Source: Pseudomonadota bacterium
Lineage (GTDB): Bacteria; Desulfobacterota; Desulfobulbia; Desulfobulbales; Desulfurivibrionaceae
Assembly: GCA_018830485.1 (NCBI GenBank)
Contig: JAHJRQ010000006.1
Span: 1 to 64,000, forward strand
DNA: 64,000 nucleotides
Reading direction: 5' to 3'
The position numbers and the translations under genes were made by a program. How positions within the stretch are numbered: the first letter of the stretch is position 1; every line of letters begins with the position of its first letter. Under the pieces are notes generated by a model. The model saw only the letters and a list, made by a program, of their open reading frames with translations, had not been told where the DNA came from and made no database searches. Positions 1 to 64,000 of this stretch are shown here, in pieces.

Positions 1-2713
1 ATGTTCCCCACACCCGTGGGGATGAACCGTGTAAAAAGTGCGGGCAGAAACTAGGGGAAGTATGTTCCCCACACCCGTGGGGATGAACCGCTTGAATTTC
101 TGTCCACCGATCAATTACTTTTATGTTCCCCACACCCGTGGGGATGAACCGTCCCTCATATTTATTTTTGTGTCTGACATCTCATGTTCCCCACACCCGT
201 GGGGATGAACCGAAAGTAGCGGGTTGGAGAAGTAGTTAACTCGTATGTTCCCCACACCCGTGGGGATGAACCGTCATGAACTTGTTCGGCACCGGCCATG
301 CTCCTATGTTCCCCACACCCGTGGGGATGAACCGTAATTTATGGAAAATAAATACTTGACAGATGGATGTTCCCCACACCCGTGGGGATGAACCGCTTAA
401 ACGCAACGGCGTACACAGTTGGATCGAATGTTCCCCACACCCGTGGGGATGAACCGGCATTAGGATCATTAGGTTCCCCGACTACAATATGTTCCCCACA
501 CCCGTGGGGATGAACCGTTCCAATGGGTTTCATTATCCAATTCATTCATATGTTCCCCACACCCGTGGGGATGAACCGTATGTCGTTTAATACTTGTGGT
601 ATAGTACTTGATGTTCCCCACACCCGTGGGGATGAACCGTAAATCCAGGCTCCTCCCTTTTTCAATTAATGATGTTCCCCACACCCGTGGGGATGAACCG
701 TCACTATCTGGTTCAAAGAATTTTGCTTTCATATGTTCCCCACACCCGTGGGGATGAACCGCAATCATCCCGCCCAATGAATACGATATACTTATGTTCC
801 CCACACCCGTGGGGATGAACCGGCATAACAGAAAGGGTGTGACTCTGTTTGGATATGTTCCCCACACCCGTGGGGATGAACCGGCGAATGAGGGTAGTGA
901 ATGAGAGTTGACCCCATGTTCCCCACACCCGTGGGGATGAACCGGTTGTTTTGCCTGCAAACATTTTGCCCGCGATATGTTCCCCACACCCGTGGGGATG
1001 AACCGGAAAACCCGAGTTTCGCCACGGCGATGCTCGAATGTTCCCCACACCCGTGGGGATGAACCGTGGGGGCCTGTTGTGCCCCCTTACTTTAACAAAT
1101 GTTCCCCACACCCGTGGGGATGAACCGGGCCGATTGCGAATATAAATACACTCAAAATTATGTTCCCCACACCCGTGGGGATGAACCGTATGGCACGCCC
1201 AGGAAGGTCAGGGCCATGAGATGTTCCCCACACCCGTGGGGATGAACCGGCTCTCAGGCCGTCGGACCGGGAGCTGTACAAATGTTCCCCACACCCGTGG
1301 GGATGAACCGAAACGAGCCGTTCTGGTAACGCTGCCGCCCGAATGTTCCCCACACCCGTGGGGATGAACCGGAGAACGACCATGGCCTTCGGAAAATCGT
1401 TTAATGTTCCCCACACCCGTGGGGATGAACCGGCTCTGTTTGTCCCGCGCGAAGCGATCGATGAATGTTCCCCACACCCGTGGGGATGAACCGGATAGCA
1501 AAGAAGCTCGAACAGCCGTGGCCCAATGTTCCCCACACCCGTGGGGATGAACCGCAAAATGAAACGTGGATTGTTATCGGTTCAAAATGTTCCCCACACC
1601 CGTGGGGATGAACCGGCTAAAGCACCAACAGATAGCGATATACAGCAATGTTCCCCACACCCGTGGGGATGAACCGGAGACCACAACTTCCGCAAAATTG
1701 TGGTGGAAATGTTCCCCACACCCGTGGGGATGAACCGATGATACGGTAGAGGATGCAGAGATCGTGGGGATGTTCCCCACACCCGTGGGGATGAACCGGC
1801 TGTTCCATGCGCCTTCATAAATCACCCCGCATGTTCCCCACACCCGTGGGGATGAACCGGCAAAATCCCTTGTTATTCCAGAACAGAACCCATGTTCCCC
1901 ACACCCGTGGGGATGAACCGGTTTTCGGCGGCGTAAATACCTGGCTGGCTGGATGTTCCCCACACCCGTGGGGATGAACCGGTCATGGCAACCCCGGTAA
2001 CTGTTACCAGTAAATGTTCCCCACACCCGTGGGGATGAACCGCTGATGGCGTCAAACACGTTAATGCCACATGGATGTTCCCCACACCCGTGGGGATGAA
2101 CCGGGCCAGGCCTCCCCCCGCATAATCTTTGCCCAATGTTCCCCACACCCGTGGGGATGAACCGTGAGGCCCCGCCGTGGATGCCAGAACTGAAAAATGT
2201 TCCCCACACCCGTGGGGATGAACCGGATGAGTTTAGGGAATGGCTTACCGGAACCTGATGTTCCCCACACCCGTGGGGATGAACCGGCCGACCTTTGCCA
2301 CGATGCCGTGGAGCAGGTATGTTCCCCACACCCGTGGGGATGAACCGGCCTCATAATACGCATGTGGCATGGGTCAATGATGTTCCCCACACCCGTGGGG
2401 ATGAACCGGTCATGGCGACACCCGTAACCGTTACCAGCAAATGTTCCCCACACCCGTGGGGATGAACCGACTTTGATTCTGTAGAGGCGTTTAATGCGGT
2501 TATGTTCCCCACACCCGTGGGGATGAACCGGGTCATGGATGGTGGTACATCGATATCGGTCAATGTTCCCCACACCCGTGGGGATGAACCGCCGATTGTG
2601 GGAACATCGCCGGGGATGGGGATATGTTCCCCACACCCGTGGGGATGAACCGGCCCGAGAACTGTAATAGTTGGTGATTCATTTATGTTCCCCACACCCG
2701 TGGGGATGAACCG
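1..2713 (+). CRISPR. Type I-E CRISPR array, 45 repeats and 44 spacers, leader end outside the window
   Basis: Repeats of 29 bp start at position 1 and then every 61 bp exactly, the last at 2685-2713, so spacers are 32 bp throughout. The repeat begins ATGTTCCCCAC and ends GTGGGGATGAACCG. It holds a perfect stem (CCCCAC/GTGGGG) and ends in an ATGAACCG handle, closely matching the E. coli type I-E repeat whose handle is ATAAACCG. That similarity orients the array on the plus strand, so leader and cas genes should lie before position 1 and the oldest spacers near 2700. All repeats I checked, including the last one, look identical, with no degenerate terminal repeat. Spacers 33 (1982-2013) and 40 (2409-2440) are near-duplicates. 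No cas gene occurs anywhere in the window. Apparent open frames across the array are periodic translations of the repeat. Confidence 0.98.
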
Positions 2714-3047
2714 GAGTTGTCCATGGCCGGTATCACCCTCATGATGATGGAATGGGGTCGGGCCAGGCTACTTGCCTGATATCCCAGTGTAATCTTCCTC
2801 AAAACAGGTGCTTTCTTCGCTTATTCTTCGATTTTCGCTGCTAAAATCATGCCTATAGAAGAGTTGCTGCCCCTTTGGTTCTGGGGGGCGCACCGGCTGG
2901 CAGGCTTAACCTTCTGCCATTTGCTCTCCGGAAAGTCGTAAGAAATACAAGGCTGAACTGCGTGCATTCCGGGGCCGCAATGCGAACCCCCCTGACAGTT
3001 CGAAATCCAGGACCACCACCCAGTACCCCGCCCGTCGCCTGACGTCT
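2714..3047. other. Array-distal non-coding stretch, possible spacer remnant
   Basis: The 32 bases straight after the last repeat (2714-2745) start with G like most neighbouring spacers and could be a 45th spacer whose closing repeat was lost, but nothing proves this. Beyond it I see no recognisable gene. A 76-codon minus-strand frame (2821-3051) has no convincing ribosome site or family resemblance, ends only a few bases from the toxin gene, and may be decayed DNA. Confidence 0.4.
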
Positions 3048-3356
3048 TCACTCCTTCCCGAGCAATCTCCGGGCCACCTCGGCATAGACCTCGAAATCCA
3101 CCCGTTTGCCGATCCCGACCACCTCGACGATCACTTTATCCTCCACGATCCGGTACACCACCCGGATCGATTTGCGGACCGCATACAACTTGTAATACCC
3201 GGTCAGGTCAAAACCGCGCATGTTGCCGAGCGGCTGGCCGAGATGGGGGGAGGCTTCCAGCTTTTTGAGCTGCGCGGCGACCGGTTTCTTGAGCGAACCG
3301 TCCAGGTCTCTAAAATCGGCGGCTGCGTCCTCGGTGAACACCACCTTATAAGGCAA
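3048..3356 (-). CDS. RelE/ParE-family toxin (type II toxin-antitoxin)
   Basis: The protein is 102 aa, typical for RelE-fold mRNA interferases. It shows the family pattern: an N-terminal strand (PYKVVFTEDA), a helix with LKKPVAAQLKKLEASP, then GYYKLYAVRKSIRVVYRI and a final VVGIGKR strand with a basic patch. I start it at a TTG codon (3354-3356) because a strong AGGAGG lies six bases upstream. This puts the start 11 bases inside the end of the antitoxin gene, so translation is probably coupled. The expected role is ribosome-dependent mRNA cleavage held in check by the upstream antitoxin. The family call rests on pattern; RelE versus ParE-like activity cannot be told apart by eye. Confidence 0.85.
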   Translation of the reverse strand: MPYKVVFTEDAAADFRDLDGSLKKPVAAQLKKLEASPHLGQPLGNMRGFDLTGYYKLYAVRKSIRVVYRIVEDKVIVEVVGIGKRVDFEVYAEVARRLLGKE

Positions 3357-3636
3357 TGTTTTCCTCCTGTAGGAGTGAGTCCAGGGGAATCCGTTTGCCG
3401 GTGTCTTTCTTTCTTTTGGTGACGAGGTCGTAAATCTCGAGGTGTTCGACGAATTCGACGATGTCCGCCATGTATTCATACTCCTCGACCGGCAGGATGA
3501 CGGCGGTGATTTCATTATTCCTGACCACGGCGGTCTTGTCTCTTTTGTGTTCGGCAAGGTCCGTGACCACCCTTCCGAAATTCTTTGCCGCGGCAGTGGC
3601 GCTGATCATCTCGTCCCGTGTAAAATTTGCCCGCAT
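3346..3636 (-). CDS. Phd/YefM-family antitoxin
   Basis: The 96-aa product has a Phd/YefM-type N-terminal DNA-binding part (residues ~8-60: ATAAAKNFGRVV, then VVRNNEITAVILPVEEYEYM), followed by an acidic/helical C-terminal tail that should wrap the toxin. The ATG at 3634-3636 is preceded by AGGAGGAG at ideal spacing; longer upstream frames lack this. It precedes and overlaps the toxin gene, the usual order for autoregulated pairs. A palindrome over a TATAAT-like box lies about 27-45 bases upstream and is the likely self-regulatory operator. Confidence 0.87.
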   Translation of the reverse strand: MRANFTRDEMISATAAAKNFGRVVTDLAEHKRDKTAVVRNNEITAVILPVEEYEYMADIVEFVEHLEIYDLVTKRKKDTGKRIPLDSLLQEENIAL

Positions 3637-3662
3637 GTCATTCTCCTCCTTATTTGTCGCAT

Positions 3663-3681
3663 TATTATACGGGATATAATA
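3663..3681 (-). promoter_or_regulatory. Palindromic operator overlapping a -10 box for the toxin-antitoxin pair
   Basis: TATTATA and TATAATA form perfect 7-bp arms around a 5-bp centre. Read on the minus strand the right arm supplies a TATAAT-like -10 element 27 bases or more before the antitoxin ATG. Autorepression at such sites is typical of YefM/Phd systems; the assignment here is inferred from position and symmetry. Confidence 0.5.
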
Positions 3682-3956
3682 CGCGCAATGTGCAGCTCTC
3701 GTCAATCCTGATTTGCGGAAAAATCCCTGGTTATCTCTTGTTGCCGGATGCAGGCATGGGGGTGGGACGGGTGTTGCAGAGGTGCAGTTGTCGATGCGTT
3801 GTCGGCAAATGGAAGGGTTCCTGGGTCAGTTCAGAGTTTCGGATATTCCTCCGCTAATCCGTAAAGCCGGGAAAAATGGATGCGGGGGCCGCAGGCAACT
3901 ATCCGAAATTCTGGCCTGCGCCTTTTTTGCAAAAAAAACAAGGCAACCTTCGAGGA

Positions 3957-4853
3957 TCACTGAGCGGAGAGCTGCTCGAAGATGTGGTCTTTCATGTCGA
4001 TGAGGTCGTCTGGTCCAAGATGCAGCTCACTGAGCACCCCCTCGTTGAGTTCGCTCCAATCCTCCGGATCCCATTCGCCTTCGATGATCCGATCCATCAA
4101 GCCGATGGAATAGCCAAAACTGTAGGCGATGTAGTCGGCCACCTTGATCAGGGCGATGAGTTTTTCCGGCACGGGGCCTTGCCCGGCGAGGTTGGAGGTG
4201 TGGTGGTGGATGATGGTTTTGCACACCGCATCGGGCAACGACCAGGTTTTGGCCAGCAGCCCTCCAACCACGCAGTGGTCCGAACCGACCAGGGCATCTT
4301 CTTCCTGGATGATATCGCGCTTGTGGCTGAGGGCGGCATGGGTGAAGGCCTGGTATGCCGGATTGCGCTTGAGCAGCATCGGGATGGCGCAGTCGTGGAA
4401 CAACCCGGCCATGTAGGCCATGTCCGGAGTGATGTCCTCGGCGGTCAGGATGCCGCGCATGGTCTTGGCCAGGGACTCCGCCGCCACGGCGGTGTGCAGG
4501 GAATGATCCCAGAAAATTTTGTCTCCCGCGGAGCCGGTTCCCAGGGCATCCTGCAGGCAGGCGGTGAGCACCACTTTTTTAAAATTTTCCAACCCCATGA
4601 AGGTAAGGGCCTTGACGATGGATTCGCATTTGGTGGCTAGGCCGAAGAACGGCGAGTTGATGACGTTGATGACCTTGGCGCTGATGGAGGCGTCCTGGGT
4701 CACCAGATTTGCGATGCGATTGAAATGGGGATGCTCGGTGCGCATCTCCTTATTGATCTCGATGACGATGGTGGGCTGGGCCGGCAGCTTGATCTTGCTG
4801 ACGATCTGCTTGGCGTGATCAAGGCGCTGGGCGTTGAAATCAATGGTGGTCAA
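3957..4853 (-). CDS. HDOD-domain signalling protein
   Basis: This 298-aa protein is nearly all one HDOD domain, a degenerate HD-family fold used as a signalling or protein-interaction module in bacteria. Typical pieces are LPAQPTIVIEIN near residue 25, VTQDASISAKVINVINSPFFG (around residue 55-75) and the HD-like FHDCAIPML near residue 150. Start is a TTG at 4851-4853 with GGAG about eight bases upstream. It stands alone after a 134-bp gap from the ATPase gene. HDOD proteins often couple second messengers or phosphorelays to motility and gene expression; no partner is adjacent, so its specific job is unknown. A second HDOD gene lies at 44605-45525. Confidence 0.85.
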   Translation of the reverse strand: MTTIDFNAQRLDHAKQIVSKIKLPAQPTIVIEINKEMRTEHPHFNRIANLVTQDASISAKVINVINSPFFGLATKCESIVKALTFMGLENFKKVVLTACLQDALGTGSAGDKIFWDHSLHTAVAAESLAKTMRGILTAEDITPDMAYMAGLFHDCAIPMLLKRNPAYQAFTHAALSHKRDIIQEEDALVGSDHCVVGGLLAKTWSLPDAVCKTIIHHHTSNLAGQGPVPEKLIALIKVADYIAYSFGYSIGLMDRIIEGEWDPEDWSELNEGVLSELHLGPDDLIDMKDHIFEQLSAQ

Positions 4854-4987
4854 GGTGTGCGCTCCGTTGCGGTCAAAGGAAAAAGGCAGGGGCGGGCGAG
4901 CCGATCATATTATCTCGTCAATGGTAGCATGTTTCAAAAGGGTTACGAAGAAAAAAACGGGCGGGCGTGATGATAGCGCCGTTTGCG

Positions 4988-7699
4988 CTATGCCCGGAGG
5001 CGAACCGGTTGGCCGGGGTTGGGGCTGCTCCTGCGGCGGCGCAGCCATTTGTACCCTTCGTGGCTTAGAAAAAGCGCCACGGGAAAGGGCAGCAGAACCC
5101 AGAGGTCACCCAGCGGCACATGGGCGGTGTTGAATACCTTTTGCACCGGGGCCACATTGAGCAGGGTCCATATCCAGACCACTTCCAGCGCCATGGCTGC
5201 CACCATCAGACGGTTGGAGAAGAGCCCGAGGCTGAAGGCTGAGAATTCCCAGCTCCGCATGGTCAACCCGTTGAGCATCTGGCAGGTGACCGCGCCCAGC
5301 AGGGTCATGGTCATGGCCTGCCGGTGCAGCAAGGGATCGGCCAGGGTGACGGTGCCGTATTGCCAGCCGTGCAGCAGCAAAAAGGAGAGGAAGGCGGTCA
5401 TCGCTGCGGTCGCCTCGATAATCCCCAGGAAGAAATACCCCCGCTTGAATACCTCCCAGTCGAGGATCTTTTCGTGCCTTCCCACCGGCGGCCGGTTCAT
5501 GATGTTTTTTTCCGGCCGTTCGCTGCCCAGGGCCACGCCCGGGAGGATGTCCGTGCCCAGGTCGATGAAGAGGATCTGGATCACCGAAAGCGGCAGGGGG
5601 ATCTTCAGGAAGAACTGCAGGATATAGGGCACGATCTCCGGGACGTTTGAGGCGAGCACATAGGTGACGAACTTCTTGACGTTGAAGTAGACGGTCCTCC
5701 CTTCCTCGATGGCAACGACGATGGAGGCGAAGTTGTCGTCCAGCAGCACCATGTCCGCCGCCTCCTTGGCCACCTCGGTGCCGGAGAGACCCATGGCGAT
5801 GCCGATATCCGCTTTTTTGAGGGCGGGCGCATCGTTGACCCCGTCGCCGGTCATGGCCACCACCTCGCCTGCGTTTTGCAGAGCCGTGGCGATGCGCAGC
5901 TTCTGGCTGCTGGCCATGCGGGCAAAGAGGACGGTTTCGCGGGCCAGGATTTTTTCCAGTTGTTCATCCCCCATGGTTTCCAGCTCCGGGCCGGTGATAA
6001 CCCGGTCGTGGGCCATGCCGATCTGTTTGGCAATGGCTGCGGCGGTGCGGGGGTTGTCGCCGGTGATCATCATGGTCCGGATGCCGGCGGTTTTACAGGT
6101 CGTCATTGCCTCGGCCACGCCGTGGCGCGGCAGGTCCATGATGGCGACCAGCCCCAGCAGGGTCAAGTTGTTTTCCTCCTCCTTGGCGGCACGACCGATC
6201 ATCAGGACCCGGAAGGCCTGATCCTCGAAATCGGTTGCCCGGGCCAGGGCCTCTTGCCGCGTGATTTCGTTCAGGGGCTGCTCCGAACCGTCATCGGCCA
6301 GATAGGAGGTGCATCCGGGCAGCACCGCCTCCACAGCGCCCTTGGCAAAGAGCAGGGTTTTTTCTCCCTCCTGATACACGGAGGACATCATCTTGCGCTC
6401 GCTGGTGAAGATGAACTCCCGGACCTTTTTCATCTCCGGGGGGGAAATTCCCCGTTTATGGGCGGCCGCGACAATGGCCAGTTCGGTGGGGTCGCCGTGC
6501 AACCCTTTTGCATCGATGGTGGCGCGGCAGTTGAGCAACCCTGCGGTGAGCAGGGCGGCGAGGCGGCCCTCGGTGCTTTCATTCCGCTGGGAAAAACAGA
6601 ATTCCCCCGGCTCGCGATATCCCTCTCCGGAAATGCTCACCTGCTCGCCGCCGGCCAGCCAGAGGTGTTTCAGGCTCATCTCGTTTCTGGTCAGGGTGCC
6701 GGTTTTATCGGTGCAGATGACCGTGGCGCTGCCCAGGGTTTCCACGGAATCGAGGTTCTTGATCAGGGCGTTGCGTCGGGCCATGCGCTGGCTGGCCAGG
6801 GAGAGCGACAGGCTGATGGTCGGCAGCAATCCTTCCGGAATGTTGGCGACAATGAGGGCAAGGGCAAAGATCGAGGCAAGCATGAATCCCTTGCCGGAGA
6901 AGAGGCCGAGGGCGAAAAAGACGCAGCCCATGAGCAGGGCGATAACCGTAAAGGTGCGGGTGAGATGGATGATCTCCCGCTGCATGGGGGTGACGGCCTT
7001 GCGCACGTTCTTGGTCAGGCTGGCGATCTTGCCGAATTCCGTGGCATTGCCCGTGGCGCTGGCCACTGCGACCCCGCTGCCGGAAAGCACGGTGGTCCCG
7101 GCAAAGACCATGTTCTTGGCCTCCATGGTTCGCTGGGTTTCGCCCGGCAGGAGGCTTCGTCCCACCGGAGCGGATTCGCCGGTGAGGGAGGAGAGGTTGA
7201 GGTAGAGCGAGTTCGCCTCAAGGAGAATGCCGTCCGCCGCCACCTTGTCGCCTTCTTCCAGAAGCATGATGTCGCCGGGCACGATTTCGTGCGTGGTGGT
7301 TGCCACAATCGCCCCGGCGCGGCGCAGGGAAACCTTGGTCGGCATCAGCTTGAGCAGCTCCTCCATTGCCTTGTCCGCCCGGTATTCCTGCCAGAAGGTG
7401 AAGGTGGCGTTGATGATTACGGCGCCGAGGATGGCATGGCCCAGGACATTGTAGCCCTGGCCCGGGTCATAATGGTCGGCGACACAGGAGAGGAGGGCGG
7501 CTCCCTGGAGCAGGATGGAGAAAAAATTGGTGTACTGGAACAGATAGGCAAGGAGGTAGTTTTTCTTCGTTGCACCGGCCAGTTGATTGGGGCCGAACTC
7601 CTTGAGCCTCCGGGCCACCTGTTGGGGGTCCAGGCCGTTTTCCGAACTCTTCAGCCGGAGGAGCAGGGTCTGGCGGTCGAGGGCGAAGATCCGCATCAC
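4988..7699 (-). CDS. P2-type cation-transporting ATPase
   Basis: The 903-aa protein has the full P-type ATPase layout: an N-terminal cation-ATPase domain, two membrane helices, the actuator loop with SLTGESAPV, the phosphorylation motif DKTGTLT (near residue 330), the hinge TGDGVNDAPALKKADIGIAMG, and a six-helix C-terminal membrane block. Length and the C-terminal domain fit the Ca2+/Na+,K+ (P2) class rather than metal P1B pumps, and there is no heavy-metal CPC motif. Substrate is undetermined; Ca2+ or monovalent cation export is likely. Its start overlaps the stop of the universal stress gene by four bases (ATGA), so the two are translationally coupled. Confidence 0.93.
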   Translation of the reverse strand: MMRIFALDRQTLLLRLKSSENGLDPQQVARRLKEFGPNQLAGATKKNYLLAYLFQYTNFFSILLQGAALLSCVADHYDPGQGYNVLGHAILGAVIINATFTFWQEYRADKAMEELLKLMPTKVSLRRAGAIVATTTHEIVPGDIMLLEEGDKVAADGILLEANSLYLNLSSLTGESAPVGRSLLPGETQRTMEAKNMVFAGTTVLSGSGVAVASATGNATEFGKIASLTKNVRKAVTPMQREIIHLTRTFTVIALLMGCVFFALGLFSGKGFMLASIFALALIVANIPEGLLPTISLSLSLASQRMARRNALIKNLDSVETLGSATVICTDKTGTLTRNEMSLKHLWLAGGEQVSISGEGYREPGEFCFSQRNESTEGRLAALLTAGLLNCRATIDAKGLHGDPTELAIVAAAHKRGISPPEMKKVREFIFTSERKMMSSVYQEGEKTLLFAKGAVEAVLPGCTSYLADDGSEQPLNEITRQEALARATDFEDQAFRVLMIGRAAKEEENNLTLLGLVAIMDLPRHGVAEAMTTCKTAGIRTMMITGDNPRTAAAIAKQIGMAHDRVITGPELETMGDEQLEKILARETVLFARMASSQKLRIATALQNAGEVVAMTGDGVNDAPALKKADIGIAMGLSGTEVAKEAADMVLLDDNFASIVVAIEEGRTVYFNVKKFVTYVLASNVPEIVPYILQFFLKIPLPLSVIQILFIDLGTDILPGVALGSERPEKNIMNRPPVGRHEKILDWEVFKRGYFFLGIIEATAAMTAFLSFLLLHGWQYGTVTLADPLLHRQAMTMTLLGAVTCQMLNGLTMRSWEFSAFSLGLFSNRLMVAAMALEVVWIWTLLNVAPVQKVFNTAHVPLGDLWVLLPFPVALFLSHEGYKWLRRRRSSPNPGQPVRLRA

Positions 7700-8517
7700 T
7701 TCCTGTCCCTGGCGTAGAAGGCGATGGTGTTCACCGGCGTGTGCCAGAAGAGACGCTCCATGGGATTTTCCTTCAAGAACCAGGAGAATGGTGAACCCCT
7801 CCTGCCCCCGATGATCATGAGCTGAAAATCGTGCCGGGCCAGGTGGTGGAGGATCTGATCAATCTCCCTCCCGGTCGGGGCGTGCTTGATGGTCAGGGGA
7901 ATATCCAAAAGCTTCATGGTGTTGGCATAGTGGCTCAACCGGGTGTTGATTTTCTGGAACAGCATTCTTGCGGTGTGGGTATCCATGGCGGCCAGTCTGC
8001 GCCTGCTTGTGGGGTGGATGCTGTATATTTCGGTTTCGGCGCCAAAGGCCTTGGCCAGTGCACTGAAAAAGGCGAATTTTTGGGCGGAGAGCCGGTCTTC
8101 CCTGATGGGGAGCAGGATGTTCTCGGTGACGAAAACCGCGTTCACATGGGCGACCCGGACCACGGCCAGATTGGCGGGCAGGGATAAGCGGCTTAGTTTT
8201 TCGCTGAGCGAATCCTGGAAAAACCGCCGGTGCATCCTGGTGCTGCAGAAGAGGGTGTCGGTTCTGGCGGCGGCAAGGTGGGTGCGAATGGCCTCGGCGG
8301 GCTCTCCGGAGAGAAAAACCCGTTCGGTTTTGACCCCGAAGTGGGCGGCCGCCTCCTCGGCCTCAGCCATGCTCTCCTCCACCTCCTCCCGGAGGTCGAC
8401 CGGGTTGAGCACATGGAGCAGGCAGAGGGTGTAGTCGAAGAGCGCGGCATAGCGCAGGGCATAGAGCGCCGCGACATCCGAGGAAACAAGGCCGTTCATT
8501 GCAGCAATGACTTTCAT
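7696..8517 (-). CDS. Tandem universal stress protein (UspA family)
   Basis: This 273-aa protein has two UspA-like halves. The N-terminal half runs from KVIAAMNG to about residue 130 and the C-terminal half from ENILLPI to the end. The second half has a weak form of the nucleotide-binding loop (IIGGRRGSPFSW) in which the spacing of the usual G-x2-G-x9-G(S/T) signature is not preserved. It probably acts as a stress-responsive cytoplasmic partner of the cation pump encoded immediately downstream, with which it shares a four-base overlap. USP genes coupled to transporters are common; direct regulation of the pump is inference. Confidence 0.82.
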   Translation of the reverse strand: MKVIAAMNGLVSSDVAALYALRYAALFDYTLCLLHVLNPVDLREEVEESMAEAEEAAAHFGVKTERVFLSGEPAEAIRTHLAAARTDTLFCSTRMHRRFFQDSLSEKLSRLSLPANLAVVRVAHVNAVFVTENILLPIREDRLSAQKFAFFSALAKAFGAETEIYSIHPTSRRRLAAMDTHTARMLFQKINTRLSHYANTMKLLDIPLTIKHAPTGREIDQILHHLARHDFQLMIIGGRRGSPFSWFLKENPMERLFWHTPVNTIAFYARDRK

Positions 8518-8557
8518 GGCCGGGTATCTCCTGTGTGCGGCCGGGGAAGGCCCGGGA

Positions 8558-9190
8558 TCAGCTCAGGGTCTGGAAGATGTTTTTCAGCCCGGTGGTGATG
8601 AATTCCACGGAGATGGCGGCCAGAATAAGCCCCATGATCCGGGTGATGATATTGATCCCGGTTTTGCCGAGTTTTTTGGCGATGTGGGGCGCGGCCAGCA
8701 GGGAAAGATAAATGGACAGGCCGATGAGGAGAATGCCCGCGCTGGTAATCAGATAGGCCAAAGGTCCTTTTGCCTTGTAGGCGTATACGATAACCGTGCT
8801 GATGGCGCCCGGGCCAGAGAGCAGGGGGATGGCCAGGGGTACGACGGCGATGGTCTCGCGGTCCGCGGTTTCTTCGGCCTCGTCGCTGGTATGGGCGGCG
8901 CGGCTGGTCCTGGCCTGGAGCATGGAGATGGCCATGAGCAGAAGAAGGATGCCGCCGCCCACCCGGAAGGAATCAACGGAGATTCCGAAGAAGCGGAGGA
9001 TGAATTCGCCGCTGATCAGGGTGGTCAGGAGAATGATGGACACGGCCACCGGGGTGATCCGGACGATTCTGGCCCGGTCTTCCGGGCGGTAGCCGTCGGT
9101 GAGGCTGATATAGATGGGAATGGCGCCGATGGGGTTGACGATGGCAAAGAGGGAGATGATGAACTTTATGTGATCCGAGAAATCGAACAT
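8558..9190 (-). CDS. MarC-family integral membrane protein
   Basis: The 210-aa product has six hydrophobic segments and the MarC family hallmark near the N-terminus (FAIVNPIGAIPIYISLT), plus IPLLSGPGAISTV in the middle, both highly characteristic. The transported substrate is not known; the old link to multiple antibiotic resistance has not held up for the family. It lies 40 bp before the stress-protein gene on the same strand, so it may head a three-gene unit with the universal stress protein and the cation ATPase. Confidence 0.92.
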   Translation of the reverse strand: MFDFSDHIKFIISLFAIVNPIGAIPIYISLTDGYRPEDRARIVRITPVAVSIILLTTLISGEFILRFFGISVDSFRVGGGILLLLMAISMLQARTSRAAHTSDEAEETADRETIAVVPLAIPLLSGPGAISTVIVYAYKAKGPLAYLITSAGILLIGLSIYLSLLAAPHIAKKLGKTGINIITRIMGLILAAISVEFITTGLKNIFQTLS

Positions 9191-9377
9191 GGCGCTGAAC
9201 CCTGTGTGGATCGAGTTTTTCAGTTTTCTCCTGCGATGGATGAAGCCGGGGCTTTTTGTATATTGTATAGGGGAAAGAGGTTCTATGCAAACAGGGAGAT
9301 GGTTTTAAGGGAAAAAGCGGAAAGCAGCGGGAGGCGTCATGTTCATTTCCTTGGCATGAAACCGTCGCTCTTTACCC

Positions 9378-9887
9378 TTACCGGGCGCCGTCATTTTTAT
9401 AGAGCCCCGCAAAGATTTCGCGCAACAATCGTTCGTCAATCCTTGCCATCAGACGTTCTTCATATTCATCTTTTTCCGGTTCCGCCTCGGCGGACGGTTC
9501 CGGCTGGAGATGATTTTCCGCTCCTGCCGGAGGCACGGGCACGGAGTCGATTTCGTCCTGATAGTCCCGATTGTTTTCTATCCAGCGCTGGCAGTCGTCG
9601 TGGCTGCCGATGTAGGCAAAGATCAGCCGTCTTTCCCTTTTCAGGGCGATGAGCCGGAATCCGCAGGAAAGATCGTACTTGCGGCAGTCATTGAGGCGCA
9701 ACTCGCCGTGGCGGGTGCGTTTGCATTCCGCCTCCTCGTGCAGGGGGTTGGTTTGCAGATCGGCGATAATCCTTTGTGCCCGTTCGGCCACGATGCGCTC
9801 ATTCTTGCCGGCCTTGGCCATGGCCACCAGCCGCTTGGCAAACCTCCGGGTTTGGTGAACCTCCAAGAGCATCTTTTCCATGCTCAT
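9378..9887 (-). CDS. RelE-fold-like protein coupled to the activase gene
   Basis: Residues 1-110 of this 169-aa protein read like a RelE/ParE-type fold: a helical N-terminus, a strand RHGELRLND, then CGFRLIALKRERRLIFAYIGSHDDCQRWI, as in toxin-superfamily proteins annotated near YafQ/RelE. The last 60 residues are an acidic, charged extension unusual for toxins. No antitoxin gene is beside it. Instead its ATG overlaps the stop of the dehydratase-type activase by four bases, so it is translated with the redox cluster. Either a stand-alone nuclease-like protein or a non-toxic derivative is possible. Confidence 0.6.
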   Translation of the reverse strand: MSMEKMLLEVHQTRRFAKRLVAMAKAGKNERIVAERAQRIIADLQTNPLHEEAECKRTRHGELRLNDCRKYDLSCGFRLIALKRERRLIFAYIGSHDDCQRWIENNRDYQDEIDSVPVPPAGAENHLQPEPSAEAEPEKDEYEERLMARIDERLLREIFAGLYKNDGAR

Positions 9888-10624
9888 ATCCCTGTCCCGT
9901 GCAGGGCCGCGCCCAGGGCGCCGGTGATGTCCGGCAGCTCCGGCACCAGCACCCTGGGCAATCTTTTTTCGAGCAGCTCCACCATGCAGGGGTTGCGCGC
10001 CACCCCGCCGGAAAAGGCGACCGGATCGCCATGCCCGAGCCGGGCCAGCATCCCGGCCAGGCGGTCGGCCACCGAGGAGTGCACCGCCCTGGCGATCCGG
10101 TCACGGGCAATACCCCGGTTCTTCATGGAGATCACCTCGGACTCGGCGAATACCGTGCACATGGAGTTGATCAGCACCTCTTGGTCGGCGGTAAGCGCGG
10201 CCCGGCCGAACTCCTCCAGGGTGTAGGCCAGGGAAGCGGCCATGATCTCCAGAAATCGCCCGGTGCCCGCGGCGCATTTGTCGTTCATCTGGAAATTGCT
10301 TACCCGGCCCGCCGCATCCAAACTGATCACCTTGGAGTCCTGGCCACCCACATCGACAATGGTGGCGCAACCGGGAAACTCATGGAAAATGCCGCGGGCG
10401 TGCGCCTTGATCTCGGTGATCACCGCATCGGCGAAATGCCCGGCAGCCAGATGCCTGCCGTAGCCGGTGGCCACCACGACCTTGGCGCGGTAATCGGCGA
10501 TCATCTTCTCCGCCTGGCGATGCGGCTCGAAACCCGACGGCTCGATCCGGTGCTCCACCAGCCGCTCTCCGTCCCAGACCGCCATTTTGACGGTCCGGGA
10601 GCCCAGATCAACTCCGATGTACAT
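9884..10624 (-). CDS. ATP-dependent activase of the HgdC/BadF family (DCCP reductase-like)
   Basis: The 246-aa ASKHA ATPase starts MYIGVDLGSRTVK (phosphate loop) and has VDVGGQDSKVI and SGGVARNPCMVELL for nucleotide binding. The two cysteines that hold the subunit-bridging [4Fe-4S] cluster are present in NDKCAAGTGRFLE and SMCTVFAESE. Such proteins are homodimers that use ATP hydrolysis to push a low-potential electron onto a partner Fe-S protein. The partner is almost certainly the HgdB-like protein encoded two bases upstream. The closest characterised pairs of this single-plus-single type are the double-cubane cluster protein and its reductase, and E. coli YjiM/YjiL. Confidence 0.92.
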   Translation of the reverse strand: MYIGVDLGSRTVKMAVWDGERLVEHRIEPSGFEPHRQAEKMIADYRAKVVVATGYGRHLAAGHFADAVITEIKAHARGIFHEFPGCATIVDVGGQDSKVISLDAAGRVSNFQMNDKCAAGTGRFLEIMAASLAYTLEEFGRAALTADQEVLINSMCTVFAESEVISMKNRGIARDRIARAVHSSVADRLAGMLARLGHGDPVAFSGGVARNPCMVELLEKRLPRVLVPELPDITGALGAALHGTGI

Positions 10625-10626
10625 GC

Positions 10627-11916
10627 TTAGCCCCCGATCTGCTCAAGGAAGGCCTCGATCCGGGTCTGGAGTTGGCCGATATCCTCGGGGGAGTAATCCG
10701 ATTCGATGGAGAGATAGGGAATCCCCTCCCGCTGACAAGCCTCGCGGATTTTAATCTCCTCGATGTTATAGGTGTGGCAGAACTGCAGCGAGTAGTGGAG
10801 GATGCCCTGAGCGGCTGAGTCCTTATACTCCTGCAATACCTGGGTTACCCGCTCGTCATTGGGGGTGAAGCAAGAACAGTCGATCCGCATGTAGCGGTCG
10901 GTGAGAGCGGCCAATTGCTCATCCATTTCCTGACTGCCCTCGGTGATGCAATCCTTGAAATAGCGGGTGCCGATGCAGGACTCCTCGCCCACGATAACCG
11001 CGCCGGCGCTTTCCACCAGGTTGTGGATCTTCCAGTTGGGCAGGGCCATGGGGGTGCCGGAAACCATCACCCGCAGGGCCTCCGGGGGGAAAGCGCCTTC
11101 GCCGTTGGCAATCCGGTCATCCAGTTCATCGCACAGCTCGTTGACCTTGGCCGCAAAACGGACGGGCTCATCGTAAAAGGCGATTTGCTCGATGAGCAGC
11201 GCATCCTTGCCGCTGATGGGGGCGGGGCTTGCCGCCCTAAGCCTGGTGAGGCGCTGCAATGCCAGCCGCTTGCCGTTGATGATCTTGATGGCCTCGGCCA
11301 GTTGCCCGGAGCTGATGGTCTTGCCGCTGACCTCCTCGATCTTGGCCTTGAAGTCCTTGACCTCCTCCAGCCACAGGACGCGGTCCCGTTCTTTCTTCAT
11401 CTGGGGGATTTCCATGACGTAGGTCGGCACCAGACGGTCGAGGATCTCCCAGGTCTTTTTCTTGGCATCGCAGGTCGTCTCGCCATAGACGAAATCCACT
11501 GCCTGGAAATAGGGGCAGATGCGCCCCGCCTTGAAGCCGAAGGCCGATTTGACCATGGGGCAGATATTGCGGGGCAGGATTTTTTCCGCGTCCGGGACCG
11601 AGCCCTGGGAGCCGCCGCACAGTCCGACGCAGACTCCGTCCGCCGCCACCACGATCTCTTCCGGGATATAGACGCAGAAGGTGCCGACCACCGGCCGTCC
11701 TTCCTTCTTGGCCTGCATCAACTCCTCTACCCGCCCGCCGAAGATTTCCGAAATCATTTTGTCGAAGTAGGCCATTTTTTGTGGGCGGTTGGCCTGGGAC
11801 AGAAAAGTTTTGGCATAGGCCGTACCCAGCATCTGCCGGGCCTTGTCGAAACGCTCCAGGTCCATGTCAAGTTCGCGCCATAGTTCGGGATAGGCCTGTA
11901 TCTCAAAGTCTTGCAT
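10627..11916 (-). CDS. 2-hydroxyacyl-CoA dehydratase D-component family protein (HgdB/DCCP-like)
   Basis: This 429-aa protein belongs to the HgdB/BcrC family. Candidate cluster ligands are GVCVGLCGG, RNICPMVKS, RICPYFQ, GETTCDAKK, ESCIGTRY, DCSCFTPN and FCHTYNIEE. True dehydratases and benzoyl-CoA reductases need two related large subunits; here there is only one, next to one activase. That is the arrangement of double-cubane [8Fe-9S] cluster proteins, which reduce small molecules such as acetylene in vitro and whose natural substrate is unknown. I start at the ATG at 11914-11916, preceded by AAGGAGACATT, rather than at an in-frame ATG 54 bases upstream. Substrate here cannot be read from sequence. 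Confidence 0.88.
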   Translation of the reverse strand: MQDFEIQAYPELWRELDMDLERFDKARQMLGTAYAKTFLSQANRPQKMAYFDKMISEIFGGRVEELMQAKKEGRPVVGTFCVYIPEEIVVAADGVCVGLCGGSQGSVPDAEKILPRNICPMVKSAFGFKAGRICPYFQAVDFVYGETTCDAKKKTWEILDRLVPTYVMEIPQMKKERDRVLWLEEVKDFKAKIEEVSGKTISSGQLAEAIKIINGKRLALQRLTRLRAASPAPISGKDALLIEQIAFYDEPVRFAAKVNELCDELDDRIANGEGAFPPEALRVMVSGTPMALPNWKIHNLVESAGAVIVGEESCIGTRYFKDCITEGSQEMDEQLAALTDRYMRIDCSCFTPNDERVTQVLQEYKDSAAQGILHYSLQFCHTYNIEEIKIREACQREGIPYLSIESDYSPEDIGQLQTRIEAFLEQIGG

Positions 11917-11994
11917 AATGTCTCCTTGTTGTTCTGTTCCGTTGTTGTCTTCTCTCGGGGCTACAACCATATCCAGGCAGGGGTGTGACGCCTG

Positions 11995-12261
11995 TCAGCA
12001 GTAATGGCGGCCCTTGAACGGACATGGTTCATAATCCGGACACGCGGCGCAGGCCGCGTATCTGACGGAGTCCTCCGCCCCCCACAATCCCTTTACGCTC
12101 AGCGCGCATTTTTGCATGCATTCGTTGCAGGATGCCGGTTCGCCGTCTCTGATTTTCCGCCAGCCTTTTTCGGCAAGCATGGCGGCGACCCTGTCATTGC
12201 AGGACTGGCAGAGATGGCAGAACAGAGTTTCCTTGGACGTCTTGCGTTTCCAGGTAGGCAT
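11995..12261 (-). CDS. Small cysteine-rich protein (putative metal or Fe-S binding)
   Basis: The 88-aa product has ten cysteines, arranged as FCHLCQSC near the start, SCNECMQKC in the middle and CAACPDYEPCPF near the end. This spacing suggests zinc-ribbon or [4Fe-4S] binding. I start at MPTWKRK (12259-12261) because the cysteine pattern begins there and the sequence before it looks non-coding. It lies between the HgdB-like gene and the rhodanese gene on the same strand, suggesting a role in electron delivery or cluster maturation for this set. I do not recognise a named family. Confidence 0.6.
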   Translation of the reverse strand: MPTWKRKTSKETLFCHLCQSCNDRVAAMLAEKGWRKIRDGEPASCNECMQKCALSVKGLWGAEDSVRYAACAACPDYEPCPFKGRHYC

Positions 12262-12371
12262 GTAACGCACCTCGGTTGTTGCGCGCAGGCGTTGCGGCCC
12301 TCTATCCCATGGTCCGGAAAAACCGCAACCGCGTTGTTTTCCTTCCGCATTTCGGACGCAAATACATGGTG

Positions 12372-13127
12372 TTACTTTTTCACCGGCAGACCCGCCGCTT
12401 TCCAGTCGGCAAAAATGACCTGCCGAATATCCTCGTAGCCGAGTTTCTGCAATTTGCGGTAGGCGTTGTAGCTTCTGCCGCCGGAGTTGCAATAGACGAT
12501 GATCTGTTTTTCTTTCTCCAGCACGCCGGAGCGGACGGCAAAGGTGTTGACCGGGATATTGACGGCAGTGGCGATATGGTCTGCCGCAAATTCTTCCGGG
12601 TCTCGAACGTCCACCAGGGTATAGCTGTCCCTGCCGCTTTTGATGAGTCTGTCGAGGTCTTTTGAGGACATTTTGGTGGTTTCGATCCGCTTTTCATAAT
12701 CGGGGCCGGCGTAGATCGGCAACCCCTTTTCCTCCCAGACCGGCATCCCCTCGTCATAGACAAAAACCTTGGTATAGCCGAGTGCCAGGGCCTTTATCGC
12801 GGCCTTTTTGCTTTTGCCGCACTTGACCCCGTTGCAGTAAAAAACCAGCCCTGCCGATGTGTCAGGCGGTAGCAGGGAAACGTATTCGGAAAACTTCTTT
12901 TCGGGAATGTTGATCGCCCCTTTGATATGCACTTCCTGGTACTCCTCAGCATTCCTCGCATCGATCACCGTAGTCGCCTTCCCGGCATCCAGGATTTTTT
13001 TCAGGCCGGCGGTATCGATCAGGGCGTATCCCTCCTTGGCCGGAGAAGAAGCGGCATCCGGGCCGGCGAAAGCCTGCGGCGTGACGATGCCAAGGATAAC
13101 CAGCAGCAACACAATGTGTTTTTTCAT
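12372..13127 (-). CDS. Exported tandem-rhodanese protein
   Basis: The 251-aa protein begins with a signal peptide (MKKHIVLLLVILGIVTPQAFA), then two rhodanese domains. The first (residues ~35-130) has the catalytic-loop cysteine in VFYCNGVKCGKS, the second (~150-250) in VYCNSGGRSYN; both keep the active Cys, so both may transfer sulfane sulfur. It should act in the periplasm or outer face. Start ATG is preceded by AAGGAAT. It sits 38 bp downstream of an IscA-like gene within the redox cluster, suggesting sulfur trafficking in a sulfur-metabolising anaerobe. Confidence 0.88.
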   Translation of the reverse strand: MKKHIVLLLVILGIVTPQAFAGPDAASSPAKEGYALIDTAGLKKILDAGKATTVIDARNAEEYQEVHIKGAINIPEKKFSEYVSLLPPDTSAGLVFYCNGVKCGKSKKAAIKALALGYTKVFVYDEGMPVWEEKGLPIYAGPDYEKRIETTKMSSKDLDRLIKSGRDSYTLVDVRDPEEFAADHIATAVNIPVNTFAVRSGVLEKEKQIIVYCNSGGRSYNAYRKLQKLGYEDIRQVIFADWKAAGLPVKK

Positions 13128-13165
13128 GATTGTATTCCTTTTTCTTTCGGGTAACGGTTGTCGGC

Positions 13166-13522
13166 TCAGCCGCCGCAGGAGCCGGTGGAACAGGAGCCGC
13201 CGCCGCAGCCGCCACCGCCACCGCCCAATTTTTTTTCCGAGGTGACGCTGAAGCCGCCGCCACCGCTGCAACCACAGCTCGAGGTGGATGTGACGAAATC
13301 TACCTTGATGGCGCCGGTGGCGGCGAACATTCCGCCATCCACGAGAAAGGTGAAGCCCCCTTTCTCAAACACCGTGTCCGAGTCCTTTTTTGCGTCCAGG
13401 CCAAGCCCCAGAGCCACCCCGGCGCAACTGTTCTGCATGGCCACCCGGATAGCCGAGTCGATGTTGTTTTTTGCAAAATGATCTTTGAGATTGGTGATCG
13501 CTGATTCCGTTACTTCAAGCAT
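13166..13522 (-). CDS. IscA/HesB-like protein with Gly/Cys-rich tail
   Basis: Residues 1-95 of the 118-aa product resemble IscA/HesB A-type Fe-S carriers: an N-terminal helix MLEVTESAITNLKDHF, the first conserved cysteine in MQNSCAGVALGLGL, and SSCGCSGG where the paired C-terminal cysteines belong. Beyond that is an unusual tail with six glycines, then CGGG, SCSTGSCGG. The tail adds several extra cysteines and could hold a metal or tether a cluster. Ribosome site AAGGAGGAG is strong. Placed between MvhD-like and rhodanese genes, it likely serves Fe-S supply for this cluster. Confidence 0.78.
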   Translation of the reverse strand: MLEVTESAITNLKDHFAKNNIDSAIRVAMQNSCAGVALGLGLDAKKDSDTVFEKGGFTFLVDGGMFAATGAIKVDFVTSTSSCGCSGGGGFSVTSEKKLGGGGGGCGGGSCSTGSCGG

Positions 13523-13559
13523 TGTGCTCCTCCTTGTGTGAATTGACTTGACGGTAGTT

Positions 13560-14159
13560 TCAAACAGACAGCTCGCTTAGAGCCTTGTCGCATTTGTCAT
13601 GCACCAGCCCGGCTATGGCCGTTCTCGAAAAATCGCCGGTCTTCATCATCTCCCTTCCGGCGTTGATCAGCCCGGTGCGGAGTTTCCGGCCCCGCGCAGT
13701 CTCGGCGGCGGCAGCCAGGTTTCGCCGCAGTTCGGCCTGATCCCTGCCCTCGGCCCGGCCCAACGGCCCCAATGTGCTGATTTTTTTGGTAAAGGCTGTG
13801 ATGATCTTCACAAAGTTCGGGCCTTCGGCCGCCGAGGCCCAGTCGATAAGGAAACGTTCCTTTTCGATGCCGAGCTTGCCCAGCACCGCATGGACCAGGG
13901 AGGCAGAGACCAGGGCATGGTAGTTGCCGTCGATATAGTGGCACTCGCCGGGATGGCAGCCGCCCACGAAGATGCCGTCCGCGCCCTGCGCCAATCCTTC
14001 CAGGGGAAAGGAGGGGTCGAGTCGGCCGGTGCACATCATGCGGATGACCCGCAGGTTGGGGGGGTACTGGTAGCGGCCGACCCCGGCTGAATCGGCGGCG
14101 GTGTAGCAGCACCAGTTGCAAAGAAAACCGAGGATCTTGGGGCTGTATTGTTCAGGCAT
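13560..14159 (-). CDS. MvhD/HdrF-like iron-sulfur electron-transfer subunit
   Basis: The 199-aa protein carries the MvhD signature: FLCNWCCY near the N-terminus, RMMCTGRLDPSF, and GGCHPGECHYIDGN, whose cysteines hold a [2Fe-2S] cluster. MvhD passes electrons between a hydrogenase or dehydrogenase and the flavoprotein HdrA. The chosen ATG (14157-14159) overlaps the end of the HdrA gene by eight bases and has GGAG just upstream, so the two are coupled. No hydrogenase large or small subunit is nearby, so the electron donor is probably elsewhere (formate dehydrogenase, NADH or ferredoxin). Confidence 0.9.
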   Translation of the reverse strand: MPEQYSPKILGFLCNWCCYTAADSAGVGRYQYPPNLRVIRMMCTGRLDPSFPLEGLAQGADGIFVGGCHPGECHYIDGNYHALVSASLVHAVLGKLGIEKERFLIDWASAAEGPNFVKIITAFTKKISTLGPLGRAEGRDQAELRRNLAAAAETARGRKLRTGLINAGREMMKTGDFSRTAIAGLVHDKCDKALSELSV

Positions 14160-17100
14160 GCTGTTCTCCGTATGCTTCGCCAAAGGCTTGGATCTGGGCC
14201 ATGATGCCGCTCAGGGTAAAGCGGCCCATGTCGATGGCCAGGGTGGGGCAGCGGGCCGCGCAGACCCCGCAGCCCTTGCAGGAGGCGGTGAGGGTGCGGG
14301 CCTTGCGGGTCTTGTCCTCTTTATATATCTCGATGGCCTTGTAGGGGCAGAAGGACTCGCAGGCGCCGCAGCCGATGCACAACTCCGGGTCGACCTTGGA
14401 GACGATGGGCGCAGGCGTTATGGAGCCGCGCGCCAGGGGATGGCAGGCGCGTCCGGCCGCGGCCTGGGCCTGGGCGATGGTCTCGTCCATGGATCGGGGC
14501 GAATGGGCCAGGCCGCAGATATAGGTGCCATCCACCGGCAGGTCCACCGGCTGGAGTTTCACGTGTGCTTCGAGGAAGAACTTGTCGGCGGTGACCGGCA
14601 CCTTGAGCATCCGGGCCAACTTGGTGGGGTCTTCCGGCACGATGCCCACCGAGAGCGCCAGCAGATCGGCGGCAAGCTCGACATCGTCCGAGAGCAGCGG
14701 GTCGTGGTAGCGCACCGTCACCGCGCCGGACTTGCCCACGCTCACCTCGGGTTTCTTTTCTTCGTGATAGCGGATAAAGATCACCCCGGCCTCGCGGGCG
14801 GCCCGGTAATCGTCCTCCAGAAAGCCGTAGGCGCGCATGTCTCGGTAGAGCACGGTGATGCCCAGCTCCGGCCTGAGTTTCTTGAGCCGCAGGCTGTTTT
14901 TGAGCGCCTGGCCGCAGCAGACCCGGCTGCAATAGGAAAGATCCTCGCCGCGCGAGCCCACGCACTGGATCATCACCACCTGTTTGGCGTTTTTGGCACG
15001 GGGCCTGCTTCCCGCCAGTTTCTTTTCCAGATCCAACTGGGTGACGATCTTAGGAGACTCGCCGTAATGATACTGCTTCGGCTCATAGGGCCTGCCGCCG
15101 GTGGCGATGGCCGCAACGCCATGGTTGACCACCACGCTGCCGTTGCCGGTGTCCAGGGTGGTGGTAAAGTTGCCCACATAGCCCGAAACCGCCGCAACCG
15201 TAGCCTGGGTGTGCACGGTGATCTTCGGATGCGCTTTGACCTTGGCGATCAGCTCCGCCAAGGCCTTGCGCGGATCAAATCCGAAACGGTCGGCTGTAAG
15301 TAGCTTGGCCCTGCCGCCCAGTTCCTTTTCCCTCTCCACCAGAGTCACCTCGAAGCCCTGCTCCGCGATGGTCATTGCGGCGGTCATCCCGGCCAGCCCC
15401 CCGCCCACCACCAGGGCCGAGGGGGTCACCGGCAACTGCTGCTCGGCAAGGGCGGTGAGGTGCGCGGCCTTGGCTACGGCCATGCGCACTGCGTCCTTAG
15501 CCTTTTCCGTGGCGGCCTCGGGTTCGTGCATGTGCACCCAGGAGCATTGGTCCCGGATATTGGCCATCTCGAAAAGGGAGCGGTTCAGCCCCGCCTCGCG
15601 CAGGGTGGCCTGGAAGAGCGGCTCATGGGTGCGCGGGGTGCAGGCCGCCACCACCAGCCGGTTGAGCCGATGCTTGTGGATGGTCTCCACCAGCAACCGC
15701 TGGGTGTCCTGGGAGCACGAGTAGAGGTTGTCCGTGGCATAGACCACATGGGGCAGGGTTTTGGCATATTCGGCAACGGATGGCACCTTGACCACTCCGC
15801 CGATGTTGATGCCGCAATGGCAGACAAACACGCCGATGCGCGGTTCCTCGCCCGAGATATCCCGCTCCTCGGGGAAGCTCGCCTTGATGGTGGCCGTGCC
15901 ACGCGCCTGGGCAAGCCGGCCCGCGCAGAGAGCGGCCGCCCCGCCCGCCTGGGTCACCGAATCCGGGATGTCCTTGGGCCCCTGAAAGGCGCCGATCACA
16001 TAGACGCCGGGCCGGCTGGTGGCCAGCGGGGTGTAGGTGTCGATTTGCGCAAACTGGTACCCATTGAGATGTATGCCGGCGGCCCTGGCCAAATCCTCCG
16101 CGCCATCCGGCGCCTCCAAGCCCTGGGAAAGGACGACCAGATCGAATTTCTCCTGGTGATGCAAGCCATCCTCGGTGGCCCAGGCGAGCAGCAACCCGCC
16201 GTCGAAAACATCCTCCACCTTGGGCGGCCGGGCGTAGATCACCCGGAATTTGCCTTCCCGCACCGCCCGCTCCCGGGCTGCGTCGAAGCCCTTGCCGTGG
16301 GTGCGGACATCCATATAGAAAAGGGTGATCTCGCATTCCGGGTCATGCTCGCGGGCAAGAGTTGCCTGCTTGATCGCGTACATGCAGCAGACCGAGGAGC
16401 AGTAGTTGTTGCCGCAATTTTCGTCGCGGGAGCCGATGCACTGGAGAAAAGCAATCTTCTTCGGGTGCTTGCGGTCGGATATCCGCACAATCTCGCCCCC
16501 GGTGGGGCCGGAGGCGCACATCAGCCGCTCGTGCTCGAAGGCGGTGACCACATCCTCGAATTTCCCCAGGCCGTAGCGGGCCATGACCTCGTCGCTGACC
16601 CGGCCGAAGCCCGGGGCCAGAACCACCGCGCCCACCGGAATGTCGATCACCTTTTCCTTGTCGTCGAAGCGGATGGCCCCAGCTTGACAGGCCACGGCGC
16701 AGAGTCCGCATGTATCGTAATTCAGCTTAAGGCAAGCCTTGGGGTCGATATGGTAGGAGGTGGGCACGGCCTGGGCATAATCGATATGGGCCGCGTGGCT
16801 GTGCTCAAGATTTTCGTTGAAATCGTTGCCGATTTGCTTGAGGCAATAAAGGGTGCACTGGCCGCAGCCGGTGCAGATATCCTCGTCGATGTAGCGGGGC
16901 TGCTTGCGGACCGTGGCCGTGAAATTGCCCGGCCCGCCCGTAAGATCGACGAGTTCGGACAGGGTCAGGATCTCGATGTTGGGGTCGCGTCCCGCCTCCA
17001 CCAGCTTGGGGGCCAGGATGCAAAGCGAGCAGTCGTTGGTTGGAAAGGTCTTGTCCAGCCGGGCCATGACGCCGCCGATGGCGCCGGATTTTTCGATCAG

Positions 17101-17223
17101 ATAGACCTTGTAGCCCAGTTCGGTGAGGTCGAGGCTGGCCTGAACACCGGCCACTCCGCCGCCGACCACAAGAACCGAACCGACCGTCTCTTGAGCAGAC
17201 GGGTTGGAAACGGGGGGATGCAT
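14152..17223 (-). CDS. Fused double HdrA-type FAD/Fe-S oxidoreductase
   Basis: This 1023-aa protein contains two HdrA-like units in one chain. Unit one begins with VLVVGGGVAGVQASLDL, carries CSLC, the ferredoxin motif CTGCGQCTLYC and a second set CGLCAVAC, then CIGSRDENC. Unit two begins near residue 600 with ALVVGGGLAGMTAAMTI, repeats the CVGSRGE motif, and ends with two [4Fe-4S] motifs, CIGCGACESFC and CKGCGVCAARC. HdrA is the site of flavin-based electron bifurcation in heterodisulfide reductase complexes. No HdrB or HdrC is encoded beside it; the downstream MvhD-like protein is its likely partner. Start ATG is fixed by AAGGAG eight bases upstream. Function as a bifurcating or confurcating enzyme supplying low-potential electrons is inference. 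Confidence 0.93.
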   Translation of the reverse strand: MHPPVSNPSAQETVGSVLVVGGGVAGVQASLDLTELGYKVYLIEKSGAIGGVMARLDKTFPTNDCSLCILAPKLVEAGRDPNIEILTLSELVDLTGGPGNFTATVRKQPRYIDEDICTGCGQCTLYCLKQIGNDFNENLEHSHAAHIDYAQAVPTSYHIDPKACLKLNYDTCGLCAVACQAGAIRFDDKEKVIDIPVGAVVLAPGFGRVSDEVMARYGLGKFEDVVTAFEHERLMCASGPTGGEIVRISDRKHPKKIAFLQCIGSRDENCGNNYCSSVCCMYAIKQATLAREHDPECEITLFYMDVRTHGKGFDAARERAVREGKFRVIYARPPKVEDVFDGGLLLAWATEDGLHHQEKFDLVVLSQGLEAPDGAEDLARAAGIHLNGYQFAQIDTYTPLATSRPGVYVIGAFQGPKDIPDSVTQAGGAAALCAGRLAQARGTATIKASFPEERDISGEEPRIGVFVCHCGINIGGVVKVPSVAEYAKTLPHVVYATDNLYSCSQDTQRLLVETIHKHRLNRLVVAACTPRTHEPLFQATLREAGLNRSLFEMANIRDQCSWVHMHEPEAATEKAKDAVRMAVAKAAHLTALAEQQLPVTPSALVVGGGLAGMTAAMTIAEQGFEVTLVEREKELGGRAKLLTADRFGFDPRKALAELIAKVKAHPKITVHTQATVAAVSGYVGNFTTTLDTGNGSVVVNHGVAAIATGGRPYEPKQYHYGESPKIVTQLDLEKKLAGSRPRAKNAKQVVMIQCVGSRGEDLSYCSRVCCGQALKNSLRLKKLRPELGITVLYRDMRAYGFLEDDYRAAREAGVIFIRYHEEKKPEVSVGKSGAVTVRYHDPLLSDDVELAADLLALSVGIVPEDPTKLARMLKVPVTADKFFLEAHVKLQPVDLPVDGTYICGLAHSPRSMDETIAQAQAAAGRACHPLARGSITPAPIVSKVDPELCIGCGACESFCPYKAIEIYKEDKTRKARTLTASCKGCGVCAARCPTLAIDMGRFTLSGIMAQIQAFGEAYGEQHA

Positions 17224-17834
17224 ACTTTCTCCTTCACTGTACGTTGCCGGAAAATCATTCCGGAAATGCCGCGGCTCTCTGCAACCGGCCACGGACAACG
17301 TCAGCGAACAAGGAGAGTACTATCCGAGTTGACGCCTTGGAGCGTGCGAAAGGCAGGAGGAGCCGCAATATCGTCCAGCCCGAACCGGGCCGGCCGGCAT
17401 ACGCCGGCGTATTGCTCAAATGTGCTGCAATATACGCGTCAAAACAGATCTCCTTAAAAGGGGGGATGGAAGGTGTGAACTCAAGAAACTAGCGGAGCGC
17501 AGGCCTAAAGTCAAATCGAATGTTCCGAACAGACAGACTCCATAATATCCAATTTATTGATGGAGCCAGCCAGGCGCGAAGAAGGGGCCGGATACAACAT
17601 TCCTGCACTTTTTTCGGTGTTCGGTCGTGTGCCAAAGGGAGTTTTTTCTCTTCCATTTGTCCTGCCGCGCCTCGCAGGCGGGAGCGGGAAAAGACGCGGG
17701 AGGTAAGCGAAGACTCCGACTGTTTGAGGGCGAAGCCCGAGTTTATCCGCGTCCCGCCCTCGGCGAGAAGTAAGGGAAGCGCGCAGGGCCAGGACTGGCA
17801 GGGGTGTCTTTTTCTCTGGAATTACCTGAAGAAC
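17224..17834. other. 610-bp non-coding region upstream of the HdrA gene
   Basis: No frame here has a credible start or family resemblance. It contains the hdrA-proximal control region with one clear palindrome (17407-17437). A GC-rich stretch at about 17650-17800 carries short inverted repeats and looks like a decayed or dispersed non-coding element, but I see no second copy in this window. Confidence 0.4.
17407..17437. promoter_or_regulatory. Imperfect palindrome upstream of the redox cluster
   Basis: GCGTATTGC and GCAATATACGC form inverted arms around an 11-base centre, about 185-215 bp before the HdrA start codon. It is a plausible regulator site for the redox operon, but which protein would bind is unknown. 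Confidence 0.35.
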
Positions 17835-17869
17835 CAAAAAAAAGGGCTCCCGCTTGCGCGAGAGCCCTT
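17835..17869 (-). terminator. Rho-independent terminator of the cold-shock gene
   Basis: Read on the minus strand, AAGGGCTC and GAGCCCTT pair around a 12-base loop and are followed by a run of eight or more T. It lies 28 bases beyond the cold-shock stop codon. Confidence 0.9.
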
Positions 17870-17896
17870 GGGGTGATCACATGTCGGGGTGGAACG

Positions 17897-18097
17897 CTAC
17901 AGCGGTTCCACATTGGCTGCGGCAGGGCCTTTCTGTCCATCGACGATCTCGAAGCGGACGCGTTCACCTTCCTGTAAAGTTTTGAAACCACTCTTGTTGA
18001 TTGCGGAGTAATGGACAAAAACATCCTTGCCATTATCCTGTGCGATAAACCCAAACCCCTTTGCTTCGTTAAACCACTTCACTGTGCCTTCAAACAT
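17897..18097 (-). CDS. CspA-family cold-shock protein
   Basis: The 66-aa protein is a single cold-shock domain with both RNA-binding motifs, KGFGFIAQ and VFVHYSAI, and the usual ending AANVEPL. It binds single-stranded RNA/DNA as an RNA chaperone. Start ATG has GGAGGA upstream. It is monocistronic, closed by its own terminator. Family members are so uniform that condition-specific roles (cold, stationary phase) cannot be told from sequence. Confidence 0.96.
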
Positions 18098-18161
18098 GAT
18101 AATCCTCCGTTCCTTGCTTGGAACCCTAACTTGAAACTCGCAGCATTTTCGGCATGTTAAA

Positions 18162-18198
18162 CAAAAACACCGCACACCCATCCTCGGGTTTGTGCGGT
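18162..18198 (-). terminator. Rho-independent terminator after the methyltransferase gene
   Basis: On the minus strand ACCGCACA pairs with TGTGCGGT, extended by CCC/GGG, then GTTTTTGTTT. It lies about 80 bases past the methyltransferase stop and separates that gene from cspA. Confidence 0.75.
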
Positions 18199-18280
18199 AG
18201 ACTTTTTAACAGAGCTAAAAAATACTGCACAATACCTACTGATTTTTTGATACCAAAAAGGATTTGGAATAGCAAATAAA

Positions 18281-19075
18281 TTATTTGGGGCCACAGGCGC
18301 CCTTTTTGAGGGCCAGCAGCAGGGTGGTATGCGCTTTGGGGACAAAGGGGGCAAGATCGTAGTCGCCGTAGGCCGCATCCAGGCAAAAGCCCTGCCCGGA
18401 GAAAATCTCCAGCCATCGCGCAAAATCGTGGCCAAGAATGCGATAGGTATACTCCCGGTCTTCGTTGGGCAACTCTTTCCTGAAGCGCAGGCGGTATCGT
18501 TCCGTGATTTCCACTACCTCCGAGTGCGGCGCGGTGCTTTTCAGGATTTCCTTGATAACCTTGGAGCCGTCCTGGCAGTCGAAGATCCGGAACTGGAAGC
18601 GTTTTTTGCCTGCCAGGGCGCGGAGGTCCTGGTCCGGGATATAGAGTTGCAGCAACAGGATGCCGTCTTCGCCAAGAAGGTGGCGGACCTGGTCCAGGCA
18701 GGAGCGCAAGGTTTCGGGGTTTGTGAGCAGGTTCAGGGTGTTGTACGGGGCAATGACCGCCGCAAAGTCGGCGCGAAAGGCCAGGGCGGCCATGTCCATG
18801 CAGGCGTAGCGAGGCGTAACGGTTGATGCGGCGCGGGCTGCAACGGCAAGCATGGGGAAGGAGAGGTCAATGCCGGTCAGGTGGTGGCCGTCCGCAGCCA
18901 GGGCCCGGCTGACCCTCCCGGTGCCGCAGCCCAGCTCCAGAATGGCGCAGGGCTGTTTGGGCAGGTGTTTGCGATAAAAGGGAAGGTCTGCGGAGAAATC
19001 GCCCAATTCCAGATCGTAGAGGGCGGTGTAGCGGGAGTGGCCGTAAATGCGGTCGGTCCTGGGCTTGTGGGGCAT
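18281..19075 (-). CDS. Class I SAM-dependent methyltransferase
   Basis: The 264-aa protein has the SAM-binding glycine loop AILELGCGTGRVSRAL near residue 45, the acidic ribose-binding position in LTGIDLSF and a motif-IV-like APYNTLNLL. Such small-molecule or macromolecule methyltransferases are numerous; substrate is not predictable. It lies 11 bp after asnS on the same strand and probably shares its transcript, ending at the terminator at 18162-18198. Confidence 0.85.
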   Translation of the reverse strand: MPHKPRTDRIYGHSRYTALYDLELGDFSADLPFYRKHLPKQPCAILELGCGTGRVSRALAADGHHLTGIDLSFPMLAVAARAASTVTPRYACMDMAALAFRADFAAVIAPYNTLNLLTNPETLRSCLDQVRHLLGEDGILLLQLYIPDQDLRALAGKKRFQFRIFDCQDGSKVIKEILKSTAPHSEVVEITERYRLRFRKELPNEDREYTYRILGHDFARWLEIFSGQGFCLDAAYGDYDLAPFVPKAHTTLLLALKKGACGPK

Positions 19076-19086
19076 GATGGCGCAGC

Positions 19087-20478
19087 CTACAGGGAGGCCG
19101 AGCCCGGGGTGCGCGGAAAGGGGATCACCTCGCGGATATTGGCCATGCCGCTGACGAACTGGATCAGTCGTTCAAAGCCCAGACCGAAACCGGCGTGGGG
19201 TGCGGTGCCGTATTTGCGCAGGTCCAGGTACCAGCCATACTCCTCCTGGTTGAGTCCCATCTCCGCAAGACGGCTGACCAGGTTGTCGTAGCGCTCTTCC
19301 CGCTGGCTGCCGCCGATAATCTCGCCGATGCCGGGGACCAGGATGTCCATGGCGGCCACGGTGGTGTTGTCGTCATTGACCCGCATGTAGAAAGGCTTGA
19401 TACTCTTGGGATAGTCGCTGACGATCAGCGGCCGCTGAAAGAGTTCCTCGCAGAGGTAGCGCTCGTGTTCCGACTGGAGATCCGCGCCCCAGGAAACCGG
19501 AAAGTTGAAGGTTTTGCCGCAGGTGGTGAGGCGGTCGATGGCCTCGGTGTAGGTGATCCGGGCAAAATCCTGCTCCAGCACTGCGGACAGTCGGGCCTTG
19601 AGCCCCTTGTCCACAAAATTGCTGAAAAGCTCGATCTCCGCCGGGCAATGGTCCAGCACATATTGCACCAGGTATTTGATGAACGCCTCCGCCACCTCCA
19701 TGTCCTGGCTAAGATCGCAGAAGGCCATCTCCGGCTCGACCATCCAGAACTCGGCCAGATGCCTGCTGGTGTTGGAGTTTTCCGCCCGGAAGGTGGGGCC
19801 GAAGGTGTAGACGTTGCCCAGGGCCAGGCAGTAGATCTCCGCTTCGAGCTGGCCGCTCACCGTGAGGCTCGCCTGGCGGCCGAAGAAATCCTCGCTGAAA
19901 TCAGGGTGCCCATCCTTGCGGGGGACATTGTTCAGGTCCAGGGTTGTGACGGTGAACATCTCGCCCGCGCCTTCGCAGTCGCTGGTGGTGATGATCGGGG
20001 TGTGGATGTACTGGAAGCCCTGCTCCTGGAAAAACCGGTGCACTGCAAAGGAAAGGGCGCTGCGCACCCGGGCCACGGCGCCGAGGCTGTTGGTGCGCGG
20101 CCGCAGATGACCGATTTCTCGCAAAAACTCGAAGGAATGCCGTTTCTTTTGCAGGGGATAGGTTTCCGGATCGGCCCAGCCGTATACTTCGACCTCGGTC
20201 GCCTTGAGCTCCACAACCTGGCCCTTGGCCGGCGAGGCGGCAAGTTCGCCGCTGATCCGCACCGAGCAGCCGGTGGTAAGGCGGAGGATCTCTTCCTCAT
20301 ACCTGGGCAGGTTTTCTTCGGCAATAATCTGGAGGTTGGCCACGCAGGAGCCGTCATTGACCTCGAGAAAGGAAAAACCCTTGCTGTCCCGGCGGGTGCG
20401 GACCCAGCCTTTGATTTCCACGGTTTGGCCTATGGGGTGCGTTTTGAGGATTTGGGCGATGCGGAGAGAGTGGCTCAT
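19087..20478 (-). CDS. asnS: Asparaginyl-tRNA synthetase
   Basis: The 463-aa product matches the length of bacterial AsnRS. It has an N-terminal OB-fold ([21 protein letters not shown]), class II motif 2 ([21 protein letters not shown]) and motif 3 ([11 protein letters not shown]). The AsnRS-type spacing and PEMAF pattern distinguish it from AspRS and LysRS. It charges tRNA-Asn in the cytoplasm. The start is the ATG at 20476-20478, where the conserved N-terminus begins; a longer frame upstream is not coding-like. The gene leads a short unit with the methyltransferase. Confidence 0.97.
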
Positions 20479-20626
20479 GGGCAGTGGTATCCGGGTGGGT
20501 GCTGCTGGATTGTTACAAGATAGCTTGAGAATTTTTCTAAGTATTAATAAATAATGCTTCTTGGCAATACATTTTTCCAGGTACAAGGAAATACAGGCAA
20601 TGATTTTTGCGTGAAAGGAGAAGGCA

Positions 20627-21190
20627 ATGAGCGAAAAACTGTACCGTCTGGCGCCGGAACAATGCGCCCTGTTGGTGGTGGATATCCAGGAGAGGATGAT
20701 GCAGGCCATCCCGGCCAGGGACGAAGTGGTGAAAAACGCGGTGCTGCTGATGAAGGCGGCCAAGATCCTCCAGGTGCCGGTGCTCGCCACCACCCAGTAT
20801 GCGGCGCGGATCGGCGCAATGCTTCCGGAGATTCAGGCGGAGCTGGGCGGGGTTGTCCCGCTGGACAAGCTGGAATTCGGTTGTTTTGACAACGGACCCA
20901 TAGCCGAGGCGGCGAAACAATTGCCGAAAACGATCAACACCATCGTGGTCTGCGGGGTGGAAACCCATATCTGCATCTACCAGACGGTGCTGGGCGGCCT
21001 CCACCAGGGCTACCGGATGTGGGTGCCCGCCGACGGTGTGGCGTCACGGGCGGAAAAAAACTATCAGACCGGCCTTGCCCGGATCAGCGAGGTGGGCGGC
21101 ATTGTCGCCAATACGGAGATGATCATCTACGAATGGCTGCACAAGGCAGGGACTCCGGCATTCAAGGCCATTTTGCCCTTTATCAAATGA
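20627..21190 (+). CDS. Isochorismatase-family (cysteine) hydrolase
   Basis: This 187-aa protein has the catalytic aspartate in [12 protein letters not shown], a lysine in PLDKLEFG, and the catalytic cysteine in [13 protein letters not shown], making the isochorismatase-superfamily triad. It resembles YcaC-type and other uncharacterised members rather than nicotinamidases; its substrate is unknown. A clear AAGGAG ribosome site precedes the ATG. It is divergently transcribed from asnS and stands before the PilZ gene with a 89-bp gap. Confidence 0.88.
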
Positions 21191-21279
21191 TCTTGCTTCT
21201 TTCCGGAAAAAACAGGTAGAACACAATAAATGGCCTTGGTTGATAGGGAATCAAAGCGCAAAGGGAAGGGTACGCCACG

Positions 21280-21651
21280 ATGAAGCAAGAGGAGTTCGGT
21301 GAGGAACGGCGTCGCGAGGAACGGTTTGCCAAAAACCTGGTTGTCCGTTTCACCAGACTTGAAGAGATCTCGGCCGATGTTCCTTACCGGGATGGGCAAT
21401 TGTTGGATCTCAGCGGGGGCGGCCTCTGCTTTTTGACGGATGACGCGCTGCCCGTGGGCAGTCAACTGGTGATGGTTCTGGAGTTTCCCGGCTGGCAGGC
21501 GGTGGAGGACGGCAAATGGCTCGCCACCAAACAGGAGGAGGATGTCGGGGTGCTGCGCGCGGTCGGTATGGTTTCCTGGGTGGCTGTCAGCCGTGCCAGG
21601 CCGGACAAGTATGAAACCGGGGTCTGTTTTTCCGGAAGGGTGACGGCCTGA
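21280..21651 (+). CDS. PilZ-domain c-di-GMP-binding protein
   Basis: The 123-aa product is a single PilZ domain with the two c-di-GMP contacts: RRREERF near the N-terminus and DLSGGGLCF near residue 46. Binding of c-di-GMP is therefore likely. It is followed at 120 bp by a CheZ-like phosphatase gene on the same strand, pointing to control of motility or chemotaxis-type signalling. Confidence 0.88.
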   Translation: MKQEEFGEERRREERFAKNLVVRFTRLEEISADVPYRDGQLLDLSGGGLCFLTDDALPVGSQLVMVLEFPGWQAVEDGKWLATKQEEDVGVLRAVGMVSWVAVSRARPDKYETGVCFSGRVTA

Positions 21652-21772
21652 GCGAATATTTTTTTAAGCTGCAAAATATTTAAGAAAATTCACAGGTTGC
21701 CGATGGGAAAGGAGTGCGCCCCTTGTGGGGCAGGCAGGGAAGCAGGCAACGAACGGCAGCAGGAGGCTGAGC

Positions 21773-23392
21773 ATGTCCACAGCGGGAAAATCGGAAGTCA
21801 ATCTTGAGATAAGCGCCGGATTTTTCAGGATATCAACGGATTCGGTGGTGTATAACATCACTGTGCTTGGCGGTTCGGAAACCGGGGCCACCCAGGTTGT
21901 GCGGCATATCCTGGCCGAGGAAAAACCACCCGTTCCTTCCCTTGCCGCGCCTGTGCCGGAAGCAGGGGAGTTTGACCTTGCCCGGGTGGCCGGCGAGGCA
22001 CTGGATGACGATTACTATAAAAAAGTTTCCACCGATATCTTCAATGATATCGGGAAACTGGCAAAGAGCCTCAGCTCGACCATGGGGGAGATTCCCATGG
22101 AAGACCGGCGCATGAAACGGGTGGAGCTCGACGAGGCCGGGGAAAAGATCGAGGACGCCAAGAACCAGTTGCACGACATCGTTTCCATGACCGAGCGGGC
22201 CACCATGGAGATCATGGATCAGGTGGAAAAGGTTCAGGGTCAGACCGATGGCGTAAAGGAGCTGCTGCTGTCCCTTAAAACCCATAATGCCTTTCAGACT
22301 GCGGCTGTTGAAGCCGGAGAGGCGGGCGCCCAGTCTGCGACAGAAACTTTGGTCAATCTTCAGGAGAAGATCGGCCAGGCCAATGCGCTGATTGTTGCCT
22401 TGCAGGGAGAAAGCGCCGGTGCCGGTGCCGAGGAGATTTCCGCTGGCGAGGTGCTTGATCTGGCGGCGGCCGCGCCGGAGATGGTGACGCGGACCCGCTA
22501 TCTTTTTGCGCTGGATACGATTTTTCAGACCATGTACGAGCTGTGCACCAACGAAACGGTCAAAACCCATATCACCGGAGCCCGTAAAAAAGCCGAGGAG
22601 ATTTTTGACCACAATGGTTTTGTTGATGCCTTGGGAGAGAAAATCAAGGATCTCGCCCCGGACAGCGATAATTTTTTTACCGTTCCTCTGAGCGATGTCC
22701 TCTCCGCCCTGCTCGCCGCTTGTTCCGATTCGAAAACCCAGAATCTCCTCAAGAAAATGGATATCAACCAGGCCGAGATATTCCTGGACCAGAGCCTGCC
22801 ACTGGAGGTGCCGCCCACCGAGGAGATCGAGGAAGCCGCCCCTGCTTCTGCCGCCCCAGCCCAGGAGGCGGTTGTCGCCGCTCCTGCCGCTGCGCGGGGG
22901 CCAGACCCTCGTGTTGCCGAAATTGGAGGCGTGCTGGCGGAAAGCCTTGCCCTGGCCGGGGAATTGACCGAAAGCCTGGAGCAGATGCGTTCCGGGCAGG
23001 CAGCTCCCGGCATGAGCAAGATGACCATCGAGGATCAGAACGAGATATTCCAGAAGATTGAGGATGCCTTCCAGGTCGCCTCCTCCATCACCGACGATAT
23101 CTCGCGGATCACCGAGGCCTTGAGTTTTCAGGATCTTTCCGGTCAGCAGATCCTGAAGATCATCAAGCTGCTCACCGATTTCCAGGTGCAGCTCCTGGCC
23201 ATCGTGGTGTCCTTCGGCTCCCAGTTGAAGATGAAGGAGAAGAACGCCGGGATTACCGTGGAGGAGAGCAAACGCATCGCCCAGGAGGATGTGGACAAGT
23301 ATCTGAACTCCATGACCACCGGGGAGGTTGGCGGCGAGGGCGCCCTGGATCAGGATGCGGTGAACGATCTCTTGAAGGGGTTGGGTTTTTAG
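21773..23392 (+). CDS. CheZ-like protein phosphatase with long N-terminal extension
   Basis: The 539-aa protein has a CheZ-type C-terminal helical region: SSITDDISRITEALSFQDLSGQQILKIIKLL carries the conserved DLSGQ motif whose Gln attacks the CheY aspartyl phosphate (I quote it over several pieces: SSITDDISRITEAL, then FQDLSGQQILKI). The end VNDLLKGLGF resembles the CheY-docking peptide of CheZ. The first ~400 residues are much longer than in enteric CheZ and include helical, coiled-coil-like and Ala/Pro-rich parts. Start ATG at 21773 follows AGGAGG. A strong terminator follows. It likely dephosphorylates a response regulator, but which is not visible. Confidence 0.82.
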   Translation: MSTAGKSEVNLEISAGFFRISTDSVVYNITVLGGSETGATQVVRHILAEEKPPVPSLAAPVPEAGEFDLARVAGEALDDDYYKKVSTDIFNDIGKLAKSLSSTMGEIPMEDRRMKRVELDEAGEKIEDAKNQLHDIVSMTERATMEIMDQVEKVQGQTDGVKELLLSLKTHNAFQTAAVEAGEAGAQSATETLVNLQEKIGQANALIVALQGESAGAGAEEISAGEVLDLAAAAPEMVTRTRYLFALDTIFQTMYELCTNETVKTHITGARKKAEEIFDHNGFVDALGEKIKDLAPDSDNFFTVPLSDVLSALLAACSDSKTQNLLKKMDINQAEIFLDQSLPLEVPPTEEIEEAAPASAAPAQEAVVAAPAAARGPDPRVAEIGGVLAESLALAGELTESLEQMRSGQAAPGMSKMTIEDQNEIFQKIEDAFQVASSITDDISRITEALSFQDLSGQQILKIIKLLTDFQVQLLAIVVSFGSQLKMKEKNAGITVEESKRIAQEDVDKYLNSMTTGEVGGEGALDQDAVNDLLKGLGF

Positions 23393-23435
23393 GGGATGTT
23401 GCGGGCTGGCGCAAGCCGGAGAGAAACGAAATGGA

Positions 23436-23473
23436 GAAAAAAGGCTGGCCCTGCGGGGCCGGCCTTTTTTTTA
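23436..23473 (+). terminator. Rho-independent terminator after the CheZ-like gene
   Basis: GGCTGGCC and GGCCGGCC-type arms pair with flanking A6/T8 runs, about 45 bases beyond the stop codon. The A-run upstream means it could also work on the other strand. Confidence 0.9.
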
Positions 23474-23781
23474 TCTGATTGCAATCGAGCTTCAGCCTGC
23501 TTTAAACCGGTGGGCAACATGCTGATAAAAGACGATTTTTTTGCTGTTCGTCCGGCACAACACCTCATTTCCGCCTGCGAGGGAATGCGGTCAAAAAGAC
23601 GGCTGAAGATCAGTGGCAACCAGACCCTGCTATGGTGCGTGCGGAGAGCGGGCGGGCTTCTGCGCCAGGGGCGAGCCGGGACTCTCCCTGTTTTCCCGTT
23701 GACAGCGCGGAGGCGATTCTCCATGATTAGGGGAGGATGCTTTGTTGCGCCGCGGGATTTTCGACGACTGCTTGCAACACT

Positions 23782-24954
23782 ATGACCGTCAATGGTGCGA
23801 ATGTGGCCAATACCCGATCTGACACCGGCAACGAAAGGCAATGGCGGCTTGATCCGCGCCCCATGGGCGACGGCCTGCTGGAGCTGTCCTGCGCCGGCCG
23901 CTGGTGCATGGACCAGGATCTGCCTGCGGCCGGGATGATCGTTTCCGAGCTGGACAACACCCTTCGTCTTTCCTTTGACACCGCGCAGCTCTCTGCCTGG
24001 GACACCGGGTTTCTCGCCTTTCTCCGGGCTTTGTTCGTTCTCTGCGCCGAGCGCGGGATCAGCATCGAACAGGATGGCCTGCCCAATGGGATTCGCCATC
24101 TCCTGGCCATGGCCGCAGCCGTACCCGAGCAGAAGGCGGCCAAACGGAGCAACGCCAGGCAGAATCTGTTTTTTCAGGTGGGTGCGGCAACGGTCGCCTT
24201 TTTTCGCGGTGCTCCGGAGATGCTTCATTTCCTTGGGGAAATAACCCTCTCTTTTGGCCGGCTTTTGCGGGGGCGGGCCCGCTTCCGGTTGAGCGATCTC
24301 TGGTGGGAGATCGAAGAGGTCGGTCCCCGGGCCCTGGTCATTGTCTCGGTGATCAGCTTTCTCGTAGGGCTGATCCTCGCCTATCTGGGCGCGGATCAGC
24401 TCCGTCTGGTCGGGGCCCAGATCTTCATCGCCGACCTGGTGGCCATCGGCATGGTGCGCGAGGTAGGGGCGCTCATGACCGGGATCATCATCGCCGGGCG
24501 CACCGGCGCGGCTTTCGCGGCCCAGCTCGGCACCATGCAGGTCAACGAGGAGATCGACGCCTTCAAGACCCTCGGGATCTCGCCCGTTGATTTTCTGGTG
24601 CTGCCCAGGATGCTGGCCCTGATGCTGATGGTGCCGCTCCTTACCCTGTACGCGGGCTTTGTCGGCATGCTGGCCGGGTTGCTGGTTTCGGTCGCCATCT
24701 TTGATATCGGCATGTTCGAATACTACACCGAAACCCTTCGGGCCTTGGAGCTGAAGCATTTTCTGGTCGGGCTTTCCAAGGGCAGTGTCTACGGGGGCAT
24801 GGTCGCCTATGCCGGGTGTCTGCGCGGGATGCAGTGCGGCAGAAGCGCCGAGTCCGTGGGTGAGGCGGCAACCTCGGCGGTGGTGACCGGCATCCTCCTG
24901 ATCACCATCTCTGCTTCGCTGATGACCATCATCTTCTATCGCTTGGGGATTTAA
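23782..24954 (+). CDS. mlaE: MlaE-family lipid ABC transporter permease with N-terminal STAS-like domain
   Basis: The 390-aa protein has a STAS-like front part (residues ~20-110) and a C-terminal MlaE permease with GMVREVGALMTGIIIAGRTGA and TLGISPVDFLVLPRMLAL motifs and five or so hydrophobic segments. MlaE proteins form the inner-membrane core that moves phospholipids between membranes. Permease-STAS fusions replace the separate MlaB. The start is uncertain: no strong ribosome site is visible, and the ATG at 23782 is the first that makes sense. First of four overlapping genes (E-F-D-lipoprotein). Confidence 0.9.
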   Translation: MTVNGANVANTRSDTGNERQWRLDPRPMGDGLLELSCAGRWCMDQDLPAAGMIVSELDNTLRLSFDTAQLSAWDTGFLAFLRALFVLCAERGISIEQDGLPNGIRHLLAMAAAVPEQKAAKRSNARQNLFFQVGAATVAFFRGAPEMLHFLGEITLSFGRLLRGRARFRLSDLWWEIEEVGPRALVIVSVISFLVGLILAYLGADQLRLVGAQIFIADLVAIGMVREVGALMTGIIIAGRTGAAFAAQLGTMQVNEEIDAFKTLGISPVDFLVLPRMLALMLMVPLLTLYAGFVGMLAGLLVSVAIFDIGMFEYYTETLRALELKHFLVGLSKGSVYGGMVAYAGCLRGMQCGRSAESVGEAATSAVVTGILLITISASLMTIIFYRLGI

Positions 24955-24957
24955 GCC

Positions 24958-25707
24958 ATGAACAGCGCCCCCCACATCGAGATTCGCGACCTGACCATGG
25001 CCTATGGCGAGTTTGTCATCCAGCGCGATCTCAACTTCGTGGTCAACAAGGGGGATATCTTTGTCATCATGGGCGGCAACGGCTGCGGCAAGACAACCCT
25101 GATGCGGGCCTTGATCGGTCTGCAACGTCCGACCAGAGGCACTGTTTATTACGGCGGCGAGGATTTCTGGGGCGTGGAGCCTCAGGAGCAGGAGCGGCTC
25201 AAACGGCGGCTGGGCATCATGTTCCAGGGCGGCGCTCTGTGGAGCTCGCTGACCCTGGCGGAGAACGTCGCCCTGCCGCTCAAGGAGTACACTGCGCTAG
25301 CGCCGCGCCGGATCGGGGAGATCGTCTCCTTTAAGCTCGCCCTGGTGGGATTGGCCGGGTTCGAGGAGTTTTATCCGGCCGAGTTGAGCGGCGGCATGAA
25401 AAAACGGGCGGGTCTGGCCAGGGCCATGGCCCTTGACCCGGATATCCTGGTGATCGACGAGCCCTCTTCCGGCCTCGATCCGCTCACCGCCAGGCGCCTC
25501 GACGACCTGATTCTCGAATTGCGCGACAGTCTTGATACCACCATTGTGGTCATCACCCACGAGCTGGCCAGCATCCTGGGCATCGGAACCAACTCGGTTT
25601 TTCTGGACACCGAAACCCACACCATGATCAATACCGGCAATCCCAAGGAGGCGGTTGTCTCCGGCGACCTCAGGGTGCGCCATTTTCTCACCAGGGGGGA
25701 ACTATGA
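24958..25707 (+). CDS. mlaF: MlaF-family ABC transporter ATP-binding protein
   Basis: The 249-aa protein has Walker A (GGNGCGKTT), the signature ELSGGMKKRAGLARAMA, Walker B (DILVIDEPSSGLDP) and the H-loop histidine (VVITHEL). The KKR in the signature region is typical for the Mla/Ttg2A lipid-transport ATPases. It starts three bases after the permease stop and overlaps the next gene by four bases. Confidence 0.95.
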   Translation: MNSAPHIEIRDLTMAYGEFVIQRDLNFVVNKGDIFVIMGGNGCGKTTLMRALIGLQRPTRGTVYYGGEDFWGVEPQEQERLKRRLGIMFQGGALWSSLTLAENVALPLKEYTALAPRRIGEIVSFKLALVGLAGFEEFYPAELSGGMKKRAGLARAMALDPDILVIDEPSSGLDPLTARRLDDLILELRDSLDTTIVVITHELASILGIGTNSVFLDTETHTMINTGNPKEAVVSGDLRVRHFLTRGEL

Positions 25708-26702
25708 GCAGACAGGCAAATCCCACGCTGATCGGGGTCTTTGTTCTTGGCGCCATAGTGCTCGGGACGGTGACCGTCCTGCTTCTGGCCGGAGGACAGT
25801 GGTTTCAGGAGCGTCGCCAGCATGTCCTGTATTTTGAAGGAGCGGCCCAGGGGTTGCAGGTTGGGGCCCCGGTGGTCTTCCTCGGGGTTAAGGTGGGCAC
25901 CGTCAAGCATATCCAACTCGGGCTTGATGCCGAAAATTATCGTTTCATGGTCCCGGTGACCATTGAGGTGGAACCCAATTTGGTCCGGTCCCCCCGCGGC
26001 GAGCAGGTCGATCTGCGGGACCGGAAAACCATCGGGCAATTGGTGGAGCGAGGGTTGCGCGGCCAGCTTAAAATGCAGAGCTTGCTCACCGGCCAGTTGT
26101 ACGTCGATCTGGATTTTCATCCAGATAAACCGGCTCGCTTCATCGCCCGCGATTCCGAGGTGAGCGAAATTCCCGCCATCCCGACAACGGCGGAAGAGCT
26201 TGCCACCAAGCTGGAAGGGTTTCCCATGGATACCTTTCTTGCCGATCTTGCCGGAATCAGCCAATCGCTCAATGCCATCCTCTCCTCGGAGTCAGCGAGG
26301 ATGATCCCGGTAAGGCTGGAGGCGACGCTGGCGCATCTGCAATCCCTGAGCGCCAAGCTCGATCACGATGGAGGCCCCGTGCTCACCGAGATGCGGAGGG
26401 ATTTGGTTGAGATGCGCAAGGCCCTTGAGGCGGTGAGGGCTGCGATGGTTAAGGTTGGCGGGGTGGCGGAGGCCGGTTCTCCCATGGTTGCAAGTCTGAC
26501 CAAGGCCGGCGAGGAACTGGCTAGGACGGCGCAGGCCTTGCAGGTGTTTGCCGGAGAAGGATCGCCCACAGTGCAGCATCTCAATACGGCTTTGCAGGAA
26601 ATCAGCCGTGCGGCCCGTGCCCTGCGGCTTTTGGCGGAAACCCTGGAGCAGCAGCCCGAGGCAGTTATGCAGGGAAAACGGATTCAAGGGGAAGGGGAAT
26701 GA
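25704..26702 (+). CDS. mlaD: MlaD/MCE-domain lipid-binding protein
   Basis: The 332-aa protein has one N-terminal membrane helix (LIGVFVLGAIVLGTVTVLLL), then an MCE domain (residues ~38-145 with YFEGAAQGLQVGAPVVFLGVK-type sequence), and a C-terminal helical stretch with coiled-coil character. It is probably anchored in the inner membrane with the MCE ring in the periplasm. It overlaps both neighbours by four bases. The C-terminal helices are longer than in E. coli MlaD and more like PqiB/YrbD relatives paired with a PqiC-type lipoprotein. Confidence 0.93.
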   Translation: MSRQANPTLIGVFVLGAIVLGTVTVLLLAGGQWFQERRQHVLYFEGAAQGLQVGAPVVFLGVKVGTVKHIQLGLDAENYRFMVPVTIEVEPNLVRSPRGEQVDLRDRKTIGQLVERGLRGQLKMQSLLTGQLYVDLDFHPDKPARFIARDSEVSEIPAIPTTAEELATKLEGFPMDTFLADLAGISQSLNAILSSESARMIPVRLEATLAHLQSLSAKLDHDGGPVLTEMRRDLVEMRKALEAVRAAMVKVGGVAEAGSPMVASLTKAGEELARTAQALQVFAGEGSPTVQHLNTALQEISRAARALRLLAETLEQQPEAVMQGKRIQGEGE

Positions 26703-27319
26703 AAAATATGCCTGGCACGCGGAAGAGCGCTTTCCTGATCTTTTTAGCCGGCATTTTGCTGTTGGCGGGTTGCGCCCGCACAATTCCGGTCAGCTATTAT
26801 CAGCTTTCTGCTCTGGAGCCTGCGCGCACGGCCCCGGTCAGTGCCGAGGCGGGTACAGTGGTCCTCGGCATCGGCCCGGTGCGGCTGCCGGAATACCTTG
26901 ACCGGCCTCAGTTGGTCACCCGAATGACACCCAACCGGCTGCACCTGGCAGACAGCCACCGCTGGGCCGAGCCGCTCGGTGAAAATATCCCCAGGGTGGT
27001 GGGGGAAAACCTCTCGGCCCTGCTGGGCACCGACCGTATCCTGCTCCACCCCTGGCCTGTTTCCAGAACCACGGATTACCAGGTTATGGTTCAAGTGCTT
27101 CACTTTGAAAACGAAAGCGACGGGGGCGCCCGGCTGGTTGCCCTCTGGTCGGTCAAGGGAAAGGACGGCGCAATGGTGCTGCCGGAAAAACGGAGCAGCC
27201 ATTCGGCTCCGGCGGCAAGCCGGGATCAGGAAGGGAAGGTTGCAGCCCTGAACGCGGCGCTGGGGAGTTTTTGCCGGGAGGTTGCCCAGGCATTGACGCC
27301 GGTGTTGGGGAACTTATAA
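26699..27319 (+). CDS. PqiC-type ABC transport auxiliary lipoprotein
   Basis: The 206-aa protein has a lipoprotein signal peptide ending in the lipobox LLLAGC. It then shows the family N-terminus VSYYQLSAL and the conserved block IGPVRLPEYLDRPQLVTR. Such ABC-type auxiliary lipoproteins (PqiC family) sit in the outer membrane and receive or pass lipids from MCE proteins. It ends the four-gene operon, overlapping the MCE gene by four bases. Confidence 0.88.
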   Translation: MKNMPGTRKSAFLIFLAGILLLAGCARTIPVSYYQLSALEPARTAPVSAEAGTVVLGIGPVRLPEYLDRPQLVTRMTPNRLHLADSHRWAEPLGENIPRVVGENLSALLGTDRILLHPWPVSRTTDYQVMVQVLHFENESDGGARLVALWSVKGKDGAMVLPEKRSSHSAPAASRDQEGKVAALNAALGSFCREVAQALTPVLGNL

Positions 27320-27325
27320 CAACAG

Positions 27326-27423
27326 CCCTTCGACAGGGCTCTCCTGAGCTTGCCGAAGGGCTCAGGGCGAACCGGGGGCGTAATGTATGGATATTCCGCT
27401 CGTGCCTGTCGAAGCACCTGTTT
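27326..27423. repeat. REP-like palindromic repeat, copy 1
   Basis: A block starting CCCTTCGACAGGGCTCTCC and ending CTGTCGAAGCACCTGTTT shares long segments with 36152-36260: CTCTCCTGAGC, GAAGGGCTCAGGG, TATTCCG and GTCGAAGCACCTGTT. The arms TTCGACA and TGTCGAA are inverted. It lies just past the lipid-transport operon. Confidence 0.75.
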
Positions 27424-27511
27424 GAATCTACTTCCGAGTTGCGGTGAGATCATCAACTGGAGTGGTCTGCCAAAAACGTCGCCCCGGTGAAAACCGGGAT
27501 CTAGTACCGTT

Positions 27512-28852
27512 TCACCCTTTACAGTGTCCAACAAGCCTTTGTAGCCGGGCTTGGGCCGCCGCGACCTCGGTGAGCCCGGCAAAGGCCCTTACCGTCTCGG
27601 CGTTGCCCGGATCAAAACCGCCGCGCAGGGGCTGGCGTTCCATGAGTCCGGCAACAAAGGCGCGCTCCAGGCGATCCGCCGGTTCATCCGACTGTTCGGT
27701 GTCCGCCAGATTGTACCAGGCGGCGAAGCCGGGTTCGGCCAAGGCCTGCCGTACAGCTTCCTGCAAGACCATGGTCGCGCCATAGCCGTGCCGGAACAGA
27801 TCGGTCATGGGCCAGATCTCCAGCAGCTCGGCTGCCTTGGCCGCGGCCCCTGCCTCGTCGGGCTGGCATGGGGGTTCTGCTTGCGCCAGCAAGGACTCCA
27901 GACCCAGCGAGATGGTGTCCCGCACCCGGGTGACAATGGCGGTGATGTGTTCGATATCCTGCGGCTTTTCCCCATAGGCCATGATCGCGCTGTTGATCGT
28001 CCAGACCAGCTCCTGCTGCAGGCGGGAGAGGCTTTTCGGGTCGGTAACCAGGGAGAGGGCCTGCTGCACCAGGGTGGTTTCGAGCAAGGGCGCGGCATAC
28101 ACCGAGGGCAAGCGGGTGACCGCGCTGTCCAGCGGCTCCCGGGTCCTGGGCAACGGCCTGCGGCTGGGCGGCTTGGAAAAAAGCGCGGTCGCCTCGACCG
28201 GAGTGGCAAAGCCCAGATCCTCCATGCGGCCGCTGCGAAAGCGCAGGGCTTCCTCCTCGATCTGGGTGGGCAGATCCACGCGGACCTCGCTCAGCAGCCG
28301 GTGGGTTGCGGTGGGGTCGTATTGGTACATGGCATCCAGCAGGGCAAAGGGGTGGACCTTGTATGCCTGATCGGGGTTCTTCAGCTCAAGCAGGTAGAAG
28401 CCGTCCGGGGTCATGGCCCTGGCCGTGGTCTCGCGCTCCTCGTCCTCCGGCGGTACCTGATCGGTGTCCGGGTCGTACGCCGTGACGCTCCGGGTCAGGA
28501 AGAGGAGCTGGAGCACATAATCCAGGGAAAGGAAGGTCTGGGCCAGGGTTTCCGCATCGACACCCGCAAAGGGCGCAAGCCATTCCTCAAGATTTTCGGC
28601 GGAGAAGTCGTAGCGGTTCCAGCAATCCAGATCCAGGCAGGCCTGCATCTGTTCGTGGTCCAGCTCCCTGAGGATGGGCAGGGCTTGATCCATTCCCAAC
28701 TCCCGGATAATGTAGTATGCCTCCAAGGGTTCCAGGGCCGCGACCTCTTCGGCCAGATCGGTTGCGGCCAGAAGCCGTTCGCCCCGCCGGGTAAGGGCGC
28801 GGGCCAGATCGGCGCGGAATGGGGTGAGTTCGATGATGTTGCTGTCGCTCAT
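27512..28852 (-). CDS. DUF6178-family protein
   Basis: The 446-aa protein is acidic, largely helical and lacks signal or membrane segments. Its pattern (EVAALEPLEAYYIIRELG, LLFLTRSVTAYD, YQYDPTATHRLLSEVR) matches what I recall of the uncharacterised DUF6178 family, common in Deltaproteobacteria. No catalytic motif is evident. It is monocistronic and convergent with the lipid-transport operon. Function is unknown. Confidence 0.65.
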   Translation of the reverse strand: MSDSNIIELTPFRADLARALTRRGERLLAATDLAEEVAALEPLEAYYIIRELGMDQALPILRELDHEQMQACLDLDCWNRYDFSAENLEEWLAPFAGVDAETLAQTFLSLDYVLQLLFLTRSVTAYDPDTDQVPPEDEERETTARAMTPDGFYLLELKNPDQAYKVHPFALLDAMYQYDPTATHRLLSEVRVDLPTQIEEEALRFRSGRMEDLGFATPVEATALFSKPPSRRPLPRTREPLDSAVTRLPSVYAAPLLETTLVQQALSLVTDPKSLSRLQQELVWTINSAIMAYGEKPQDIEHITAIVTRVRDTISLGLESLLAQAEPPCQPDEAGAAAKAAELLEIWPMTDLFRHGYGATMVLQEAVRQALAEPGFAAWYNLADTEQSDEPADRLERAFVAGLMERQPLRGGFDPGNAETVRAFAGLTEVAAAQARLQRLVGHCKG

Positions 28853-29082
28853 TTTCTTGGGTCCGTTGAGGGTGTGGGAAAGGGTTTGTCGTCCGGGGAA
28901 GTGCGTGTCGCGACGCTGAAATTAAACATCTGTACCATACTGCAAGAAGGTCAGCCGGGCATTTTTATTTTCGAGGTTAAGGTGGTGGATGCTCTGACAG
29001 CCGCGTTAAAAGTAAGCACGGACCAGGGAAAATCAATGCATTTTCTCCCGGTTATTCTAGAATGACCGTCACAGGGAGGCGC

Positions 29083-29958
29083 ATGAAAAAAATTCTGCTC
29101 GCATCATTACAGGCCTGGATCGACCATCGAGGCGCCAGCAAGGGCGCGGCCCTGGCCTTTTACGCCCTGTTCTCCATGACCCCCATCCTGATGCTGGCCA
29201 TCGCGGTGGCCGGGTATTTCTTCGGTGCCGATGCGGCCCAGGGCGAAATCATCGCCCAGCTTCCGAAAACGGTCGGACCCAATGGTACCCGGGCGATTCA
29301 GGCGTTTTTGTCCGCTGCCCGGGATCCTGTTTCCGGGCAGCTTGCAAGCATTGCGGCCAGTGTTATTCTGCTGGTCGTCGCTACCAGCGTCTTTGCCGAA
29401 CTCAAAGAGAGCCTGGATGAAATATGGGGTGCGCCGCCGACGCAGCATCCTTTTTTTCTGGTTCTCCTGCGCACCAGATTACTCGCCTTCGGCTTGGTGA
29501 TGGTCCTCACCTTTCTGCTGCTTGTCTCCCTTGTCGGCGGAGCGGCGCTGGCCGTGCTTGCCAATTTCTTGGGTGGGGTCTGGAGCAGGTCCGCTCCGGT
29601 TTTTTCCCTCTTGGCCTCGCTTTTTTCCTTTTGCATCACCGCCTCCCTGTTCGCGGTAATCTACAAGATGCTGCCGGAAACGCCCCCCTCCTGGCGCGAT
29701 GTCTGGGTCGGCGCGGTGGTCACGGCGGTTTTGTTCGGCCTCGGCAAGTACGCGGTCGGCCTGTATCTGAGCAAGACCGGTGTGGCTTCCAGCTTTGGCG
29801 CGGCCGGATCGTTGATCGCCCTGCTGCTTTGGGTCTATTATTCGGCGCAGATTTTTTTTCTGGGCGCGGAGTTCACCCGACAGTATGCCTTGGCTTTTGG
29901 GAGCCTCAAGCCCGAGCCCCCTGTTTTCGAGGAAAAGAACGGCGAGGAGGGAGGATGA
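29083..29958 (+). CDS. YihY/BrkB-family membrane protein
   Basis: The 291-aa protein has six hydrophobic segments and the family motifs KGAALAFYALFSMTPILML near the N-terminus and ASSFGAAGSLIALLLWVYYSAQIFFLGAEFT near the end. The last part reads YYSAQIFFLGAEFT as in annotated BrkB/YihY proteins. Its molecular role is not settled (it was once mistaken for RNase BN). I start at the ATG at 29083 after GGGAGG; an in-frame ATG 21 bases upstream lacks a ribosome site. Confidence 0.9.
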   Translation: MKKILLASLQAWIDHRGASKGAALAFYALFSMTPILMLAIAVAGYFFGADAAQGEIIAQLPKTVGPNGTRAIQAFLSAARDPVSGQLASIAASVILLVVATSVFAELKESLDEIWGAPPTQHPFFLVLLRTRLLAFGLVMVLTFLLLVSLVGGAALAVLANFLGGVWSRSAPVFSLLASLFSFCITASLFAVIYKMLPETPPSWRDVWVGAVVTAVLFGLGKYAVGLYLSKTGVASSFGAAGSLIALLLWVYYSAQIFFLGAEFTRQYALAFGSLKPEPPVFEEKNGEEGG

Positions 29959-30076
29959 GGAGCGCAGGGTGCGTGCGTGTAATGATGGAAGCATGTCTTC
30001 TCGTTTTTGCCGCGCCTTGCCTCTTGTCTCATGAAATCAGGCGGTTAACCATAACATTCCGGGAAAGGTGTTTGTG

Positions 30077-30499
30077 ATGAAACTACGGATTTTCCCCCTT
30101 TTGTTTTTCGCTGTCCTCGTGTTGGGTGGCTGCGCCGGGAGCAAGGCAGGGCTTCTCGGCAGCGACAGGGATGCCCATGGCTGTATCGGTTCGGCGGGGT
30201 ATACCTGGTGCGAAGCCAAGCAAAAATGCATCCGGGCATGGGAAGAACCGTGTCCCCCGGAGAAGACGATCACGGCCTGCTATGACTGTTCCGGGTTCGG
30301 AAAAATCATGGTCGAGTACTACCCGGGCAATGGTGCGTCCATCCTGGCGCAAGGCAAAAAATACCGCCTGGAGCAGGCTCTTTCCGCCTCCGGCGCCAGA
30401 TATGAAGGGGAAAACATCATGATCTGGGACAAGGGCGGCAAGGCGCGCCTTGTCTTGGAGGGCGGGGAATATTCCTGTCTGGCGGGCAACTGCGAGTAG
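30077..30499 (+). CDS. Cys-rich lipoprotein with MliC-like domain
   Basis: The 140-aa protein has a lipobox (VLGGC at residues ~15-19). Next comes a short Cys-rich block (GCIGSAGYTWCEAKQKC, then EEPC) and a C-terminal part (ACYDCSG to the end) like MliC lysozyme inhibitors. Evidence for the latter is the beta-rich pattern GASILAQGKKYRLEQA, ARYEGENIMIWDKGGKA and two terminal cysteines. It should sit in the outer membrane facing the periplasm. Inhibition of C-type lysozyme is a family-based guess. Confidence 0.65.
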   Translation: MKLRIFPLLFFAVLVLGGCAGSKAGLLGSDRDAHGCIGSAGYTWCEAKQKCIRAWEEPCPPEKTITACYDCSGFGKIMVEYYPGNGASILAQGKKYRLEQALSASGARYEGENIMIWDKGGKARLVLEGGEYSCLAGNCE

Positions 30500-30643
30500 G
30501 TTCGACCACTGGTGGCCGGACGCCTTTGCATTAATTCCGTGGACAATTAAGGATGATGGCCCAAAACCCTTGGTTTTATACGAGGGGGCGGCTCCAGAAC
30601 GGGGCTGTTGAACATAATAAATATATTGATGGGGGAGGACGCA

Positions 30644-31954
30644 ATGGCAATGTCGAATCGTTGTGCAACGCACCTGGCGCAAAAAAAGAATTTTTCAACG
30701 AACAAAATTTCAATCCTATTCTGGGTGTTCCTTGTTTCGGGAGGGAGCTTTCCGTACTCTGCCATGGCGGCAACCTGCCCCAGCGACAAGGAAAAGGAGG
30801 AAGTAACATGTCCGGACGTTCATTCCAACAACCCTACCTTTTTGTTTGCCCACGGGCTTAACGGCAACCCGGGAGAATGGCAACATTTTGCCGACAGGGT
30901 AAGGGCTCAAGGATTCGGGGTATGGAGAACGCAGCTTGATCATGCTCGCGGTCATATTTCGGAGCGAGGCGATCAGCTTGCTGCATTTATCGGATCTGCA
31001 GCGCAAAAATGCAACACGAAACCGAAGAGTGTCATTGCGGTAGGTCATAGTATGGGAGGTCTGGATCTACGTTATATTGTCGGACGATCCCAGGATGCAG
31101 CTGGCAGAGTCTACACAAAAGCAACGGATTTAATCAGATCGGTCTACACCATTGCCACCCCGCATCTCGGCGATCCCAATGCTTGCGCAGCTCCGGGCGG
31201 GACACATGACCTATGCGGCCACGTAACGGATAACAGTGCGGAAGAGTCGCCCATGAAAAGATTCAACCAGGCATACCCCGCGTCAGACTTCGCCGAACTT
31301 AGGATAAACTTTATGGCTATTTTCTATGAATGTCCTGGGAAGGAGAGGGGAGAGGATGGCGTAGTGCTTCTTGATTCACAAAAATGGCTCGGAGCCTGGC
31401 CCACTAAGGAAGAAGCGCAACGCCATATGCATGATGGAGGTAAAGGATATCACAAAAACAAGACGGATGATGGCTGTAGAGAAAAATACGGCTGTCTGCC
31501 AGAGCTATGCCAGGATGAAGAAATTGACGGGATTATGAGTATTGAAGGCACAAGGCGGAACTTTGACCAGCATGCGAAAATACTGTTCTATAAGAAAAAC
31601 GAATGCAAAGATGATCCGATTGGAGAGATGCGGTTAAACTACAGTAGGACGTATTGTAGTAATGGTATTGCCTCATGTGATTTGCCTTTCAAAAATGACG
31701 AGGCGCGTTCCATGAGGCTGGTCCAGGTTAAAAAAGGGACACAAGTAAACATTTATAATAGTCCAAATTGTAGTGATGATGACGATTATAGTGTCGTAGA
31801 GATGAAAAAAGATGTCGAAGGTTGCATAGATTCTTTTGAGGAAAAATTGGATAATGATAAAATAAATCTCTCTTTTCATAAAAATGGAGTGGCGATGAAT
31901 CATCTTGATGGCAAGGTATCATGTGTGAAGGCCATGGTGCCAAAGCCTTACTGA
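30644..31954 (+). CDS. Secreted lipase/esterase-like alpha/beta hydrolase
   Basis: The 436-aa protein has a signal peptide (hydrophobic ILFWVFLVSGGS, cut near AMAA) and an alpha/beta-hydrolase domain: FLFAHGLNGNPGEW oxyanion region, the serine elbow VGHSMGGLDLRY, and a likely IATPHLGD. About a dozen cysteines in the mature part suggest disulfides. The second half has no recognised domain. Start ATG at 30644 follows GGGAGGACGC. The 3' third is visibly richer in A/T and uses codons such as AAA, ATA and AAT unlike its neighbours, which suggests acquisition by transfer. The gene ends at a terminator next to tRNA-Cys. Confidence 0.82.
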   Translation: MAMSNRCATHLAQKKNFSTNKISILFWVFLVSGGSFPYSAMAATCPSDKEKEEVTCPDVHSNNPTFLFAHGLNGNPGEWQHFADRVRAQGFGVWRTQLDHARGHISERGDQLAAFIGSAAQKCNTKPKSVIAVGHSMGGLDLRYIVGRSQDAAGRVYTKATDLIRSVYTIATPHLGDPNACAAPGGTHDLCGHVTDNSAEESPMKRFNQAYPASDFAELRINFMAIFYECPGKERGEDGVVLLDSQKWLGAWPTKEEAQRHMHDGGKGYHKNKTDDGCREKYGCLPELCQDEEIDGIMSIEGTRRNFDQHAKILFYKKNECKDDPIGEMRLNYSRTYCSNGIASCDLPFKNDEARSMRLVQVKKGTQVNIYNSPNCSDDDDYSVVEMKKDVEGCIDSFEEKLDNDKINLSFHKNGVAMNHLDGKVSCVKAMVPKPY

Positions 31955-31992
31955 ATGATTCGTGACCATCTTGGTGTGGGATATTCCAAAAA

Positions 31993-32030
31993 AAAGGGTC
32001 AGCCGAATACGGCTGACCCTTTCTGTTTTT
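31993..32030. terminator. Bidirectional terminator between lipase and tRNA-Cys
   Basis: AAAGGGTCAGCCG and CGGCTGACCCTTT form a perfect 13-bp stem with an AATA loop, with T-runs on the plus side and A-runs before it. It can end both the lipase transcript (+) and the tRNA transcript (-). Confidence 0.9.
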
Positions 32031-32033
32031 TAC

Positions 32034-32108
32034 TGGAGGCGGCGAGCGGATTTGAACCGCTGAATAATGGTTTTGCAGACCACTGCCTTACCACTTGGCT
32101 ACGCCGCC
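32034..32108 (-). tRNA. tRNA-Cys (GCA)
   Basis: On the minus strand the sequence starts GGCGGCGTAGCCAAGTGG and ends CGCCGCCTCCA. Acceptor arms GGCGGCG/CGCCGCC pair fully, the T-loop GGTTCAAATCC is standard, and the anticodon loop CTGCAAA gives anticodon GCA. The CCA end is encoded. Confidence 0.96.
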
Positions 32109-32322
32109 TTTTTTGGTGGGGGCAATCTTAAACGCAGATCGTTTTTTTGACAAGGGAAAATGTGCGGGCTGCACCGGTCTGCGGCAGGCAAGGAAAAAGG
32201 GGGGGGGGAAAGCCCCCGCCGGGCAGGGTGATCCGTTGCCCTTTTTCATCGGCTGGGGTATGGTGTTTTCTCGGCAAGAGGGGTGACACCCTCATAGATT
32301 ATCCCTTACCCATACCCTGACC

Positions 32323-33060
32323 GTGACTGCCAATACCCTTTCCCCACCATCGCAACCGGACCTGCACCTGCTTGAAGAAAACCTCGGCTACCAGTTCCGG
32401 GACCGGGCCCATCTGCACAAGGCCATGATCCACAGTTCCCACGCCTTTGAACAGGGCAGACAGACGCAGAAGGACAACGAGACCCTGGAGTTTTTGGGGG
32501 ATGCAGTGATTGATCTCGCGGTGGGCTATGCGCTTTTTCGCCATTTTCCGGAGATGCGGGAGGGCGATCTTACCCGGCTGCGGGCAGCCCTGGTCAACGA
32601 GCGGCACCTGGCCCGGATGGCAAGGGATCTTGCGCTGGGCACATATCTGCTGCTGGGCAAGGGCGAGGATACCAATCTAGGCAGGGAAAAGGCCTCCATC
32701 CTCTCCTGCGCCTTCGAGGCCGTGGCCGGAGCTATTTTTCTTGATGGCGGCTACCCTGCGGCTGCCGAATTTGTCGAACGTCATTTCACCCCCTGGTTTG
32801 AAGACCGCCAGCAGGCCATGTTTCTGGCCGACGCCAAAAGCTCGCTCCAGGAGCTTCTGCAGGAGCGATTCAACGAGGGGCCCCGCTATGTGCTGGAGGG
32901 TTATGAAGGTCCGGACCATAATAAGACCTTCCATGTCTCGGTCCGTTTCCGGGCGGATATCCTCGGCCAGGGCAGCGCCCGCAGCAAGAAGGAGGCGGAG
33001 CAGGAGGCTGCGGCCATGGCGCTTAAAAATCTTGCCGGGCCAAAGCAGGCCGACAAGTGA
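32323..33060 (+). CDS. rnc: Ribonuclease III
   Basis: The 245-aa protein has the RNase III signature ETLEFLGDAVIDL (catalytic E and D), the second acidic residues near FEAVAGAIFLDGG, and a C-terminal double-stranded-RNA-binding domain (KSSLQELLQERFN to EAEQEAAAMALKNL). It cuts structured RNA, including rRNA precursors. The start is a GTG at 32323 with no strong ribosome site in view, so the start is less sure than the identity. It shares a strand with the radical SAM gene six bases downstream. Confidence 0.95.
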   Translation: MTANTLSPPSQPDLHLLEENLGYQFRDRAHLHKAMIHSSHAFEQGRQTQKDNETLEFLGDAVIDLAVGYALFRHFPEMREGDLTRLRAALVNERHLARMARDLALGTYLLLGKGEDTNLGREKASILSCAFEAVAGAIFLDGGYPAAAEFVERHFTPWFEDRQQAMFLADAKSSLQELLQERFNEGPRYVLEGYEGPDHNKTFHVSVRFRADILGQGSARSKKEAEQEAAAMALKNLAGPKQADK

Positions 33061-33066
33061 GCTGTT

Positions 33067-34116
33067 GTGTCTGAGCACATTTTTCCTAAACCCATGCCAA
33101 CCCCCTTTGTCATCCCCGTTTTCATCGCCCATCAGGGTTGTCCCCATCAATGCCTGTTCTGCAATCAGCGCCGTATCACCGGTGCGCCGGAGGGCATGGT
33201 CACCGCCCGCGAGGTGGAGGAGATCATCCGTGCCCAGCTTGCTTGGCCCCGGAAACATCCGGATGCGCCGGTGCAGGTTGCTTTTTACGGGGGCAGCTTC
33301 ACCGGGCTTGCCCTGGAGCGGCAGGAGGAATTGCTGGGGGCGGCGCAGCCTTTTTTGGCTTCCGGCCAGGTCCGGGAGCTGCGGCTTTCCACCCGGCCGG
33401 ATTATGTGACCCCTCAGATCGCGGGATTTTTGCGGGAGCGGGGGGTGGGGATCGTGGAGCTGGGCGCTCAGTCGTTGGATGATGGGGTGCTTGCGGCCAG
33501 CAGCCGGGGGCACACCGCGGCCCATGTGCAAACGGCGGTTGGTTGTTTGAAGGAGGCGGGCACCCGGGTGGGGCTCCAGCTCATGCTCGGCCTGCCCGGC
33601 GACAACACGGCCACGGCCCTGGCCAGCGCTCGCCGGGCGGCAGCGCTCGGCCCGGATATGGTTCGGCTCTACCCCTGTCTGGTTATCGAGGGCAGTCCTT
33701 TGGCCGAGCTGTACCGTCAGGGGGAATATCAGCCGCAGAGCCTGTTCCGGGCCGTGTCCCTGGCCGGTCGGCTCTGGACCATTTTCAAGGCCCAGGGGAT
33801 TCCCGTGGTGCGCATGGGGCTGCAACCTTCCCCCTCCCTGGAAAAAACCGTGCTGGCCGGGCCGTACCATCCGGCCTTTGGCGAGCTGGTGCTTTCCCGG
33901 CTTTTTTTCAACCAGGTCCGTGCCTTGCTTTCCGCCCGCTCGCCCCAACAATTGCACCGTTTGTGTCTCGCCAAGGCGGATGAATCGATCTTTCGAGGGA
34001 AGGGAAACGGGAACGTCAAGCGGCTTGCCGCCTTGGGTCTTGTTGAGGGGGTGGAAACGGTGTTCAGCGCCAGCCAGCCCAGGCAGACCTTGGCTCTTAA
34101 TCCGGTTTCAGGCTGA
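33067..34116 (+). CDS. Radical SAM protein (Elp3/YhcC-like)
   Basis: The 349-aa protein has the radical SAM cluster motif GCPHQCLFCNQ, then FYGGSFTGL (SAM-binding GGSFT) and VELGAQSLDDGVL as in Elp3/YhcC/HemN-type B12-independent enzymes. It lacks the acetyltransferase domain of Elp3. The bacterial function of this subfamily is not settled. The first possible start is a GTG at 33067; an ATG at 33094 (MPTPFVI) is also plausible since conservation should start there. Confidence 0.85.
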   Translation: MSEHIFPKPMPTPFVIPVFIAHQGCPHQCLFCNQRRITGAPEGMVTAREVEEIIRAQLAWPRKHPDAPVQVAFYGGSFTGLALERQEELLGAAQPFLASGQVRELRLSTRPDYVTPQIAGFLRERGVGIVELGAQSLDDGVLAASSRGHTAAHVQTAVGCLKEAGTRVGLQLMLGLPGDNTATALASARRAAALGPDMVRLYPCLVIEGSPLAELYRQGEYQPQSLFRAVSLAGRLWTIFKAQGIPVVRMGLQPSPSLEKTVLAGPYHPAFGELVLSRLFFNQVRALLSARSPQQLHRLCLAKADESIFRGKGNGNVKRLAALGLVEGVETVFSASQPRQTLALNPVSG

Positions 34117-34137
34117 GCGGTCTTATCTCAATGGAAC

Positions 34138-34170
34138 CTTGAAAAATCAACTTCCTGTTGATTTTTCAAG
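34138..34170. terminator. Perfect 14-bp hairpin after the radical SAM gene
   Basis: CTTGAAAAATCAAC and its complement enclose a 5-base loop (TTCCT). It starts 22 bases past the stop codon. The AT-rich stem and lack of a clean T-run make it a weaker terminator candidate or a repeat part. Confidence 0.5.
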
Positions 34171-34467
34171 CCGCAAAACCAAAACAAGTATTGCCTTTGC
34201 TCACATTTTCAGCAACGTAAGTGGCTGAAAATGACGGGGCGTCCTTGCCCCGCACAGGAGCCTTGAATTTTTCAAGGCTCCCTCAATTCCAAATCAAAAG
34301 AGGTTCTTTAAAAATTCCCTCCCCCCCGGGGGGAAGGGTCAGGGAGAGGGGAAACAGCCATGACCTCGGCAGGTTGCAGCTTCACCCACCCCTAGCCCCT
34401 TGTCAAGGGAGGGGAGCTTTTTTCACCGGACGAGCTCCTTGATTTAGCGCTTGATTTAGAACTGGAA
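34171..34467. other. Non-coding region with serial hairpins
   Basis: Further short palindromes follow one another: ATTTTCAGC/GCTGAAAAT, GGGGC/GCCCC, and GAGCCTTGAA/TTCAAGGCTC. They precede a C/G-tract block at about 34314-34345 (TCCCCC-type against GGGGGA-type arms). I see no open frame with a start and ribosome site here. Confidence 0.5.
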
Positions 34468-34656
34468 TCAGGTCGAGGGCTTCTTGGCGCTAAAAAGCTG
34501 GCAGTGGATCCCGGAGCTGGCAAAGACCACCACGGCCGGATACTGGAGGGACTTAAACTCCAAAGCCCTGCAGCCGTATGGGTGCTGTGGTTCGTGGGTG
34601 ATGTAGAAATGGAGGCAGGCCAGGCAGTTTGGCCGTTTTGTGGTAGGCAGAGGCAT
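34468..34656 (-). CDS. Small conserved Cys-containing protein
   Basis: The 62-aa product has NCLACLHFYITHE, then PYGCRALEF and GIHCQLF: a CxxC pair plus two later cysteines, suggesting a zinc site. The HFYITxxPxxPxGCxAxxFKS pattern occurs in a small family common in proteobacteria and often mislabelled. Start ATG at 34654-34656 follows GAGGTG. It lies ten bases downstream of the second activase gene and probably belongs to that operon. Confidence 0.7.
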   Translation of the reverse strand: MPLPTTKRPNCLACLHFYITHEPQHPYGCRALEFKSLQYPAVVVFASSGIHCQLFSAKKPST

Positions 34657-34666
34657 CGGGTTCACC

Positions 34667-35335
34667 TCAGGAAACAGGCGGGGGGCTGGGGTGGTGCGCC
34701 TCGGCCTCGAGGCCGCGCAAAAGAACAAAGCGGCCCAGGGCAGTGACCTGGCAGGGAAAGCTGCCCACGAAAAGAGGGTTGTCGCACAATCCGCCGGAGA
34801 GATAGAGCTTGGCAGGCGAACCGGCAAAGCGGTAGGCGTTGATGGCAATCCCCTTGACAAAGCGGGCCACCGCCTCGGCCACCTCCACCCCGGAGATCAC
34901 CGCATCGAAGATGTCGCTCATCCCCAAGACCCCGCAGGTTACGGAAAAAGTCTGCTCCGGCACCCGCAGACGGGTATAGTCCAGCTCGTAGTACCGCTCC
35001 AGAAGCTCGATGGTGAAGCCCATCGAGGCCCCGCATTCCGCGTTCCAGCCCATGTCCGCCAGCTTGCCGTTTGCATACCTGATGAACTTGATATCCCGGC
35101 TGCCGCAATCGAGCAGCACATATTCATCTTCCTCGATCAAGGCCTCGCCGCCCCTGGCCAGGGCAATGAGTTCGTTGACATAGCGGTCGGCGAACCGTTT
35201 GCCGTTGTGGCCGGTGGCCAGATCCACCCGCGTCTCCCTGGGCAGCTCCTTGGTGGCGATGATGGCAGGCTTGGCCCCGGGCGCGTCGAGGTCGAGAAAT
35301 TTGCAGTAGGAGGTGCCGAAGTCGCCCAGGATCAT
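34667..35335 (-). CDS. Second BadF/HgdC-family activase (short form)
   Basis: This 222-aa ASKHA ATPase begins MILGDFGTSYCKFLDLD (variant phosphate loop) and has LLDCGSRDIKFI and YLSGGLCDNPLF for nucleotide binding. The two cysteines expected to bridge a [4Fe-4S] cluster across the dimer are kept, in NAECGASMGF and FSVTCGVLGMSD. It is shorter than the 246-aa activase at 9884-10624 and diverged from it. It overlaps the upstream 259-aa gene by four bases, so that protein is the expected electron-accepting partner. No HgdB/BcrC-type subunit is adjacent. Confidence 0.82.
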   Translation of the reverse strand: MILGDFGTSYCKFLDLDAPGAKPAIIATKELPRETRVDLATGHNGKRFADRYVNELIALARGGEALIEEDEYVLLDCGSRDIKFIRYANGKLADMGWNAECGASMGFTIELLERYYELDYTRLRVPEQTFSVTCGVLGMSDIFDAVISGVEVAEAVARFVKGIAINAYRFAGSPAKLYLSGGLCDNPLFVGSFPCQVTALGRFVLLRGLEAEAHHPSPPPVS

Positions 35336-36111
35336 GGCCGCACCCCGGAAAGTTCGAGAAAGGCCTGGACCTTGGCCCGGGCGCTGCTGGTGGTGTGCAC
35401 ATCCACATCCAGGTAGAGGGCGTGGGGATGTTTTTTCGCCAGATAGCGGGCCAGCGCGGTTTTCGCGCAAAAGGACTGGGCAAAGAAAACCGTGGGCACC
35501 TCGGGGTTGAACTGGGCCTCCAGCGCGTGGTCGGCCGGGGTCTTGTTTTCCATGCAGCGGGCCCAGCCATGGATGTGGGTGGTGTCCGGGAACAGCCCGA
35601 GGATGGAGAAATCCCTGGGCGGCACCCCCCAGAAAGCGGCGGTGGGCGTACAGGGATCCGGTGGATTCTGGCAGGGGGCCGCGGATTTGACCCCGGCGGT
35701 GATGGCCAGCATCCGGTCGATGAGGGGCAGCCGGGCTTGGCAGAGTGGGGTGCCGCAGGCAACGGTGTCCGTGTTTTTGGTGCAGATCACCGGAATGGGC
35801 AGGGCCTCGGCCAGGATCGTGGCCGTGTGCAGGGCGCAGTCGCACTTGCCCGGGCCGGTGTCCGCGTAGATGGCGTCGAGCTCCAGGTGCAGGGCGTTGA
35901 CCACGGCGGTGCGGAGGATGGCGCAGTACACCCGGGGCAGGTAGGGGCTGGCGGTTTCGAGATCCTCCCGGACCAGGGGCTCGTCCAGATCATGGATAAC
36001 CAGGCCGTGTTCGTTGGCCCCCCGGATTATCTCCAGGGGCGGAACGCCGATGATGCCGATCTTGCGGAAGCGGCTCAGTATGGCGACTGAAGATGCGGGA
36101 TCGAGGGTCAT
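35332..36111 (-). CDS. Unfamiliar Cys-rich protein coupled to the activase
   Basis: The 259-aa soluble protein is not one I recognise. About ten cysteines are present: RVYCAIL, GKCDCALH, VICTKN, VACGTPLCQ, APCQNPPDPC, ARCMEN and SFCAKT. The stretch LDAIYADTGPGKCDC and the closing LYLDVDVHTTSSARAK have alternating strands and turns as in an alpha/beta fold. Four-base overlap with the activase suggests a one-to-one complex in which the activase reduces Fe-S centres bound here. It could be a remote HgdB/BcrC relative that has lost family motifs, or a separate family. Substrate unknown. Confidence 0.6.
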   Translation of the reverse strand: MTLDPASSVAILSRFRKIGIIGVPPLEIIRGANEHGLVIHDLDEPLVREDLETASPYLPRVYCAILRTAVVNALHLELDAIYADTGPGKCDCALHTATILAEALPIPVICTKNTDTVACGTPLCQARLPLIDRMLAITAGVKSAAPCQNPPDPCTPTAAFWGVPPRDFSILGLFPDTTHIHGWARCMENKTPADHALEAQFNPEVPTVFFAQSFCAKTALARYLAKKHPHALYLDVDVHTTSSARAKVQAFLELSGVRP

Positions 36112-36151
36112 ATTTTTAGGGTGTTACTGGTTGATGGATGTGCAACAACGG

Positions 36152-36260
36152 CCATTCGACAAGGCTCTCCTGAGCGAAGTTGAAGGGCTCAGGGTGAACG
36201 GATATCGTCTTAACGTACTGATATTCCGTTCGTACGGAGCTTGTCGAAGCACCTGTTCGT
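36152..36260. repeat. REP-like palindromic repeat, copy 2
   Basis: This block (CATTCGACAAGGCTCTCC... to GTCGAAGCACCTGTTCG) matches 27326-27423 over several segments in the same order. The arms TTCGACAA and TTGTCGAA are inverted repeats. It fills most of the gap between the 259-aa gene and lptG. Confidence 0.75.
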
Positions 36261-36291
36261 TTGCGGCAAATTGCGACTTTGTGCGACGCCA

Positions 36292-37368
36292 TCACTGGTT
36301 ATATTTTTTCAGCAAAAAGCAGCCAATACCGATGGTCAACACATGGATGGACCAGGAGGCGATGCCCGGCGGCAGGGTGGCGGTTTTGGCCAGGGACTGG
36401 GTGGCGCTCCAACCGCCCCAGGCGGCAAAGGCCAGGCCGCAGCTCACCGGGATGGCCAGGGCCAGATCGCGTCCCTTGTTTTTATGCACCGCGAGCAGTA
36501 CCGGAATTCCCAGCAGGAGCAGGGGGATGCCCAGGAAGGCGTAGGAGAAGCGGCGGTGGAATTCCACCCGCGACTCATGGTGGGAAGCCTTGCTGTCCAT
36601 GGCCTGCCGCAGGAGCTTGCTGTATGAGATTTCCTCTATTTTGTATGGGGGGACAAAGAATTCTTCCGGCGCTTCGGCAAAGGCAGGGGTGAGGGTCTGG
36701 AAAAGCGTTACGGAAAAGGCGCCATTGTCGGTGCGGTTTTTCTGCTGGCCGTTTGTGAGCTGCCAGGCTCCGTCTGCCCAGGTGGCGCTTTCGGCGGTGA
36801 GCAGGGTTGTCAGGCCGCGCTCTCCGTCATAGGCGGCAAAGGAGAAGTTGAGGAACTCGTTTTTTCCGGGAGTGGGGCGGACAAAGGAGAAAATTCCCTC
36901 GGTGCCGCGAAAATAGGTGCGGCCATCCCGGATGATGCCCTTGGGGATCTGGCGGTTGACCTCCTCGTACCAGATCCGGTTGGTGGCCGCGGTGGTGGCG
37001 GGCAGCACCCATTGGCCGATGACAAGGGTAAGCAGGGTGAAGAGGGCTGCCGCGACCAGCAGGGGGCGGATGATGCGGATAACGCTGATCCCGCTGGCCA
37101 TGAGGGCCATGAATTCAAAATGCTGGTTGAGGATGCCCAGGGTGATGACCCCGGCCAGCAGGATGCAGACCGGGATCAGCTGGACATACATGAACGGCAG
37201 CTTGAGCAGCAGGTATTTGATTGCCAGTCCGACGCTCTTTTTCGCCTCCAGGAAATTGTCTACCCGCTCGAAGAAATCGACCAGCAGATAGATGGCGATC
37301 AGGGAGCAGATGACCAGGGCCAGGTTCTTGGCGAACTGGGCCATGAGGTAACGGTCCAGCAGCTTCAT
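36292..37368 (-). CDS. lptG: LptG lipopolysaccharide export permease
   Basis: The 358-aa protein has the LptF/LptG layout: three N-terminal membrane helices, a periplasmic beta-jellyroll-like part (residues ~100-255), and three C-terminal helices. The N-terminus MKLLDRYLMAQFAKNLA and the block FEFMALMASGISVIRIIRPLL (coupling helix) are typical. With LptF and LptB it extracts LPS from the inner membrane. It overlaps lptF by four bases. Confidence 0.93.
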   Translation of the reverse strand: MKLLDRYLMAQFAKNLALVICSLIAIYLLVDFFERVDNFLEAKKSVGLAIKYLLLKLPFMYVQLIPVCILLAGVITLGILNQHFEFMALMASGISVIRIIRPLLVAAALFTLLTLVIGQWVLPATTAATNRIWYEEVNRQIPKGIIRDGRTYFRGTEGIFSFVRPTPGKNEFLNFSFAAYDGERGLTTLLTAESATWADGAWQLTNGQQKNRTDNGAFSVTLFQTLTPAFAEAPEEFFVPPYKIEEISYSKLLRQAMDSKASHHESRVEFHRRFSYAFLGIPLLLLGIPVLLAVHKNKGRDLALAIPVSCGLAFAAWGGWSATQSLAKTATLPPGIASWSIHVLTIGIGCFLLKKYNQ

Positions 37369-38558
37369 GGCCGTTTTTCTCCGTTTTTGATTCCCGGCAG
37401 CCTGGCCAGCAGGGCAAGGGCCGTATCGCTCAACCGGGCAAGGAAGAGCGGGGTGATTTCCCGTGCCACCTGACGGGTGAGCATAATGGTGAAAAGAGCG
37501 ATCAGGATATTGGCGAGCCAGATGCCGGCCGCCACGGGCAGATGGCCGCTTTCGGCAATGGTCCGGCCCGCGGTGAACAGGATGTAGTAGATGACAAAAA
37601 GCAGCAGGCCAAGCGGCACGCCCAGCGGCCTGCGTCCGGGTCTGGCCAGCATGGCAAGGGGCAGCCCCAGGATGGTCAGGATGAAGCCGCCCACCGGCAG
37701 GGCCATGCGGGTATGATACTCGATGAGCATGCTCAGGCCGAGGGGACTTTTCGGGCCATGGGTTGCCACCTGTTCCAGCAACTGTTTCTGGTTCAGGCCG
37801 TTCTTGCCGACCTCGGTAACGGAGGTGCCGCCGATTTCCGTCGGCGTCTTGATGGGCAGGTTGACCTGATAGCGGTCAAAGCGAATGGTTTGGGTGATAT
37901 CCTTGCTGGCGCGGTGCAGGGTGCCGTCCGCCAGGGTAAGGCTGATCAGCATGTTTTCCGGCTGGGCGGTGAGGGTGCCGGTTTTGGCGACAATGGTGAG
38001 AGGCGCGTCGCCGTGGCGCATGTCGGAAACGTACACCCCCTGCCATTGCCGGGTTTGCGGATCCACCGCATCGACATACAGCACCACATTGGAGATGCCT
38101 TCACTGAACTGTCCGGGCTGGATGCCCTTGTCGATCTTTTCCTTGGCCATCTGCAGAAAAAGCGATTTCATGGCCAGGGTGCCCTGGGGGATAAGGGTGA
38201 CCGCGGAAAAATAGGTGAGCAGGGAGGTGGATAGGGCGATGACAATCACCGGGGGCAGCAGGCGAACCAGGCCGATACCAGTGGCCTTGAGGGCCATGAT
38301 CTCGTTGTCGTTCACCATTCGGGTCATGGCGACGATGACCGCGGTCATGCTGGCCATGGGGATGGAAAACATCATCAGCTTGGGCAGCATGTAGGCGCAG
38401 AGGCGCAGGAAGTCGCCGGCGCCGACGCCGAAATCGAAGATCACGTTGAGCAGGGGGACAAGCCTGCCCAGAAAGAGGATGGCGTTGATGATGAGAAAGC
38501 TGGCGAAGAACGGGGCCAAAATCTCGGTGGCGATATAGATGTAAAGCAATACGGGCAT
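37365..38558 (-). CDS. lptF: LptF lipopolysaccharide export permease
   Basis: The 397-aa permease shares the same architecture as LptG and includes NDNEIMALKATGIGLVRLL (coupling helix) and MALPVGGFILTILGLPLAM. The ATG at 38556-38558 is where homology should begin, but the sequence in front of it is a repeat element (38561-38674) with no ribosome site. The frame is open through that element up to an ATG at 38636, so the true start may lie inside it. Confidence 0.92.
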   Translation of the reverse strand: MPVLLYIYIATEILAPFFASFLIINAILFLGRLVPLLNVIFDFGVGAGDFLRLCAYMLPKLMMFSIPMASMTAVIVAMTRMVNDNEIMALKATGIGLVRLLPPVIVIALSTSLLTYFSAVTLIPQGTLAMKSLFLQMAKEKIDKGIQPGQFSEGISNVVLYVDAVDPQTRQWQGVYVSDMRHGDAPLTIVAKTGTLTAQPENMLISLTLADGTLHRASKDITQTIRFDRYQVNLPIKTPTEIGGTSVTEVGKNGLNQKQLLEQVATHGPKSPLGLSMLIEYHTRMALPVGGFILTILGLPLAMLARPGRRPLGVPLGLLLFVIYYILFTAGRTIAESGHLPVAAGIWLANILIALFTIMLTRQVAREITPLFLARLSDTALALLARLPGIKNGEKRP

Positions 38559-38560
38559 GT

Positions 38561-38674
38561 TGTAACTGTCCAGTATTCTTTGTTGTCGGCCTGAACGCAT
38601 ACCGATGGATAGAGCTCTCGGGCCTCTGTCGCGCATATGCGGCAGCAGCGAAGCGGCGCTGCTGAACAGTTACA
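38561..38674. repeat. 114-bp hairpin element abutting lptF
   Basis: TGTAACTGTCCAG and CTGAACAGTTACA form 12-of-13 terminal inverted repeats around a GC-rich, internally paired centre (GCAGCAG/CTGCTG, GGCCTC/GAGGCC). It ends two bases before the lptF ATG. It resembles 41589-41694 in size, outer arms and an inner GTTGTC-GGCC segment. Confidence 0.65.
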
Positions 38675-38715
38675 GGTCTGAGGCCATTCGTAATTTCCGC
38701 CCCTGATCTGGCTCT

Positions 38716-38859
38716 TTACCATTGCCCATGCCGGACGTCAAGCCCGCCGGTGATGACGCTTCCCTTGATGCGGGTGCTGTCACGGCAGGGGCGGCACATT
38801 TTTTTAGGGACTTTTCCCAACAGCCGACATAGTATATCGGGCAGGATGCAGTTGTCCAT
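38716..38859 (-). CDS. Possible 47-aa CxxC miniprotein
   Basis: A short frame encodes MDNCILPDILC near its start and KKMCRPCRDSTRIKGSVIT later, with GC-rich third positions like genuine genes here. It lies between lptF and the divergent RACo-like gene. No clear ribosome site precedes it and I know no family for it, so it is only a candidate. Confidence 0.3.
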   Translation of the reverse strand: MDNCILPDILCRLLGKVPKKMCRPCRDSTRIKGSVITGGLDVRHGQW

Positions 38860-38889
38860 AATGAAGAATCTTTACGGAGTTGCCCGTTT

Positions 38890-40440
38890 ATGCTGAACCC
38901 TCTGGTGCGCGCCATTGCGGTTGCCGCGCCTCTTCCCAGCCTTGGCGACAACACCGGCGATCTCGACCGGTTGAAAAAGGCCCTTGCCCCGCGGTTGGAT
39001 GGGGCCATGCCGGTGGTGCCGTACAAGCGTTTGAGCAAGGTGGCTGGCCGGTTCCGCGCCGCAGGCTTTGCGGGCGCGGCCATTATCAATGACATGGCCG
39101 GCCCCCCGGTTCTGGTCGATTTCCTCCCCCAGCCGCCAAAGGTTTTGGCCGGGATGGCCCTTGACCTGGGGACCACCCATCTCGAAGCAACCCTGCTTGA
39201 TCTGGGCGCCGGCGCAGTCCTGGCCCGGGCGGATCTGGAAAACGGCCAGATCCGCTTCGGGGCCGATATCCTTACCCGGATCCACCATGCCGCCAAGGAC
39301 GAAGGGCTTGCAGAGCTGCACGCGGCGATAATCGATTCGGTCAATCAACTGGCGACGGAGCTGGCCGGGCGTGCCGGCCTTGCGGCGGTCTCCGAGATCC
39401 GGGCGCTGTCGGTGTCCGGCAATACCAGCATGGTGCATTTTTTCCTTAAACTCAATCCCAGCCATCTCTGCCGCGAGCCATACATCCCCATGGTCAACGC
39501 CCCGGATCCCTGTCTGGCCGGAGAATTGAAGCTGGCCATCCACCCGGCCGCGGTGGTCTGGCTTCTGCCCAGTGTGGGCAGCTATTTCGGCGGCGATCTG
39601 ATTTCCGGCGTGCTGGCCAGCGGGCTTGACCAGCAACCGGAAACCTGCATGCTCATCGACGTGGGCACCAATGCCGAAGTGATTGTCGGCAACCGGGAGT
39701 GGCTCATCGCCTGCGCCGGGGCGGCAGGTCCGGCCCTGGAAGGCGGCGTGGCCCGAATGGGCATGCGGGCTGGGCCCGGCGCCATCGAGCATGTGCGGAT
39801 CGATCCGGCCACAGGCAAAATCGGCTATGAGACCATTGGCAAGGGAAAGCCCAAGGGACTCTGCGGCTCCGGGCTCATCGATCTGGTGGCCGAGCTCTAT
39901 CTGACCCGGCGGATCGATATCCGGGGCAAGTTCCGTCCCCAGGCCGCCGGAGAGCGGCTGATTGCGGGAAGCGAAGGCTGCCGGTTCGTGGTGGTGGAGG
40001 GCAAGGATGCGGCGGATGGCCGGCCCGTGGCGCTGGGGCAGGTGGATCTCGACGCGCTCATGCGCTCCAAGGCGGCCATGTACGCCATCCTCACCACCCT
40101 GACCAATCAGGTGGGGGTTGCCTTTGAGGATCTGCACCGCATCTATGTGGCCGGGGCATTTGGCCGGCATATCTCTCCTCGGCATGCCATTGTCCTGGGG
40201 ATGCTGCCTGATCTGCCCCTTGCCACCTACGAGCCCGTGGGCAACAGCTCCCTGGCCGGGGCCCAGCGGGTACTTCTTGAGCGCCAGGCCCGGGAACGCA
40301 GCCTTGCCCTGGCCGGAAAAATCACCTACATCGAGTTGAACGTGAACCAGGAGTTCATGCTCCGGTTTTCCGGCTCCCGTTTTATTCCCCACACCGATCA
40401 CGCCTTGTTTCCTTCGGTTCCTTTTTTTGACGGGGAATAG
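38890..40440 (+). CDS. RACo-like ASKHA-domain protein without N-terminal ferredoxin domain
   Basis: The 516-aa protein matches the DUF4445/RACo C-terminal ATPase: GMALDLGTTHLEATLLDL (phosphate loop), SVSGNTSMVHFFL, CMLIDVGTNAEVIVGN, LCGSGLIDLVAELYL and YVAGAFGRHIS. RACo uses ATP to reduce corrinoid proteins back to Co(I). Usual members have an N-terminal [2Fe-2S] domain with four cysteines; here the first ~85 residues have none, so the electron source must be separate. No corrinoid protein or methyltransferase is adjacent. It diverges from lptF. Confidence 0.82.
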   Translation: MLNPLVRAIAVAAPLPSLGDNTGDLDRLKKALAPRLDGAMPVVPYKRLSKVAGRFRAAGFAGAAIINDMAGPPVLVDFLPQPPKVLAGMALDLGTTHLEATLLDLGAGAVLARADLENGQIRFGADILTRIHHAAKDEGLAELHAAIIDSVNQLATELAGRAGLAAVSEIRALSVSGNTSMVHFFLKLNPSHLCREPYIPMVNAPDPCLAGELKLAIHPAAVVWLLPSVGSYFGGDLISGVLASGLDQQPETCMLIDVGTNAEVIVGNREWLIACAGAAGPALEGGVARMGMRAGPGAIEHVRIDPATGKIGYETIGKGKPKGLCGSGLIDLVAELYLTRRIDIRGKFRPQAAGERLIAGSEGCRFVVVEGKDAADGRPVALGQVDLDALMRSKAAMYAILTTLTNQVGVAFEDLHRIYVAGAFGRHISPRHAIVLGMLPDLPLATYEPVGNSSLAGAQRVLLERQARERSLALAGKITYIELNVNQEFMLRFSGSRFIPHTDHALFPSVPFFDGE

Positions 40441-40544
40441 TCCCCCAGGGCAACCCCTTTGAAATTTATGCAAGGATATGGTATAGGGGCTTCGGTTGTT
40501 TGGCGAAGCAAGGATCTCAACGGCCGGTTTTCAGTCTGGCATGC

Positions 40545-41588
40545 ATGGACAACGGGGATGATGGCGTGGGCGTGAACGGAAGTCTTGAGATTCCCAAAAA
40601 ACCGATTTCCAACAAAAAGAAGACCGCCAAGGATCGTCTGCACGAGTTCTGCGGTCTTTTCGGCAAGGAGGACCAGGTTCTCGTGGTCATCAATGCCGAC
40701 CCGGACGCCATAGCCAGCGCCATGGCGGTGAAGCGCCTGCTCCGCTACCGGGTGAAAAGCGTCACCATTGCCTATCCCAACGAAATCAGGCGGCTCAATA
40801 ACGTGGTCATGGTCGACCTGCTGAAGATCCCCATGGAGCGTCTGCACACGGTCAAGCTCGGGAGTTTCACCAAAAAGGTGATGCTGGATTCCCAGCCCAC
40901 CCATCTGCCCAGCTTCGAAAATATTACCTTTGATGTGGTCATTGACCACCATCCCGCCACCAAGGGGTGGGTGGCTTCCTTTGTCGATATCCGCAAGGAC
41001 TTCGGGGCCACCGCCTCCATACTGGTCGAGTACCTGCGCGCCGCCAACCTGAAGCCCTCGGTGGCCCTGGCCACCGCCCTGTTTTACGCAATCAAGGTCG
41101 ATACCCGGAATTTTGAAAAAAAGGCCACCCTGGCGGACGCCATTTCCTTCCGCTACCTCTTCAATATCGCCAACCAGAATCTGGTGCGCAAGATCGAGCT
41201 TTCCTCCTTCCGCCGTTCGGAATTGAACTATTTCAAGACCGCCTTGAACGAGATAAAGGTGAGTAAGCAGCGGCTCTATGCCCATCTCGGCAAGGTTCCC
41301 AGCCCGGATATGCTGGTGCTCATCGCCGACTTTCTCAATCAGGTCCATGATGTCGCATGGGTGTTTGTCTCCGGCATGCACAACGACAAGCTGGTGGTCA
41401 TCTTCCGCTGCGACGGCTACAAAAAAAATGCCGGACGGCTGGCGGAGAAGATGTTCAATGCGATCGGTTCGGCCGGCGGGCACCGGGAGGCTGCCCGGGC
41501 CGAGGTGCCGCTCAGGAATCTGCCCGCGGAGATGCAGGATTTTTCCACCAAGACCCTGATGCGGCTCACAACGAAGTATTTGCAGTAG
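40545..41588 (+). CDS. DHH-family phosphoesterase (NrnA-like)
   Basis: The 347-aa protein has DHH-superfamily motifs: VVINADPDAIASAMA (motif I, where D is kept but HxD is replaced), VVIDHHPA (the DHH motif) and a C-terminal DHHA1-like domain ending in a GGHREAARAEVPL motif. NrnA proteins degrade short oligonucleotides or pAp. Motif I reads INADPDA instead of the usual xHxxPDxD, so a metal ligand differs. The ATG at 40545 is chosen over an upstream TTG; neither has a strong ribosome site. Confidence 0.82.
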   Translation: MDNGDDGVGVNGSLEIPKKPISNKKKTAKDRLHEFCGLFGKEDQVLVVINADPDAIASAMAVKRLLRYRVKSVTIAYPNEIRRLNNVVMVDLLKIPMERLHTVKLGSFTKKVMLDSQPTHLPSFENITFDVVIDHHPATKGWVASFVDIRKDFGATASILVEYLRAANLKPSVALATALFYAIKVDTRNFEKKATLADAISFRYLFNIANQNLVRKIELSSFRRSELNYFKTALNEIKVSKQRLYAHLGKVPSPDMLVLIADFLNQVHDVAWVFVSGMHNDKLVVIFRCDGYKKNAGRLAEKMFNAIGSAGGHREAARAEVPLRNLPAEMQDFSTKTLMRLTTKYLQ

Positions 41589-41694
41589 TAGGCGATCACA
41601 GGGCGGCGCATCTGCGTTGTCATCGGCCCGCTCATTTGCAATAGCACACTTCGCCGGACTCTTCCGTGCATCTGCACCGCCCTGTAATCGCCTA
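41589..41694. repeat. 106-bp hairpin element directly after the DHH gene
   Basis: TAGGCGATCACAGGGCGG and CCGCCCTGTAATCGCCTA are 17-of-18 inverted arms. The element begins on the base after the DHH stop codon. Inner GCATCTGC direct copies (about 41608 and 41668) flank the centre. It parallels the element at 38561-38674. Confidence 0.65.
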
Positions 41695-41796
41695 CCGCCG
41701 AGATGGGTTCCATCAACCTGCAAAAAATCTTTTTCCTCCCCCCTCCCTTCCTGTGCTTGCTTTTTGGCGCAACCCTTCCCATAATGAGTTCTGCAC

Positions 41797-41962
41797 TAGT
41801 GTTCTTCCGGAAACAATGTTTCCTGCTGGATGCTATCAGCGGTAAGCTATCAGCGTTCAGCAAAAAACTTAATCAAGTAAGCACGTTAATCTAAAAGCTG
41901 ATAGCTGATAGCTGATAGCTTAACGCGTTCATCTGGAAAGAAGAGTTTCCGGATGAACACTA
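41797..41962. repeat. 166-bp nested palindrome (MITE-like)
   Basis: The outer arms TAGTGTTCTTCCGGAAAC and GTTTCCGGATGAACACTA match at 17 of 18 positions. Inside, AAGCTATCAGC on the left faces AGCTGATAGCTGATAGCTGAT tandem copies on the right. No open frame is credible. Short size and nested palindromes suggest a non-autonomous mobile element or its relic. Confidence 0.6.
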
Positions 41963-42005
41963 TACTAGGAAGCGAAGCAGATTCCCCTTTCCCTTCAGGC
42001 ATTCC

Positions 42006-43265
42006 ATGAAACTGAAACCGAAGGTTCTGGCCATGATCCTTGCCGGGGGCCGCGTTGACGAGCTGAACGTGCTCACCGCCTACCGGCCAAAATCGGCGGT
42101 CCCCTTTGGCGGCTTTGCCAGGGTGATCGACTTTGCCCTGAGCAATCTCATGCACTCGGGCCTGGAACGGGTCGCCATCCTCAGCCAGTACCGGAGCTTT
42201 TCCCTGATCAGCCATATCGGGGTGGGGGCGGCCTGGGACATGACCGGCCGGCACCGCGGGGTCTCCATCCTCCCTCCTTCCCAGGGTTCGGGCCAGAGCA
42301 GTTGGTACCGGGGCTCGGCCGACGCCATCCATCAGAATCTCGATTTTGTCCAGTACCACGACCCGGAAACCATTCTGGTCCTCTCCGGGGATCATGTCTA
42401 CCACATGGATTACCGAGAGATCCTCCAGTACCATCGCGACAAGGACGCCGACCTGACCATCGCCTGTATTCAGGTGCCCATGGCCGAGGCGAGCCGGTTC
42501 GGGGTGGCGGAGATCGACGACGAGGACGGCGAGCGCGGTGGCCGCATCCTGCAGTACCAAGAGAAACCCTCCGACCCCAGGTTCAATTGGGCCTCGCTCA
42601 CCGTCTACTGCTTCAGGCCCTCGGTGCTCTATGAGGTGCTGGAGGCCAATGCCCGGGAGGATGAGTCCTTTGAGTTCGGCCGGGATATCCTGCCCCGGGT
42701 CATGGCCGGCCGGTACCGGGCCTATGGGTTCAAGTTTCGCGGCTACTGGGGATATACCCGGACCGTTGCCGAATACTGGCAAACCAACATGGACCTGCTG
42801 GGGGAGGAGCCGAAGATTCCCTTTGAGGAGTGGGGCATCCGCACCAACCTGGAACACCGGGCGGTCCGGGATTGTCAGCCCCTCAAGGCCGGCGCCGGGG
42901 CGAGCATCGAGAACAGCCTGGTCTACAACGGCTGCGTCGTGGAGGGGCGGGTGGAAAATTCCATCCTCTTTCCCGGAGTCCACGTCAAGTCCGGGGCCCA
43001 GGTGAGGAACTCGGTGCTCTTTTACGATAATGTGGTGGGGCACGGCGCCATCCTCGACACGGTGGTAAGCGATGTCAACGTGACCTTCGGGGCCAGGGTG
43101 CGGATCGGCGAGCCGGGACCGCCCCAGGCCGGGAAGGTGACGGTGGTCGGCTGGAACAATCATCTGCTGGACGGCATGGTGATCGGCTCCGGCTGCACCC
43201 TGCATCCCAACCTGCGCCCGGAGCAACTGGCTGGGGAAATCAAGAACAACGAGGTGGTTCGATGA
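42006..43265 (+). CDS. GlgC-like glucose-1-phosphate adenylyltransferase, divergent first paralogue
   Basis: The 419-aa protein has a GlgC nucleotidyltransferase domain (KSAVPFGGFARVIDFALSN, SWYRGSADAIHQN, VLSGDHVYHMDY) and a left-handed beta-helix C-terminus. The ATP-binding loop, normally GGxGxRL, reads GGRVDELNVLT: the glycine and arginine are replaced. It may be a regulatory or altered-specificity partner of the second GlgC, as GlgD is to GlgC in Firmicutes. It overlaps the second gene by four bases (ATGA). Confidence 0.85.
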   Translation: MKLKPKVLAMILAGGRVDELNVLTAYRPKSAVPFGGFARVIDFALSNLMHSGLERVAILSQYRSFSLISHIGVGAAWDMTGRHRGVSILPPSQGSGQSSWYRGSADAIHQNLDFVQYHDPETILVLSGDHVYHMDYREILQYHRDKDADLTIACIQVPMAEASRFGVAEIDDEDGERGGRILQYQEKPSDPRFNWASLTVYCFRPSVLYEVLEANAREDESFEFGRDILPRVMAGRYRAYGFKFRGYWGYTRTVAEYWQTNMDLLGEEPKIPFEEWGIRTNLEHRAVRDCQPLKAGAGASIENSLVYNGCVVEGRVENSILFPGVHVKSGAQVRNSVLFYDNVVGHGAILDTVVSDVNVTFGARVRIGEPGPPQAGKVTVVGWNNHLLDGMVIGSGCTLHPNLRPEQLAGEIKNNEVVR

Positions 43266-44527
43266 TCCACGGCGACAATACCCTGGTTCTCCTGCTGGCC
43301 GGCGGGGTCGGCAGCCGCCTCAATGTCCTGGTGCAGACCAGGGCCAAGCCGGCCGTGCCCTTTGCCGGGTTCTACCGGATCATCGATTTTTCCCTGAGCA
43401 ACGTGATGAACTCGGGACTCAGCCAGGTCGGGGTGCTCACCCAGTACAAGCCCCTTTCCCTGATGCGCCATCTCGGCACCGGCGAGGCCTGGGATTTCAC
43501 GGGCCGCAGCCGGGGAGTGAAGATCCTCCCCCCCCGGACCGGATTTCAGGATTCCGACTGGTACAAGGGCACCGCCGACGCGGTGCGCCAGAACATCGAC
43601 TTTATCCGGGCCCACCCGGCCAAGGAGACGATCATCCTTTCCGGGGACCATATCTACCGCATGGATCTCGACGACATGCTCCGCTACCACCGGAGGAAGC
43701 AGGCCCAGGTGACCATCGCCATGATGGTGGTGCCGCTCTCCGAGATCCACCAGTTCGGCGCGGGCATCACCAATGCGGAAGGGCGCATCGTCGAATGGGA
43801 GGAGAAGCCGAAGGTGCCCCGCACCGATCTCGCCTCCATGGGGATCTATGTGTTCGATACCGAATACCTGCTCCGGCTTCTGGAGGAAGACCGCGACGAG
43901 GTGGATTTCGGCATGCATCTCATCCCCAAGGCCATCGAGCGGGACAACGTCTTTGCCTATCCCTTCCACGGCTATTGGCGGGATGTGGGCACGGTGCAGG
44001 CGTACTGGGAGGCGAACATGGATTTGCTGAAAAGCGACTCCGAGATTTCTCCGCAGGCCTGGGGTATCCGGCCAAACCCCTATGCGGACCGTTTGGTGGT
44101 GGACCGTTGCCCTGCCCGCTTTGCCTCGGGCTGCGTGGTGGAAGGGTCCCTGATTTCCGCCGGCTGCGTCATAGAGGGCGAGGTGATCAATTCGGTGCTT
44201 TCGCCCGGGGTGCGGGTGGGGAAGAATGCGCGGGTCAGGGATTCCATCATTTTGCACGACTGCGTTCTGGAGGAAGGTGCGGTGGTGGATCTGGCCATCC
44301 TCGACAAGAGGGTCCGGGTCGGAGCGGGGGCGGTGGTGGGGCAGGGCGAGGACAAGGGTACGCCCAATACGGCCTGTCCCAAGCATCTCTACACCGGGAT
44401 CACCATGATCGGCAAGGAGGCGGAGGTGCCGCCCCAGGCCGTGATCGGACGCAACTGCGTGGTGGCGCCCTTGCGTAAGGGGGAGGATTTCCCCGCCTTG
44501 CGCATCGCCACCGGAGAAACCATCTGA
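43262..44527 (+). CDS. glgC: Glucose-1-phosphate adenylyltransferase
   Basis: The 421-aa protein has the catalytic loop LLAGGVGSRLNVL with glycine and arginine intact, RAKPAVPFAGFYRIIDFSLSN, WYKGTADAVRQN, ILSGDHIYRMD, and WEEKP for glucose-1-phosphate binding. It then has the beta-helix domain. It makes ADP-glucose for glycogen synthesis. Coupled to the paralogue upstream. No glgA, glgB or glgP lies nearby. Confidence 0.93.
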   Translation: MIHGDNTLVLLLAGGVGSRLNVLVQTRAKPAVPFAGFYRIIDFSLSNVMNSGLSQVGVLTQYKPLSLMRHLGTGEAWDFTGRSRGVKILPPRTGFQDSDWYKGTADAVRQNIDFIRAHPAKETIILSGDHIYRMDLDDMLRYHRRKQAQVTIAMMVVPLSEIHQFGAGITNAEGRIVEWEEKPKVPRTDLASMGIYVFDTEYLLRLLEEDRDEVDFGMHLIPKAIERDNVFAYPFHGYWRDVGTVQAYWEANMDLLKSDSEISPQAWGIRPNPYADRLVVDRCPARFASGCVVEGSLISAGCVIEGEVINSVLSPGVRVGKNARVRDSIILHDCVLEEGAVVDLAILDKRVRVGAGAVVGQGEDKGTPNTACPKHLYTGITMIGKEAEVPPQAVIGRNCVVAPLRKGEDFPALRIATGETI

Positions 44528-44604
44528 TTTGCCGGGCAAGGCTGGGAGAGTGTCCGCCCTGCCCGGAGTCTGTTCCTCTCTCCCAATTTTCCGGGGAGGC
44601 GGCT

Positions 44605-45525
44605 TCAGCGGCTTGCCGTTGCCTTCTGGGTGATTTTGGTGCGGATTTTCAGTTTGGCCAGGCCGAAACGGATGATGTTGTCCGACATCGCTTCGGCCAC
44701 ATCCAGGCTTCTGTTGACCAGGCCGAAAGCCTCCTTCTTGCTGAGCCCCATGATCGGCCCATAGTGCAGAAGCAATTCGCCGAGCTCCAGGGTTGAACCG
44801 TAGCAGATGATCCAGGTCAACCGGTTGCAGAATGCCGAAACATTGAGGAGATAGAGCTGGGAGTCGAATTTGCTCGTCGGCTGGGGCGGGTTCTGCCCCA
44901 TGCTTAAAACGATCTTTTCGGAGAAATTCCAGAAGCGGGCGATTTCCATGCCCACCGCGGAAAAGGTAAGGTCGTTCAATACGGTTTTGGCGGCAAACTC
45001 ATCGGAATATCCCCGGTCGATGAGTTCCTGGGCCTTGCGGTAGAGTTCGGGCAGATAGACCAGGATGATGAGCTTGCCCAGTTGGTGGAGCAGGGTGCAG
45101 ATGAACACCTCTTCTTCCTGCACATTGATTTTTTTTGCCTTGCAGAGGATCTTTGCCTGGGAGGCGCTGACAAAACAGAGGGCAAGGAGCTTGCTGATTT
45201 CTTCCTTCTCGACTCCGGCCTTGATGAAATCTTCAAACAGGGCCAGGCTGACGGCCAGTTCCTTCAGGGTGGTGAGGCCAAGGGTGGTGATGGCCCGGCT
45301 GATGTTGGTGATCGGCGCCGACCGGCTGTAAAAGGCCGAATTGACCACCTGCAGCAGTTTGGTGGTCAGGGAGGCGTCCTTGAGGATGACCCCGGCGATT
45401 TCCTCGGCGCTGGAGTCGTCGTTGTTCAGCAGGCGGAGCAGTTCCTCCACATGGTCGGACATGGCCGGCAGCTCGCTCATGTTGACCTTGCTGAATATTT
45501 CCCTGAGTGTTTTGTCTGAGCCCAT
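44605..45525 (-). CDS. HDOD-domain signalling protein (second)
   Basis: The 306-aa protein is an HDOD domain with LPAMSDHVEELLRLL near residue 18, ILKDASLTTKLLQVVNSAFY and the degenerate HD region TLLHQLGKLIILVYLP. It probably passes a signal by protein contact. It is convergent with glgC and separated from the PAS-protein gene by 211 bp. Its HDOD partner at 3957-4853 has a different length and tail. Confidence 0.85.
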   Translation of the reverse strand: MGSDKTLREIFSKVNMSELPAMSDHVEELLRLLNNDDSSAEEIAGVILKDASLTTKLLQVVNSAFYSRSAPITNISRAITTLGLTTLKELAVSLALFEDFIKAGVEKEEISKLLALCFVSASQAKILCKAKKINVQEEEVFICTLLHQLGKLIILVYLPELYRKAQELIDRGYSDEFAAKTVLNDLTFSAVGMEIARFWNFSEKIVLSMGQNPPQPTSKFDSQLYLLNVSAFCNRLTWIICYGSTLELGELLLHYGPIMGLSKKEAFGLVNRSLDVAEAMSDNIIRFGLAKLKIRTKITQKATASR

Positions 45526-45736
45526 AATACCTTTGCTGCCTTTGGTCGGGGGAGCCGTTTGCCTGCGCCTGGTTTGGCGGAGGTCTTGTCTCTTTACTTT
45601 CTACCCTGTCTGGCGGGGAAGTGTAAAATAAAATGTACGGGAATGCATGGCGAGCCCGAAATCGGGTGCACGGTTTTTTCCGGGATGGGTTCGTTGTTGC
45701 CGAAAACGCAGCGCACAGGAAAAAATTGCCTGTTTG

Positions 45737-46702
45737 TCAACGGTTTTTGAAGATCTGGGGAAGATGTTTTTCGGCGCATTCCTGGCAGATGCCGTGGCTG
45801 AACTCCACCTCGGCGTGGCTGCGGAGATAGCTTTCCAGTTGCTGCCACGCCCCGCTGTTGTCCTTGATCTTTTTGCAGTAGGAGCAGAGATGCAGCAACC
45901 CGTTGAGCCTTTTGGTCTTGGCCAGGGAGCCTTGCAGTTCTCTGATGAGAAGTTCCTTGCCCTTTTCCGTCATCTTGCGGATGGTCACATCGTGGGTGAT
46001 ATTCACCACGGCGGTGATCGTGCCGGTTGTATTCCTGAGCGGCGTGGAGGTGATCTCCAGGTGTCGTTCGCTGCCATTGATGTTCGCTATTTTTTCGTTT
46101 TTGTGGATTTTTCCATTTGTAAAAACCTCCTCGGCATGGCACGACTCGCACCGGCTCTGCCGGTCATGGTAGGCGGTATAGCATTTTTTTCCGAGGGTGC
46201 TCCCCCAGAGTTGCAGTGCGGCTTCGTTTTCGTAGAGAACTGAAAAATTCCTGCCGACGATGGTGCAGGGATCACCCAGGCTGGCAAGAATCACCTCGGC
46301 TTGGGAGCTGATCATTGCCTGGCCGGGTTGGGTGTCCCGGATGGCGATGGTCAGCAGTTCCGGGCAAGGGAGATGCGCCTGGAGGGAGCAGGACCGGTCT
46401 GGTCCCAAAGAAAGGGTTCTGCGTATCCGTGTTTTTCCCGAGGCGCAGAATTCGTGCAGCAGGGCGGGCAGGGCCAGGGTTTGGCCGAGGGCTTCCGGCA
46501 GCTCTTTGTCCAGGATATCTTCTTCTTGCACCGAAAGCAGTTCGCAAAAGAGCTGATTGGCAACCCTGGTCACAAACCCCCGGGGAGTGTCTGATCCGTC
46601 CCGGAGGACTTCAATGACACTCAAGGCGCAATGGAAGTCGTTGCTGATCGGGATGAAAATCTGTTGGAGAAGGTTCAGGGGAAAGCTTCCTGGGGTTTGC
46701 AA
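45737..46702 (-). CDS. PAS-domain protein with C-terminal Cys module
   Basis: The 321-aa protein has an N-terminal PAS-like region (residues ~1-110), a second PAS (ILASLGDPCTIVGRNFSVLY... to VVNITHDVTIRK, residues ~145-255) and a C-terminal module LCSYCKKIKDNSGAWQQLE ... HGICQECAEKH with paired CxxC. This last piece often follows PAS or receiver domains in Deltaproteobacteria and likely binds zinc. No kinase or output enzyme is present. Start is a TTG at 46700-46702 with AGGAG upstream. Confidence 0.8.
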   Translation of the reverse strand: MQTPGSFPLNLLQQIFIPISNDFHCALSVIEVLRDGSDTPRGFVTRVANQLFCELLSVQEEDILDKELPEALGQTLALPALLHEFCASGKTRIRRTLSLGPDRSCSLQAHLPCPELLTIAIRDTQPGQAMISSQAEVILASLGDPCTIVGRNFSVLYENEAALQLWGSTLGKKCYTAYHDRQSRCESCHAEEVFTNGKIHKNEKIANINGSERHLEITSTPLRNTTGTITAVVNITHDVTIRKMTEKGKELLIRELQGSLAKTKRLNGLLHLCSYCKKIKDNSGAWQQLESYLRSHAEVEFSHGICQECAEKHLPQIFKNR

Positions 46703-47097
46703 ACTATACGCTCCTGTTGTTTTCTGCTTACCGTGGCATGCACGGCGGGAAAGTTGAGAAAAAGGCGGAATGCGCCGCGTTTTTTCTGACACCGTTCCCC
46801 CCGGTAAAGTGGCAGATCAATACAGCGTATCGCACAAAAAACAGCCCAACAGATGTTGAAAAAAGCCATTCCGGTTTTTTTCAACCACGATCGGCCGGAA
46901 GTGAATTCTGTCCGATCTCGCAATTTCAACGAGTTAGCGCTCGACGAAATTGGCGACCCATCCATGGAGTGCACGCAGGGCATCGAAAAACGAGTTTTTC
47001 AACACCCTGCTAAGTTAAGCGGGCTGGAAGTTTGCTAATAATGGAGTTGGGCGCCAATGGCAATACGGAAAAAATACGGGGTTCGGCTGGAGGCCTG
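46703..47097. other. 395-bp non-coding gap with two A/T-rich hairpins
   Basis: A hairpin at about 46856-46886 (TTGAAAAAAGCC against GGTTTTTTTCAA) and one near 46984-46999 (GAAAAAC/GTTTTTC) could end the PAS-LuxR transcript. I see no gene in the remainder. Confidence 0.5.
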
Positions 47098-47949
47098 TCA
47101 GGTAAGGGAGGAGAGATGGGAGCGCAGGTTGGTTTTTTTGCTTTTTATGCCGAGTTTGACCCGGAGCTGGTCGCGGTAGAATTCCACCGTCCGGCAGGAG
47201 AGATCAAGGATGGCAGCCACTTGCTTGGTTGATCTCCCTTGCTTGATGAGCTCCGCCACTTCCAGCTCCCGGGGGGTGAGCCCCTTGAGTCTGGCCGAGA
47301 GTGTCAAGCAGAAGGTGGAGGTTATTTTTTCCAGATTTGCCGCAGCCACCCGGAGGTAGAGGGCGAGTTCCTCGTCCTTGCATCGGTCCTGAATTTTTTC
47401 CAGATAGGGCAGGACCAGGCGCTGCAGATTGTTGTGGATCCTCCGCTCATGCTCGGCGCTGGCCTCGGCGCTCTGGTGCAGGAGAAGGCTGAGGGCGTTG
47501 TTGACCTCGGTGAGCTCCCTGGCCTTCTGTTTGAGGCGAAGTTCCAGGAGCAACACTTCGCTGATGTCCCGGCTCATGCCGCGGAAGCCAATCACCTTTT
47601 TTCCTGCCAGCACGGGCAGGTAGTGGGTTTCGATGGGGATAACCGTCCCGTTGTTGCGCGTCGCCCGCCCCCGGATCCCCTTGCTGGGTTTTCTGCTCCG
47701 GCGGATCTCTTCGATGATTTTCCGCTGTTCCTCCCGGTCTTCCGGAGGAATGAGGGTTTCGATGATGTGGCGGCCCGCAAGTTCATGGGGGTCATAGCCA
47801 TAAAGGGCCTTGCAGCTTGGCGAGCAATAGGTCAGATTACCCTGGGCGTCTGTCTCCCAAACCCATTCAAGGCTTTGGGTCGCAAGTTCATGGAAGCGGG
47901 CGGTCTCGCTGGCCAGCCCCAGGGAGCATGGAGCTTCAGCCTTCATCAT
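47098..47949 (-). CDS. PAS-domain LuxR-type transcription regulator
   Basis: The 283-aa protein has a PAS domain (residues ~20-135: WVWETDAQGNLTYCSPSC, FRGMSRDIS), a coiled linker, and a C-terminal LuxR/FixJ HTH with GLTPRELEVAELIKQGRSTKQVAAIL and SCRTVEFYRDQLRVKLGI. It should bind DNA in response to a small-molecule or redox cue. It begins on the base after the trpA stop codon, so it is co-transcribed with trpBA, which is unusual for a regulator. Confidence 0.9.
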   Translation of the reverse strand: MMKAEAPCSLGLASETARFHELATQSLEWVWETDAQGNLTYCSPSCKALYGYDPHELAGRHIIETLIPPEDREEQRKIIEEIRRSRKPSKGIRGRATRNNGTVIPIETHYLPVLAGKKVIGFRGMSRDISEVLLLELRLKQKARELTEVNNALSLLLHQSAEASAEHERRIHNNLQRLVLPYLEKIQDRCKDEELALYLRVAAANLEKITSTFCLTLSARLKGLTPRELEVAELIKQGRSTKQVAAILDLSCRTVEFYRDQLRVKLGIKSKKTNLRSHLSSLT

Positions 47950-48714
47950 TTAGCGGAGCCCCGCGATAAAAGAACCCACCGCCTTTGCGCCTTTTTCTTC
48001 CACCAGCCTGATGGTAGCGGTGCCGATCACCGCCAGATCCGCCTTGCCGGTCAGGATCCGGACGTCTTCCCTGTTGCTGATGCCGAACCCCACGGCGAGC
48101 GGCAGGTCGGTGGCCTTGCGGCAGCGGGCCAGGTATGCATCGAAGGAGGCGTCGAACTCGGTCTTGCTGCCGGTGACGCCCCTGCGGGCCACGCAGTAGA
48201 TGAAGCCGTCTCCATGCCCGGCCAGGGTCCGCATCCGTTCTTCGGTGGAGGTGGGGGCGAAGATCTGGATCGGGGCAAGGCCAAGTTTATTGGCCAGCCG
48301 GAGATACTCCTCGCCTTCCTCGGGCGGCAGGTCGGGGATGATGCAGCCCCTGATCCCGATCTCCTTGGCCTTGCAGAGGAAATTCTCCACGCCGTACTTG
48401 AAGAGGATGTTGTAGTAGGTCATGAACAGAAAGGGGATATCGTGTTGCGCCGTCATCTCCGCGGCAAAGGCGAGGCAGTCCGCAACTGTGGTCCCGCCTG
48501 CAATGGCCTCCTGGTTGGCCTTGATGATCATGGGTCCGTCGGCCATGGGCTCGGAAAAGGGGATCTGGAGTTCGATTATATCCACCCCGTTTTCCACCAT
48601 CTGGCGGATCACCTCGCGGTTCACCCCAAAGGAGGGGTAGCCCAGGACCAGATGGGTCATGAGCAGGATATCTTTTTTGCTCCGGGCTGCCCGGATTTGC
48701 TCAGCGAGCTGCAT
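47950..48714 (-). CDS. trpA: Tryptophan synthase alpha chain
   Basis: The 254-aa protein has the TIM-barrel features VDIIELQIPFSEPMADGP (catalytic E and D: E in IELQIP, D in MADGP), IIPDLPPEE and GFGISNREDV for phosphate binding. It cleaves indole-3-glycerol phosphate to indole for the beta subunit. The ATG at 48712-48714 follows AAGGAGAGG; it overlaps trpB by 14 bases. Confidence 0.95.
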   Translation of the reverse strand: MQLAEQIRAARSKKDILLMTHLVLGYPSFGVNREVIRQMVENGVDIIELQIPFSEPMADGPMIIKANQEAIAGGTTVADCLAFAAEMTAQHDIPFLFMTYYNILFKYGVENFLCKAKEIGIRGCIIPDLPPEEGEEYLRLANKLGLAPIQIFAPTSTEERMRTLAGHGDGFIYCVARRGVTGSKTEFDASFDAYLARCRKATDLPLAVGFGISNREDVRILTGKADLAVIGTATIRLVEEKGAKAVGSFIAGLR

Positions 48715-49933
48715 ATTCCTCTCCTTTTTTCCGGATGAATTCCTTCCAGGAAGGATCATCAAAGGCATGGGCAATGGTGAAGATATCCTTGTCGCCCCGG
48801 CCGGACTGATTGATGATAATGGCCTGATCGTGGCTCAGCTCGCCTGCCTCCTTGAAGGCCTGGACAAAGGCATGGCTGGATTCCAGCGCCGGGATGATCC
48901 CTTCCTTCTTGATGGTCAGATCAAGCGCGGCCATGACCTCCTGGTCGGTGGCCGCGGCAAAACGGACCCGTCCTTTTTCCCACAGGTCGGTGAGCAGGGG
49001 GGAGACCCCGATGTAATCGAGCCCCGCAGCCACTGAATGGGTGTCGAGCATCTGGCCGTCGGAGTTTTGGAGAAACATGGTTTTGTAGCCCTGGGCCACG
49101 CCGGGGGAGGCGTCCTGGCTGGCGAGGCGGGCCGCATGCTGGCCGGTGTCAATCCCCTTGCCGCCGGCCTCCACCCCGATCAGCTCTACTTCGGGATCGG
49201 CGAGAAAACCCTGGAAGATGCCCATGGCGTTGGAACCGCCGCCCACGCAGGCATAGACTCGGGCCGGAAGTGTGCCGTGGGTGGCGAGGATCTGTTTGCG
49301 CGCCTCCTGGCCGATGATGGACTGGAACCAGGCCACCATCTCCGGAAAGGGGTGCGGCCCGCAGACCGTGCCCATCACGTAGTGGGTGGTGTCCATGTTG
49401 GAAACCCAGTCGCGGAAAGCCTCGTTGATGGCGTCCTTGAGGGTGCGGCTGCCGGTGGTCACCGGCACCACGGTGGCGCCGAGCTTTTCCATCCAGAAGA
49501 CATTGGGCCGCTGGCGGTGGACATCTTCCTCGCCCATGTAGATGGTGCAGGCAAAGCCGAACTTGGCGGCCATGGTGGCGCAGGCCACCCCGTGCTGGCC
49601 CGCGCCGGTTTCCGCGATCACCCGGGTCTTGCCCATGCGCTTGACCAGCAGCCCCTGGCCCATGACGTTGTTTGCCTTGTGCGCCCCGGTGTGGTTGAGA
49701 TCCTCGCGTTTGATGAATATTTGCGCCCCGCCGAAATGGCGGCTGAGGTTTTCGGCATGGGTGAGGGGAGTGGGCCGGCAGGAATAGGAGCCCATGAGCG
49801 CGACGTACTCCTGCCAGAAGGCCGGGTCTGCCTTGGCCTTGGCGTAGACCTCCCGCAGCTCCCGGAAGGTTTCGTACAGCACTTCCGGGATATAGGCGCC
49901 GCCCCATTGTCCAAAATATCCGGGTTTGTCCAT
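48701..49933 (-). CDS. trpB: Tryptophan synthase beta chain
   Basis: The 410-aa PLP enzyme has the lysine in KREDLNHTGAHKANN, GAGQHG, and the phosphate-binding GGGSNAMG, plus the C-terminal GRGDKDI motif typical of TrpB1. It joins indole and serine to tryptophan. Ribosome site AAGGAG precedes the ATG. No other trp genes lie in the window, and no trp leader peptide is visible upstream. Confidence 0.97.
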   Translation of the reverse strand: MDKPGYFGQWGGAYIPEVLYETFRELREVYAKAKADPAFWQEYVALMGSYSCRPTPLTHAENLSRHFGGAQIFIKREDLNHTGAHKANNVMGQGLLVKRMGKTRVIAETGAGQHGVACATMAAKFGFACTIYMGEEDVHRQRPNVFWMEKLGATVVPVTTGSRTLKDAINEAFRDWVSNMDTTHYVMGTVCGPHPFPEMVAWFQSIIGQEARKQILATHGTLPARVYACVGGGSNAMGIFQGFLADPEVELIGVEAGGKGIDTGQHAARLASQDASPGVAQGYKTMFLQNSDGQMLDTHSVAAGLDYIGVSPLLTDLWEKGRVRFAAATDQEVMAALDLTIKKEGIIPALESSHAFVQAFKEAGELSHDQAIIINQSGRGDKDIFTIAHAFDDPSWKEFIRKKGEEYAAR

Positions 49934-50101
49934 GGTGAATCTCCTTGCTGCCTAACCTGTAGGTTCTTTTTTTTGCTCGTTCCCAAACCGATACGATACT
50001 CCATCTGCGGCAGGTTCGACAAGGAGAGAAGGGGGCTTCAGCCTAAAAAAACGGCAGCGGGCTCACGGGGGCTTCCTTTCCGATTTATTCACGTTTTCCG
50101 C

Positions 50102-50130
50102 TTGACACGGATTTTTTTTCCATGTAGACG
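50102..50130 (+). promoter_or_regulatory. Likely sigma-70-type promoter of the roadblock/GTPase cluster
   Basis: TTGACA at 50102-50107 is a perfect -35 box, followed 17 bases later by TAGACG at 50125-50130 as a weak -10. It sits about 160 bp before the first gene, in the 355-bp gap (49934-50288) between trpB and that gene. The rest of the gap has no other feature I can support. Confidence 0.5.
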
Positions 50131-50288
50131 ATAGGAACGTGTTTTGCCGGAAATTCAGCAGATACAGAGCGTTTCAGCCGGTTTCAAGACCCCTTTCGGC
50201 AGACGCTTCGCCCCCTCTGTGTGCGGCAACCTTACCCCTGTTTGCTGTGATGGAGCACCCAAACCCTCACCATGGGAGAAAACGGGAT

Positions 50289-50684
50289 ATGCAAGATTTT
50301 ATCCTGACTGCGGAAATTCTGGAGAAAGCGAGGAACGCCATAGAGGGGTCGCTGATTCAGGCGGGCGTTCGCACCGCCCTGCTCATTGACGGAGCAGGCA
50401 ACATCCTCTCCAACTGCGGGCATGATTCCGACGAGATCGACGCCATTTCCCTTGCCGCGCTGGCCGCGGCCAACCTGGGGGCAACCTCCCAGATCGCCAA
50501 GCTGATCGGCGAGGAGGATTTCTCCCTGCTCTTTCACAAAGGGAAAAACGGGAATATTCATTTTGGCCGGATCGGCGACGAGCTGATTCTCATCACCATC
50601 TTCGGGGAAGATGTCTCGCTTGGTCTGGTGCGCTGCCGGGTGACCGATTTGACCGACACCCTCCTGCAGATTTTTGAAGGATGA
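50289..50684 (+). CDS. Roadblock/LC7-family protein (MglB-like)
   Basis: The 131-aa protein is a single roadblock/LC7 domain: AGVRTALLIDGAGNILSNCG, then SLAALAAANLGATSQIAKLIGEEDFSLLFH and ELILITIFGEDVSLGLVR. Such proteins act as GAPs or scaffolds for Ras-like GTPases. The GTPase gene starts three bases downstream. The ATG at 50289 follows GGGAG. It is the first gene of the 50.3-57.1-kb cluster. Confidence 0.88.
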   Translation: MQDFILTAEILEKARNAIEGSLIQAGVRTALLIDGAGNILSNCGHDSDEIDAISLAALAAANLGATSQIAKLIGEEDFSLLFHKGKNGNIHFGRIGDELILITIFGEDVSLGLVRCRVTDLTDTLLQIFEG

Positions 50685-50687
50685 CCA

Positions 50688-51308
50688 ATGGCGCTCATTG
50701 ATCTCAGCAAGAAGGAAATTCACTGCAAGATCGTCTATTACGGCCCGGGCCGCTGCGGCAAGACAACCAATCTGCTCACGGTGCACAGCTCCATGGCGGA
50801 TAGCGCCAGGGGCAAGATGCTGACCATCGAAACCAAGGGCGACCGAACCCTGTTCTTCGATCTTCTTCCTTTGAACCTGGGCAAGATCCGGGGATTCAAC
50901 ATCCGCATCCAGCTCTATACCGTGCCGGGCCAGGTCATGTATGCCGCAACCCGCAAGCTCGTCCTCAAGGGGGCCGATGGTCTGGTGTTCGTGGCCGATC
51001 CCCTCCAGGTGCGGAGGGAGAGAAACGTCGAGAGCCTGGAGGATTTGCGGACGAATCTCCTGGATTACGGGCTCAAGCTGGAAGAGATGCCCCTGGTAAT
51101 CCAGTACAATAAACGGGATCTTGTTGACACCCCGATCCCCACCCTGACCGTGGAAGAGCTTGACGCCGACCTGAACAGCGCCTACAAGGTAAAGACCTTC
51201 GAAGCCTCGGCGGTCACGGGAATGGGGGTTTTTGAAACCCTGCGGGAAATCAGCAAACAGACCGTGCGTTATGTCACCAATAAGCATCTGCTGCATGAGA
51301 CGAAATAG
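50688..51308 (+). CDS. MglA-like Ras-family GTPase
   Basis: The 206-aa protein has the P-loop YYGPGRCGKTTNLL, the switch-II-like YTVPGQVMY, NKRD (as YNKRDL) and SAV-type guanine specificity motif. MglA sets cell polarity in Myxococcus together with MglB. Compared with MglA the P-loop has RCG instead of LGG. It should cycle between GTP and GDP on the cytoplasmic face, controlled by the upstream roadblock protein. Confidence 0.92.
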   Translation: MALIDLSKKEIHCKIVYYGPGRCGKTTNLLTVHSSMADSARGKMLTIETKGDRTLFFDLLPLNLGKIRGFNIRIQLYTVPGQVMYAATRKLVLKGADGLVFVADPLQVRRERNVESLEDLRTNLLDYGLKLEEMPLVIQYNKRDLVDTPIPTLTVEELDADLNSAYKVKTFEASAVTGMGVFETLREISKQTVRYVTNKHLLHETK

Positions 51309-51356
51309 GCCCGGTGTTGTTTCTGGGTTGGCGATTTCTCAAGGAGAATGGAGTTT

Positions 51357-52796
51357 ATGACTGACAAGGCCCATGAACGAGACTTCCACGGCGAAATAGA
51401 CGACGCCATCGATACCCTTTTTGCCCCGCATGCCGGAGCAGTGCGGAACAAGCCTGCGGCCGCAACTGCTCCCGTTGCACCTGAGCGCCCGACTCCAGCC
51501 GCTCCCCAGGAAAAAGCGGCAGCCTTACCGGTCAGCCTGCTCTCCGCCGATGGGGCGGATGCCTTCAGCCCCTTTGAGGAAGCCCTGCTCTCCCTGGACT
51601 GGGAGATATCCGCAAGCAATATTGAAACCGCCCGACGGGCCTTGCAGGAAATTCAGGGCAATTTCGAGGTGGACAAGGCTGTCGCCCTGACGGAAGTTTT
51701 TTCGCTCATGGACAGACTGCTTGCGGCCATGGCCATCGCCCCGCAAAGCGTTTCCACCTCTGCGCCGAAAACCTTGCAGGAAGGTTTGCAAACCCTGCGG
51801 GCCGCGGCAGGCGCCGAGGATCTCTCCCTGATCGAGAAAACGCTGCTTGATCCCACCCTCTCCGAATTGCGTTCCGCCATTCCCAATATCCCCAAGGATT
51901 ACAGCAAGCTCGGGCAGGCGGCTCAGCCTGAAAAACAAGATTTCTCCGCGGGCGAGCAGAAAACAGCGGCCGCGGCCCAAACTCCTGCCGCGCAAACCTC
52001 CAGGACCGCCGCCTCTACCCGGGTTCCGCCGGACGAGGATATTTTGCCGGAGCTTCCCGTGGCGCCCGTCGGCAAGGCGGCTGCGGTGCTGATTGAAGCG
52101 GTGAATGCCCATCTCGCCGTGCTGGGCAAGTGCATTGCCAAACGGATCATCCCGGTTGAAAACCTTTTTGCCAAAACGCCTGGCTATGAGAAACTCCATG
52201 CCATCCACACCGAACTGCGGGAACGTCTGGAAAGGCAAAAGCAAAACCTGATCAAGGCGCTGGGCGTGAATTATCAGGCGGACGCCCCTGTCCCGGTCGA
52301 GCCGCCAGTCGGGCAATCGACAAAGCAGGCAGAGCCGGCGGCGGTTTGTCCGTGGCAGACTGTGGCACTTGCCACCTGGGGCGGGAAAACAGTCGGGTTT
52401 CTTCCGGAGCAGATTGTCTATCAAGGAAAACCGTCGCCCAAGGTCAGGAAATGCGGCCCGTTTCTGCCCCTGAAAATGCTGAAGCGCGGGTTTTTCGGCA
52501 AGATCGGTTTTGTCATGCAAGGCGAGTTGAGCTTTCAAGACGAAGCCGTTTTGAAAACGCTGACCATTCCGGTGGCTAAATCTTCCGGCGCGGAAGCCCC
52601 CCAGAATGACAGCCCTCTGTTGGTGCTGTGCAGGGAAAACAGCGGCATGGCCTTCTGGCTTGACGAGCCCACCGAACAGCTTGATGTCCCCCCCGGCTGC
52701 CGTTGGGAACCGGAAACCGATCCCGGCACCCTTGTCGCCGGCAATCTTACGATCAAGGGGAAAACCATCCCGGTCATAACCATGCGGAGCATGTAG
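51357..52796 (+). CDS. Two-part scaffold with CheW-like C-terminal domain
   Basis: The 479-aa protein starts with an Ala/Pro-rich segment, then a helical block FSPFEEALLSLDWEISASN (residues ~60-130) and another around residues 230-310. The C-terminal ~150 residues look CheW-like: VALATWGGKTVGFLPEQIV and TLVAGNLTIKGKTIPVIT. It likely scaffolds polarity or chemosensory proteins. I choose the ATG at 51357, since the ATG nine bases earlier lies too close to the AAGGAG site. The CheW call is by pattern. Confidence 0.6.
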   Translation: MTDKAHERDFHGEIDDAIDTLFAPHAGAVRNKPAAATAPVAPERPTPAAPQEKAAALPVSLLSADGADAFSPFEEALLSLDWEISASNIETARRALQEIQGNFEVDKAVALTEVFSLMDRLLAAMAIAPQSVSTSAPKTLQEGLQTLRAAAGAEDLSLIEKTLLDPTLSELRSAIPNIPKDYSKLGQAAQPEKQDFSAGEQKTAAAAQTPAAQTSRTAASTRVPPDEDILPELPVAPVGKAAAVLIEAVNAHLAVLGKCIAKRIIPVENLFAKTPGYEKLHAIHTELRERLERQKQNLIKALGVNYQADAPVPVEPPVGQSTKQAEPAAVCPWQTVALATWGGKTVGFLPEQIVYQGKPSPKVRKCGPFLPLKMLKRGFFGKIGFVMQGELSFQDEAVLKTLTIPVAKSSGAEAPQNDSPLLVLCRENSGMAFWLDEPTEQLDVPPGCRWEPETDPGTLVAGNLTIKGKTIPVITMRSM

Positions 52797-52805
52797 CCGG
52801 TCGGC

Positions 52806-55148
52806 ATGAGTATGACAACCACCGTGTTCGCCAAGGAAGCCATCGAGGCGAAACTTGCCGAAGCAGATCTCTACGCAGGGCAAGGGCTTATGGACGAGGC
52901 CCTGGCTCTGTGCCAGTCGTTGCTGTCCCAGATTCCAGACAGCGAGCCGATCCTCCGGGATCTGGTCGAGGAACGATTGGTCGCTTTCCAAACCGAGCAG
53001 GGCACAGCGGTTTCCGTTGCCGCATCCCCTGCCGCGACCACAGTCCTTTCCGAAGCCGCCCGTTTTGAAAACTGCATCGGTTTGATGGTGGCCGGTTTTT
53101 ACAGTGAGGCCGCAGAGGATTTGCGACTGTTGCTTCCCTCCGGGTACCAGCCTGCCGTGGTTCTTGCCAAACTCGGCGAATGTTGCCTCCAGCTCGATAA
53201 TCCCTTTGAAGCCATTGAGCATTTTGAAGCCGCGGCGAGCAAGAAAGAAGGCTTCGCACGAAAGACCGAGCGCCTCCAGCTTCTTGACCAGTTGAGCCTC
53301 GCCCACGAAAGCACCGGCTCCGTTTCCTCAGCCATTAAGATTCTGGAGGAAATGGCCGCCATTGATGCTGCTTACCGCAACGTCAAGCAGCGTCTCGTCA
53401 CCCTTTCCAAGCGGGCAACCAAATATGGTCAGTTTTACGGACTGGTCCGCAACAAGCTGCTGACCCCGGAGCAGTTTGATGCCTCCCGTGTTAAAGCAAA
53501 ACAGCATAACAAAACCCTGGAAAGTGTTTTGCTCGGTGATTTCGGCATCGACAAAAAACAGCTCGGGGCATCCCTGAGCGAATATTACCGGTGCCCGTTT
53601 GTCGAGTTCGTTGACACCGCAGCGCCGGAATCGCCCGCCTGCATCCACGGGGCCAAGGAGAGTTATTTCCGGGCCAATGTCTTTATCCCCATCGGGCAGG
53701 AGGATGGCCGTATCGTTGTGCTGACCGACAATCCCCACGATCTGGGCAAGCAGGACACTATCCGTTCGGTGCTCAAGAGGGCGGATTTTTCCTTTGCCGT
53801 GGGGCTCAAGGAGGACATCACCAGGTTTATCGATTTTTTCTACGGGAAGTATTCGCTGGATCAGGGGTCGCAGGATGTATTCGAAGACCTTGAGATTGTC
53901 GAGGAGTCCGACGGGCAGCGGGACGAGGATGAGGAGGTCGGCAGCGCCGCCGATGGGGTTGTGGTTCAGATGGCCAACAGGATTATCGAGGATGCCGTGA
54001 GCAGGAATGCCTCCGACATCCATATCGAGTCGTTGCCCGGCAAGAAAGGGACCTCGGTCCGTTTTCGCGTTGACGGCATCTGCTCCCATTACAAAAATAT
54101 TCCCGGCACCTATTCCCGCCCCTTAATTTCCCGGCTGAAGATTTTGGCCAAGCTCGACATCTCCGAAAGAAGGCTGCCCCAGGACGGCAAGATCAAGTTT
54201 AAGACCAGGCGGGGCAAGATTGAGCTTCGGGTCGCCTCGCTGCCCACCCACGGCGGCAACGAGGATATGGTGCTGCGTATTCTCGCCGCCGGCTCTGCCC
54301 TGCCTTTGGACAAAATGGGTCTGTCCACAGGAAATCTCACGGAGCTGCGCCGGCTCCTCGATCTGCCCTACGGCCTGATTCTGGTGGTCGGCCCCACCGG
54401 TTCCGGCAAGACCACCACCCTGCACAGCGCGCTCAATTATGTCAACCGGCCGGAGAAAAAGATCTGGACCGTCGAGGATCCGGTGGAAATCGTCCAGGAC
54501 GGGTTGCGCCAGGTGCAGGTGGAAAACAAGATCGGCCTTGATTTCGCCAAGATCCTCAAGGCCTTTTTGCGGGCCGACCCCGACATCATCATGGTCGGCG
54601 AAACCCGGGATCAGGAAACCGCGGAAACCGTTATCGAGGCGGCGCTCACCGGGCATCTGGTTTTTTCGACGCTCCACACCAACTCCGCCCCGGAAACCGT
54701 TACCCGGCTTTTGGGCATGGGGATCGATCCCTTTAATTTCTCCGATTCGCTGCTCGGCATCCTGGCCCAGCGGTTGGTGCGGCGGTTGTGTCCCCATTGC
54801 CGGGAGGCGTATGTCCCCGAGGTGACGGAAAAGGAGCTGATCCTTGCGGAATACGGGGCGCACCCCTTAAGCCCGCTGACCATGACGGAAATAGACCGGG
54901 CCACTCTGTACAGGCCGAAGGGCTGCGACAGGTGTAAAAAAAGCGGCTATCTCGGGCGGCTTGCCATCCATGAGCTGCTCACGGTCAACGATCCGCTGAA
55001 GCTTCTCATCGTAAAAAACAGCCCCATCGTGGAAATCCGGGATGAGGCGATGCGGGTCGGCATGCTGACCCTCAAGCAGGACGGCATCCGCAAGGTGATG
55101 GCGGGTCAGACAGACCTTTTGCAGGTTCGGGCGGCTTGCATCAAATGA
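52806..55148 (+). CDS. PilB/GspE-family ATPase with N-terminal TPR-like domain
   Basis: The 780-aa protein has about 200 residues of TPR-like repeats (FENCIGLMVAGFYSEAAEDL, LGECCLQLDNPFEAIEHFE), then a GspE N-terminal domain, and the ATPase core: GPTGSGKTTTLHS Walker A, VGETRDQETAE Walker B, HLVFSTLHTNSA His box, and the zinc knuckle CPHC ... CDRCKKSGYLGR. Such ATPases drive type IV pilus or type II secretion. The TPR front is unusual and suggests recruitment by a scaffold. No pilin or PilC/PilT gene is adjacent. Confidence 0.9.
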   Translation: MSMTTTVFAKEAIEAKLAEADLYAGQGLMDEALALCQSLLSQIPDSEPILRDLVEERLVAFQTEQGTAVSVAASPAATTVLSEAARFENCIGLMVAGFYSEAAEDLRLLLPSGYQPAVVLAKLGECCLQLDNPFEAIEHFEAAASKKEGFARKTERLQLLDQLSLAHESTGSVSSAIKILEEMAAIDAAYRNVKQRLVTLSKRATKYGQFYGLVRNKLLTPEQFDASRVKAKQHNKTLESVLLGDFGIDKKQLGASLSEYYRCPFVEFVDTAAPESPACIHGAKESYFRANVFIPIGQEDGRIVVLTDNPHDLGKQDTIRSVLKRADFSFAVGLKEDITRFIDFFYGKYSLDQGSQDVFEDLEIVEESDGQRDEDEEVGSAADGVVVQMANRIIEDAVSRNASDIHIESLPGKKGTSVRFRVDGICSHYKNIPGTYSRPLISRLKILAKLDISERRLPQDGKIKFKTRRGKIELRVASLPTHGGNEDMVLRILAAGSALPLDKMGLSTGNLTELRRLLDLPYGLILVVGPTGSGKTTTLHSALNYVNRPEKKIWTVEDPVEIVQDGLRQVQVENKIGLDFAKILKAFLRADPDIIMVGETRDQETAETVIEAALTGHLVFSTLHTNSAPETVTRLLGMGIDPFNFSDSLLGILAQRLVRRLCPHCREAYVPEVTEKELILAEYGAHPLSPLTMTEIDRATLYRPKGCDRCKKSGYLGRLAIHELLTVNDPLKLLIVKNSPIVEIRDEAMRVGMLTLKQDGIRKVMAGQTDLLQVRAACIK

Positions 55149-55189
55149 TGTGCTGAAACATTAATCGTATTGCAACAGAGGCGGGTGCC

Positions 55190-56341
55190 ATGAAAAAAGT
55201 GCTGGTTGTTGACGACGACCATGGGTTTTTGCTCAGTTTGCAGGACATGTGCCGGGAACGGGTAGATGCATTCGAGGTCGTTACCGCGGGCAACGGGAAG
55301 GAGGCCCTGGCGGTCCTTGCCGCGCAACCGGTTGATCTGGTGGTCACCGATCTGAAGATGCCGGAAATGGACGGGTTTGAGCTGGTCAGCCGGATGAGCA
55401 GGCTGAAGAATTCCGTGCCGATCATTGCCATGACCGCCTTCGGAACCCCGGAGATGGAAGATCGGCTCATGGATCTGGGGGCCTTTCAATACATCGAAAA
55501 ACCGGTTGATTTCGAGCTGCTCCTCCAAAAAATCAAGGATGGCCTGGCCGCGGGCGCCAAGGGGCAAGTCTCCGGCGTGTCGCTGTCCTCTTTCCTGCAG
55601 CTCCTTGAGCTTGACCGGAAAACCTGCACCATCATGGCAAGGGCTGGAAAGCGCGTCGGTCTGCTGTTTTTCAAAAACGGCAGCCTGATCAATGCCTATG
55701 CCGAGCCCCTTGCCGGGCTTGACGCCGCCTTTGAGATCATCAGTTGGGATCAGGCCGAGATCGAAATACACAATTTCTGCCGGAACCGGAAACAGACCAT
55801 CGACGCCCCCCTGGGCTTTATTCTCATCGAAGGCGCCCGCTTGAGCGACGAACAGGGCGACCAGCCGGTTCAGGACCCAGGCTTGCCGGAAGAGGCGGAC
55901 GATGGATTTGCCCAACTGGACGATCTGGATTTCGCCACGGCGCCCGCGCCGCCCTCAACGGCCGCCATGGCCCAGGCCCTGTCCCAAGGGGGCAAGGCTG
56001 CTCTTGAGGAAACACTCAGCGGTGCCCAGGGCGTCAACCGGATGGTTCTTGTCGCCAAGGACGGCACCGCCAAGCTGCAACGGAACATCGACAACAAGGA
56101 GTTCAAGCCCTTTGTCACCTATGTCGCCGTGGCCGCGGATAAAATCCGGGGGATTCTCGGCTATGCCGAGTTGCCCTCCCACATTATTCTCACCCAGGAG
56201 AAAGGCGAGCAGTTGCTGATTATTCCAGGGCCGGAGCTGTCGGTGGGGATCGAGGTGCAGCCGGGGATTTCACCCCTCAAGGTTGTCGCGGCCATCGGCC
56301 CGGCCCTTGCCGAAGCCCAGGAGTGTCGGGCGCAGGCATAG
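55190..56341 (+). CDS. Response regulator with DUF4388 (PATAN) and roadblock-like domains
   Basis: The 383-aa protein has a receiver domain (residues ~1-120: VLVVDDDHG, TDLKMPEMDG phospho-Asp, IAMTA, EKPVDFE). It then has a DUF4388/PATAN domain (residues ~125-215: LSSFLQLLELDRKTCTIMAR, GLLFFKNGSLINA). The C-terminal part (residues ~275-375) has a roadblock-like look (GVNRMVLVAKDGTAK). Such regulators work by protein contact, often in motility systems. It belongs to the same strand cluster as the GspE-type ATPase. Confidence 0.82.
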   Translation: MKKVLVVDDDHGFLLSLQDMCRERVDAFEVVTAGNGKEALAVLAAQPVDLVVTDLKMPEMDGFELVSRMSRLKNSVPIIAMTAFGTPEMEDRLMDLGAFQYIEKPVDFELLLQKIKDGLAAGAKGQVSGVSLSSFLQLLELDRKTCTIMARAGKRVGLLFFKNGSLINAYAEPLAGLDAAFEIISWDQAEIEIHNFCRNRKQTIDAPLGFILIEGARLSDEQGDQPVQDPGLPEEADDGFAQLDDLDFATAPAPPSTAAMAQALSQGGKAALEETLSGAQGVNRMVLVAKDGTAKLQRNIDNKEFKPFVTYVAVAADKIRGILGYAELPSHIILTQEKGEQLLIIPGPELSVGIEVQPGISPLKVVAAIGPALAEAQECRAQA

Positions 56342-56455
56342 AAGCCGTAATAAACAACCGGTGCAGTGATCATTTCTTACGGTTCCTTCCGCCGGTCGCG
56401 GCATGTGCATGTTTGCAGTTATCTTTGAACGACGGTGTAATGAGGAGTGTGCAGC

Positions 56456-57106
56456 ATGGATGAGCTTTTACAGGAAATAAAAGAGCTTCCGGGCGTTGTC
56501 GGGGTTTTTGTCTCCGTCGATAAACCGGATGTCATCTTTTCCTATGTGCCGGACGGGTATGATCACGGGATGCTCAAGCAGATGGGAGGTTCCCTGCAAC
56601 GGATCATCAAAATGAACGCCTCCTGCCGGCTCAGCGTCAATTCCGTGGAGATGCGGTTCCCGGACGCAATGGTCCTGGTGAAACATATCTGCGAGGGCGC
56701 TTTGCTGGTGATGCTCTGCGAGACCGAGGCGAATTTTTCCCTGGTCAATATGACCAGCAACATGCTGCTCGGCGAACTTGTCTTGGCGGTGGAAAAGGTG
56801 CGGGCCGACCCCGATGCCGCTCTGCGGGCAATTTCGGCCAAAAAAGCCGGCAGCATGAATTTTTCCCAGGCGCAGAACGAAGAGCCGCTGAAAAGCGCCA
56901 TCCCTGTTTTTCAGGATGCCCTGGCCAGGGCCATCGGTCCCATCGCGGCCATGCTGGTCAAGGAGATTGTCGGGAAATGGCTGCAGGGAGGAGCATGCGA
57001 GCAGGAGCGTTTCCCGGAGCTGGTTGATCTCTTCTGTCAGGAAATCGGAGATGCGCCGCTTGAAAAGGAATTCCGGGCAGGCACGGCCAGGTTGCTTCTC
57101 CGCTGA
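56456..57106 (+). CDS. Roadblock-like protein with helical C-terminal domain
   Basis: The 216-aa protein has an N-terminal roadblock-like fold (residues ~1-125: LPGVVGVFVSVDKPDVIFSYV, LLVMLCETEANFSLVNM). Its C-terminal domain (residues ~150-215), marked by RAIGPIAAMLVKEIVGKW, is often fused to roadblock or receiver domains. ATG at 56456 follows GAGGAG. It is the last gene of the cluster, before a bidirectional terminator. Confidence 0.7.
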   Translation: MDELLQEIKELPGVVGVFVSVDKPDVIFSYVPDGYDHGMLKQMGGSLQRIIKMNASCRLSVNSVEMRFPDAMVLVKHICEGALLVMLCETEANFSLVNMTSNMLLGELVLAVEKVRADPDAALRAISAKKAGSMNFSQAQNEEPLKSAIPVFQDALARAIGPIAAMLVKEIVGKWLQGGACEQERFPELVDLFCQEIGDAPLEKEFRAGTARLLLR

Positions 57107-57111
57107 ATTGC

Positions 57112-57166
57112 AAAAAAAAGGCCTTGCCCCCCGCTCTGCAGGAGGAGGCAAGGCCTTGGTTTTTTA
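57112..57166. terminator. Bidirectional terminator closing the roadblock cluster
   Basis: AAGGCCTTGCC (57118-57128) and GGCAAGGCCTT (57147-57157) are perfect 11-bp arms, with an A-run before and a T-run after. It separates the plus-strand cluster from the convergent OmpA-domain gene. Confidence 0.92.
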
Positions 57167-57176
57167 TCCACTCTTT

Positions 57177-58076
57177 CTATTTCAACCGTCTGAACTCAAC
57201 CCGATTGTTTATCATTTTGTTTAGTTCCGTGGAGTTGGGAACAATGGGCTGTGTATGGCCTTTTGCCGCCACCTTCAGCTTCTTCGCCTCTATGTTGTGG
57301 TTCATGATCAGATACGTACGCACAGCCTCCGCCCTTTTCAGGGAAACATCCAGATTGGTTTTGGCATCGCCGGAGTCGTCCGTGTGACCGACTACTTCGA
57401 AAACGGCTTCTTGCAGGTCTTGGCTCGTAAAGGCGCGCGCCCCGACGATGCTGAGCTGGTCAGCGCTTTCTTCGGGAAGCTCCGTTGCCTTGTCCGGGAA
57501 AAGGATCAGCAGTCTGAGGATCGTGGCTTCGCTGGGGCTGACCTCCCGGTTCTTGGTTTTTTCCTTTAAAAGAAGAACGCTGACAGCCTCCTTTTCTCTG
57601 CGCTGGGCCTCTAGCTTGATCCGCGCCGATTCCAGGGATTTTGCCGCCCGCTTGTTGCCGGGATCGAGGGCCAGCCCTTTTTCGTAGGCGGCCACGGCAT
57701 CCTGCGCCTTGTTTGTCAGCATGCTGATATCGCCCAGGCCGAAAAATGCCTTGGCGTGTTTCGGATCAAGGGTCGAAGCGCTGATATAATACCGCTGGGC
57801 TTCCTTGTAGGCGCGCAACCGCTCAAGGCTGTAAGCTAGCATGAAATTGATTTCCGGGTCCTTCGGGCATTGCTCTAGGGCTTTTGCCAGCAGGTCGCGC
57901 CGGGCAATGAGATCGCGCTCCCGGCCGGCCTCCTCGGCAATCTTTTTGCAATCTGCCGCCGAGGCGGAAAGAGGCAGCAGGGCGGGGAGCGCCAGGGCGC
58001 AGAACAGCGCCAGGCCGAGTGTCGCCGTCTGCCAGGCTGCGGGGTGTGGCTGGTTGTTTGCGCTTGCTATTGACAT
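57177..58076 (-). CDS. OmpA-family protein with TPR repeats
   Basis: The 299-aa protein has a signal peptide (ATLGLALFCALALPALLPLSASA), TPR repeats (residues ~65-140: INFMLAYSLERLRAYKEAQRY, AKAFFGLGDISML) and an OmpA/Pal-type peptidoglycan-binding domain (VVGHTDDSGDAKTNLDVSLKRAEAV, VEFRRL). It should anchor to peptidoglycan in the periplasm. It lies four bases downstream of the haem-sensor gene. Confidence 0.92.
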   Translation of the reverse strand: MSIASANNQPHPAAWQTATLGLALFCALALPALLPLSASAADCKKIAEEAGRERDLIARRDLLAKALEQCPKDPEINFMLAYSLERLRAYKEAQRYYISASTLDPKHAKAFFGLGDISMLTNKAQDAVAAYEKGLALDPGNKRAAKSLESARIKLEAQRREKEAVSVLLLKEKTKNREVSPSEATILRLLILFPDKATELPEESADQLSIVGARAFTSQDLQEAVFEVVGHTDDSGDAKTNLDVSLKRAEAVRTYLIMNHNIEAKKLKVAAKGHTQPIVPNSTELNKMINNRVEFRRLK

Positions 58077-58080
58077 ATGC

Positions 58081-58950
58081 TCACCGTTTGAGGATGCGGA
58101 CCATGCTCATGCGCAGTCGTTCGATGGCGCCGGCCAGGGCGCCGATCTCGTCATTCTGTTTGATGCCGACACTTTCTTCCAGATTTTTGCCAAGGCTTAT
58201 CTCCTCTGCTTTGATGCTCAGCCGGACAATGGGATTTACCACGAACCGGTCCATGAACAGCCAGATGCCGATCAGCGCGATGAGCAGGCAGCCTGCCCCG
58301 ATGAGGTAGAGGGTGATGGCCCCCTTTTTGGCGTTGGCCAGGGCCGTTTCCACGGAGACATACACCACATAGGCGGCAACCGTGTCGCCGTCCTTCCAGT
58401 TGTATCCGTTGGTTGAGCCGTAGATCTCGACCTGATCCTTGGGCGCGTCGTTCACATCGCCGTGGCAACGCAGGCAATCCTTGCCGCTGACCTTCATGGG
58501 TTTTGCCAGATAAAAGAAGGTTTCGCCATCGCGCTCCATGGTGCCTTCGTGCGTTTCGAGTTCGGGTTGGCCGGCGAACATGGCGATCAGTTTGGTCTCC
58601 CATTCGTCCGCCTTGTTCGGAGGATAGAGGGGGTCAAGGGTTGCCTGCTTGAAATTGTAGCCGCTCAGATTTTTCTTGAAGTCGTCAAAGATGCCGCGGG
58701 TGATAACAAAGCCGGACATCAGCTCGGGGTAAAAACGGTCCTCTTCGAAAACCTCCATGATGAGGGGGCGTTGTTTTTTCGAGTAAAAAGTCCGGGTTGC
58801 CAGAATATAATTGAAAATCAGCTCCCCTTTGCTTTTCGCCTCCAGCAAGGCGTTGCGTTTGCTGAACATGTAGCTGGCCGTGCCGATGCCAACGGTTGCG
58901 ATGCCGAAAATGATTGCCATGATGATCATGAAGCGCGAGCGAATCCCCAT
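58081..58950 (-). CDS. DUF3365 (Tll0287-like) haem-binding sensor with HAMP domain
   Basis: The 289-aa protein has an N-terminal membrane helix, a periplasmic DUF3365 domain with DCLRCHGDV (a CxxCH c-type haem site near residue 160), a second membrane helix near residue 215-235, and a cytoplasmic HAMP domain (VNPIVRLSIKAEEISLG). No kinase or methyl-accepting domain follows, so the output must come from a partner such as the kinase gene 105 bp upstream. Confidence 0.88.
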   Translation of the reverse strand: MGIRSRFMIIMAIIFGIATVGIGTASYMFSKRNALLEAKSKGELIFNYILATRTFYSKKQRPLIMEVFEEDRFYPELMSGFVITRGIFDDFKKNLSGYNFKQATLDPLYPPNKADEWETKLIAMFAGQPELETHEGTMERDGETFFYLAKPMKVSGKDCLRCHGDVNDAPKDQVEIYGSTNGYNWKDGDTVAAYVVYVSVETALANAKKGAITLYLIGAGCLLIALIGIWLFMDRFVVNPIVRLSIKAEEISLGKNLEESVGIKQNDEIGALAGAIERLRMSMVRILKR

Positions 58951-59055
58951 CTATGTCTCCTCCTTGAAAGTGTAATCGTTCAGCAAGGGCAGGCTGAGAA
59001 AAGGGAAACACTGCCCCGATAACCCATTGACGTATACCGTAATCCCTGCCGGGCT

Positions 59056-60219
59056 TCAACAGGCGAAAACGACAGGCCGTTGATTTTCTCCCGATTTTCC
59101 GGGTGGGGCATCTGCCCGCTGTGCCTTGTTTGCGCTCTTGGGCAAGGTCAGGTGGAAGGTGGTGCCGACCCCTTTTTCGCTGACCAGGTCGATCCCGCAG
59201 TGCATCTGGCTCAGCATCTTTTTGGAGATTACCAGCCCCAGTCCGGTGCCATGGGGTTTGGTGGTAAAAAACGGCTTGAAGACATCGCGCGCCAGTTCGT
59301 TCGACATGCCGCAGCCGTTGTCGGTGATGGAAAGGAGGATGACATTGCCGCGGCTCTGGCTGCGCACTTGCAACAGCGGGTTTTGGGTATCCGCCATGGC
59401 GTCGACGGCATTGGCAAGGAGATTCATGGTGACATGCTGCAGAGCTCTCGGGTCCACCATGATCTGTCTTGCGTCCGGGGCGATGTCGATCCGGAACTCT
59501 ATTTTTTTGGACTGGATATCCGCTCCCAGTAATTGCATGAGGTTGTCGAAAAACATGGCCAGATCGATATTGCTGGTTCGCGGCGTCTCGAACATGCTGA
59601 AATTTTTGAGCGATTTGAGGAGGGTCTCCATTTTGCCGATTTCCCCGGAGATTCTGTTGAAATAGACATCTATTTCCTCGGGGGAGTATTTATTGATGTT
59701 GTTTTGCAGAACTGTCAGGGCCATCTTGATGGAATTCAACGGGTTGCCTATTTCGTGGCGGATGCCGGAAAAGAGGCAGCTGATGTTGTTCATCATCTCC
59801 GTGGCCTCGTCAATGGCTGCCAGGCGGTGCCGGTCGGTGATGTCCTGAATGAAAATCGAGATATGGCGCTGATCTCCGGGAATCTTATACACGGTATAGC
59901 CAAGCACCCGGTGTTCGTAATGGATGATGGTTTGCCGGCTTCTGGTCCGGCCGGGCTGCTGCAGGGAGTCCAGGTCGTTGCAGAGCAGGGCGGAGAGGCC
60001 CTCGTAATCGTGGGCCGCTTTGAGCGGCTCAAGGATTTTCACCGCGTGGCCATTCTTGAAGAATACTTTTTTTTCCGTGGTGTCGAGAATGATGAGTCCG
60101 GTATCGATATCCCGTAAAACATCGGTGAAAATGCAGGGGGAGTTGCAGGGGGACCCATCCGGCGGGGAGGGGGCGTTGTTTTTGCTCTGCAGCAAGCGGT
60201 GGTACAGGGCTTTTATCAA
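59056..60219 (-). CDS. PAS-containing sensor histidine kinase
   Basis: The 387-aa soluble kinase has a PAS domain (residues ~30-130: VLRDIDTGLIILDTTEKKVFF), the phospho-acceptor histidine in IRHEIGNPLNSIKM, and an ATPase domain (NLLANAVDAM, ITDNGCGMS, GTGLGLVISKK). It probably phosphorylates a response regulator not adjacent. The start is a TTG at 60217-60219 without a clear ribosome site, so the N-terminus is uncertain. Confidence 0.88.
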   Translation of the reverse strand: MIKALYHRLLQSKNNAPSPPDGSPCNSPCIFTDVLRDIDTGLIILDTTEKKVFFKNGHAVKILEPLKAAHDYEGLSALLCNDLDSLQQPGRTRSRQTIIHYEHRVLGYTVYKIPGDQRHISIFIQDITDRHRLAAIDEATEMMNNISCLFSGIRHEIGNPLNSIKMALTVLQNNINKYSPEEIDVYFNRISGEIGKMETLLKSLKNFSMFETPRTSNIDLAMFFDNLMQLLGADIQSKKIEFRIDIAPDARQIMVDPRALQHVTMNLLANAVDAMADTQNPLLQVRSQSRGNVILLSITDNGCGMSNELARDVFKPFFTTKPHGTGLGLVISKKMLSQMHCGIDLVSEKGVGTTFHLTLPKSANKAQRADAPPGKSGENQRPVVFAC

Positions 60220-60407
60220 GGGGCATACACCATAAAGGCAGAAGGGAAAAGAGCGTTGATTTTCACCATGGTAGCAGATTTCGAGGCAAAGGCAAGCGGG
60301 GTTAGGATTTTTTCTTTTTTTCTTCTGGAGCCGGGGGATGGTTCCCGGTTATATTGCCCACTGCAACCGTGGTGTTCCTCTCCAAGCGATACATCGGAGG
60401 TTTTTCT

Positions 60408-62075
60408 ATGACCGTGCGTTCCTGCGTCCATCCCGCCGGAAAATTCGTGTATGGCGTGCATGCGCCGAGCTACCGGGTCGCCAATCAGCGGGAAAACGAT
60501 TTTGTCGAGCCGCTCGGTGTATTTTCCGACGGCAATCCCCATCTGAACCAAGGGAATTTCCCTGGCGGCGATATCGAGGTCAAGCAGGCGGAAGAGATCT
60601 ATGAGATAGCCAACCCCTTTCCCTTTCGCGGGGCGACATACATCAGCAGCGGCTGGGCCGCGCCCAGGGCTCTCAACCCGGCCGCCATCAAATTGCCAGA
60701 GCCGCGGGCCGTCTCCATGGCAGAGGCGCTGAAGAATATCCTGCCCGGCGGAGCCGCGCGGGATCTGCGAAAAATTTTTGCCGCCCTGCCGGAACCCGTG
60801 TTGCTGGCCCTGGCCGCCACGTCCACCGACCCGGAAGATCTGGTGGCGCTGGCCGGCATGAGCTGTGAGTTGTGTTATGACGAATCAGGTGCGCCGACCG
60901 GCCTTCGCTACGAAGAGGAAGGGAGCGGTCAGGCGCGGGCGCGGATTCTCCGGCCTGAGCTGTTCGAGGTGGTGGTCAACAACCCGCATCTTCCCGAACC
61001 CTACCGAAGGGGTATGGTTCTGCGGCCCGGAGTGCAGGGCGGCAGCGAAATCGTGGGCGAATATGGCGGGGCATCGCCGGGGGGGCACGTTTTTGAGTAT
61101 CTGCGCAGCAACAGCTACATCCCTTGGGGACATTACGCCGCAAACATGGCGGACGATGCGGTTCGATACAGCACAAGGGATCTCTCCGGGGCCGACATGC
61201 AGGGGTTGCGGCACCTCTACTATCAGCGCACCTATCTCCGTCTTGGCGCCGAACTGGGTCTGCCCCTGCCCCCGGGCCGGAAAACCATGACCCCGGGCGC
61301 GCTCGAAGAACTGCGGCTTGCAATCCATCAGGCCCTGCGGCGCAAAAAGGCTCCGTCCTTGTCCTTTACCGCCACCCTGTGGGGGTGGAATTACGGGTTT
61401 GATTTCTCGCCCAGCGGCTATCGGCTCCATGCCTCGCATCAGCAGATCCACCAGCAGTATGCCATGCTGCCGGAGACGGTTTCCGCCTGGCATCATGGCG
61501 GTCAGCCTGCGGACGAGCCGGTTGCAAGCTATGCCTGCGGGGATCTCGTGGCCGAGTTCTGTGGCCGGTATAAGGAAGAAACAGGCTGCGATTTTTTCAG
61601 CGCCTACCTCGCTGCGATCCGTCACAACCGGCGGATGGACGGATTGGAAAACGAAAACACCAGTCTGATTGTCCATGAGGACGATCGGGTCATGCTCTTC
61701 GTGCCCAAGGCGCAGACCTCCCAGTGGGAGCTGCAGATCATGGCCTTGGGCGAGGTGGGCAATATCCTGGAGGCGGACGAGGCCTCCCGCGCCTCGTTGG
61801 ACCGCGCCCTGCTCATCGCCCAGAAGATTCTTGCCCGGCTGGGCGCCCGGCTGGTGAGCAGCATCGAATACTCCAGCCGGATAACGGCCACGCCAGCCGG
61901 TCAGCGGCTGCTGTACGCGATTTTGCCCAAGCTCCCATACTCCATGGGCGCTTTCAGCGAGGCGCAGTTGCGTTGGGTCAATGGGCATTTTCCCGAGGAT
62001 TTTGCCGCGGCCTGCCGGGCTCATCTGCCAGAGGTGTTGGCGGACCTTGAAGAAAAAGGGGCTGTTGCCGCCTGA
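60408..62075 (+). CDS. Large orphan protein with GalT/HIT-like features
   Basis: The 555-aa soluble protein is not one I can name. The C-terminal third has HEDDRVMLFVPKAQTSQWELQI and LPKLPYSMGAFSEAQLRWVNGHFPEDFAA. The middle has WGWNYGFDFSPSGYRLHASHQQIHQQ, a His/Gln string reminiscent of GalT and Ap4A phosphorylase (HIT superfamily) active sites. The true HPHxQ-type motif is not exact. ATG at 60408 follows CGGAGG. It stands alone, divergent from the kinase gene. Confidence 0.5.
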   Translation: MTVRSCVHPAGKFVYGVHAPSYRVANQRENDFVEPLGVFSDGNPHLNQGNFPGGDIEVKQAEEIYEIANPFPFRGATYISSGWAAPRALNPAAIKLPEPRAVSMAEALKNILPGGAARDLRKIFAALPEPVLLALAATSTDPEDLVALAGMSCELCYDESGAPTGLRYEEEGSGQARARILRPELFEVVVNNPHLPEPYRRGMVLRPGVQGGSEIVGEYGGASPGGHVFEYLRSNSYIPWGHYAANMADDAVRYSTRDLSGADMQGLRHLYYQRTYLRLGAELGLPLPPGRKTMTPGALEELRLAIHQALRRKKAPSLSFTATLWGWNYGFDFSPSGYRLHASHQQIHQQYAMLPETVSAWHHGGQPADEPVASYACGDLVAEFCGRYKEETGCDFFSAYLAAIRHNRRMDGLENENTSLIVHEDDRVMLFVPKAQTSQWELQIMALGEVGNILEADEASRASLDRALLIAQKILARLGARLVSSIEYSSRITATPAGQRLLYAILPKLPYSMGAFSEAQLRWVNGHFPEDFAAACRAHLPEVLADLEEKGAVAA

Positions 62076-62338
62076 TTTTCGGCCCTCGATTGTTGAGGAA
62101 CTCCCCGGCTGTCGAAGAATGGAATCCCCCTGTTTTTTTGTGGACATAAAATGTTGCCCTTGAAAATACGGTATGGTAATTTACAAAGTTGAGTGTCTTG
62201 GGCGGAATGGTGCCGCAGGGGTGTTTTGCGCGTGTTCTTGCGGTGTTGCGTCGCTCGTGCCGAAACAAATAGTACATAACTATGCGGGCCGATGTGTCGG
62301 GTGCGGCCTGAAAATTGTCTGAATAATGAGGTGATCCG

Positions 62339-63781
62339 TTGAAAAAGAAGATCTTGATAGCCAACCGAGGTGAAATTGCCCTGCGGATCATCCGGGCGGT
62401 GCAAGAGCTTGGGCACATTGCCGTGGCTATTTATGAAACGCCGGACAAGGACGCCCTGCATATCCGCACGGCGGACGAGGCGGTTTGGATCGGGGACGGT
62501 CCCCGCTGCGATTACCTGAACATCGACAAGGTGATTGGAGTCGCCAAAAAAGCCGAAGTTGACGCCATCCATCCCGGATACGGATTTCTGGCGGAAAACC
62601 CTGATTTTGCCAAGGCGTGCGAGCACAGCGGCATCATTTTTATCGGCCCGCCTTCCGATGTTATCCAGTCTTTGGGCGACAAGGTAACGGCCCGGCGGAT
62701 CATGAAGGAGGCCGGCATCCCCATGGTGCCCGGCACCGAAAACCTGTCCGCCGGTGACCACGGCCTCAGGGAAGCCATTGATTTTGCCGACAAATACGGC
62801 TATCCGGTCATGCTGAAAGCCACGGCCGGCGGCGGCGGGCGCGGCATCCGGCGGGTGGAGAACGAAAAGCAAATGCGGGCGGAGCTGCCCATGGCCAGGG
62901 CCGAGGCAAAGTCCGCCTTTAACAACGACTCGGTGTATCTGGAAAAAGTGGTGATCAATCCAAAGCATATCGAGGTGCAGATCATTGCCGACAAGGAAGG
63001 CAATACCGTGCATCTGGGCTCCAGGGATTGCTCGATCCAGCGCCGCAACCAGAAGCTGGTGGAGATCGCCCCCTCGCTGATCCAGGACAAAGCCCTGGTC
63101 GACAAGATCTGCGAAACCGCGGTGACCGCGGCCAAGGCCTCCCATTATGTGAACGCAGGCACCGTGGAGTTCCTCGTTGACCGGGACTGGAACTATTATT
63201 TCATGGAGATCAACACCCGGGTCCAGGTGGAACACACCGTCACCGAAATGGTCACCGGCATTGATATCGTCCGGACCCAGATCAAGCTGGCTTTGGGCAA
63301 GAATCTCTCCTTCACCCAGGATGACGTGCATATCCGGGGGTACGCCGTGGAGATGCGGATCAACGCAGAGGACCCGCAGAACAACTTCATGCCCGAGGGC
63401 GGCAAGACCGTGTCGGTCTACCGTTCGCCGGGTGGTTATGGCGTGCGGCTGGACGGCTTTGTCTACCAGGGATTCGCCATTCCCAAGGTGTACGACTCGC
63501 TGCTGGTAAAGATGACCGTGTTCGGCTTTTCCTGGAACGAAACCGTGGATCGGCTGCTCCGTTGCCTGAACAACTTTGTCATCACCGGCCCGAAGACCAC
63601 GATTCCCTACTATGTGAATCTGGTGCAGGACCCAGATTTCAAAAGGGGCGATTTTGACACCTCCTTCATTGAAACCCATTCGCACCTGATCAACTACGAG
63701 GAGCAGGCCAGCGAAGGCAATAAGTTGGCCCATCTCATCGCCGAGATTCATTACAAAGGGGAAAACCCCTACGCCGTTTAG
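62339..63781 (+). CDS. pycA: Biotin carboxylase subunit of pyruvate (or acetyl-CoA) carboxylase
   Basis: The 480-aa protein has the biotin-carboxylase layout: ILIANRGEIALRIIRA, IHPGYGFLAEN, the ATP-grasp glycine loop KATAGGGGRGIR, and the catalytic FMEINTRVQVEHTVTE. Length without a biotin domain fits the separate alpha subunit of two-part pyruvate carboxylase. The gene following it starts like an oxaloacetate decarboxylase/PycB carboxyltransferase, which supports pycA over accC. Start is a TTG at 62339 after GAGGTG. Confidence 0.92.
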   Translation: MKKKILIANRGEIALRIIRAVQELGHIAVAIYETPDKDALHIRTADEAVWIGDGPRCDYLNIDKVIGVAKKAEVDAIHPGYGFLAENPDFAKACEHSGIIFIGPPSDVIQSLGDKVTARRIMKEAGIPMVPGTENLSAGDHGLREAIDFADKYGYPVMLKATAGGGGRGIRRVENEKQMRAELPMARAEAKSAFNNDSVYLEKVVINPKHIEVQIIADKEGNTVHLGSRDCSIQRRNQKLVEIAPSLIQDKALVDKICETAVTAAKASHYVNAGTVEFLVDRDWNYYFMEINTRVQVEHTVTEMVTGIDIVRTQIKLALGKNLSFTQDDVHIRGYAVEMRINAEDPQNNFMPEGGKTVSVYRSPGGYGVRLDGFVYQGFAIPKVYDSLLVKMTVFGFSWNETVDRLLRCLNNFVITGPKTTIPYYVNLVQDPDFKRGDFDTSFIETHSHLINYEEQASEGNKLAHLIAEIHYKGENPYAV

Positions 63782-63796
63782 AAAAAAAACAGGCGC

Positions 63797-63875
63797 AAGG
63801 ATACAGGCGCAAGGTGCAAGGGTAAAACCCTTGGTTGTTTTTACCTTTCACCTTGTGCCTTGCGCCTGTATCCTT
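63797..63875. repeat. Long inverted repeat between pycA and pycB
   Basis: AAGGATACAGGCGCAAGG and CCTTGCGCCTGTATCCTT are perfect 18-bp arms, with a looser inner match (AAGGTGCAAGGGTAAAA). Tandem AGGCGCAAGG copies occur on the left. The hairpin could attenuate read-through, or it is a dispersed element. Confidence 0.75.
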
Positions 63876-63945
63876 CTTTGCACCAGAGGGTATAAGTTTC
63901 GTTTGAGCAGACAAGCTGCTCAACTCAGCTTTAAAAGGAGTCGAA

Positions 63946-64000
63946 ATGGAACGCATTGTTCAAGGCATGGGTATCACCGAGGTACTCAAGATTATGCGGC
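63946..64000 (+). CDS. Carboxyltransferase subunit (pycB/oadA-like), truncated by the window end
   Basis: Only 18 codons are visible: MERIVQGMGITEVLKIMR. The ATG follows AAAAGGAG. The position after pycA and the start resembling carboxyltransferase subunits with a DIA/TVLRD domain support the call; the product is cut by the window edge. Confidence 0.5.
   Translation, partial: MERIVQGMGITEVLKIMR

Follow-up and report, generated by a model that had tools for sequence, protein, structure and literature searches.

How did one CRISPR array come to hold two spacers that differ from each other only at synonymous codon positions? The question is raised by the window analysed here, a 64,000-nucleotide stretch of one contig from a bacterium of the Desulfurivibrionaceae, whose first base is also the start of the contig and already lies inside the array. 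The array and the two spacers concerned are as follows.

1-2713, plus strand: the part of a type I-E CRISPR array nearest the trailer, with 44 spacers of 32 bp set between 45 identical repeats of 29 bp.
1982-2013, plus strand: spacer 33, 32 bp, GTCATGGCAACCCCGGTAACTGTTACCAGTAA, the newer of the pair, read directly and compared with all other spacers.
2409-2440, plus strand: spacer 40, 32 bp, GTCATGGCGACACCCGTAACCGTTACCAGCAA, the older of the pair, read directly and compared with all others.

The numbers 33 and 40 refer to the 44 complete spacers of the window alone; 18 more, on the leader side, lie on another contig of the same genome (C6), together with the leader and the cas genes. C6 and the contig of the window appear to join directly, judging by the partial repeat with which C6 ends and the repeat at window base 1. 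With the leader and cas genes on C6, the window represents the old (trailer) end of the array, and spacer 40, which sits seven units closer to that end than spacer 33, is therefore the older of the two. The repeat occurs 63 times in the genome, 45 times in the window and 18 times where C6 ends, always without a mismatch; the array period is 61 bp, and each of the 61 spacers lying between two full repeats is 32 bp long. The gene order on C6 is cas3, cse1, cse2, cas7, cas5, cas6e, a weakly Doc-like gene and cas1, followed by the leader, and the matches to the NCBIfam models casA_cse1, casB_cse2, casC_Cse4, casD_Cas5e, casE_Cse3, cas3_core and cas1_ECOLI all exceed the cut-offs. Cse1, Cse2, Cas7e, Cas5e, Cas6e, Cas3 and Cas1e are thus all present alongside a 29-bp repeat and 32-bp spacers, and the array is of type I-E. 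It resembles the E. coli-type I-E system in its cas3, cse1, cse2, cas7, cas5, cas6e and cas1 genes, in its repeat and spacer lengths and in the 5' AAG found at protospacer homologues, and differs from it in the weakly Doc-like gene between cas6e and cas1, with nothing else unusual seen. The match of this gene (9041-10066 of locus L033, on C6) to Doc-type toxins is weak and falls under the cut-off.

Direct reading of spacers 33 and 40 bore out the preliminary description, which had them identical at 27 of 32 positions with differences at positions 9, 12, 15, 21 and 30; they also share the same strand and the same register. The description of the pair as synonymous in both frames was likewise correct, the translations being VMATPVTVTS and LLVTVTGVAM(T). 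Synonymy on both strands does not add independent evidence, since in spacer frame 0 the two strands have their wobble positions at the same bases. The chance of two unrelated spacers agreeing at 27 or more of 32 positions is 2.9e-12 per comparison, or about 1e-8 over all pairs in the 62-spacer array. Among these 62 spacers, 33 and 40 are the only similar pair, with a local score of 22 compared with 10 for the next best pair, and when 328 spacers from four genomes of the genus were shuffled seven times, the highest score reached was 16. That all five differences fall in one residue class modulo 3 has a probability of 0.0058 if the class may be any of the three, and in only 0.7% of trials did five random substitutions spare the translation in any of the six frames. 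Taken alone, this wobble-phase statistic (p about 0.006) is modest.

Where the two spacers would have been cut from their source depends on the PAM, which is very likely AAG for this array, as read from the sites of other spacers and not from those of 33 and 40. One of these other spacers also lies within the window.

2287-2318, plus strand: spacer 38, with protospacer homologues in a D5-type primase gene in two same-genus prophages and one viral contig.

Identity to spacer 38 is 30/32 in the viral contig (L056), 30/32 in the prophage of genome G006 (L045) and 27/32 in that of G014 (L046), and a 5' AAG adjoins the homologue in all three. Four spacers of the sister genome G007 match the G006 prophage at 32/32, 31/32, 30/32 and 30/32, with AAG adjoining three of the sites (those of spacers 37, 54 and 55). 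In sister genomes the final base of the repeat is G except in a few copies, where it is T, C or A, as would be expected if the last repeat base derives from the PAM, and this variability, taken together with the AAG at the sites of other spacers, points to AAG as the PAM here. Elsewhere in the array, spacer 5 (274-305) resembles a stretch of thyX at 27-28/32 in genomes of another family; going by this resemblance, its unseen target is probably a related thyX, which would be the thymidylate synthase gene of a mobile element.

The same PAM bears on the reading frame of the pair, whose coding strand had been described as undecidable. This view can be softened, given that AAG sites in the larger ORFs of same-genus prophage loci, counted in the phase that fits the wobble positions of the spacers, number 518 in sense and 210 in antisense, which favours the sense frame over the reverse by about 2.5:1. 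With the PAM read as an in-frame Lys codon, the coding sense of the pair is most likely KVMATPVTVTS. The ATG at spacer position 4 may be an internal codon or a start codon. MATPVTVT is found at or near the N terminus of ORFs in four viral contigs (L050, L052, L053 and L054), three of them mutually homologous, and its place near ORF starts is a weak hint of a start codon. These ORFs were themselves rejected as the source of the spacers, as Ser never follows MATPVTVT in them and they have no demonstrable link to the host.

We consider it probable that the two spacers were acquired separately from diverged homologues of a phage gene, at the same AAG-flanked coding site in each, in which case the source of both spacers would be coding and phage-borne. 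The PAM would fix the spacer register at the shared site in each phage, and purifying selection would leave only wobble changes between the orthologous phage genes, so that two samples of the same site would come to resemble a synonymous spacer pair. Sites matched by other spacers display such a pattern in prophages of the genus: the three phages compared differ there mostly or only at third codon positions, and the AAG (Lys) is conserved. At the site of G007 spacer 54, VKSLTGADTINARA is encoded in all three phages, the differences are synonymous only and AAG is conserved as an in-frame Lys codon; one acquisition from each of two phages like these would produce just the pattern in the window, two spacers of the same register and strand with wobble-only differences. 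There is also a second near-duplicate pair, spacers 23 and 60 of the sister genome G009 (L074), which agree at 29/32 in the same register and differ at positions 12, 16 and 27, not in one codon phase. Between species, spacer 1 of G009 and spacer 36 of G013 (L075) overlap by 29 identical bases with a 3-base shift.

Two separate acquisitions from homologous genes had already been put forward in the preliminary description, and this remains the best explanation on evidence that is indirect (the repeats, the register, the wobble pattern in prophages and the G009 pair); the protospacers themselves were not found. Searches with exact degenerate patterns or BLAST covered 50,697 phage records, 72,556 plasmids, 2.9 million viral contigs and about 85,000 species genomes without yielding a protospacer for spacer 33 or 40, and there was none in 258 relatives at up to two mismatches or in 27 family members at up to three. 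Degenerate-codon patterns in both frames returned no credible protospacer from the viral contigs and genomes, and the concatenated spacers gave nothing usable against phages and plasmids. Several candidates were set aside: BLAST matches of 17-30 bases in phages and plasmids, which are at chance level; a match in a Yersinia phage that runs antisense in its gene; a 25/32 match in genome G120 (L043), which lies inside a chromosomal pyridoxamine-oxidase gene and is put down to chance; a Bacteroidales match (L068), antisense in a VTVTG-containing protein and again at chance level; and the Desulfofustis phages MD01 and MD02, which are without any match to the pair.

Repeated sampling of one site had been thought to suggest a preferred acquisition spot or mismatch-primed adaptation, and both are compatible with the data. 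A hot spot is needless, in that AAG sites number about 1,140 per 40 kb in same-genus prophages and, at this density, a same-site pair would be expected at times if a good share of the array came from one phage family. Priming would refine the reading of two related phages rather than exclude it: spacer 40 would have recognised a diverged phage imperfectly, and the primed uptake that followed, at its own target or close by, would have supplied spacer 33. We regard this as possible but rather doubtful. Target recognition by Cascade involves a seed and an every-sixth rule (PMC5904413). The seed of spacer 40 (positions 1-8) perfectly matches the presumed target of spacer 33, two of the five mismatches (12 and 30) fall at flipped-out positions of Cascade, and the array order makes spacer 33 the younger, all of which would suit priming. 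Against this, priming usually draws new spacers from elsewhere on the same molecule, and spacers 34-39, which lie between the two, have no recognisable common source. A further reading, in which the host returns to an essential, protein-constrained site whenever wobble drift has altered it in the phage and the array thereby accumulates a series of synonymous forms of one target, strikes us as unlikely. Were it true, and were many such arrays to hand, spacer order would give the order in time of silent divergence in phages.

A source in a single element with two copies of the site, for instance in tandem Ig-like domains of one tail protein or in a pair of paralogous genes, would make the second phage needless. 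VTVT-rich peptides are common in beta-sandwich repeat domains, which the peptide of the pair would fit, and the sole exact genome match to the relaxed pattern is antisense in a VTVTG-containing protein. Ten identical residues with five silent changes are, however, less usual for tandem domains than for orthologues in related phages, and the genus' own phages directly show the orthologue pattern. We therefore think this origin improbable. Alternatively, the target could be an operator palindrome (GTAAC-N-GTTAC) that is non-coding and conserved between phages, in which case the codon phase of the differences would be accidental. Inverted repeats are indeed present in both spacers.

1996-2008, no strand: inverted repeat GGTAACTGTTACC (6+1+6), within spacer 33.
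2424-2434, no strand: matching inverted repeat GTAACCGTTAC (5+1+5), within spacer 40.

GTAACNGTTAC occurs in both, with one of the five changes at its centre and the other four outside it. An operator would nevertheless leave to chance the restriction of every difference to a single codon phase (p 0.006); no copy of the palindrome, even allowing one mismatch, occurs in the four loci comprising genus prophages and their closest viral contig, and arms of five or six bases are also found in several unrelated spacers of the array. This makes an operator very unlikely in our view, and both it and the two-copy element are less likely than two related phages as the source. Duplication of one spacer within the array followed by mutation is scarcely credible, for although the two spacers share array, register and strand, the neighbouring spacers are not duplicated, and the spacer would have gathered five changes over its 32 bp, every one of the same codon phase, while 63 repeat copies stayed free of mismatches, the identity of all the repeats rendering a mutated duplicate implausible.

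Similar cases have been published, and spacers 33 and 40, taken as samples of two related phages, are a tidy but unremarkable example of a process already known. The Desulfofustis phages MD01 and MD02 have a common protospacer in a capsid gene, with sequence variants, that is matched by more than one spacer (PMC10370329), and the parallel lies in several host spacers matching the same conserved gene in related phages of variable nucleotide sequence. There the protospacers have been identified, and one spacer is the reverse complement of another, whereas here the spacers are on the same strand with wobble-only differences; the peptide of the pair is absent from both MD01 and MD02. Independent acquisition of the same protospacer during priming has been described for the type I-C system of Legionella (PMC5071653), which differs from the present case in subtype (I-C rather than I-E) and in the use of a laboratory plasmid with one identical target sequence. 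The single case presented here alters no current view of CRISPR adaptation. Synonymous spacer pairs can nonetheless indicate a protein-coding source without the phage in hand, as well as attack on the same lineage by related phages at different times, and they offer an inexpensive way of picking out conserved targets in unknown phages.

Two further observations concern the surroundings and composition of the array. Just past its trailer end, on the minus strand at 3048-3705 of the window, lie two adjacent ORFs which, by eye only, we take to resemble a RelE/ParE-type toxin and a Phd/YefM-type antitoxin. Within the array, the GC content of spacers 1-13 (30-793) is 0.39 compared with 0.52 for spacers 14-44 (823-2684), and the first base is G in 1 of these 13 spacers but in 22 of the 31 older ones (Fisher p 0.0008 for the 31 older against all 31 newer spacers, with a boundary chosen after looking). 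The AT-rich spacers 1-13, which seldom start with G, perhaps reflect a change in the phages encountered.

Follow-up and report, generated by a model that had tools for sequence, protein, structure and literature searches.

Known ATP-driven reductases and a compact two-gene locus

Few electrons in biology are as strongly reducing as those provided by ATP-driven transfer of the type carried out by the benzoyl-CoA reductase I/2-hydroxyacyl-CoA dehydratase/double-cubane cluster protein (BCR-I/HAD/DCCP) reductases. Several described systems lie close to the locus reported here. In DCCP:DCCP-R (PDB 6eno, 7yyl, 7yzm; NF040772), one reductase protein and one activase form a two-gene pair; the solved reductase chains are ~420 aa long and hold six cluster cysteines. 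The 2-hydroxyisocaproyl-CoA dehydratase HadBC (PDB 3o3m-3o3o) is a heterodimer of homologous subunits that handles a CoA thioester. The class I benzoyl-CoA reductases BzdNO and MbdON (PDB 8s02, 9g87, 9gai) likewise have two subunits and a CoA substrate. According to the accessible sections of one account, the [8Fe-9S] cluster of BzdN is held by Cys36/73/100/263/293/327, the catalytic [4Fe-4S] cluster of BzdO has three cysteine ligands, a helical domain helps to form the CoA channel in proteins of the superfamily, acetylene, azide and hydrazine are substrates of DCCP, and no function is yet established for the archetypal double-cubane proteins (PMC11971306). The superfamily also has a shortened member, the desulfidase TudS (DUF523), which the accessible sections of two papers describe as a one-domain protein with a three-cysteine cluster (PMC11971306, PMC10611767).

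We analyzed a locus on the minus strand of the window, by which we mean the whole 64,000-nucleotide stretch of DNA examined. Protein A (35332..36111; 259 aa) is a putative reductase component with a compact HgdB/BcrC/DCCP fold, and protein B (34667..35335; 222 aa) is a short activase with an ASKHA fold, the putative cognate ATPase of A. The stop codon of A and the ATG of B share four bases. Downstream of B lies the gene for protein C (34468-34656, minus strand), 62 aa long with four invariant cysteines (CxxC...PYGC...C). A first-pass annotation, made from the sequence by itself, had described a 259-aa protein with about ten cysteines that overlaps a short activase by four bases and is followed by a small CxxC protein. 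The coordinates of A and B agree with that description, A contains ten cysteines in total, and the 62-aa protein is present as described.

Are A and B real genes? Of 58 relatives, the window's own genome counted, 53 carry A, mostly at 57-96% identity. Comparison with six congeners gives dN/dS values of 0.19-0.26 (A) and 0.10-0.19 (B). Given this presence among relatives and these low ratios, we conclude that A and B are real genes under purifying selection. Among the 58 relatives, one has two copies of A and in another A is split into two pieces. A scan of positions 34300-36400 against the promoter consensus returned no promoter.

Fold and cysteines of the two proteins

The first-pass annotation had been unable to place the 259-aa protein and had proposed a profile search and a structural comparison with HgdB/BcrC. 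The profile search found a relative, at a score below the threshold: the sole Pfam match of A at E<=1 is HGD-D (PF06050), over residues 49-111 (E 0.0049; 16.9 bits against a cut-off of 28.4), and the same sub-threshold match recurs in two alignments of A, for 7 of 15 members in one and 13 of 41 in the other. NCBIfam yielded no model at E<=10, NF040772 included, and TudS/DUF523 was absent from the matches in Pfam (E<=1) and NCBIfam. Neither A nor B scored above cut-off with models of class I benzoyl-CoA reductase subunits. With A alone, phmmer matched only a thioredoxin (E 0.13). Profile A1 of the family found nothing in the PDB, and profile A4 found a single weak match, 3o3m_B (E 0.16), which covers the stretch containing C63 and C90. 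Aligning profiles A4 and A5 with hhalign gave a weak result (E 0.062, probability 0.9%) that placed C63 and C90 as in the MAFFT merge described below; in global mode, hhalign produced nothing usable. A thus scores above cut-off in no Pfam or NCBIfam model, and the A-B pair is so far unnamed.

Sequence evidence for A being weak by itself, its family placement rests on the predicted fold together with the positions of its cysteines. The model of A (pLDDT 92.3) consists of two alpha/beta domains, the pair that flanks the cluster in the superfamily. When this model was compared with the PDB (search VIA), the ten best matches were HadBC, DCCP, MbdON and BzdNO chains, at Z 10.9-14.2 over 230-238 of the 259 residues; the range was 13.2-14.2 for DCCP and 13.6-14.1 for BzdNO/MbdON, and HadBC reached 14.2. 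The first chain from outside the superfamily followed at Z 7.7 over 93 residues. Foldseek at E<=0.001 returned only four matches: DCCP, MbdON (twice) and BzdNO. As modeled, A is a shortened HgdB/BcrC/DCCP-fold protein of the BCR-I/HAD/DCCP superfamily. The structural comparison therefore places the protein that had seemed unplaceable, and nothing in these searches matched it to an enzyme without a redox center, the outcome that the first-pass annotation had named as fatal to its reading.

The same annotation had stated that no HgdB/BcrC-type protein occurs here. This does not hold for the locus, since A itself has the predicted fold, nor for the window, which carries a canonical pair on the minus strand at 9884-11970. 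This pair consists of a DCCP (10627-11970), which scores 483 bits with NF040772 (cut-off 350), and an adjoining activase (9884-10624). The latter is probably the first activase that the annotation implied when it called B the second.

Using MAFFT, we merged an alignment of 41 A rows with one of 23 canonical HGD-D rows taken from relatives, leaving the alignment within each group unchanged. In this merge A aligns with four, rather than six, of the cluster cysteines of double-cubane proteins; the codons of the four in A are on the minus strand. Cys63 (VYCAILRT; codon 35923..35925) aligns with DCCP C120 as the first cysteine of the proximal sub-cluster, Cys90 (GPGKCD; 35842..35844) with C150 as the second, and Cys215 (QSFCAKTA; 35467..35469) with C381 as the third. 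Cys186 (RCMENK; 35554..35556) aligns with C315, a cysteine of the distal sub-cluster. These four are the only invariant cysteines of A, each seen in 101 of 102 rows; the one exception is a gap in a fragment. Their counterparts in the window's DCCP (C120, C150, C315 and C381) are all invariant among the canonical HGD-D rows. By order and spacing, A would appear to keep the three proximal ligands and one of the three distal ones. A would then be expected to carry one cubane-type cluster, possibly with the fourth cysteine as an additional ligand.

A also differs from the solved proteins in what lies between its two domains. The middle helical domain is absent from A: the merge has a long gap there, and the secondary structure of the model contains no helical bundle. 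The chain is far shorter than the solved DCCP chains, and it is also smaller than the BzdNO/MbdON subunits. HAD is built from two homologous subunits, whereas the A-B system has a single gene in their place and lacks the helical domain that receives the CoA tail. With this part of the CoA channel missing, CoA binding of the usual mode should not be expected, and the substrate of A is unlikely to be a CoA thioester. Polar residues that neighbor the cysteines in sequence (K89, D167, R185, E188, N189 and K217) are conserved, which suggests that A may have a small-substrate pocket of its own.

B matches known activases, at scores below the curated thresholds: 42.8 bits with TIGR00241 (cut-off 125.4) and 16.9 bits with Pfam BcrAD_BadFG (cut-off 31.5). 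Searching with phmmer matched solved activases with E values down to 2e-7. The model of B (pLDDT 93.1) is most similar to the DCCP activase 7yyl_E and to MbdQ, 9gba_D (both Z 21.2), followed by the HAD activators at 19.1-19.2 (1hux_A, 19.1), with pantothenate kinases at 16.7 and below. The predicted structure gives B an ASKHA activase fold in a chain some 20-50 residues shorter than the solved activase chains among the matches listed (243-268 residues). The first-pass annotation had noted that the short activase keeps its cluster cysteines, and the alignment bears this out: Cys101 (ECGASMG; codon 35033..35035, minus strand) and Cys134 (TCGVLG; 34934..34936, minus strand) are each conserved in every one of the 45 B rows and in all 27 canonical activases. 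Two further cysteines of B, C195 (45/45 B rows) and C184 (43/45), are absent from the 27 canonical activases. The annotation had also pointed to the activase-linked marker families of methanogens. B has no match to methanogenesis marker 15 (TIGR03286); at E<=1 only TIGR00241 and TIGR03192 appeared.

Linkage, distribution and neighbors

We probed the reach of the pair beyond its phylum with two close peptide patterns. These matched 188 relatives, and gene order was read from the best 80 of them, all from named organisms. In 79 of these 80 loci B comes after A on the same strand, the exception lying at a contig end, and the two genes overlap or stand within 21 bases of each other in 71 of the 79. 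The best 80 of 188 come, among others, from Desulfobulbus, Desulfocapsa, Desulfoprunum, Desulfurivibrio and Candidatus Electronema. Within the phylum, A occurs in 26 of 394 sampled genomes. The B subfamily (E<1e-100) was found in 15 of 197 sampled genomes, and all 15 are among the 26 that bear A; two much weaker B matches in the 197-genome sample (E 7.7e-13 and 3.5e-11) fall in the range expected of other activases.

Outside Desulfobulbales, in the same phylum, A-B is present in two small lineages, f28 (5 of 5 genomes of its order) and f50 (8 of 8 genomes), where A is 35-39% identical to the A of the window. No relative of A was found on plasmids or viral contigs at the limits used. Plasmids gave one weak match to B, and their matches to the canonical activase led to nothing connected with A.

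Does B depend on a canonical partner? Canonical HGD-D proteins (E<=1e-5) are missing from 27 of the 58 relatives, and all 27 carry A. B therefore cannot depend on a canonical partner and would serve A, subject to the incompleteness of many of these genomes. The five relatives without A all have an HGD-D protein, which could hint that such a protein substitutes for A where A is absent, though a set of five, at 60-100% completeness, is too small for a firmer statement. One genome of the same order, G055 (100% complete), has one HGD-D protein but neither A nor B nor any RACo_C_ter protein, which makes it a natural case for asking what replaces A-B.

The surroundings of the pair vary between lineages. 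Upstream of A in the window lie two genes that we take to be lptF and lptG (36292-38636), and beyond them, on the plus strand and three genes from A-B, a RACo/AcsV-like corrinoid-activation ATPase (38890-40440). The latter has no N-terminal [2Fe-2S] domain, its model match beginning at position 130 of 632. A block of glgC-DHH-RACo-lptG-lptF-A-B is partly conserved across most Desulfobulbales loci; in 91 such loci we counted A in 91, B in 90, lptF in 73, RACo in 55 and C in 40. Other genes surround A-B in the f28 and f50 loci listed, a gene that we take to be lysS in f28 and metallo-beta-lactamase-fold genes in f50. Among the loci listed, no third gene stands beside A-B in all three lineages, and none offers a hint to the substrate. 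Nor does a second HGD-D-type subunit gene stand beside B in these loci; its only such neighbor is A.

The first-pass annotation had counted the small CxxC protein as part of the system. Protein C matches no Pfam or NCBIfam model, occurs in 56 of 197 phylum genomes, many more than bear A and most of them without it, and adjoins A-B in 40 of the 91 loci. We conclude that C is a bystander.

A-B is near-universal in its order, which suggests a core or housekeeping role. The pair is minimal, mostly single-copy, and kept in nearly all sampled Desulfobulbales, even in those without a canonical protein; its retention would imply that these sulfur-cycling bacteria have a basic requirement for one reduction of this type. 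Being simple, the pair also lends itself to asking what the double-cubane fold does without a CoA site.

Proposed working of A-B and its alternatives

We propose that A-B is a dedicated two-component ATP-driven reductase, a minimal form of the BCR-I/HAD/DCCP systems, and we put the probability of this reading at about 0.78. It builds on the genes, the predicted folds, the cysteines and the co-occurrence described above, and like DCCP:DCCP-R the pair joins one reductase-type protein to one activase. The proposed working extends to the clusters, ATP hydrolysis, electron transfer and class of substrate. On the pattern of the solved DCCP:DCCP-R system, two copies of B would bind a [4Fe-4S] cluster at their interface by way of C101 and C134, and the dimer would be reduced by a ferredoxin or flavodoxin. 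Binding and hydrolyzing ATP, B would then pass a low-potential electron to the iron-sulfur cluster of A, whose ligands would be C63, C90 and C215, with C186 as a possible fourth. A would in turn reduce its substrate, probably something other than a CoA thioester.

The first-pass annotation had suggested an undescribed ATP-driven reductase pair. What stands is a dedicated, unnamed pair of activase and partner; the view of that partner as foreign to HgdB/BcrC does not, and its action as a reductase is what we infer. Judged from the models, the pair is probably a new, compact version of the ATP-driven reductases of the BCR-I/HAD/DCCP superfamily and not a new kind of enzyme. We found no published account of such a pair in the literature searched, though the DCCP papers or the review may hold one.

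A bolder version, which we offer tentatively and at less than even odds, would make A-B the smallest ATP-driven reductase of the radical type so far known. It would represent a third trimming of the double-cubane fold, in which both alpha/beta domains are kept, the distal sub-cluster is lost along with the helical CoA domain, and one distal cysteine survives as a fourth ligand. Such an enzyme might carry out an undescribed, essential low-potential reduction of a non-CoA substrate or a metal cofactor throughout Desulfobulbales, including the cable bacteria.

Might A deliver electrons instead of reducing a substrate of its own? Charged by B, it could reductively activate another low-potential metal center, such as the one in a corrinoid protein, in a pathway to which the syntenic RACo/AcsV-like ATPase would also belong. 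This is unlikely, yet it is the most serious of the alternatives. The short RACo-like gene stands three genes off, in a block conserved at 55 of 91 loci, the short form also occurs in both f28 genomes searched, and the core distribution of A fits a maintenance role. However, neither of the two f50 genomes searched, both with A-B, has any RACo_C_ter protein, and in G036, which has A-B, the sole RACo lies 380 kb distant. RACo as a fixed partner of A-B is therefore not supported. Between these two uses of the electron, a small substrate of A's own seems somewhat more likely than the activation of another metalloprotein.

The hosts of A-B live by sulfur metabolism. This fits the idea that A acts on sulfur by non-radical chemistry, using a [4Fe-5S]-type cluster in the manner of TudS, with B only preparing the cluster, and TudS, like A, is a shortened protein. 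We consider the idea improbable. A has two alpha/beta domains where TudS has one, and its sequence matches no TudS model. Moreover, A is paired with an ATPase gene, whereas the activity of TudS is redox-independent in the accessible text of one paper (PMC10611767), and the accessible sections of two mention no activase partner for it (PMC11971306, PMC10611767).

More improbable still is that A is degenerate and cluster-less, so that A-B would be a signaling or scaffold module. The short length and the missing helical domain would agree with decay, but the only cysteines that A holds invariant are precisely the four at cluster positions, and its dN/dS is low. Last, a canonical DCCP does lie within the window, but the idea that B is its activase, with A as a regulator or chaperone, is scarcely credible: that DCCP has its own adjoining activase, 27 of the 58 relatives have A and no HGD-D match, and B always sits with A.

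Elsewhere in the window, on the plus strand at 30608-31954, a 448-aa open reading frame with a GHSMGG motif and a signal-like N-terminus has, by eye, the look of a secreted lipase or esterase.
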